Positions 1 through 26,449 of a stretch of 26,449 bases of DNA are shown one piece after another. The DNA comes from a virus: IMG/VR virus record IMGVR_UViG_3300026521_000589, positions 1 to 26,449 of that record; one strand, given 5' to 3'. Under the pieces are notes generated by a model. That model saw only the letters and a program-made list of their open reading frames with translations. It had not been told where the DNA came from and did no database searches. Positions within the stretch are counted from its first letter, which is position 1, and each line of letters begins with the position of its first letter. Made by a program: the position numbers and the translations under genes.

Positions 1-63
1 GGTAAAGATAGAAAATAGGTAGGCTCCAAGTGGTTCTGCTAAAAATTCAATTACTCTTTTCAT
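1..63 (-). CDS. N-terminus of an unknown small minus-strand protein (partial)
   Basis: An ATG at 63-61 on the minus strand opens a frame that stays open to the window edge, 21 codons, beginning MKRVIEFLAEPLG. All three plus-strand frames hit stops within the first 36 bases, so no plus-strand gene runs into the tape measure from here. A TATAAT box lies 6 nt before the ATG and no clear Shine-Dalgarno is visible, which suggests a leaderless message. The product is not recognised. A minus-strand gene in front of the tape measure is unusual, because the tail-assembly chaperone genes normally sit there on the same strand; it could be a moron gene. The open frame is short, so it may also be chance. 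Confidence 0.4.
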   Translation of the reverse strand, partial: MKRVIEFLAEPLGAYLFSIFT

Positions 64-80
64 AAAATCATTATACCATA
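64..80 (-). promoter_or_regulatory. Extended -10 promoter for the minus-strand gene
   Basis: Read on the minus strand this is TGGTATAAT followed by GATTTT and the ATG. TGnTATAAT is an extended -10 element and would place the transcription start at or next to the start codon. No convincing -35 was found. Confidence 0.35.
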
Positions 81-92
81 AGGAGTTGAATA

Positions 93-2642
93 TTGAAATC
101 AATTGGATTAACCATTGCCATAGGAGCTTCGGTGGCTGGTGCGATTCGTGGCATTGGAAGTGTTCGGAATCGTTCAGAGGCACTTGGTAACAGGATTGCT
201 CAACTCAATAAAAAAAAGCTTGAGATTATTGCCAATGATAAATCTGTAGTTAAGTTGAGTCAAAAATTTGATCGACTTGATAAAAGAATCACATATCTTA
301 AAAAAAAGAAAATAGAGCTTCAGGCTAAAATCTCCACTGCCAAAAGTCAAGAGGAGATAACTGCCCTAAAGGATGCCATTGCCAAAACTTCTCGAAAAAT
401 TACCGCAATGAATAACAATCGTTTTAAAATCAGGGAACAGCTAAAAGAGGCACGAAGCGAAGCCGAACAGACCAATAGTTCGATTGCCAAGATTGGCAGA
501 ACCATCAGAAAAATCAATGGCACTAAACTGAAAATTGAGCAAACAGTAGAGCAAAGAGAGAAATTTAAATCCAACATGATTGGTCATGTTGCCAAAGTGG
601 CTACTGTTGCTATGCCGATCAAGACAGGAATCGAGTTTGAGAGTTCTATGGCTAGAGTAAAAGCTATTACCATGGCAACAGACAAAGAGTTTAAAGCATT
701 GGAGGGAACAGCTCTAAAGCTTGGTTCTTCCACTACATTCACATCATCAGAGGTGGCACAGGGTATGCAGTATCTATCTATGGCGGGATTGAAAACCAAC
801 CAAACCATAAAAGCCATGCCTGGTGTTTTAAATTTGGCAAGTGCTGGTGCTGTAGATTTGGCAACAACAAGTGATATTGCCTCCAATGTCCTTAGTGGCT
901 TTAGGCTCAAAGCAGAGAAGATGACAATGGTCTCGGATGTCATGGCAAAGGCGATAACTACTGCCCATATTGATGTTGTTTCACTTGGTGAGACGATGAA
1001 ATACGCAGCAACACCAGCAGAGTCTCTTGGTGATAGTATCCAGACGGTTACTGCCCTAACAGCCAAGCTTGGGGATATAGGAATCAAGGGGAGTGAAGCA
1101 GGAACAGCTCTGAGAAGCATGTATCTTCGTATGGCATCACCACCCAAGGAGGCTCAAAAAATTGTAAAAAAGCTTGGCTTAACACTTAAAGATAGCAAGG
1201 GTAACTTTGTCGGGATGAGCAGGGTCTTGCAACAGCTCCATAAAAAAACAAAGGGGATGGGAAATACTGTCAAGGCAGACTATATGAAAAAACTCTTTGG
1301 GACAGAGGCAGTTAGTGCAGCAATAGCTCTAACAGATAAAGCAGATGGAACTCTAAAAAAATATACCAAAACTTTGGAAAATTCAGCAGGAACAGCTCAA
1401 AAAATAGCAGACATACAAAACAATACTACAGCGGGGGCATTAAAACGGCTCAGCTCTGCTGTCGAGGGGATAGCCATTAAGTTCTCAAAAATTTTTACTC
1501 CAGCTATCAATTTGGTAGCCAATAAGTTGAGTGGTCTAAGCAACTGGATTGGTCGGATGATGGAGGAGCATGGAAGATTAACCAAGTACCTGGTAATAGG
1601 AGCCACTGCATTTTTAACCACAGGAGTGGTGGTTGGTGGATTGGCAGTGACGCTTGGGTTTGCCCTCAATGGATTAAGGGCTTTGAGATTGGGTGTTATT
1701 CTATTTAATCCTTTGATAAAAATGATGACACTTAAAACTGTAGCTCTACGAACTGCAACCATTGCCAAGACTGCTACTCTATGGGCAGCTACAGGAGCCA
1801 TAAGGGCTTATGGGGTAGCTTCGAGTTTAGCAGTAGGAGGCATTAGGATGCTTGGTCGTAGTATACTTTTTGTTGGGCGTGCGTTGCTGATGAACCCTAT
1901 TGGATTGGCAGCTACTGCTATTGCTGGAACTGCTTATTTGATCTATGATAATTGGTCAATGGTTAAGGAGTTTTTTACTACTTTATTGGGTGGCGTAAAG
2001 GGTGCGTTTAACTCAGTTTTAAGTAGTATTAAAAATGCCCTTTCTTGGTCTCCTTTAGGGATTATTGTTGAGAAGTGGAATCCTATTGTTGATTTTTTTA
2101 ATAATATCAACCTATTTGATGCAGGAAAAAAAATCATAGGTTCCGTGGTAGATGGCTTAAGTTCAACATGGGGAAAGCTCACTCAAAAAGTTGGGGATAT
2201 CACAAAGAGTATTCGAGATTTTTTCCCCTTTTCCCCCGCCAAAAAAGGTGCATTAAGAGACATCCATCGCATCAAACTCTTTGAGACGGTTGCCAGTGGG
2301 CTAAATGAGAAGCCACTATTAAAAGCCGTGAACAATACCACCACAAAAGTTAGAAAAGGTCTACTGGTCGGTGGTACTGGGTTGGCTCTGAGTGGAGCTG
2401 TGGCACAAACAGATATATCCAAGTATGGATTTAGTCCAAAAGAACTCTCAAGAGAGCCTATGATCTCCAAAGAGACCACCTCCTCCCCATCGGGGGCGAC
2501 CACCATCAATATCTCCTTTGGAGAGACCCATATCCATACCCCAATGGAGGCAAAAGAGCATTATGCCAACATTGAAGCCACCGTAGCTCGTGCCATTGCT
2601 GATCAGGAGCGACAACGCCAAAGCGTGAGGATGTATGACTGA
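93..2642 (+). CDS. Phage tail tape measure protein
   Basis: Tail tape measure protein of 849 aa, which sets tail length and is packed in the tail tube until DNA ejection. It starts at TTG (93) behind AGGAG at 81-85. Residues about 20-180 are charged and coiled-coil-like. Residues about 185-410 match the TP901/PhageMin_Tail core, with the pattern of early ESSMARVKAI, then SSTTFTSSEVAQGMQYLSMAG and AGTALRSMYLRM. Hydrophobic stretches around 495-560 and 590-640 fit the membrane-active segments of tape measures. The stop overlaps the next start by one base (TGATG). Order tape measure-GpU-GpX-GpD is that of P2-like tails. Length is typical for a contractile or Mu/P2-type tail of moderate length. 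Confidence 0.95.
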   Translation: MKSIGLTIAIGASVAGAIRGIGSVRNRSEALGNRIAQLNKKKLEIIANDKSVVKLSQKFDRLDKRITYLKKKKIELQAKISTAKSQEEITALKDAIAKTSRKITAMNNNRFKIREQLKEARSEAEQTNSSIAKIGRTIRKINGTKLKIEQTVEQREKFKSNMIGHVAKVATVAMPIKTGIEFESSMARVKAITMATDKEFKALEGTALKLGSSTTFTSSEVAQGMQYLSMAGLKTNQTIKAMPGVLNLASAGAVDLATTSDIASNVLSGFRLKAEKMTMVSDVMAKAITTAHIDVVSLGETMKYAATPAESLGDSIQTVTALTAKLGDIGIKGSEAGTALRSMYLRMASPPKEAQKIVKKLGLTLKDSKGNFVGMSRVLQQLHKKTKGMGNTVKADYMKKLFGTEAVSAAIALTDKADGTLKKYTKTLENSAGTAQKIADIQNNTTAGALKRLSSAVEGIAIKFSKIFTPAINLVANKLSGLSNWIGRMMEEHGRLTKYLVIGATAFLTTGVVVGGLAVTLGFALNGLRALRLGVILFNPLIKMMTLKTVALRTATIAKTATLWAATGAIRAYGVASSLAVGGIRMLGRSILFVGRALLMNPIGLAATAIAGTAYLIYDNWSMVKEFFTTLLGGVKGAFNSVLSSIKNALSWSPLGIIVEKWNPIVDFFNNINLFDAGKKIIGSVVDGLSSTWGKLTQKVGDITKSIRDFFPFSPAKKGALRDIHRIKLFETVASGLNEKPLLKAVNNTTTKVRKGLLVGGTGLALSGAVAQTDISKYGFSPKELSREPMISKETTSSPSGATTINISFGETHIHTPMEAKEHYANIEATVARAIADQERQRQSVRMYD

Positions 2643-3013
2643 TGATGGGAATGATTGATGATTTTGTGTTTGAGATGGGCAAGAGTGGTTTTGATAGACT
2701 CAATGAGCAGTTGGCATTTGAGTGGAGCAGACAGGAGCGACTCTACAATCACCCAATCTTGATGAAAAAGGGTAAAAGTAGCCACAAGCTAGACGTTGGG
2801 GGAACACTCATCCTCCAACAGACCACGGCACTGGATCGACTCACCAAGATCGCCGAGGAGAAACGACCTGTTACATTTGTACTGCATGATCATACACGGG
2901 TGATGCGTGTGGTGATCACCAGTATCACGATTGATAGGGATGTGTTGCTCGATACAGGAGCTGAGGTGAGAAAAAAGTTCAAAATGAGTTTGGAGCGTTT
3001 TTATGGGAACTAA
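2642..3013 (+). CDS. P2 GpU-family tail protein
   Basis: A 123-aa protein of the P2 GpU family, a tail-tip/tube-terminator component that follows the tape measure in P2-like phages. The sequence shows the family layout: a short N-terminal strand (DFVFEMGKSGFDRLNEQ), a central region stating GGTLILQQTTALDRLTKIAEEKRP, and a C-terminal strand set ending FKMSLERFYG. The start ATG at 2642 overlaps the upstream stop by one base, so it is probably translated by re-initiation. A second in-frame ATG directly follows and a third is two codons later; the choice changes little. Confidence 0.9.
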   Translation: MMGMIDDFVFEMGKSGFDRLNEQLAFEWSRQERLYNHPILMKKGKSSHKLDVGGTLILQQTTALDRLTKIAEEKRPVTFVLHDHTRVMRVVITSITIDRDVLLDTGAEVRKKFKMSLERFYGN

Positions 3014-3052
3014 AAAAAGTGGCTTAAAACGGCTCCTATGCAGGGGGGAGAG

Positions 3053-3271
3053 ATGGAGATAGTCACCAAGATCATCACAAAAGAGGGGCAACGCCTCGAT
3101 ATGGTTGTGTATGAGACCTATGGGAGCCTGAGGCATCTCGAAGAGGTATTGGAGCATAACATTAAAGTGATTGGCTCCTGTGTGCATCTGCATGTTGGAT
3201 GTGTGTTGGAGCTTCCTCTCTATCCTGAGGAGGATAAGCATACCGAGATAGAGGCGAGCCAATTATGGTAG
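3053..3271 (+). CDS. P2 GpX-family tail protein (LysM-like)
   Basis: A tail protein of about 72 aa resembling P2 GpX, a small LysM-like fold protein of the tail tip. It has TKEGQRLDMVVYETYGS near the start and a hydrophobic GSCVHLHVGCVLELPLYPEE segment near the end, like the family's VL..NP.L......G..I.LP pattern. I chose ATG 3053 over the in-frame ATG at 3038 because GGGGGGAGAG sits just before 3053 and the first five codons of the longer form (MQGGE) are encoded by that same ribosome-binding region. It overlaps the following gene by 7 bases. Confidence 0.85.
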   Translation: MEIVTKIITKEGQRLDMVVYETYGSLRHLEEVLEHNIKVIGSCVHLHVGCVLELPLYPEEDKHTEIEASQLW

Positions 3272-4194
3272 GGGTGGATCCAATCTATGTGCTGGTCGTC
3301 AATGGGGCGGATGTGACCACCAAGATGTATGAGAACTCTGCCTCGATGAGCTACACCGATACCGATGGAGCTGAGGCAGATACGCTTGATATCAAGATAG
3401 ATGGTTACTGGGATATTGTGCAATTTGATGATCGTGCAGAGCTTTGGCTGGGATATGCAAGTAACAATGTATGGCATGTAGGTACATTTACAGTTCAAAG
3501 TGTAAGCGTAAGTGCATTTGAGACTACCATAAAGGCTACAAGTGCAGATTTTAACAACTCTCTAAAAGAGAAACAGAACAAAACTCACAAAAACAAAACC
3601 ATCAAAAAAATAGTAGAAGAGATAGCTACAAAAAGAGGTCTAAAAGCTAGATGTGATATAGATAGCTCCATAGAGTATATACACCAAAATAATGAAAGTG
3701 ATATACACTTCCTCACTCGAATAGCCAAAGATAGCAATGCTATTTTTAAGATAAAAAAAGATGAGCTAGTCTTTATAAATAGAGACAATACCAATACACA
3801 TACTATAGATATAGCTGAGACTTTTGGCAATGGTCCAGAGCTGACATTTAACAATAGAACTATCTATGGTAGTGGCAAAGCTCAATATTGGGATACCCAA
3901 AACAACAAATGGGTAAAAGTAAGCGTAGGAAGTGGTAAGCCTATTATAAAGATAGATGACTATTTCGAGAGCGAGAGTGAAGCGAGGAGAGTTATAGAGA
4001 GTAAGCTTAAAAATGCTAATAGAGCTAAAGTGAGTGGGAGATTGTCTATTTATGGGATGGATATTGTGGCTGGGAATAAGCTAAAATTGGTGGGGGATAA
4101 GAGGTTTGATGATATGGAGTTCACCATCAAGAGAGTAACCCATTCCATAAATGGGAGTGGGTTTGTGACTGCTTTGGAGTTTGAGAGTAATTAG
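3265..4194 (+). CDS. Late control D-family tail hub protein (GpD)
   Basis: A 309-aa member of the phage late control D / baseplate-hub family (P2 GpD, related to T4 gp27). In P2-like tails it forms the trimeric hub at the tube end to which the spike attaches. Visible family features are an N-terminal beta domain with a YTDTDGAEADTLDIKI segment (the usual S.TD..G..AD.L.I), a mid-protein HQNNESDIHFLTRIAKD segment (family: ...ES.w.Fl.RLA...ga), and a C-terminal SGRLSIYGMDIVAGNKLKL strand set. It overlaps the lipoprotein gene on the other strand by 4 bases, so this is the last gene of the tail operon. No terminator hairpin is visible between the two convergent genes. Confidence 0.92.
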   Translation: MVGVDPIYVLVVNGADVTTKMYENSASMSYTDTDGAEADTLDIKIDGYWDIVQFDDRAELWLGYASNNVWHVGTFTVQSVSVSAFETTIKATSADFNNSLKEKQNKTHKNKTIKKIVEEIATKRGLKARCDIDSSIEYIHQNNESDIHFLTRIAKDSNAIFKIKKDELVFINRDNTNTHTIDIAETFGNGPELTFNNRTIYGSGKAQYWDTQNNKWVKVSVGSGKPIIKIDDYFESESEARRVIESKLKNANRAKVSGRLSIYGMDIVAGNKLKLVGDKRFDDMEFTIKRVTHSINGSGFVTALEFESN

Positions 4195-4514
4195 TAGTCT
4201 TTTTTACAATATAGAGCTGTTCCTTGCTCTGATGTTCCTCGACCAACACAAACTTGATGTATGATATTAGTTTTTTTATCAGTTATAATAGTAAAGTTTT
4301 CATCTTTATAATAAGCAATCCAAATAGAACCATTTGTTCCCTCTAATGTCTCTACATTTCCATGTTTTTTAGCAAATTCTTGATTAAATTTTTCTCCAAG
4401 CTTTACAGGTATTTTAGAGAGAGCTTCCTGTCCTTTTTTGTCATCTTCTAATGCTGAACAACCTAAAATAAATACAGTTACAACTATGAGTAATGAGAGT
4501 TGTAGTAGTTTCAT
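4191..4514 (-). CDS. Small prophage lipoprotein of unknown function
   Basis: A 107-aa protein with a signal peptide (K-L-L, then a hydrophobic run to residue 15) and a lipobox ILGC with Cys19, so it should be lipid-anchored, probably at the outer membrane facing the periplasm. The mature part is about 89 aa with two more cysteines (in HQVCVGRG and TALYCKKDY) that could form a disulfide. I do not recognise the family. Phage-encoded lipoproteins outside the lysis cassette are often superinfection-exclusion factors, but nothing here proves that. AAAGGGG lies 6-7 nt before the ATG and is within an inverted repeat, so translation or transcription could be controlled. Convergent with the tail operon. 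Confidence 0.8.
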   Translation of the reverse strand: MKLLQLSLLIVVTVFILGCSALEDDKKGQEALSKIPVKLGEKFNQEFAKKHGNVETLEGTNGSIWIAYYKDENFTIITDKKTNIIHQVCVGRGTSEQGTALYCKKDY

Positions 4515-4518
4515 ATTT

Positions 4519-4567
4519 CCCCTTTAAAATTTATATGATTTATTTTATAGATATTTTTTTAAAGGGG
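4519..4567. promoter_or_regulatory. 11-bp inverted repeat covering the lipoprotein ribosome-binding site
   Basis: CCCCTTTAAAA (4519-4529) and TTTTAAAGGGG (4557-4567) are perfect 11-base arms with an AT-rich 27-base spacer. On the minus strand the arm nearer the gene supplies the AAAGGGG ribosome-binding site of the lipoprotein. It could be an operator or an RNA hairpin that hides the start. Confidence 0.5.
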
Positions 4568-4603
4568 ATAAGGGGTAAGAGTATAAAAAGATTTTAAATA
4601 CTC

Positions 4604-5212
4604 CTATTGTGTCGGTTCGACACATGAAAGTTTAGAAAAAGCAAGATTATGACTCTTGAACTTATTGACAAGCTCTAAAAGTTTTTGAGCCTTTTCTAAA
4701 TCTACTTGATACAAAGGAGAGTTTCTATATCTCTCTCCTGTATCTTTTAGTATCTCTACTTCCAGCAGTCTAGGTATCCAACGAATTAGAGCTGTTGGCA
4801 TCAAATCTACTTTTTGCCAAATCTCTTGTCGATATACCTCTTCTTTTCCTATCTTAATAAGAGATTGCAAGATAGGTACTAAATTTTTATGGTTTTTAAT
4901 CTCTTTTTCCTTTTTGGCTTTAGGTGTAATATAGAACTCTTCTAATATATTTTGGTCTGTTAAGATAGAAGAATGCTTACTAAGCTTAGGAGCCTTTTCT
5001 CCTGTGTTTTTTATAAGTTTGATTTGGTGGTTGTGTTTTACCTTAGAATGTGGGGTTTTAGCTTCCAAATATCCTGCATTATATAGAGGTCGGATATATA
5101 GAGCTACGCTATCAGCCGATATAGCTGTTTGATTAGCTATATCGTTGATAGTAGTCCACTCTCCAGCTTGGAGAATGTTCCAAATTTTTTGATGGTTAGT
5201 AATATTAGCCAT
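4604..5212 (-). CDS. Winged-helix/HTH-type DNA-binding protein
   Basis: A 202-aa protein whose first 60 residues read as a winged helix: helix KIWNILQAG, then TTINDIANQTAISADSVALYIRPLYNAGYLEAK, the ending being the usual recognition helix plus wing. A Lys-rich linker (about 60-115) follows, and residues 115-185 look like a second winged helix (VPILQSLIKIGKEEVYRQEIWQ...TALIRWIPRLLEVEILKDTG). No known family name can be assigned. The start ATG overlaps the end of the upstream 91-aa gene by 8 bases, so the two are coupled. It may regulate the minus-strand accessory block or help the phage replication genes; both ideas are inference. Confidence 0.72.
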   Translation of the reverse strand: MANITNHQKIWNILQAGEWTTINDIANQTAISADSVALYIRPLYNAGYLEAKTPHSKVKHNHQIKLIKNTGEKAPKLSKHSSILTDQNILEEFYITPKAKKEKEIKNHKNLVPILQSLIKIGKEEVYRQEIWQKVDLMPTALIRWIPRLLEVEILKDTGERYRNSPLYQVDLEKAQKLLELVNKFKSHNLAFSKLSCVEPTQ

Positions 5213-5480
5213 TCAAGACACCTCTCAATATTTTTAAATTCTCTTCAATCTCCTGAGTCGTTATGGATGGATATCCTTTTTTCCCTATATTTTTTATCAT
5301 ATAGTTTGTGTCTTCGGCGAGAACTCCAAACGCTGTATCTTTCAAATCTTCAAAATAGATGGCGTGGTCGTAGATCAATGATATGTTAAATTTTTTTAAA
5401 ATCTCTTCTGTTGTCATGATTTTCCTTTTTGTAAGTTTAGCAGTTTTTAATATAAAAACTCTTTTTTTTGTTCCGCCCAT
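5205..5480 (-). CDS. Unknown small protein
   Basis: A 91-aa protein, not recognised. The ATG at 5480 has a strong AGGAGG nine bases upstream. An internal in-frame ATG at 5417 (MTTEEILKKF) is also preceded by AAGGA, giving a 70-aa form that reads more like a folded protein; the first 21 residues of the long form are Lys-rich and basic. The C-terminal half alternates hydrophobic strands and helices (SLIYDHAIYFEDLKDTAFGV). It overlaps the start of the winged-helix gene downstream. Both starts may be used. Confidence 0.6.
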   Translation of the reverse strand: MGGTKKRVFILKTAKLTKRKIMTTEEILKKFNISLIYDHAIYFEDLKDTAFGVLAEDTNYMIKNIGKKGYPSITTQEIEENLKILRGVLNG

Positions 5481-5526
5481 TATGCAATCCCTCCTAAAAA
5501 CATCACAGTATCTACACTTTGTTTTA

Positions 5527-5637
5527 TCATAACCATATCTCCTCTAATTCTTCAGTAATTTCTATTTCCTCCTTAGGTGGGAGGTCTTCTCCGTTACAAG
5601 TGGTCCAATCAGGCTTATAGCCTTTTTCATTTTTCAT
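5527..5637 (-). CDS. Short ORF, 36 aa, acidic
   Basis: ATG at 5637 preceded by AGGAG six bases upstream and ending with TGA at 5527. The product begins MKNEKGYKPDWTTCNGEDLP and ends in an acidic, Glu-rich helix. It overlaps the 3' end of the 218-aa gene by 11 bases, the same tight spacing used by real genes here. The leader AGGAGAAAA(A)G-ATG-AAAAATGAA is nearly identical to that of the 74-aa gene at 9056. Function unknown. Confidence 0.5.
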   Translation of the reverse strand: MKNEKGYKPDWTTCNGEDLPPKEEIEITEELEEIWL

Positions 5638-6283
5638 CTTTTTCTCCTAATTTAGATTTTAATATTTTTTTAGCATCCTCAAATGATACAGAGGCGTAGC
5701 GAATATTTCTATCGCTGTCAAAAATCCCCCAATACTCAAGCAGAGAGAGCCAATACTGCACAGGCTCTCTATTGCTTTTAGTGTTGGTATTGATGGACTT
5801 TTGCTTAAATTTTGATGGGGCTATTAGTTGTCTATATTTGCCTATCCTGCCTCCATTGTATAGTTCGTGTAGGATTAGGTAGGGGTTGGCAAAATCGCCG
5901 TATAGCTCCTTGTATTTTCTGTTCTCCTCTCTTATTTTCTCTATGGCTCGTTTGAGACTTAGTAGGTCTCTTTTGTATAGAGCTATCTTTTCCCTGGCTT
6001 TCTCTAGTGTCTCTTTGTCACTAGATAGTTGCGTAGAGAGAGATTCAATTTGAGAGTTGAATATACCAAATATCTGTTTGAGCTTTTGTGAGCCTATGAG
6101 AGTCAAAAAGTGTGGGTTTCCCTGCTCATCTATGATATGATAGTCTCTTTTGTCATAGACAAGCCTCCCCTCTACTATCTCGACTGATGGGTCGATAATA
6201 GTAGAGATAGAGCCATCATTTGGAGCAGGAAAAACGATAATCTCACCCTCTAAGAGGGCTTGTGTTGAGTCGTTTTCAGCCAT
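5627..6283 (-). CDS. Coiled-coil protein of the membrane-peptidase operon
   Basis: A 218-aa protein, family not recognised. The N-terminal 70 residues look like a small beta domain (GEIIVFPAPNDGS...VEGRLVYDKRDYHIIDEQGNPHF). Residues about 75-125 form a strong heptad coiled coil (LSTQLSSDKETLEKAREKIA onward). The C-terminal part (about 130-218) is a mixed helical region with YWLSLLEYWGIFDSDR. There is no signal or membrane segment, so it should be cytosolic. It overlaps the 575-aa membrane protein gene by 34 bases and follows it in the same operon, so the two probably act together, perhaps by coiled-coil contact with the long coiled coil of the membrane protein. Confidence 0.7.
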   Translation of the reverse strand: MAENDSTQALLEGEIIVFPAPNDGSISTIIDPSVEIVEGRLVYDKRDYHIIDEQGNPHFLTLIGSQKLKQIFGIFNSQIESLSTQLSSDKETLEKAREKIALYKRDLLSLKRAIEKIREENRKYKELYGDFANPYLILHELYNGGRIGKYRQLIAPSKFKQKSINTNTKSNREPVQYWLSLLEYWGIFDSDRNIRYASVSFEDAKKILKSKLGEKDEK

Positions 6284-7977
6284 ACTTCTAACCCTTTAAT
6301 AATGCTCTCCTCTAGCTCTCTAAACTCTGTATCATGCTTGACATAGCCTAAATGATGACAAAATTCGTGAGCTAGAACTGTGAGCTTCTCAGGCTCTTTT
6401 TCCCCTATGACTATGATGTCAGTTAGGGGGTCACAATAGCCACCGTTTTCGCCTACTGCTATTTTGATAGTAGGCTTGGTAAGAGGTTGGAACTCTTCTA
6501 CCAAAAAATCCAAAGCCTCTACCAAAGAGGCAGGAGCTGGTGCAAATGTGGTCTCTGATAGTTCAACTTTTTTTCCATCGGTTCGTTCCTGGTAGCCTAG
6601 ATTTGCACCTAGACCATCTCTTTTGATGGTTTGGGCTAGTAGGACTATACCTTTTGTGTTTTCCCTCATAGCGTTTACGCTAGTTCCAAGTGCTGCAACA
6701 TTGGACTTGGTAGTCTCTATCATTGCAGCGGTGTTGGATTGGGTAGCGTAGCTCATGCTCTTACCATAGAGCTTGAGGTTGTTGATACTATCATCTGCAA
6801 GGCGTATCTGTTGCCCTGCGACGACCATAGTTGCTTCTTGGGCTTTGTTTTGGAACATCTTGCCCCAATCTAAGATATAGGACATCTCTCGATAGTCCTC
6901 TACCAAATCAGGTGGGGCGTTTTTGATGACTCTATAGAAAGCCAACCAATGGATATGGCTCAATCCCTCGAACAAAAAGAGGAGGATAATAGTGTAGATA
7001 ATCCTCCAAAAACCACTCTCCTCTAGCTCTGCATCTAGGGAGCTAGATACTTTGGTGAGTTTGTCAGTCAAAGAGAGCTTCTCATCACGGAGCTGTTTAA
7101 GCTCTTGGCTAATCTCTTTTTGTCTTTGATTAGCTCTATCTATTGCCTCCTTTGATTTTTGTTTGTTGGTATAGAGTGCTTGTCTTGCTCTTACCTGTTT
7201 TCTTGTAGGGTTTCTAAGCTTTGTGAGCCTAACTATCTGTTTGGAAAACTCTTCTATGTTTTTGTTCTCCATCTCGATAGTTTTGTTTAGGCTCTTTTTC
7301 TCCTCTAGCAAGGCTTTTATCTGTTCGGTTATATCCCTGCTAGAGTCCTCTAACCCCTTTGTTTGGATACCCTCTGTGGTAGAGGTGCTGTTCATCACTA
7401 CTGCTTTTTTGGTCTCGTTTTTGCTCCCTACTACCAAATAGGCAAAGTAGGTATGAGAGGCAAATTGAATAAACAGCAGTACAAAAAGGATAGTTCGCTC
7501 TAGTTTCCTGGTCTTTTGGTTTCGCTTGTTGAAGCCTCCTAAAAAGAGAAACTCCGTAAGACCAAGCATAATGGCAGATATAAGCCCAACCAACAAGATA
7601 ATGGTAAAAGTATAGTCATTGTAGAGTGACTCAAATCCCTCTACAATCTGCTTGATGTCATATATCATGATGTAGCTTGTGATTGGTACAAGTAGCACAA
7701 TAGAGAGGATAGTACCGAGGATAACCAAGATTTTGTTTTGGATATTGAATGCACCCGTAGAGGTATATGAGTGAGCTTTGCCTATATGTTGTACTCGGTC
7801 AGAGTAGTCAATGTTGGAGCGACTGGATCCAAGCTTGTCATCAAACTTGCCTGAGACGGTCTCTTGGCTACCCAAAAAGTCATCTAGCTCCTCCCTTGCT
7901 CTGTCTGCACTCTCTTTGAGCATATCAGAACCCTCTGTAGGGTCCCTGACATGCTCTGTTGTATCTTTGTCTGTCAT
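6250..7977 (-). CDS. Membrane protein with coiled coil and C-terminal zinc-peptidase-like domain
   Basis: A 575-aa protein with a layout I do not recognise. Residues 1-80 are acidic and soluble. Membrane segments are seen at about 82-106, 124-148, 161-184 and 323-350. Between the third and fourth lies a long coiled coil, about 210-315. Residues 375-450 are Ala/Thr/Asn-rich helical repeats. The C-terminal 100 residues end in a beta-sheet and the motif LAHEFCHHLGYVKHDTEF, with HExxH at 537-541 and a third candidate ligand His548 followed by Phe552. That HExxH...H...F spacing resembles SprT/YgjP-type minigluzincins. A catalytic role is inferred. Three hydrophobic helices then a coiled coil and a fourth helix would place the coiled coil and the peptidase on defined membrane sides. 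It sits between a 203-aa and a 218-aa partner gene. Confidence 0.8.
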   Translation of the reverse strand: MTDKDTTEHVRDPTEGSDMLKESADRAREELDDFLGSQETVSGKFDDKLGSSRSNIDYSDRVQHIGKAHSYTSTGAFNIQNKILVILGTILSIVLLVPITSYIMIYDIKQIVEGFESLYNDYTFTIILLVGLISAIMLGLTEFLFLGGFNKRNQKTRKLERTILFVLLFIQFASHTYFAYLVVGSKNETKKAVVMNSTSTTEGIQTKGLEDSSRDITEQIKALLEEKKSLNKTIEMENKNIEEFSKQIVRLTKLRNPTRKQVRARQALYTNKQKSKEAIDRANQRQKEISQELKQLRDEKLSLTDKLTKVSSSLDAELEESGFWRIIYTIILLFLFEGLSHIHWLAFYRVIKNAPPDLVEDYREMSYILDWGKMFQNKAQEATMVVAGQQIRLADDSINNLKLYGKSMSYATQSNTAAMIETTKSNVAALGTSVNAMRENTKGIVLLAQTIKRDGLGANLGYQERTDGKKVELSETTFAPAPASLVEALDFLVEEFQPLTKPTIKIAVGENGGYCDPLTDIIVIGEKEPEKLTVLAHEFCHHLGYVKHDTEFRELEESIIKGLEVWLKTTQHKPS

Positions 7978-7981
7978 CTAC

Positions 7982-8593
7982 TTACTCTCCTTTTTGTTTT
8001 CTTTTGGTAATAGCATCAAAAATATAATCAATAGCCTTAACATTCATGTTTGAGAGCTTATCTGTTCTAGGGTTGATACCTAGCTCCTTGCTGTCGATAG
8101 GACAAACAATAGTTAGGTCGCTCACACTCACTTTTGATGGCGTGAGGTCTGTGACAATGTCGAAATAATCAAATAACACACTCTCAACAGCTTCAGCGAT
8201 AATCATTCGCTTTTCCTTGTGGCTAATCTCTCCTAAAGAGGATGGCTTTAGATTTGCAAAATACAAAATTAAGTCATCACTTTGACTTGTAAATTGTGCT
8301 TTTCTATTTGTATAAGCTACTTTGACTTCATCATGTAAATTGAATGTCTCACAGATGTCAAGAAATCTGCTATGATTGATAGACTCTGCTACCTTTTCAC
8401 TCTTTTTTCTAACTTTTGTATTATAGAGCTTGACAAGACCGTGATTAATCATCGCTTTGTCAATCGTTGTCACAGAGGGTCTGTTTAGCTCCTCTTTTTC
8501 TATCTCTTTTGCATCAAAAGTTCCAAATTTGCTCTGTAGTTGCTCTTTTGTTGCAATGCCTGTACCTTGTTTGTTTTCGTCTTTGTTTGCCAT
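7982..8593 (-). CDS. Unknown soluble protein, first gene of the membrane-peptidase operon
   Basis: A 203-aa protein without membrane segment, signal or recognisable motif. The first 40 residues are polar and likely disordered; the rest is mixed alpha/beta with regions such as KEKRMIIAEAVESVLFDYFDIV and VSVSDLTIVCPIDSKELGI. Start ATG 8593 is preceded by AAAGGAG. Four bases separate its stop from the 575-aa gene's start. Upstream of its ribosome-binding site lie a run of eight C (G8 on the plus strand) and a 21-bp hairpin, so expression may be controlled there. Confidence 0.7.
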   Translation of the reverse strand: MANKDENKQGTGIATKEQLQSKFGTFDAKEIEKEELNRPSVTTIDKAMINHGLVKLYNTKVRKKSEKVAESINHSRFLDICETFNLHDEVKVAYTNRKAQFTSQSDDLILYFANLKPSSLGEISHKEKRMIIAEAVESVLFDYFDIVTDLTPSKVSVSDLTIVCPIDSKELGINPRTDKLSNMNVKAIDYIFDAITKRKQKGE

Positions 8594-8616
8594 ATAGGAC
8601 TCCTTTAGTATTTATT

Positions 8617-8674
8617 GGGGGGGGTACTCCCCTTTGGTAAGCCAACATCTCACTGTTGGCTTACTAAAGGGGAG
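8617..8674. promoter_or_regulatory. G8 tract plus 21-bp hairpin upstream of the membrane-peptidase operon
   Basis: Eight consecutive G lie at 8617-8624, followed by arms at 8627-8647 and 8654-8674 that are complementary at 20 of 21 positions with a 6-base loop (TCTCAC). The arms carry GTAAGCCAACA / TGTTGGCTTAC. Seen on the minus strand, the hairpin comes first, then C8, then the ribosome-binding site of the 203-aa gene. There is no T-run on either side, so it is not an ordinary rho-independent terminator. Confidence 0.65.
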
Positions 8675-8712
8675 AGTATGTGTTTATATACACTCCACTT
8701 TATACACTTTCA

Positions 8713-8838
8713 TCATTCCAAAACTGTAGTCTGGGAATGTTGTTCTTTGGAGTTGTTTTTTGCTCTAAAAATCGCCTCTTCCCTATTGTCTGCATATACA
8801 TCTACATAACCATCATAGTTGCATTCATGCTCTATATC
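8713..8838 (-). pseudogene. Start-less coding fragment
   Basis: On the minus strand a stop-to-stop frame of 41 codons reads DIEHECNYDGYVDVYADNRE, then EAIFRAKNN and on to a stop at 8713-8715. The composition looks like a genuine small alpha/beta protein (strand, then EEAI..AK helix), not a random frame. It has no ATG, GTG or TTG in its first part and begins directly after a TGA that lies inside the end of the 74-aa gene. It may be the remains of a small gene, or the tail of the 74-aa product after a frameshift. Confidence 0.35.
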
Positions 8839-9056
8839 TCATCTTTTTCTCCTGTTTTATCAGCATTAACATAATCACTAACAAGCCTAAGACCAATAAT
8901 GCACTCATCAGTCACACCCTCTTCATCATGATAGTCACACCAATACGCATAAGCGTTTCCATTTGAAACATACGCTACCTCATTTACATAGTCAAACGCA
9001 TAATCGTCACCAAGTATATCTTGAATCTCGTCATAATCTTGTGTTTCATTTTTCAT
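8832..9056 (-). CDS. Unknown small acidic protein
   Basis: A 74-aa acidic protein, MKNETQDYDEIQDILGDDYA, then a Tyr- and Asp-rich middle (YWCDYHDEEG) with two cysteines. AGGAG lies about five bases before the ATG. Its high negative charge and small size recall DNA-mimic or anti-defence proteins of phages, but there is no direct evidence for that. It is the first gene of the minus-strand block, directly downstream of the repeat-rich control region, and would be expected to be expressed first. Confidence 0.6.
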   Translation of the reverse strand: MKNETQDYDEIQDILGDDYAFDYVNEVAYVSNGNAYAYWCDYHDEEGVTDECIIGLRLVSDYVNADKTGEKDEI

Positions 9057-9090
9057 CTTTTCTCCTAAAAAATTTAATAAAATTCACCCT

Positions 9091-9231
9091 AAAAATAAAA
9101 AGTTTTTTAGGTGTGATTTGCAAAAGTCAAAATCCTGAGGGTTTCCCACAATCTCGGCGAACCATCAGGATTGAAACTTTTGCAAATCAGGGCTGAAAAT
9201 AAAAAAGTTTTTGACCCTGATTTGCAAAGGT
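9091..9231. repeat. Iteron-like repeats and a 74-nt hairpin
   Basis: Two direct copies of a 37-base unit (9091-9127 and 9195-9231) agree at about 28 positions and each ends in TGATTTGCAAARGT. An inverted copy of that end lies at 9176-9192. The first and the inverted copy form the outer arms of a hairpin: GATTTGCAAAAGT (9115-9127) with ACTTTTGCAAATC (9176-9188), and inside them AATCCTGAGGGTT (9131-9143) with AACCATCAGGATT (9160-9172; 12 of 13 complementary). The loop is 16 bases. It lies in the probable 5' untranslated region of the minus-strand block. Confidence 0.65.
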
Positions 9232-9251
9232 TTTTTGACCCAAAAAAGCAC

Positions 9252-9318
9252 TTAACAATAAGTTGTTAAAGACCACTTTCAACAAGCTAATTTAATAACT
9301 TGTTGAGTGAATTATAAT
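9252..9318. promoter_or_regulatory. Paired TYAACAA operators next to a TATAAT box
   Basis: Site 1 is TTAACAA-4 nt-TTGTTAA (9252-9269). Site 2 is TCAACAAG-12 nt-CTTGTTGA (9279-9306). Both use the half-site TYAACAA. ATTATAAT at 9311-9318, readable as a -10 on either strand, follows directly. This is the layout of a repressor-controlled promoter between the divergent gene blocks. Confidence 0.5.
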
Positions 9319-9412
9319 CCACAAAAGATTAATTAAAACTTAAAATATTTCTTTTTTGGAAAAATATTTCTAAAAAAGAAACCAAAGAAACTTTTAAACT
9401 TTTGAAAAAATA

Positions 9413-9441
9413 TTGATTTTATTTTCAGATTTCATTATAAT
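9413..9441 (+). promoter_or_regulatory. Promoter for a leaderless message
   Basis: TTGATT (9413-9418), a 17-base spacer, and TATAAT (9436-9441). The ATG follows six bases later at 9448, so transcription should start at or beside the start codon. Confidence 0.6.
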
Positions 9442-9447
9442 TTCAGA

Positions 9448-9747
9448 ATGAATAAAGAAATACAAGAGGAAATAAATAGACAAACAGAAATAATTCGAGA
9501 GGCTTCTGAGAGAATAAAAGAGCTATCTGGTATAAAGCCAAAATCAAATATGATTACATCAATAGATGAATTCAAAAAAATAATTAACGACTTTGCAACA
9601 TCACCTGCAATGAAAAGTAAGCTTTTAAATGGAACTAGACCATTGAAAGACTTTGAAATGTATCAACTTGAAGAGAGGGGAATCCCATTATGGGCATGGA
9701 AAGATTTGAGCTGGTATAAAAAACTTCTTAAACCTGCAAAAGAATAA
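9448..9747 (+). CDS. Unknown 99-aa protein, probably leaderless mRNA
   Basis: A 99-aa protein. The N-terminal 30 residues form a charged helix (IQEEINRQTEIIREASERIKEL). The rest is helical with a Trp-rich end (GIPLWAWKDLSWYKKLLKP). No family recognised, no membrane segment. The near-consensus promoter ends just before the ATG and there is no ribosome-binding site, so the message is probably leaderless. It lies alone between the operator region and the integrase gene, the place where phages often keep regulators of lysogeny or excision, but it lacks an obvious HTH. Confidence 0.6.
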   Translation: MNKEIQEEINRQTEIIREASERIKELSGIKPKSNMITSIDEFKKIINDFATSPAMKSKLLNGTRPLKDFEMYQLEERGIPLWAWKDLSWYKKLLKPAKE

Positions 9748-10053
9748 TTTTCCAAAAAAGAAACCATTTTATTTTTTCTTAAGCAAAATAAGAGTAATCT
9801 TCCAACAGAGGAGATAACCTCCTCCACCTATTTTAACAATATTTTTTGTTATGTTGTGTTTATTTTCGCTTTAGAAAAGTGAAAATCGAGTTTACTTTTT
9901 AAGGAAAGTAGAAGAAATAGGCATAATATAAGGGAAAATATCGGTTTTCTAAGGTAGGATTTTGGCAGATGGGTTTTTAAAATCATTTTTTTGATGATTT
10001 TGATGACTGATTTGGTCGTGATATTTAAAATTTTATTCTACATTCAAAGTAGT
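9748..10053. other. Non-coding gap before integrase
   Basis: No convincing gene. It holds a small perfect hairpin GAGGAG-ATAAC-CTCCTC (9808-9824), and an AAAATCAT/ATGATTTT inverted repeat (9979-10001) followed by a further TGATGA. The remainder is AT-rich. The hairpins could be a weak terminator for the 99-aa gene and protein-binding sites near int. Confidence 0.4.
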
Positions 10054-10090
10054 GACGGTTATTTACAGTTTTTAATATAAAATAACAGTC
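10054..10090. promoter_or_regulatory. Imperfect dyad abutting the integrase start
   Basis: GACGGTTATTT (10054-10064) and AAATAACAGTC (10080-10090) are complementary at 10 of 11 positions, spacer 15 bases, and end on the base before the int ATG. TTAATATAAAA lies between/over the second arm and could be the -10. There is no Shine-Dalgarno before the int start. Confidence 0.45.
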
Positions 10091-11176
10091 ATGAAAAGTA
10101 GAGAAACTGTCAATATAAGTGTACGAAAACAGCGTGATAGAGAGTATATCTATCTGAGAAAAACCATCATCATAGATGGTCGAAAGGTAGACAAGCGTAT
10201 CTCAACAGGACTCGAAGCGACTTCTGCCAACTTGGCGTATGCCAAACAAAACGGCGTGGAGCTGTTTCGGGAACTGATGGGAGAGACCAAGGAGAATCGT
10301 GTGATCCTCTTTGAGGATTTCTATCAAGAGGCGTTGGATTTTTTGGGTTTGGGCGTGACAGAGGAGACGAAGCAGAGGAGGGTGACCAATATTATCAACT
10401 CTGTTTTGCCGATACTGGGCAAACGCAACCTGCTCAACATCTCGCCTTATGACATCGAACAGTGGCAGACCCAACTCTATCTACATAGAGGAGGGGACTA
10501 CACGAGCCGAGTCAAGAGTCTCTTGCGTAGGATCTTCGATAGAGCCATGGTCAAAAAGCTCATACACGCCAACCCCTGCCACGGCACGGCTCCCATCAAA
10601 AAAGAGCCAAAGCAACGCAGGGAGATATATACCCAAGAGGAGGTCGAGAGGATGATACAAGAAGCCGACCTTTTTTTGAGGGCATTTATCTATGTGATGG
10701 CGACCTTGGGGGTGCGTACAGGTGAAGCAGTTGGGTTGATGTTTGATGATTTTGACCATCAGATCCACAAGCTTCATCTGCAACGCTCTATCAGGCACGG
10801 CAAAATATCACCACCCAAAACAGGTGAGCGATATATCGACGTGCCACCAAGGACACTGGAACTGGTCAAACAGCTCCAAGAGCAGAGCAGTAGCCAGTGG
10901 CTCTTTGCCACCAAGGATGGGGGTCACTATCATGATGGGGCGACCATCAACCAAAAACGGTTTCAGCCATTTTTGGAAAAACTGGCCATCCCCTACAAGA
11001 GCCTCTATAGCCTAAGGCACTTTCACGCGACTCTCGCCCTCATTAAGGGGCAAGACCTGGCATATCTATCCAAACAGATAGGACACGCCAACATAAAAAC
11101 AACCTTAGATTTTTATGTTGGGTATATGCCAAACAGCGAACATTCAGCAAAAAAGGGCGAAATCTTCAATTTTTAG
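10091..11176 (+). CDS. int: Tyrosine-family phage integrase
   Basis: A 361-aa tyrosine recombinase that should catalyse integration and excision at the adjacent att site. Residues 1-60 form an arm-binding-type beta domain, 65-165 the SAM-like core-binding domain, and 175-345 the catalytic domain. Catalytic residues visible: Arg209 (VRTGEAVGL), Lys243 (beta-hairpin PPKTGER), Arg309 and His312 region (YSLRHFHATLAL), His332 (IGHANIKTT) and nucleophile Tyr342. The first His of the HxxR box is Tyr306 here, a substitution seen in some active members. No ribosome-binding site precedes ATG 10091; a dyad ends at the base before it, suggesting autoregulation or leaderless translation. The gene points at the tRNA-derived att core 90 bases downstream. 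Confidence 0.95.
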   Translation: MKSRETVNISVRKQRDREYIYLRKTIIIDGRKVDKRISTGLEATSANLAYAKQNGVELFRELMGETKENRVILFEDFYQEALDFLGLGVTEETKQRRVTNIINSVLPILGKRNLLNISPYDIEQWQTQLYLHRGGDYTSRVKSLLRRIFDRAMVKKLIHANPCHGTAPIKKEPKQRREIYTQEEVERMIQEADLFLRAFIYVMATLGVRTGEAVGLMFDDFDHQIHKLHLQRSIRHGKISPPKTGERYIDVPPRTLELVKQLQEQSSSQWLFATKDGGHYHDGATINQKRFQPFLEKLAIPYKSLYSLRHFHATLALIKGQDLAYLSKQIGHANIKTTLDFYVGYMPNSEHSAKKGEIFNF

Positions 11177-11182
11177 CCCTAT

Positions 11183-11389
11183 TTTGTCGCTATTTCGTCA
11201 CTATGGAGACAGACACAAGCAGAAAACCCCAAAAAATGGGAAAATGCTTGGATAGTAGTGCGAACCTCATAAGCCGGAGGTCGAGGGTTCGAGTCCCTCT
11301 CTTACTACCACTATTCAATCATTTCCAAACAACATTTTTTATTATTTTCTGTTTTTTCTCTATTTTTCTTGGCACTATTGCGTCACTAT
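11183..11389. other. attP: Phage attachment site, apparently a complete attP
   Basis: The core is the 3' part of a tRNA gene (11266-11310). Left arm repeats: TTTGTCGCTAT (11183-11193) and TTCGTCACTAT (11194-11204). Right arm repeats: TTGGCACTAT (11369-11378) and TGCGTCACTAT (11379-11389). The inner edges lie 61 and 58 bases from the core. Paired, same-direction repeats on both sides look like integrase arm-type sites of an uncut attP; a prophage end would have them on one side only. The reading is an inference from symmetry. Confidence 0.65.
11266..11310 (+). pseudogene. 3' fragment of a tRNA-Met (CAT) gene, att core
   Basis: The sequence starts at the anticodon loop CTCATAA, continues with the anticodon-stem 3' side GCCGG, variable loop, a perfect T-arm (GAGGG-TTCGAGT-CCCTC), the acceptor 3' strand TCTTACT, A and CCA. 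There is no D-arm or 5' acceptor strand: only about ten bases separate a weakly matching AGTAGTG from the anticodon. So it is not a working tRNA but the piece that restores a host tRNA-Met after integration. Confidence 0.75.
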
Positions 11390-11411
11390 CTTTTTTTGTA
11401 GTTTTTCTAAA

Positions 11412-11626
11412 CTAACCCATTAGTGAGGTGTTGTCCTTTATTTGAATATGCGTTATATCCTCCTTTGAATTTAAACAGAACATCCAACTCATTCCCTTCT
11501 CCTGATGGGTTAGCTTATATTAACTGAACGTTAATAGCAGAACCCATCAGAGACTTTTCCCTTTTTTGCCTCTGTCCCTATTTCCCCCTTGGGTTCTGCT
11601 ATTAGAGTTTACGCTATGGAGAAAAA
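11412..11626 (+). promoter_or_regulatory. Leader with competing hairpins upstream of the HTH gene
   Basis: Arms: A CTAACCCAT (11412-11420), B TGATGGGTTAG (11503-11513), C TAATAGCAGAACCCATCA (11532-11549), D TGGGTTCTGCTATTA (11590-11604). B can pair with A (9 bp) or with C (9 bp), and C can pair with D (15 bp, perfect). B:C and C:D exclude each other. A small hairpin TATTAAC-TGAAC-GTTAATA (11518-11536) lies between B and C. No open frame of note is present. This is the plan of an attenuator or a pair of operators. Confidence 0.5.
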
Positions 11627-12025
11627 ATGAACATACTAAAAAAACTAAAAAAAGGTAGTGGAAACTACCGTGTGTATGAGTATCTGCTATCGGGTGGAGA
11701 TCTGACCGTGGCATCTGCACGGGAGCTGGGTCTGACCAATGATCTACGCTCACGGATCTCTGACCTGCGTAATCGCTATGGGGTCGAGAACATAGAGAGT
11801 GTAGAGGTCGAGGGGGAAACGGGGGCGAAGTATCGCAAACATTTCCTCCGAATGGATAGTGTACCACAACGCATCAAGATACGGGTCAAGAGTCCGAGTG
11901 GGCAGTGGCTCCATGGTGAGTGGGATGAGAGAGAAGAGGTGGTGTACTATAGTGATGGTCGCACCCAGCCAGTGAGCCAAGAGAGTTTCGAGAAGCATCT
12001 TGGGGATATTATAGAGAGGATATAG
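11627..12025 (+). CDS. HTH-domain early phage protein
   Basis: A 132-aa protein. Residues 1-60 read as a helix-turn-helix: KKGSGNYRVYEYLLSGGDLT, then VASARELGLTNDLRSRISDLRNRYGV. The C-terminal 45 residues (from about 87: SPSGQWLHGEWDEREEVVYYSDG) contain a module shared with the end of the 293-aa replication protein at 15111. Ribosome-binding site GGAG lies seven bases before the ATG. As the first gene after attP and the leader it is a good candidate for an early regulator (cox- or repressor-like position). Its family resembles the HTH proteins common in phage early regions; a specific role cannot be read. Confidence 0.72.
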   Translation: MNILKKLKKGSGNYRVYEYLLSGGDLTVASARELGLTNDLRSRISDLRNRYGVENIESVEVEGETGAKYRKHFLRMDSVPQRIKIRVKSPSGQWLHGEWDEREEVVYYSDGRTQPVSQESFEKHLGDIIERI

Positions 12026-12042
12026 TGTACTGTTTACTATGT

Positions 12043-12118
12043 CCTCTAAAAAGAGTCTTTTGAGGAAGATTGTTTTTAGAGGTAGAGGGGTCATTTGATA
12101 ATGATAGCTATCCCCTCT
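12043..12118 (+). terminator. Tandem hairpins after the HTH gene
   Basis: CCTCTAAAAA (12043-12052) and TTTTTAGAGG (12073-12082) are perfect 10-base arms. AGAGGGG (12084-12090) and CCCCTCT (12112-12118) form a second stem with a perfect palindrome GATAGCTATC (12103-12112) inside. The first resembles a terminator whose stem ends in A/T runs. Both may also be operators. Confidence 0.4.
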
Positions 12119-12139
12119 CCTCGCCGTCAAAAAGCTGTT

Positions 12140-12293
12140 AAAGCACAGCCATGAATGGGCATGACTATTATATCATGTTTTTTCTCGTTTTGTGCTTTTT
12201 CTTAAAATGGGCTTTTGCAAAGGGCTTGGTAGGATTTGATTGGCGTTAGGCTTATCGAGTCCTTTGGAACTTTGCGAAAGTTTCCTATACGCC
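12140..12293 (+). promoter_or_regulatory. Structured non-coding stretch upstream of the RHH gene
   Basis: AAAGCACA (12140-12147) and TGTGCTTT (12191-12198) are complementary and the second is followed by a T-rich run. Further on, GGCGTTAGG (12242-12250) pairs with CCTATACGCC (12284-12293) with one bulge, enclosing a GCG-capped stem AACTTT/AAAGTT (12268-12282). TTTTGCAAAG at 12213 repeats the core of the iterons at 9115-9228. No gene is seen here. It may be a small RNA or the leader of the following gene. Confidence 0.35.
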
Positions 12294-12330
12294 AAAAGGA
12301 ATACATAATGAGTTATTTAAATCTTAATTT

Positions 12331-12339
12331 TGCTAGAAT
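12331..12339 (+). promoter_or_regulatory. Extended -10 promoter for the RHH gene
   Basis: TGCTAGAAT is a TGn-type extended -10 box 27 bases upstream of the RHH start, with AT-rich sequence before it. Confidence 0.35.
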
Positions 12340-12365
12340 TAGACAAAATAACGATAAGGGAAGTA

Positions 12366-12533
12366 ATGAGCGAAAAATCAAAAGAAGCAACGAAGTCGGC
12401 AAAAATCATGCTAACAATGAGTGGAAAGACCAAGAACATCTTGGAAGAAATTTCAGAAAAATATGGTATCAGCACAACACAGTATATTATGAATCTCATA
12501 ATAGAGGATATAAAGAAAAATACCAAAGAGTAA
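12366..12533 (+). CDS. Small ribbon-helix-helix-type regulator
   Basis: A 55-aa protein with the look of an Arc/CopG RHH protein: a short basic N-terminus, a strand KIMLTMSGK, then helix TKNILEEISEKYG and helix STTQYIMNLIIEDI. RHH proteins bind DNA as dimers and usually repress their own or a neighbouring promoter. The start ATG 12366 is preceded by AAGGGAAG. A perfect 10-base-arm palindrome and a TATAAT promoter lie just past its stop and would be natural targets. A longer overlapping frame from 12308 exists but its composition looks like a shadow. Confidence 0.65.
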   Translation: MSEKSKEATKSAKIMLTMSGKTKNILEEISEKYGISTTQYIMNLIIEDIKKNTKE

Positions 12534-12555
12534 CCAAAAACTTACCAAAAGTTAC

Positions 12556-12601
12556 TTATTACTTAATTTTAAGTAATAAATCAGTAACTATAATTTATAA
12601 T
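12556..12601 (+). promoter_or_regulatory. Palindromic operator and promoter
   Basis: TTATTACTTA (12556-12565) and TAAGTAATAA (12570-12579) are perfect arms with a 4-base spacer, and GTTAC (12551) / GTAAC (12584) flank them. Two TATAAT boxes follow at 12589-12594 and 12596-12601. This looks like the regulated promoter of the following early operon. Confidence 0.6.
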
Positions 12602-12602
12602 C

Positions 12603-12624
12603 CCTTTATCACTACTGATAAAGG
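12603..12624 (+). promoter_or_regulatory. Hairpin that covers a ribosome-binding site
   Basis: CCTTTATC (12603-12610) and GATAAAGG (12617-12624) form an 8-bp hairpin with a 6-base loop. The second arm contains the AAAGG of the ribosome-binding site for the gene at 12632, so folding would hide it. Confidence 0.5.
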
Positions 12625-12631
12625 ATTATAT

Positions 12632-12889
12632 ATGGACACTGCAAAAACTACCGTAGATCTACGCAAAGCCCTTGATGGGAATCAAATCGAAAATACATTG
12701 GAATACAAGCTCATCGGACTCGCTGAGATCCTCAACAATCTCGCCATGAGCGATGATGTCGGCTCACAGGGGTTGGACTATCTGGGCGATACGCTTCGGG
12801 CGATTATCAGCACCGACCTCAAGGAGATCAAAGTGATGGCTGATTATACCTTTGGGCATCTGTTCGAGTTGGCAGGGGGTTGGAGATGA
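12632..12889 (+). CDS. Unknown 85-aa early protein
   Basis: An 85-aa, mainly helical, acidic protein (MDTAKTTVDLRKALDGNQIE, then a long helix EYKLIGLAEILNNLA and a second one). It is not recognised. It resembles the small all-helical proteins that open many phage early operons. ATG 12632 follows AAAGGATT. Its stop overlaps the next ATG by 4 bases (ATGA), so it starts a chain of coupled genes running to the replication ATPase. Confidence 0.65.
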   Translation: MDTAKTTVDLRKALDGNQIENTLEYKLIGLAEILNNLAMSDDVGSQGLDYLGDTLRAIISTDLKEIKVMADYTFGHLFELAGGWR

Positions 12890-13323
12890 GAAGTTTAATT
12901 TTATTTCATGCAACGCTTTTTGATTTCACGAAAGAGTATGATCATCTCTTTGAAAAGAAGACAGAAAGAATTCGAAATGAACTCGAAAAAAGAGGTTTCA
13001 AGATGATATCACATTCATATTATAGAAATCTTGCAATCTCTGTTTTTCCATTAGACAACCTTTCTAAAATAGTTTTTTCTGTTACGGCAAATGGAGTAGA
13101 TGACGAATTCACTATCACCTACGACAAAGAGAATTATGACGAAGAGGTTTTTGCTCTTTTGAAAGATTTTTTCTCTGTTCCTAAAAAATGTGGCTGGAAT
13201 CTCCAAGATGATGAGTCGGGAGTATGGCGAACGGACTGTGAGCATATGCACATTCTCAGGGAGGGTACGCCTGATGATAATGGGATGGCGTATTGTTGCT
13301 ATTGTGGGAGGAGAGTGGAATGA
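12886..13323 (+). CDS. Zinc-ribbon-tailed unknown protein
   Basis: A 145-aa protein. The first 100 residues are mixed alpha/beta with no known motif. The last 45 residues form a zinc-ribbon-like tail seen in many small phage proteins: WRTDCEHMHILREGTPDDNG, then YCCYCGRRVE, with Cys/His pairs CxH and CxxC. ATG 12886 was chosen over the TTG at 12880 because AGGGGG lies at proper distance and the ATG overlaps the upstream stop as ATGA. Confidence 0.65.
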   Translation: MRSLILFHATLFDFTKEYDHLFEKKTERIRNELEKRGFKMISHSYYRNLAISVFPLDNLSKIVFSVTANGVDDEFTITYDKENYDEEVFALLKDFFSVPKKCGWNLQDDESGVWRTDCEHMHILREGTPDDNGMAYCCYCGRRVE

Positions 13324-13613
13324 GCCGAGTACTCTTGACATCGACACAAGTAGCCAAGAGAGCTGGTCTCTCGGTTCATGCGTTTCATAAAATTAAAAAA
13401 CTTTATAATCCGATGGATTTTGAGAGCAGTATACTCAATCATCGAAGCAGACCGTCTCAAAAAGATCCAAGCGTGCGTAAGCCGTATTGGTGGCTAAATG
13501 ATGCACGTTTTGGCAAAAATTTCCCTGATAGATTCGGGGGGAACACGGTCAAGTGGTACAGCGATAAGATAGATGGTCTCTTCTGTGAGATTGGGATTGG
13601 TGGTGTACTATGA
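13320..13613 (+). CDS. Small HTH-type protein, excisionase-like position
   Basis: A 97-aa protein beginning MSRVLLTSTQVAKRAGLSVH, which reads as a MerR/excisionase-type helix-turn-helix (TQVAKRAGLS). The rest has a Trp-rich stretch (KPYWWLNDARFGKNFPDRFGG) that may be a wing or a partner-binding loop. Function unproven: it may be a regulator or a DNA-bending protein. ATG 13320 overlaps the upstream stop (ATGA), with GGGAGGAG just before it. Confidence 0.6.
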   Translation: MSRVLLTSTQVAKRAGLSVHAFHKIKKLYNPMDFESSILNHRSRPSQKDPSVRKPYWWLNDARFGKNFPDRFGGNTVKWYSDKIDGLFCEIGIGGVL

Positions 13614-13825
13614 GCAAGTTCACTAAAAAATGTGCAAGATGTCGCAAGGAGTATCCGATAGAGAAGTTTGTCTCTCCTGCAAATGGTCGGATGCTAAAGA
13701 ACTGTCAGGAGTGTCGAGGCGTTCCGAAGCAAAAACCTACCATCAAACTTAGTAAGAAGCAGTTTTTGGTGCGTGGGAATATCCGAAATGGGTATACCTC
13801 CTCTTTGGGGGTGTGTTTTGGATAG
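13610..13825 (+). CDS. Small zinc-finger protein
   Basis: A 71-aa protein with two CxxC pairs, CARC (8-11) and CQEC (32-35), spaced as in a treble-clef or zinc-ribbon. The pattern KKCARCRKEYPIEKFVSPANG is the one seen in small phage zinc-finger proteins. The C-terminus is basic. It overlaps both neighbours (ATGA at its start, 8 bases at its end). Possibly a DNA- or RNA-binding accessory to replication. Confidence 0.65.
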   Translation: MSKFTKKCARCRKEYPIEKFVSPANGRMLKNCQECRGVPKQKPTIKLSKKQFLVRGNIRNGYTSSLGVCFG

Positions 13826-15098
13826 TGTACTGTACAATCTCAATATCGAGAGGGCTGTCCTCTCGGCGATACTGTTTGACCAGCGAATACTTGCAGAGGT
13901 AGCGGGTCGAATTAAGAGCGAGGACTTCTATCTGCCATTTCATCAAAACCTCTTTGATACCTTCAAGCATCTCAATCAAAAAAACCTCCCTATAGATGAA
14001 GAGTTCTCACGGATAGCAATGACCAAGAGAGAGCAATGGGATGAGGCGAAGATGCTTGATGTATTGGCAGCCAATCCAATCAGCAATATTAGTGCCTATG
14101 CCGATGAGATCATCAATCGTTCGCAGAAACGGAAGCTCAATATGCTGAGTATTGAGTTACGGAAGATGATCAATGATGAGGGAAAGAGTCCTGATGAGAT
14201 CATCGCTTTTCATCGCGAGAGAATGGACATTATTGCCAAGAATGGCACGATTCGGCTACGAAAAACCAAGATGAGGGATGTGGTGGCTGAGAAGCCTGAG
14301 TTTTGGTGTACAAATTGGCTCCCCATTCCTGTGGGTGTGGCGACCATGATCAGTGGTACAGGTGGCACAGGGAAAGGGTGGTTGGCTCTGCAACTGGCGA
14401 TACGATTGGCACGAGAGGGCAAGAGAAGCTATCTGTGGTTTAGTGAAGACATTGTGGGATTGGTCAAAGAGAGATATGAGATTATCAAGCGTGAGATATT
14501 GGTTGGGAATTGGGATGAGGCGGATGATCTGGTTGAGATCACGGATGAGCCTCCTTTTTTTATGCTCGATACTGATAGATATGGCAATGCGAAGATTAGC
14601 GATAGATTCTATGGGGTACAAAGAGAACTGGATGAGTATGACATGATATTGTTTGACCCACTATTAGCGTTTTATGGGGGTGATGAGAACAACAACTCTC
14701 AGGCTCGTATCTTTATGCAGCCATTCATGAACTGGGTGATGGGCAAGAAGAAGAGCATTATCTTCTTGCATCATTCCAAAAAAGAGGGGGGATTCCGTGG
14801 AGCAGGTGCATTCATGGATGCGATGCGTAGTGGCTATGAGATAGAGACGCATACCATCACCAAGGATGGCAAGGAGATACCTGACCCAAAGAGGAGCCAT
14901 CTCAAGCAGATTCGGCTCGTCAAGGACAACTACGGAGCGAGTCTGCATACCAAGCATCTCGTGGACAAATTTATTACGCCCAAAAAGGGTGGAGCGTCGA
15001 GTGATGGGTATGAGATTGTTTATGAGGATGATAGTGTACCACGAGACCTCCTTTCACCACTGGAACAAATCAAAGTTGAATTGCCAACAATATTATAA
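13818..15098 (+). CDS. Replicative helicase-like protein: DnaB N-domain plus RepA/KaiC-type ATPase
   Basis: A protein of about 426 aa. The N-terminal 100 residues match the helical N-domain of DnaB (NLNIERAVLSAILFDQRILA). A RepA/RecA-type ATPase follows with Walker A SGTGGTGKGW (about 179-188), Walker B YDMILFDPLLAF (about 275-285) and FLHHSKK (about 315-321, the AAA_25 family pattern). It probably unwinds DNA or loads the helicase at the phage origin. The start is taken at TTG 13818 because the protein then begins (M)DSVLYNLNIE as DnaB proteins do; the only upstream ATG lies inside the zinc-finger gene. A GATAGTGTAC motif overlaps the start region. Confidence 0.85.
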   Translation: MDSVLYNLNIERAVLSAILFDQRILAEVAGRIKSEDFYLPFHQNLFDTFKHLNQKNLPIDEEFSRIAMTKREQWDEAKMLDVLAANPISNISAYADEIINRSQKRKLNMLSIELRKMINDEGKSPDEIIAFHRERMDIIAKNGTIRLRKTKMRDVVAEKPEFWCTNWLPIPVGVATMISGTGGTGKGWLALQLAIRLAREGKRSYLWFSEDIVGLVKERYEIIKREILVGNWDEADDLVEITDEPPFFMLDTDRYGNAKISDRFYGVQRELDEYDMILFDPLLAFYGGDENNNSQARIFMQPFMNWVMGKKKSIIFLHHSKKEGGFRGAGAFMDAMRSGYEIETHTITKDGKEIPDPKRSHLKQIRLVKDNYGASLHTKHLVDKFITPKKGGASSDGYEIVYEDDSVPRDLLSPLEQIKVELPTIL

Positions 15099-15110
15099 GG
15101 ATAGTGTACT

Positions 15111-15992
15111 ATGAGCATACCATACATAACAATCAAGATTCCACTCGATTATAAACGCAAGTTAGCCAGTACCAACAAAAACAAGCTACACGCCTTTAAC
15201 GAGTGGCTAACGACCAATGAGGAGATTGAGTTTGGTCTCCTCGATGAGATGCACTCGCTCGACTTCTTCGCCCAAAGCTGGGGGCAATGGGAGCGTCAAA
15301 AGTGCATCAAGCCCAAATCGACCAAGACGGTGAGGGATTGGATGAGAGAGTTTGAAGAGGTGATGGAGAAGTTTGATGCAGGGTGGTCACTGAGAAGATG
15401 GCAACGCTCGGCACGGGCTAGAAATAGCTCTGTCAAAAAACAGACTACACCCCAAGTACACCCCGACTACACCCAAAAAGAGCCTACGAAGCCCACAGTT
15501 TCGGACTCTAAAAAAACGGACTACACCCCTACTACACCTAGACTACACCAAATATATAATATATATGATGATGATAACGCGATGCTTTTGATTGAAAAAG
15601 AGTTTGAAAATCTCTTCATGACCTATCGGGCATATAACGCAAAGTATGCAGGTAAGAAGAGTCAGGCGAGAGAGGCCTATATAGCCTTTAGGGAGCGTCA
15701 GAAGTGCATCAGTGTGGATGAGCTTAAGAGAGCCATTGGTCTCTATATGGAGGACGGTGAGATCACCAAGAAGAATGGGTTTAAGAGCTTCTTTGATAAT
15801 GAGCTTTATTTTGAATATATTGATAAGAGTATCAAGCTCAAAGATAGTGGCACAGGCAAGTGGATCAATGGTCGCTGGTCGTATGTGGAGGAGATATTCT
15901 ATGACCAGAATGATAAGCCTATTGGGGTTATGAATCGAGAGACATTTAAGAGGATGCTTAGTGATGGGCGTGTTTTATTGGAGGTGGCTTAG
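15111..15992 (+). CDS. Replication-associated protein (DnaT/DnaD-type role)
   Basis: A 293-aa protein. Residues 1-100 are a helical domain with a likely winged helix (NEWLTTNEEIEFGLLDEMHS, WERQKC...TKTVRDWMREFEEV). Residues 105-145 form a Pro/Thr-rich linker with repeated DYTP/TTPQ units. A helical domain (155-235) and a 45-residue tail GTGKWINGRWSYVEEIFYDQ similar to the tail of the HTH protein at 11627 follow. Position after the helicase-like gene and the domain order suggest a primosomal or initiator accessory protein; the family itself is not certain. AAGGATAGTGTACT lies before ATG 15111. Confidence 0.65.
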   Translation: MSIPYITIKIPLDYKRKLASTNKNKLHAFNEWLTTNEEIEFGLLDEMHSLDFFAQSWGQWERQKCIKPKSTKTVRDWMREFEEVMEKFDAGWSLRRWQRSARARNSSVKKQTTPQVHPDYTQKEPTKPTVSDSKKTDYTPTTPRLHQIYNIYDDDNAMLLIEKEFENLFMTYRAYNAKYAGKKSQAREAYIAFRERQKCISVDELKRAIGLYMEDGEITKKNGFKSFFDNELYFEYIDKSIKLKDSGTGKWINGRWSYVEEIFYDQNDKPIGVMNRETFKRMLSDGRVLLEVA

Positions 15993-16541
15993 ATGAACTT
16001 AATTGTCGATACTAAGGGCTTAAAAGAGCTAGAGAATGCTATTGATGAGAAAGCCATTAGGAGAGCTACAACAAGAACAGTCAATGAGCTTGGTAGAGGA
16101 TTGTCTACCAAGCTTGTTAAAGATGCAAGAAGTGAATATAGCATCAAATCAAGTGAGCTTAAGAGTTATATTAAGACCACCAAGGCAGATAGTCATAAAC
16201 CTGTATTTAGCATGACTATCTCATCATCTCCTCTATCTCTGTCTAAGTTTCAAATGAGAGAGAAGACCTTTAGAACAAAGAGAGGTAAACGAAAAGGTGT
16301 GACTGTCAAAGTGTTTCGTAAGCAAAGTAGAAAAGTAGTCAAAGGTGGATTTACAGGAACCAATAGACAGATATTTAAAAGAACAGGGCAAGAGCGTTTG
16401 CCGATTAAAAAGCTTACAACTCTATCAGCTCCGCAGATGTTTAAAGAGGAGTCAATCAAAGATGGATATGGGGAAGTAGAAGAAAAGATGCCTAAAATTT
16501 TTGAAAGAAATTTAGATTTTTATCTTTCAAAAAAGAAATAG
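15993..16541 (+). CDS. Minor tail protein Z-like protein
   Basis: A 182-aa basic protein resembling lambda GpZ (Minor_tail_Z family), which acts late in tail completion at the head-proximal end. Supporting features: an N-terminal helix pair with ATTRTVNELGRGLSTKLVKDARSEYSIKSSELKSYI (family: ..A...A...AR..I...Y.I....I...), a strand SMTISSSPLSLSKF, a Lys/Arg-rich middle and GGFTGTNRQIFKRTGQERLPI near the end. It is odd that it stands between replication and packaging genes instead of among tail genes, and directly abuts the 15111 gene (start on the base after its stop). Confidence 0.7.
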   Translation: MNLIVDTKGLKELENAIDEKAIRRATTRTVNELGRGLSTKLVKDARSEYSIKSSELKSYIKTTKADSHKPVFSMTISSSPLSLSKFQMREKTFRTKRGKRKGVTVKVFRKQSRKVVKGGFTGTNRQIFKRTGQERLPIKKLTTLSAPQMFKEESIKDGYGEVEEKMPKIFERNLDFYLSKKK

Positions 16542-16671
16542 GTTCTTTGGGGAAAATGAAAATCATACGGTCACTCGTGAGCGTGAAAAACGCACGGTTT
16601 TGGGCGTTTGAAAGTCGGCAACTATTTTTTATTTAAGGCAACTGAGCAACTAATTCAGGAAAGGAGGAGAG
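16542..16671. other. Intergenic dyads upstream of the small terminase, possible cos/pac region
   Basis: The gap before a Nu1-like gene is where lambda-type phages carry cos. It contains TCAC...GTGA (16571-16586), GCGT-GAAAA-ACGC (16581-16593) and AAACGC...GCGTTT (16588-16609), locally GC-richer than its surroundings. The last 60 bases are AT-rich and end with the GGAAAGGAGG ribosome-binding site. No gene is present. No cleavage site can be fixed from the sequence. Confidence 0.35.
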
Positions 16672-17304
16672 ATGCTACTAAGTCAAGTTAAATTTGCAGA
16701 ATATATTGGTGTCCACAAAGCTACAGTTTCTAAAATGAAAAAACGTCGAGAACTTGTTATGCAGGGTAAAAAAGTAGATGTTGAAAAAACCATTGAGCTT
16801 TTAAGAAGTATTGGTAAAACATTTGATGTCAATAATAAAATGATTTCATCCAATACTCTTCCTGGTACTATAGAAAAACAAGAAGAAAATATCTTTGATG
16901 TAGATCCAGCCTCTTACCCGACACTTTCGGCAGATGAAAAAAAGCAACAAGCCAAACAATTGCTTGAGAGAGAGATGGAACAACAAGCACAGGAGCTTGG
17001 GTTAAAACTTTCTGATATTCAGACCCCAGAGATAGAAGCGATGGAGAAATGGGAAGTCGAAAGATTTAAAATCTTTTACCAGGGAATGCTTGAGAGAGCG
17101 AAGTATTTTAAAGAGATTGGTCAGCTTGTAGATGTAGAAGAAGTAAGAGAAGAGCAGTTTACTATTGCACGTACTGTTCGAGATGCTGTTATGAGCATGA
17201 GCAATAGAATAGCTCATAAGCTTATTAATAAGACAGAGATGCATGAAGTGAAATTGATACTTGATGCTGAAGCTTTGAAGGTTATGGAGAATTTGAGTTT
17301 ATGA
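16672..17304 (+). CDS. Terminase small subunit, Nu1-like
   Basis: A 210-aa protein of the Nu1 type, which recognises cos and recruits the large subunit. Residues 4-28 form the N-terminal HTH (QVKFAEYIGVHKATVSKMKK). A Gln/Glu-rich helical middle follows, and the C-terminus FTIARTVRDAVMSMSNRIAHK has the typical arrangement of Nu1 proteins (R..RD..L..P.R.A......). The large subunit gene is separated from it by about 2.7 kb of methyltransferase and unknown genes, an insertion relative to lambda. The stop overlaps the next ATG by 4 bases. Confidence 0.82.
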   Translation: MLLSQVKFAEYIGVHKATVSKMKKRRELVMQGKKVDVEKTIELLRSIGKTFDVNNKMISSNTLPGTIEKQEENIFDVDPASYPTLSADEKKQQAKQLLEREMEQQAQELGLKLSDIQTPEIEAMEKWEVERFKIFYQGMLERAKYFKEIGQLVDVEEVREEQFTIARTVRDAVMSMSNRIAHKLINKTEMHEVKLILDAEALKVMENLSL

Positions 17305-17764
17305 GTAGAATAGAGAAAAATATTAACATTTTAAACTTAGCAACCCTCTTTACAGGCATAGATGCTGTTGGTCATGGTGCTAGTCGTGTTTATGATTTTG
17401 TAAATCATATCTTTGCGTGTGAGATAGATAAATTTGCTCGTCAAACTTTTTGTTTCAGCGACCAAGAGGGTTTAATAAGGGAGGGAAAAAAGCACTTAAC
17501 GGTGTTGTACCCACTCTATCTTCAAACTCTTGGCAAGATAATAATCATCTCGTATCTAGCGAAGAAATCCGAAAACTCACACCAAGAGAGTGCCTAAGAC
17601 TCCAAGGTTTTGATGATAGCTTTAAAATAGTAGTTTCGGACTCACAGATGTATAAACAAGCAGGAAATAGCATGACAGCAACGGTACTAGAGATGATATT
17701 TGAGCGTGTGCAACTGGCACTTAGTGGAGTTTCTAAAAGTGGAACTCTTATGGATTTTTTATAA
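17301..17764 (+). pseudogene. Decayed cytosine-5 DNA methyltransferase
   Basis: The first frame (17301 to about 17450) gives MSRIEKNINILNLATLFTGI, the N-terminal motif I (FTGIDAVGHG) of a C5 methyltransferase, and ends near CEIDKFARQTF. A second frame from about 17450 to 17764 gives QRPRGFNKGGKKALNGVVPTL, then RKLTPRECLRLQGF and KQAGNSM, which are motifs VIII-X. The whole catalytic centre (motif IV PCQ, the target recognition domain) is missing and the parts are in different frames, so a large internal deletion has occurred and the gene cannot be active. The 4-base coupling to the upstream gene is still intact. Confidence 0.8.
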
Positions 17765-17773
17765 GGAGAGCAG

Positions 17774-18046
17774 ATGATATTTGAAAAAGAGTTAAAAGAA
17801 GAACTAATAAAAACAGAAGTAGAGCTTATAAAATTGAGCTTTACTATAAGCGATAAGCTTGGAGAAACTGCTGTAGAGTCGGCTTTAGATAACTTTTATG
17901 ATTATTTATGTAGAGGTTTAGGTAAAGAGAGAATAGTAGCTTCTATGAATATGGAATATAGAGAGTATGTTATTAATTTGACTCAAGCAATTCCAAAAGA
18001 GTTGCTACCAAAGGTTATGCCTGTAATTTTAGCAGGTAAAAAATGA
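17774..18046 (+). CDS. Unknown helical 90-aa protein
   Basis: A 90-aa mainly helical acidic protein (MIFEKELKEELIKTEVELIK and onward), not recognised. AAGGAG precedes the ATG. Its end overlaps the next start by 4 bases. It lies within the insertion between the two terminase genes, next to the methyltransferases. Confidence 0.6.
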   Translation: MIFEKELKEELIKTEVELIKLSFTISDKLGETAVESALDNFYDYLCRGLGKERIVASMNMEYREYVINLTQAIPKELLPKVMPVILAGKK

Positions 18047-18234
18047 AAATAGATTTCACATCTCTACATGGACACATAGGTAACCTCTTTTTTCTTGCAT
18101 CTGAAATAAAAGATAATAAATTAAAAGATTCCATAGGTAAAGAGTTGGAAAAGCTAGACAATAAACTTATCGAAATGGATGAAAAAATGGTAGAAGTGGC
18201 ACAGTCTATCGAAAATATAAGAGGTAAAATATGA
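18043..18234 (+). CDS. Unknown coiled-coil 63-aa protein
   Basis: A 63-aa protein, largely one heptad-rich helix (GKELEKLDNKLIEMDEKMVE). No function can be assigned. Overlaps both neighbours by 4 bases (ATGA), which supports its being a real gene. Confidence 0.6.
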   Translation: MKIDFTSLHGHIGNLFFLASEIKDNKLKDSIGKELEKLDNKLIEMDEKMVEVAQSIENIRGKI

Positions 18235-19544
18235 AAATAATCTACCAAAACCCAAACGACCTAAAAAAATACCCACAAAATGCCAAAGAGCATCCACTAG
18301 AGCAGATACAACAGATAGCAGACAGCATAAAAAAATATAAGTTTAACGACCCAATAGCACTCGATGAGAACAATATCATTATCGAGGGGCATGGTCGGCT
18401 TGATGCTGCACTATTGCTTGAGATGGATGAAGTACCAACTATTGTACTTTCACATCTTAGTGAAGATGAGAAGAGAGCCTACATCATCGCTCACAACAAG
18501 CTAACTCTTAACACAGGGTTTGACATGGAGGTACTACTAAAAGAGCTTACAAGCCTTTATGAGAATGGTTTTGATTTACTCTTAACTGGGTTTGATGATA
18601 TGGAGTTAGAAGAATTAAAAATAGGCTTTACTCCACCTGTAATCGACTATGATAAAGCAGATGATGTACCAACAGTTGAAGAGGAGCAGGTGGTCATCAA
18701 AGAGGGTGACCATATTGTCCTAAATGAACACGTACTCTATTGTGGTGATGCAACCAAAAAGGAGGATGTACTTTATCTGTTAGAGGGTACAGCCCCTAAA
18801 CAAAATACCATTCACTTTTTAAGTGACCCACCTTATGGCATCGCCTATGACCCAAAACTCCCTAAATATGGCATGATAAAAAATGATGATAAATTCCTAA
18901 ATTTCATACCATTAGCCAAACGTTACACCAATGGCTTTTTTATGATTTGGACTTCTTACCAGGTGGTGGATGAGTGGATTAAACGTACCAAGAAGTCATT
19001 TGAGAAGATTACCAATATGATAATTTGGCATAAAGGTGGTGGGGGCATGGGTGACTGTGCCAAAACTTTAGCTACAGACTACGAGATAGCCTTGGTCGTG
19101 AGCCGTGGCAATCAGCTCCAAAGTGGGCGTGGCTCTTCTGTGTGGCAGTACCAAAACGATGCAAAGAAAGATTTTGTAAAAAAGGCAAAAAAAGCAGAGC
19201 TACAAAGCATACTGAATCACATGATAGACGGTGAGACGCTCTGGAGAGTCAAAAAGGACAACACAGCTACCTACCTGCACCCAACGCAGAAGCCAGTGGA
19301 GATAAATGAGAGAGCATTGCTTAACTTTACCAAGAAAGGAGATTTTGTCTGTGACTTTTTTACAGGAAGTGGTAGTAACTTAATAGCGTGTGAGAACATG
19401 GGTCGAAAGTTTAGAGGCATGGAGTTAGATACCAAGTATATGCAGGTTATCGTGGAGAGGTGGTGTGAATATACCTCGGTCGATACGATTGTGATTAATA
19501 GTCAAGAGGTTTCTTGGGCTGAGTATAAGGATGGCAATATATGA
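18231..19544 (+). CDS. ParB-like domain fused to a DNA N6-adenine (or N4-cytosine) methyltransferase
   Basis: A 437-aa protein. Residues 1-110 form a ParB/sulfiredoxin-like domain (NPNDLKKYPQNAKEHP, IIIEGHGRLDAALLLEMDEV). Residues 160-420 are a beta-class methyltransferase: motif IV DPPYGIAY at 199, HPTQKP at 350 and SAM-binding motif I DFFTGSGSN at 375. Such ParB-methyltransferases are frequent in phages and may protect phage DNA from host restriction or act on packaging. No restriction enzyme gene is near it. Overlaps the gene on each side by 4 bases. Base specificity cannot be read from the sequence. Confidence 0.9.
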   Translation: MKIIYQNPNDLKKYPQNAKEHPLEQIQQIADSIKKYKFNDPIALDENNIIIEGHGRLDAALLLEMDEVPTIVLSHLSEDEKRAYIIAHNKLTLNTGFDMEVLLKELTSLYENGFDLLLTGFDDMELEELKIGFTPPVIDYDKADDVPTVEEEQVVIKEGDHIVLNEHVLYCGDATKKEDVLYLLEGTAPKQNTIHFLSDPPYGIAYDPKLPKYGMIKNDDKFLNFIPLAKRYTNGFFMIWTSYQVVDEWIKRTKKSFEKITNMIIWHKGGGGMGDCAKTLATDYEIALVVSRGNQLQSGRGSSVWQYQNDAKKDFVKKAKKAELQSILNHMIDGETLWRVKKDNTATYLHPTQKPVEINERALLNFTKKGDFVCDFFTGSGSNLIACENMGRKFRGMELDTKYMQVIVERWCEYTSVDTIVINSQEVSWAEYKDGNI

Positions 19545-19714
19545 CAACAGCACATGATGTAGTTAATATAATTGACGCTAAAACAGGTAAAGAAGAAATA
19601 GAAAAAAGTCATAAAGAATTAGAAATTAAGCTCAAAGAACTAGATAGAGCCGAACTTGAAGGTATAGCTTTGAAATTAGCTTATGCCTTAAGTATTTTAA
19701 GAGGAGGAATGTAA
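19541..19714 (+). CDS. Short unknown protein, 57 aa
   Basis: ATG 19541 overlaps the methyltransferase stop (ATGA) and the frame runs to TAA at 19712. The product, MTTAHDVVNIIDAKTGKEEI and onward, is a Lys/Glu-rich helix with a Leu/Ala-rich C-terminal helix. No family recognised. The 4-base overlap and the AGGAGG near its end, which serves the next ORF, favour a real gene. Confidence 0.55.
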   Translation: MTTAHDVVNIIDAKTGKEEIEKSHKELEIKLKELDRAELEGIALKLAYALSILRGGM

Positions 19715-19721
19715 AAAATAT

Positions 19722-19796
19722 ATGTATAGAGAAATGCTAGATGGTGATTTTATTTTTAAATGTTTAACTAGAGAAGAGATTAAGAAATACGTTTAA
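19722..19796 (+). CDS. Very short ORF, 24 aa, coupled to the next gene
   Basis: ATG 19722 to TAA 19794-19796, encoding MYREMLDGDFIFKCLTREEI and four more residues. An AGGAGG lies upstream, within the end of the previous gene. Its TAA shares a base with the following ATG (TAATG). It may be a coupling or leader peptide. Confidence 0.35.
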   Translation: MYREMLDGDFIFKCLTREEIKKYV

Positions 19797-20053
19797 TGAC
19801 CCACGACCACCAAAAAGTACAGCTTCTCGCCATGCTCTTGTTTAGAGTAGATGAGATAGAGCGATACTTTGAGCTTGAATCTCCAAATTTAAGCTTTGAA
19901 GAGGTGGTCGAAAAGGGTAGGCTTGGTCAGCAGATAGAGACTAGAAAAGCTCTTTTTGAAAGAGTGAAGCGAGGCGAGGTGTTTGCCATTAAAGAGTGGC
20001 ATCGACTTGAAGAGAAGATTGAATTTGAGATAAGGAAGAGGGAGTTAAAATGA
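19796..20053 (+). CDS. Unknown 85-aa protein preceding the large terminase
   Basis: An 85-aa charged helical protein (VQLLAMLLFRVDEIERYFEL, IETRKALFERVKRGEVFAIK). It occupies the slot directly before the large terminase and overlaps it by 4 bases. A distinct Nu1-like gene exists further upstream, so this one is probably a packaging accessory or an unrelated gene; not recognised. Confidence 0.6.
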   Translation: MTHDHQKVQLLAMLLFRVDEIERYFELESPNLSFEEVVEKGRLGQQIETRKALFERVKRGEVFAIKEWHRLEEKIEFEIRKRELK

Positions 20054-21918
20054 GTGTTGTTTTGGAAGCATGGAAAGACGGCTTACGCCCAGACCCACAA
20101 ATCGGAGTCGATGAGTGGCGTAACAAGTACCGTTATCTCTCCGAATCGGGTGCAAGTGAGCATGGTAAGCTAGACAGCAACCGAACACCCTACACCATAG
20201 AGATAGCAAACCACCTCTCACCACAGAGTCCTACACAGCAGGTGTTTGTCTGCAAAGGAGTACAAGTAGCCATTACAGAGCTTGGTAACGACTTCTTGTT
20301 TACCTATGCACACTTGTATAGTAGACCGATGATGGGCGTGCTCCCCACCAAGCCACTACTAGAAGACCATGTAAAGAGTAAAGTTTGGTCAGGGGTAAAC
20401 GCTTCACCTGTACTAAAAAATGAGGTTTTTTATCCTATCAAACAAGGCTCTACCAAAACTTCATCTACTCTCAAGATGGTAATGAGAAAGAGTGGTACAA
20501 CGCTTAATTGGCGTTGGGCAGAGTCTAAGTCCACTTACGCCTCGGTGACTTATGGGGCAATATTAGCCTCAGATGTAGACAGATGGCCCGATGATGTCGA
20601 GGGAGAGGGGGATCCTATCTCTCTGCTACAAAAACGACTTGATACTTTTGGGAGCAGAAAGAAGTTTTTTTGTGAGTCCTCACCAACCAAACGTAAAAAT
20701 TCCAAGATTTACGCTGAAGCGATGTACGGTGACAGAAACTACTACAACATGAAGTGTCCACATTGTGGGGAGTATATAAAGTTTTCAGAAGAGAATTTTG
20801 TCTATGAGTATGATAAAGGGAGCTATGAGCTTACTTCTGATGTGACTTATAGATGCCCTCGTAATGACTGCATTATTAAGGGGTATGAGAAGAGTGAGAT
20901 GATGGCTCTTGAAAATGGGGCTAAGTGGATTCCTGAAAATCCAAACTTTAGAAACCAACTTAGAAAAACTTACTTTTTGCCCTCTTACTACTCTCCATGG
21001 AAGAGTTGGTTTGACATCTTTACTGAGTATCTTATCGCCCTTGGGGACAAGGAGAAACATGGAAAAACAAAGAAGTTGAAGGTCTGGTACAACACCATCG
21101 ACGGCTCTGTCTATGACGACGAAACAGAAAAAGAGGTAGAAACAACTCTTGACCAACTCCTCCAAAGAAGAGAGGAATACACAAAAGTTCCAAAAGATGT
21201 AGTGTTGCTTAGTGCAGGGGTAGACACCCAAGGTAATAGACTTGAAGTCTCTGTTTACGGTTGGGTAGATGACCAAGAGCGTTATCTCATTGCCCACTAT
21301 ATTGTTGCAGGGGATCTCAAAGAGAGGGAGACCAAGCAGATGTTAGATTCTCTTCTATTTGAGAAGTTTTTTGAGACCGAAGATGGTGGAGAGATGAAGA
21401 TATTTTGCTCGGCTATGGATACAGGAGGGGATAAAACCCAAGAGGTCTATGAGTACATACTCAAGAGATACAAGCATAACAGATTGTATGCTATCAGGGG
21501 AGGTCAGAGTATAGATGCTCCATTGGTAAAAGACTTCTCCACGATAGAAACAAAACGAAAAAAAAGCTTAAGGCTCTATACTTTAGGAGTTAATGCTGCC
21601 AAAGATGATCTTATTGCAGATATTGAAGAGCGAATGGGTACAAGATATATTCATTTTCCTTATAATATTCAGAGATTTTATGAGGGGGTAGTGATAGAGC
21701 ATGACATGAGTGATGAAGCATTTTTGAATCAGTTTTTAGTGGAAACAAAAGATGAAGAGGGGAGATGGAAAAACGAATTTAGGCGACGAAATGAAGCTTT
21801 GGATTGTGCCATCTATGCCAAGGCCGCAATAAAATGTACCAAAGGGCTTGATCTGCTGATTGAGAAGATGGCAAAACGGGGTAAAAAAGCATTTTATAGA
21901 AAATCAAAGGAGCAGTAG
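20050..21918 (+). CDS. Phage terminase large subunit, GpA family
   Basis: A 622-aa packaging motor/nuclease of the lambda GpA family. Near the N-terminus ADP-binding-type sequence KGVQVAIT (69-76) corresponds to the unusual Walker A of lambda gpA (KSARVGYS, lysine first), though its Gly is Ala here. It continues with ASDVDRWPDDVEGEGDP and FFCESSPT (ATPase coupling motif), two CxxC pairs for zinc (CPHCGEYI near 237 and CPRNDC), and the nuclease-domain signatures GVDTQGNRLEVSVYGW and ALDCAIYAKAA. It makes DNA concatemers into unit lengths and translocates DNA into the prohead. Overlaps the 85-aa gene by 4 bases and the next gene by 1. Confidence 0.95.
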   Translation: MSVVLEAWKDGLRPDPQIGVDEWRNKYRYLSESGASEHGKLDSNRTPYTIEIANHLSPQSPTQQVFVCKGVQVAITELGNDFLFTYAHLYSRPMMGVLPTKPLLEDHVKSKVWSGVNASPVLKNEVFYPIKQGSTKTSSTLKMVMRKSGTTLNWRWAESKSTYASVTYGAILASDVDRWPDDVEGEGDPISLLQKRLDTFGSRKKFFCESSPTKRKNSKIYAEAMYGDRNYYNMKCPHCGEYIKFSEENFVYEYDKGSYELTSDVTYRCPRNDCIIKGYEKSEMMALENGAKWIPENPNFRNQLRKTYFLPSYYSPWKSWFDIFTEYLIALGDKEKHGKTKKLKVWYNTIDGSVYDDETEKEVETTLDQLLQRREEYTKVPKDVVLLSAGVDTQGNRLEVSVYGWVDDQERYLIAHYIVAGDLKERETKQMLDSLLFEKFFETEDGGEMKIFCSAMDTGGDKTQEVYEYILKRYKHNRLYAIRGGQSIDAPLVKDFSTIETKRKKSLRLYTLGVNAAKDDLIADIEERMGTRYIHFPYNIQRFYEGVVIEHDMSDEAFLNQFLVETKDEEGRWKNEFRRRNEALDCAIYAKAAIKCTKGLDLLIEKMAKRGKKAFYRKSKEQ

Positions 21919-22118
21919 TGGCAAAAGAGAAGAACGTGCTAGATAAGAGAACTCAGATACGTTTTCAGGGGAGAGTTATATTGGAGTTGGCGATAGAATC
22001 ATTCATGTCAAAAAAAAATATTACCAAGTCAGATGCAATAGAGGAGTTTTTGATGGGATCAGCGACATTGCAGGAGGAGATGAAAAAGATTAGAGAAGAA
22101 TACACCTATACCAAATAG
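21918..22118 (+). CDS. Unknown 66-aa protein, RHH-like
   Basis: A 66-aa protein starting at GTG 21918, which shares its first base with the terminase stop (TAGTG). A short strand (TQIRFQGRVILELAIESF) followed by helices NITKSDAIEEFLMG resembles a ribbon-helix-helix DNA-binding fold. Not recognised further. The end lies inside the repeated upstream element 22113. Confidence 0.5.
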   Translation: MAKEKNVLDKRTQIRFQGRVILELAIESFMSKKNITKSDAIEEFLMGSATLQEEMKKIREEYTYTK

Positions 22119-22198
22119 AGCATAAAAAAAACTTCCCTTTTTTTTAATTTTTAAAAACTATAGAATATTCTTAATTTTTAAATAAGCAAGGAAGTGTG
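22113..22198 (+). promoter_or_regulatory. Upstream element, copy 1
   Basis: The first 30 bases (AAATAGAGCATA, A-run, CTTCCC, T-run) are identical to 26031-26060 and similarity continues for another 15 bases. A8-CTTCCC-T8 could fold as a hairpin. TATAGAAT at 22159-22166 is a possible -10. The GTG start lies exactly 86 bases after the first base of the repeat, as in copy 2. It probably drives or controls the gpW-position, portal and lysis genes. Confidence 0.55.
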
Positions 22199-22453
22199 GT
22201 GTATAGTGAACTCATAGAGATCTATTCAGAGGAGTATGTCCAAAAGAAGATCGATAAATATGGTGACCTCGAAGATAAGATTACGATATCTCAAGAGTAT
22301 CGTGTTGCCAACAGAGAGACCAAAAGAGCCATGCTTAGAGACGTTGAAAAGTCTCTATGGAAGTGGGAGCGTATCATGATGGCCCACAAAAGAGCAAAAA
22401 ATAAACGTCTCCGAAGAGGTCCCACGATCTCATCAATAGGATATCGTCCATGA
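22199..22453 (+). CDS. gpW-position head-tail joining protein (putative)
   Basis: An 84-aa basic helical protein: MYSELIEIYSEEYVQKKIDK, then a long helix, then a Lys/Arg-rich end KRAKNKRLRRGPTISSIGYR. It lies between the large terminase and the portal gene, which is the place of lambda gpW (head-tail joining), but no sequence motif proves homology. Two GTG codons in a row precede TAT; 22199 is preferred because AAGGAA lies 5 bases before it. Overlaps the portal gene by 4 bases. Confidence 0.65.
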   Translation: MYSELIEIYSEEYVQKKIDKYGDLEDKITISQEYRVANRETKRAMLRDVEKSLWKWERIMMAHKRAKNKRLRRGPTISSIGYRP

Positions 22454-23964
22454 GTTACTCCTCTATGCACGCAAGAATCACCAATACTCGACCGATTTAT
22501 GCGGGGGCTAGACGCTCACGAACGCACGGACGCTGGTCGATGAGAAAGCCCTCTCCTGATGTCGTAATAAAGGATTTTCCGACACTTCGTGGACGCTCAG
22601 ATGAGCTTTACAAAAATAACTCTTTGGCACGAAGTGCTATTAATAAAAATCTCGACAATGTAGTGGGTGGAGGACTTCGCCCCCATCCAACCCTCGATCA
22701 CAAAGCATTGGGAATCCCTAAAAAAGCAGCAAAGAAGATTGCAAAGGCGATTCTTCGAGAGTTTGATTTTGTGGCTGAATCAACAAATATTGATGCTGAA
22801 CGCAGTCAAAACTTCTATGAGTTGCAACGATCCATGCTCTATATGATGCTGATTGGTGGGGATGCGTTTGCCTTGTTTCCTCGCATTGAGCGACACAATA
22901 GCCCCTATACCACGGCCATTGCAACCATTCAAGCTGATCAGGTCTCCAATCCAAATAATACTAATGATACCCATACCTTGGCAGGTGGTGTAGAGGTCGA
23001 TGGCAATAATGCTCCAATTTTTTACCATATTCAGAGGAGACACCCCAATGGTTTGACACAAGGAGGGCAACCAACTACGTGGCAAAAGGTTCAAGCTTTT
23101 GATGATGAGGGGAGAGCATTGGTGCTACATCTCTTTTCTAAGCTTGAAGCTGGACAAAAAAGAGGGGTTCCCTATCTTGCTCCGATCATTAATCTGGTCA
23201 AGACTTTGGGATCCTACACCGATTCCGAAGTAACAGCTTCCCTCATCAGTTCGCTTTTTACTGTTTTTGTTAAAACCCAAAGTGGAGAGGGGTTAAGCCC
23301 TAAAGAGCTTGAACTCAATAGTGATGAATCCAGTGAAGAGAGAGTGGACTACTCAATGTCATCAGGATCAGTAATCAACTTAAAAGATGGAGAGAGTGTT
23401 GAGGTTGCCGATCCGAAACGACCCAACAAAAATTATGACATTTTTCATCGTGCCATCATCAAGGAGATGGCCGTTGGGCTTAATCTTTCGTATGAAGTCC
23501 TGATGACCGAATTTGGAAAATCATTTACTTCCAGTCGTGCGGTATTGCTTCAGGTTTGGAAATACTTTCGATCGTTGAGAAAAATGATGGAAAATCGTTT
23601 CTGTCAACCTGTCTTTGAACGTGTTATTGAGGAAGCCGTGCTGTTGGGGAGGTTGGAGTTGAAAGGGTTCATTGAAGATCCCTTTGTACGAAAGCTTTGG
23701 TTGCATTGTAACTGGACAGGAGAGCAACCAGGGGCGATTGATGAGATCAAAGAGGTCAAAGCAGCGAAGATGAGAATCGAGACGGGGCTAAGTACCCGAA
23801 AGCGAGAAGCCTCCATGATGAATGGCACTAGCTTCGATGAGAATATCACCGTAGCAGAGGATGAGAGTCTTCGAATGATATGGGCAAATCTTATGAGCGA
23901 ACTCAATGTGCTACCTGAGAAGAAGAAGAAAAAGAAGAAGAAAAAGGCAGTGAATGAAAAATGA
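22450..23964 (+). CDS. Phage portal protein, lambda gpB family
   Basis: A 504-aa portal protein, the dodecameric DNA gateway of the head. Family features: SDELYKNNSLARSAINKNLD, VVGGGLRPHP, a middle YMMLIGGDAFALFPRI with nearby RHPNG, and AIIKEMAVGLNLSYEVLMTE with ALWLHC-type strands (LWLHCNWTG). The C-terminus ends in nine consecutive lysines (AAG/AAA codons, 23923-23946) before the last five residues, a simple-sequence run prone to slippage. It overlaps the next gene by 11 bases. The protease gene normally next in lambda-type order is 2.1 kb away, after the lysis genes. Confidence 0.95.
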   Translation: MSYSSMHARITNTRPIYAGARRSRTHGRWSMRKPSPDVVIKDFPTLRGRSDELYKNNSLARSAINKNLDNVVGGGLRPHPTLDHKALGIPKKAAKKIAKAILREFDFVAESTNIDAERSQNFYELQRSMLYMMLIGGDAFALFPRIERHNSPYTTAIATIQADQVSNPNNTNDTHTLAGGVEVDGNNAPIFYHIQRRHPNGLTQGGQPTTWQKVQAFDDEGRALVLHLFSKLEAGQKRGVPYLAPIINLVKTLGSYTDSEVTASLISSLFTVFVKTQSGEGLSPKELELNSDESSEERVDYSMSSGSVINLKDGESVEVADPKRPNKNYDIFHRAIIKEMAVGLNLSYEVLMTEFGKSFTSSRAVLLQVWKYFRSLRKMMENRFCQPVFERVIEEAVLLGRLELKGFIEDPFVRKLWLHCNWTGEQPGAIDEIKEVKAAKMRIETGLSTRKREASMMNGTSFDENITVAEDESLRMIWANLMSELNVLPEKKKKKKKKKAVNEK

Positions 23965-24283
23965 GTTTGAACATCGACCCTATATCTCCGTACTGTTGAT
24001 CCTCTTGGCATTTGTTATGCTCTCGGTGGGGTGGATTTTGATTATGAGCATTGGTCTATTTTATTATTATCAAAAAGAGAAGATATCTGAATATCTCTAT
24101 AATGTTGGTGTGAGCTTGGACTATTTAGCAGCAGCTATTATTTTTAATGTTCGAGGTAATACGATTTCGGCGATTGTCTACAAGAGAGAGTATTGGAGGG
24201 CTGTTTGGTTGGTTAATTGGCTTTTTAGAGACAGCGAACATTGTCGTAGTAGCTTTATAAAAGAGTTTGGAGGGAAGCAATGA
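23954..24283 (+). CDS. Small membrane protein of the lysis block
   Basis: A 109-aa protein with one clear N-terminal membrane segment (about 10-37: YISVLLILLAFVMLSVGWIL). The soluble part has LDYLAAAIIFNVRGNTISAI, then W.....LVNWLFRDSEHC. This Q/A..AN...G.....TIS..........DHC pattern occurs in small proteins of many prophage lysis regions (recalled from pattern memory, not searched), of unknown role. It is translated with an 11-base overlap of the portal end and 4-base overlap with the holin. Confidence 0.65.
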   Translation: MKNEFEHRPYISVLLILLAFVMLSVGWILIMSIGLFYYYQKEKISEYLYNVGVSLDYLAAAIIFNVRGNTISAIVYKREYWRAVWLVNWLFRDSEHCRSSFIKEFGGKQ

Positions 24284-24597
24284 ATTTAGAAGATATACCA
24301 CTTTGGCTCTTTGTTGCGATCCTTTTTACGGTCTCTTTTATCTTCTCTTTTATTGGATACCTAGAGAAGCATATTGAGGAGATAACCAAGGACAATCGAA
24401 TCAAGATGTATGTGCGTGGAGCGTTACACAGTGCTATTGGAGCATTGGTGGCGGTTGTGATTTATGCTGTCCAAGTAGAGTATTGGGAGGAGAGCAACTT
24501 TTTGCTGAAGATCGCCCTCTCGGTAATGGGAGCTGTGCTGAGTGATACAATACTGCTTAGAGCAAGACGAGAGATAGGGGAGAGAGATGTTAAGTAG
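24280..24597 (+). CDS. Phage holin (3-TM type)
   Basis: A 105-aa membrane protein with three predicted membrane segments (7-27, 46-64, 75-95) and a charged C-terminus ending RRARREIGERDVK-like (RARREIGE). Size, topology, and position directly before the endolysin match class I holins, which open the inner membrane at a set time. Overlaps both neighbours (4 and 11 bases). The first residues MNLEDIP carry two acidic charges, typical of holin N-termini. Confidence 0.8.
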   Translation: MNLEDIPLWLFVAILFTVSFIFSFIGYLEKHIEEITKDNRIKMYVRGALHSAIGALVAVVIYAVQVEYWEESNFLLKIALSVMGAVLSDTILLRARREIGERDVK

Positions 24598-24844
24598 TAT
24601 AGATATGTTTATCGGTTTTATGCTCTTTTTGGTTTGCTATGGAATTTATCTTCGGATTTGGAATCAGAGTCGTACGACCATTTTAATGATTGTCTTTTTG
24701 ACAGTATTGGCATTTTTGAGCAAGTTTTGCTCAATAGATGTGATCTTGTTATTACTGGCTATTGGATTATTTATGCTCTTTGTTCGGGCTGTTTTTAGAA
24801 AATATATCATCAAGAGCCGATGGAGGGAGTTGTTTTATGCGTAA
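24587..24844 (+). CDS. Second small membrane protein (antiholin or holin partner)
   Basis: An 85-aa protein that is almost wholly hydrophobic, with three likely membrane segments (6-22, 31-48, 52-70) and a basic tail (RKYIIKSRWRELFYA). It follows the holin with an 11-base overlap and precedes the endolysin with an 8-base overlap. It may be a second holin subunit or a regulator that delays lysis; the sequence does not decide. Confidence 0.6.
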   Translation: MLSSIDMFIGFMLFLVCYGIYLRIWNQSRTTILMIVFLTVLAFLSKFCSIDVILLLLAIGLFMLFVRAVFRKYIIKSRWRELFYA

Positions 24845-25313
24845 AAAAGAGATTAAACAGGAGATTGTCGATGCGTGCATCAGAGAGGGGATAATCAAAG
24901 CAGAGGCGATCCAGTATGTTTTGGCTACGGTTGAGCATGAGACCAATGGAACCTATTTGCCTGTACGGGAAGCTTATTGGCTCGATGAGGCATGGCGAGA
25001 ACAGCATTTGGACTATTTTCCCTACTACGGTAGGGGATATGTTCAACTCACCCATGAGGAGAACTATGCAAAATTTGGTGAGTTGCTCAATGTTGATCTC
25101 GTTGGAGAACCTGATCTTGCACTAGAGAGAGAAAATGCCATCTACATCCTGATCCAAGGGATGAAGCAGGGACTGTTTGCAGGCAAGCGATTGAGCGACT
25201 TTTTTAATAGGCATGGAAGTGATTTTATTGGGGCAAGAGCCATCATTAATGGAAAAGATCGTGCCAAGCGAATTGCCCGTATTGCTCAACGGCAGAGGGT
25301 GATCTATGTTTAG
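24837..25313 (+). CDS. Endolysin, GH19 (chitinase/lysozyme) type
   Basis: A 158-aa peptidoglycan-degrading enzyme. VLATVEHETNGTYLPVREAY contains the acidic residues of the active-site helix (Glu33/Glu35), and YYGRGYVQLTHEENYAKFG at about 63-81 is the conserved GRG..QLT..NY signature of GH19 endolysins. There is no signal peptide, so export must rely on the holin. ATG 24837 was selected (GGAGGGAG upstream); a longer in-frame reading starts inside the preceding gene. Overlaps the spanin gene by 8 bases. Confidence 0.92.
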   Translation: MRKKEIKQEIVDACIREGIIKAEAIQYVLATVEHETNGTYLPVREAYWLDEAWREQHLDYFPYYGRGYVQLTHEENYAKFGELLNVDLVGEPDLALERENAIYILIQGMKQGLFAGKRLSDFFNRHGSDFIGARAIINGKDRAKRIARIAQRQRVIYV

Positions 25314-25638
25314 CTTTACAATGATTTATTCCCATCGAAAGATATTGGTATGGGGCATTTTGATGGTTGTTCTCTCTGTGCCACTTGCTCTTTTTTGGCA
25401 ACAGCATCGTACGATTGCAAAACAGTCCAAGAGAATAGAGAATATGGAGAACAACATCACATTCTCTGATGTGGAGAGAGATGTTGAGATCGCCAATGCC
25501 ATTACCACTACAAAAGCTCATGAGCGAGATGAAGAGATTAAGAATATTATAGAGGAGTTAAATTATGAAACAGATCAAACCAATGCTACTAAGTATGATG
25601 ATACTCTATTGGAGCGGGTGTTCCTCTACAAAAATTAA
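25306..25638 (+). CDS. Inner-membrane spanin (Rz-like)
   Basis: A 110-aa type II membrane protein: one N-terminal membrane segment (about 13-31) and a periplasmic helix QHRTIAKQSKRIENMENNIT and onward. These are the traits of the i-spanin Rz, which joins the outer-membrane lipoprotein partner across the periplasm to fuse the membranes. The start overlaps the endolysin end by 8 bases and the last 74 bases overlap the o-spanin gene in another frame, the overlapped Rz/Rz1 arrangement. Confidence 0.85.
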   Translation: MFSFTMIYSHRKILVWGILMVVLSVPLALFWQQHRTIAKQSKRIENMENNITFSDVERDVEIANAITTTKAHERDEEIKNIIEELNYETDQTNATKYDDTLLERVFLYKN

Positions 25639-25918
25639 ATACCATCAGCCAATATATTATGAGTTTAATCTAAGTGAGGTGGAGCTTGATCCCATCGAGC
25701 CATTGCAACCCAAAGGGTATGTTATGTTTTTGGATCCTGAACATCGCTATGTCAAAATGCCAGCATGGTTTTATGCCACCATGCTAGATCGCAATGATAG
25801 ACGAAAAAAACACATTATGATCTATAGGCAACTCTATGAATGGGCATTGGAGGATGTGGAGCGTTACAACGCATTTGTGGCAAAGCAAAAGCAACTTTTT
25901 CAAGACTTGAATAGATGA
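25565..25918 (+). CDS. Outer-membrane spanin lipoprotein (Rz1-like)
   Basis: A 117-aa lipoprotein. Signal peptide MKQIKPMLLSMMILYWSGCS with lipobox YWSGC, Cys19 as lipid site. The mature part of 99 aa is longer than the classical Pro-rich Rz1 and contains PIEPLQPKGYVMFLDPEHRY. It begins inside the inner-spanin gene in a different frame and extends 280 bases past it. The pair is the expected last step of lysis. Confidence 0.85.
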   Translation: MKQIKPMLLSMMILYWSGCSSTKIKYHQPIYYEFNLSEVELDPIEPLQPKGYVMFLDPEHRYVKMPAWFYATMLDRNDRRKKHIMIYRQLYEWALEDVERYNAFVAKQKQLFQDLNR

Positions 25919-26030
25919 TAGGGGCTTGGTAGGCATAGAGACACAGCCAAGATTCCCGATTACGTCATTGTTGTACATAATACTCCTCTTTTTTAGATGT
26001 TAGCCAAGCCTTTAAATGTCTCTCAATCAA
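25919..26030. other. Non-coding gap with interleaved inverted repeats
   Basis: GGCTTGG (25923-25929) matches CCAAGCC (26005-26011), and AGAGACA (25938-25944) matches TGTCTCT (26018-26024). The two pairs interleave as in a pseudoknot. A weaker CTTGG/CCAAG hairpin is possible inside. GGGCTTGGTAGG also occurs at 12222. No ORF. Confidence 0.4.
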
Positions 26031-26116
26031 AAATAGAGCATAAAAAAAACTTCCCTTTTTTTATTTTTTTAAAACAGATAATATTTTGAATAATTAAAAT
26101 AAATCAAAGGATAGCC
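26031..26116 (+). promoter_or_regulatory. Upstream element, copy 2
   Basis: Same element as at 22113: the first 30 bases are identical and the GTG start lies 86 bases after its first base in both. GATAATATT at 26077 is the candidate -10. Controls the protease/head operon. Confidence 0.55.
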
Positions 26117-26449
26117 GTGTATAGACGACTCTTTTTGAAGTATGCCAATACCCCTCTGTTGGCAACAGATACACTTGTTAGCAATGCTGTCTCTTTGCTA
26201 CTCTCTGATAAAACAGATGCTCCTCCCAATGCTCTCTCTACCAAAGCAGGTGAAAACTTCAACTCTAACCTTATTGAGATTCGTAAGAATGTTGCCATCT
26301 TGAACATTACGGGTCCAATCTTTCGTTATGGAAAAGTGGAAGCGTGTGATGTTGTCTACGGAACCCAACACTTCTCTGAAGCATTGGCTAAAATGGAGGC
26401 GGATGTTGATATTACTGATATTGTGCTTAATTTTGATACAGGTGGAGGC
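26117..26449 (+). CDS. S49-family head maturation protease, N-terminal part (lambda gpC-like)
   Basis: The frame is open from GTG 26117 to the window end (111 codons). It reads MYRRLFLKYANTPLLATDTL and later VAILNITGPIFRYG and TDIVLNFDTGGG, which is the beta-strand plus DxGGG/SPGG entry to the ClpP-SppA fold of S49 peptidases. Lambda-type phages have this gene after the portal; it digests the scaffold during head assembly. AAAGGA lies before the start. The catalytic Ser/Lys region is past the window end. Confidence 0.8.
   Translation, partial: MYRRLFLKYANTPLLATDTLVSNAVSLLLSDKTDAPPNALSTKAGENFNSNLIEIRKNVAILNITGPIFRYGKVEACDVVYGTQHFSEALAKMEADVDITDIVLNFDTGGG

Follow-up and report, generated by a model that had tools for sequence, protein, structure and literature searches.

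Positions 11185-11389 of the window (the whole record of 26,449 bp, which is linear) very probably constitute the complete attP of a temperate phage that has P2-like tail genes, is related to phage SNW-1 and belongs to Sulfurovum-type Campylobacterota. At the level of sequence, the core is identical to host tRNA genes, it carries arm repeats on both sides, and related elements present both the split of such arms in the integrated state and phage genes in the place that follows the right edge of the window.

The attP core is located at 11265-11310 (plus strand), begins 89 bases past the end of the integrase gene and corresponds to the 3' half of a bacterial tRNA-Met(CAT), with the anticodon loop as its exact start and the encoded CCA at 11308-11310. 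It had originally been placed at 11266-11310. The assignment to a tRNA-Met 3' half stood, and the extent is corrected to 11265-11310, the 46 bp over which the window and a related phage are identical. In the GTDB genome set, 44 of these bases (11266-11309) had exact matches at 22 loci, all of them in MAGs labelled Sulfurovum, Campylobacteraceae, Campylobacterota or Epsilonproteobacteria. The search for an intact host gene proposed in the original prediction was productive, as ARAGORN recognized an intact tRNA-Met(cat) at 21 of the 22 loci. In all the intact genes, the identity between phage and host runs from the anticodon loop CTCATAA to the encoded CCA, and the phage bases located 5' of CTCATAA bear no resemblance to a tRNA. 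Hence, the core equals the host attB over this exact 44-bp match, as it does in attachment sites of the lambda type. In the window itself, neither a complete tRNA (ARAGORN) nor an RNA family (Rfam) was detected, which is expected because the core is half a gene. The remaining locus (L016:5673-5716, minus strand) is a solitary tRNA-Met 3' half in a Campylobacterota MAG; it was dropped as an integrated relative since no integrase adjoins it, and it is probably the scar of a lost integrated element.

The core is flanked by two tandem pairs of putative integrase arm-type sites. The P arm (11185-11204, plus strand) consists of TGTCGCTAT at 11185-11193 and CGTCACTAT at 11196-11204, and the P' arm (11370-11389, plus strand) of TGGCACTAT at 11370-11378 and CGTCACTAT at 11381-11389. 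All copies are in direct orientation with an 11-bp step in both pairs, and the inner copies lie 60 bases from the core on the left and 59 on the right. A weaker third copy on the left side, TTAGCCCTAT, overlaps the stop codon of the integrase gene. An unconstrained search, in which any 9-mer motif could form two tandem pairs, one on each side of the core (maximum score 36), gave these pairs 32, against a mean of 27.6 and a maximum of 30 in dinucleotide shuffles. None of the 300 shuffles equalled the score, which bears out the earlier claim that the tRNA-Met fragment has tandem repeats at about 60 bases on either side. With the geometry fixed, 91 other placements and 500 shuffles were scored, and not one reached this value.

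The core pattern also retrieved two viral contigs, IMGVR_UViG_3300026533_000019 (G1, 22,577 bp) and IMGVR_UViG_3300019850_000187 (G2, 46,471 bp). Back-translated integrase and gpD patterns searched against the viral contigs gave no confirmed relatives, whereas the DNA core search did find them. Their integrases are 34% (G1) and 41-42% (G2) identical to that of the window and lie directly upstream of the same core. Both contigs present the order integrase, arm pair, tRNA core, arm pair, and the distances are alike in the three phages (about -80 and +105). The arms read ACGTGC/TCATGC/TCATGC/TCATGC in G1 and AACACA/TTCACACA/TTCACACA/TTCACACA in G2. In the unconstrained search, the G2 pairs exceeded all 300 shuffles; the right pair of this phage steps by 10 bp and so is not distinguished by the test with the step fixed at 11 bp. 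The G1 pairs are weak and do not stand out in the unconstrained search; at fixed distances they exceeded all 500 shuffles and were reached by two of the 91 other placements. Putative arm-type sites thus flank the core on either side in the window, G1 and G2, as in a lambda-type attP, and the one-sided repeats in related genomes that would have spoken against the original prediction were not observed. Far from the G2 attP, this contig also carries a second tyrosine recombinase gene (33680-34771, L062:1680-2771; PF00589, 2.6e-24).

Integrated forms were sought among 175 genomes of the Sulfurovum family. In contig 5 of genome G076, a 45-bp sequence is directly repeated at 721610 and 761681; the copies are 40,071 bp apart and enclose a prophage. 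An intact tRNA-Met lies at the first copy (attL), and at the second one (attR) the integrase gene stops 87 bases ahead of the repeat. The 9-mer ACTGCCGAG has exactly four copies in 60 kb of this genome, two in attL and two in attR, inside the prophage. In this family, integrated elements therefore keep one arm pair per end, and free forms have both pairs around one core. Since the window holds both pairs, it contains attP rather than attL or attR. The host tRNA-Met target, the arms on both sides in G1 and G2 and the split arms in G076 agree with the complete attP that had been proposed, as well as with the statement that prophage ends carry arms on one side only. No integrated copy of the phage of the window was found. 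The first bases of a contig of the Sulfurovum-family genome G022 (C271, L082:1-180) fall within a CAT-anticodon tRNA, and a tandem TTTTTGGAACT pair comes next; this is a further attL built in the same way, whose arm sequence again differs. Moreover, the G076 prophage encodes a single frame of 874 aa (L067:2731-5355, G076:C5:746730-749354), in which an Asn-rich region resembling variable proteins precedes a reverse transcriptase domain (RVT_1, 1.6e-15). This arrangement resembles a diversity-generating retroelement whose target protein and reverse transcriptase are fused; no template direct repeat was found in this prophage at a minimum of 60 nt.

The integrase gene of the window (10091-11176, plus strand) encodes a lambda-like tyrosine recombinase of 361 aa, according to Pfam, PHROG, alignment, an AlphaFold model and Foldseek. 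It matches Phage_integrase (PF00589, 2.3e-11) and PHROG 1, integrase (3.6e-50), and the catalytic residues of tyrosine integrases are all in place in the alignment (R209, K243, Y306xxR309, H332 and Y342). The AlphaFold model (mean pLDDT 75, from a three-sequence alignment) predicts an N-terminal domain at residues 8-62, with strands at 8-14, 17-28 and 31-42 and a helix at 45-62, followed by the core-binding and catalytic domains. Foldseek related this model to the Tn1549 and lambda integrases, with lambda Int (1z1b) aligned over nearly the entire model (E 5e-10). The predicted fold would thus provide the separate arm-binding domain (beta-beta-beta-alpha) of heterobivalent integrases. In lambda, the N-domain of the integrase binds the arm sites and the remainder binds the core (PMC4880445), and the strand-strand-strand-helix domain followed by the remaining domains in the model fits this design.

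Regarding the mechanism, we infer the binding of the integrase to arms and core, the crossover point and the physical state of the DNA. The N-domain would grip both tandem arm pairs and the other domains the tRNA-derived core, and strand exchange would take place in or next to CTCATAA (11266-11272, plus strand), where phage-host identity begins and which is common to the phage and the host tRNA-Met gene. In the attL generated by integration, the host tRNA 5' half would be completed to an intact tRNA by the 3' half that the phage supplies, with the P' arm pair after it; attR would comprise the integrase gene, the P arm pair, the core and host DNA. The window represents the unintegrated junction.

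Among the proteins encoded in the window, Pfam identified a tape measure protein, P2 gpU, gpD, the integrase, a DnaB-like helicase, an N6/N4 methylase, the terminase gpA, a lambda-type portal and a chitinase-like lysozyme; a terminase small subunit is also present, and a head protease is clipped by the right edge. The window is colinear with the circular Sulfurimonas phage SNW-1, with proteins matched in order by tblastn, and it follows the SNW-1-like arrangement terminase-portal-protease ... tape measure-U-X-D-integrase (tblastn and Pfam). As for what would lie beyond the window, G1 continues past the equivalent of the right edge with the protease, major capsid protein E and baseplate genes, and in the G2 circle the stretch between portal and tape measure encodes capsid, baseplate J, fibre, sheath and tube. 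Contractile-tail genes (baseplate J in G1, sheath and tube in G2 and SNW-1) would fall in the part absent from the window, and judged from SNW-1 and G2 its two ends are separated by about 10-13 kb that hold head and tail genes. These head, baseplate and tail genes stand where the original prediction would have been contradicted by host genes, and the gene order closing on itself that it described holds in the G2 circle and in circular SNW-1. The proposed check for terminal redundancy was negative, as the record has no terminal repeat or shared end sequence and cannot be classed as a complete circular genome, and the SNW-1 cos sequence had no convincing match in the window, G1 or G2.

Other features of the window were also observed. 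Two overlapping frames at 17301-17764 look, by eye, like a cytosine-5 DNA methyltransferase split into N- and C-terminal parts; G1 has no match to them between the homologues of the flanking genes, and they are probably a decayed gene. A 74-bp direct repeat (85% identical) occurs at 22113-22185 and 26031-26102, largely between phage genes. Between the tail genes and the integrase, a minus-strand block includes a protein of 575 aa (6250-7977) without a Pfam match, with apparent transmembrane stretches, a coiled coil and a zinc-protease-like AHEFCHH motif, which is a candidate for lysogeny cargo.

To the right of the P' arm, a conserved double-hairpin module (11412-11609) is the least explained feature near the attP, and the attP assignment does not depend on it. 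The module is shared with G2 (L061:10341-10512) and the G022 contig (L082:184-320). Its first hairpin combines CTAACCCAT, a C/U-rich loop of 30-84 nt and ATGGGTTAG, with a stem conserved in the three phages. In the second one (11527-11546 paired with 11590-11609 in the window), the stem sequence differs between phages and the pairing is kept, again with C/U-rich loops. The shared module also includes the palindrome TTAACnnAnnGTTAA. The fold z-scores were -4.7 and -3.8, no Rfam family matched the module, and the pattern is rare, appearing in one viral contig besides the window and in one of 175 genomes. A G-rich hairpin downstream of a short gene (12079-12123, GAGGTAGAGGGGT...ATCCCCTCTCCTC) is common to two other phages, with the pattern GAGGTAGAGGGGT...ATCCCCTCnCCTC in the same three (L061:10998-11041 and L082:1302-1344 besides the window); further matches in L080 and L081 were discarded as chance composition only. 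Our guess is that the double hairpin could be a regulatory or immunity RNA. A broader proposal, which we consider possible but doubtful, is that private arm sites insulate prophages co-resident at one attB, the tRNA-Met anticodon loop, from cross-excision, and that the double hairpin, with its C/U-rich loops and the G-rich hairpin downstream, acts in this phage group as an undescribed regulatory RNA such as an immunity RNA.

Alternative readings of the site have to be considered. The same DNA sequence as a free attP would be found at the internal junction of two copies of one phage integrated in tandem in a chromosome, an arrangement with a precedent in the tandem integration of SGI1 (PMC2297512). 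This is unlikely, given that a double lysogen is required and that the relative SNW-1 is known in circular and linear free forms (PMC11290706); the relative G2 assembles as a circle by a 141-bp end overlap, although a tandem array would give a circular assembly too. The repeats could also be something other than integrase arm sites, as excisionases and repressors make use of direct repeats as well. However, this reading of the 11-bp repeats as operator or excisionase sites is quite unlikely: they appear as two pairs with motifs matched across the core and at similar distances in the window, G1 and G2, and their divergence between phages is what would be expected of arm sites for a diverging integrase N-domain.

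A core of 45 bp common to phages that are merely distantly related makes false joins possible, so that two different phages stacked in one tRNA gene, or a chimeric assembly at the shared core, could imitate an attP. The arm motif is nevertheless wholly different among four phages, and the left and right arms of the window both carry CGTCACTAT, which indicates that both flanks come from one phage. Arms swapped between phages scored 28-30 of 36, except for one pairing at 32 that scarcely exceeds the chance match of G1 itself (31). Furthermore, the genes on either side of the core are ordered as in circular SNW-1. The chimeric join was rejected on the arm matching, and this explanation as a whole is highly improbable.

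Returning to a complete attP of a single phage, its form fits equally well a free circle, a replication concatemer, linear virion DNA or a tandem lysogen. Of the free, circularised or tandemly integrated genome in the original prediction, it stands that the site is not a lone prophage end; the linear record without terminal repeat does not bear out a circular molecule. An internal attP means that the sampled phage DNA is not, or not only, a single prophage. Lambda-like virions likewise carry attP internally, and this form is the unsurprising, expected look of any excised or virion genome of a temperate phage. The mechanism is already known and the understanding of phage integration is unchanged; this attP is a well-made, ordinary example in non-inserted form. 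Its value is that it ties the contig to a host group, the Sulfurovum-type Campylobacterota, and that it contributes to a comparative set of four integrases with one tRNA target and differing arm sequences, useful for studying arm-site specificity.

Compared with known systems, the attP shares with that of lambda a heterobivalent tyrosine integrase with an N-terminal arm-binding domain (predicted here) and a core between P and P' arms with several arm-type sites (PMC4880445). The attL and attR of lambda each retain one arm (PMC4880445), as in the integrated relative in G076. Lambda differs in its intergenic core, in contrast to the tRNA-Met 3' half found here, and the present site differs in its two tandem sites per arm at equal distance, with no IHF, Xis or Fis sites identified in it. 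SNW-1 (OP810509) has a colinear gene order and the same tail genes, with TerL 36% and portal 42% identical, but a different integrase; a tRNA-like sequence was looked for downstream of the SNW-1 integrase and none was seen. SNW-1 was induced, its linear (cos) and circular genomes were detected, and its authors found no integration site (PMC11290706). The Nitratiruptor phages NrS-1 to NrS-5 are likewise temperate, have hosts among the Campylobacterota of deep-sea vents and integrate in tRNA genes, in their case Asn, Arg and Ser instead of Met (PMC9723563); NrS-2 to NrS-5 are siphoviruses, and their integrases are distant homologues (26%). G1 and G2 coincide with the window in the tRNA-Met core, the related integrases and the arm pairs on both sides; they differ from it in the sequences of the arm sites, and G2 in being a closed assembly of 46.5 kb.
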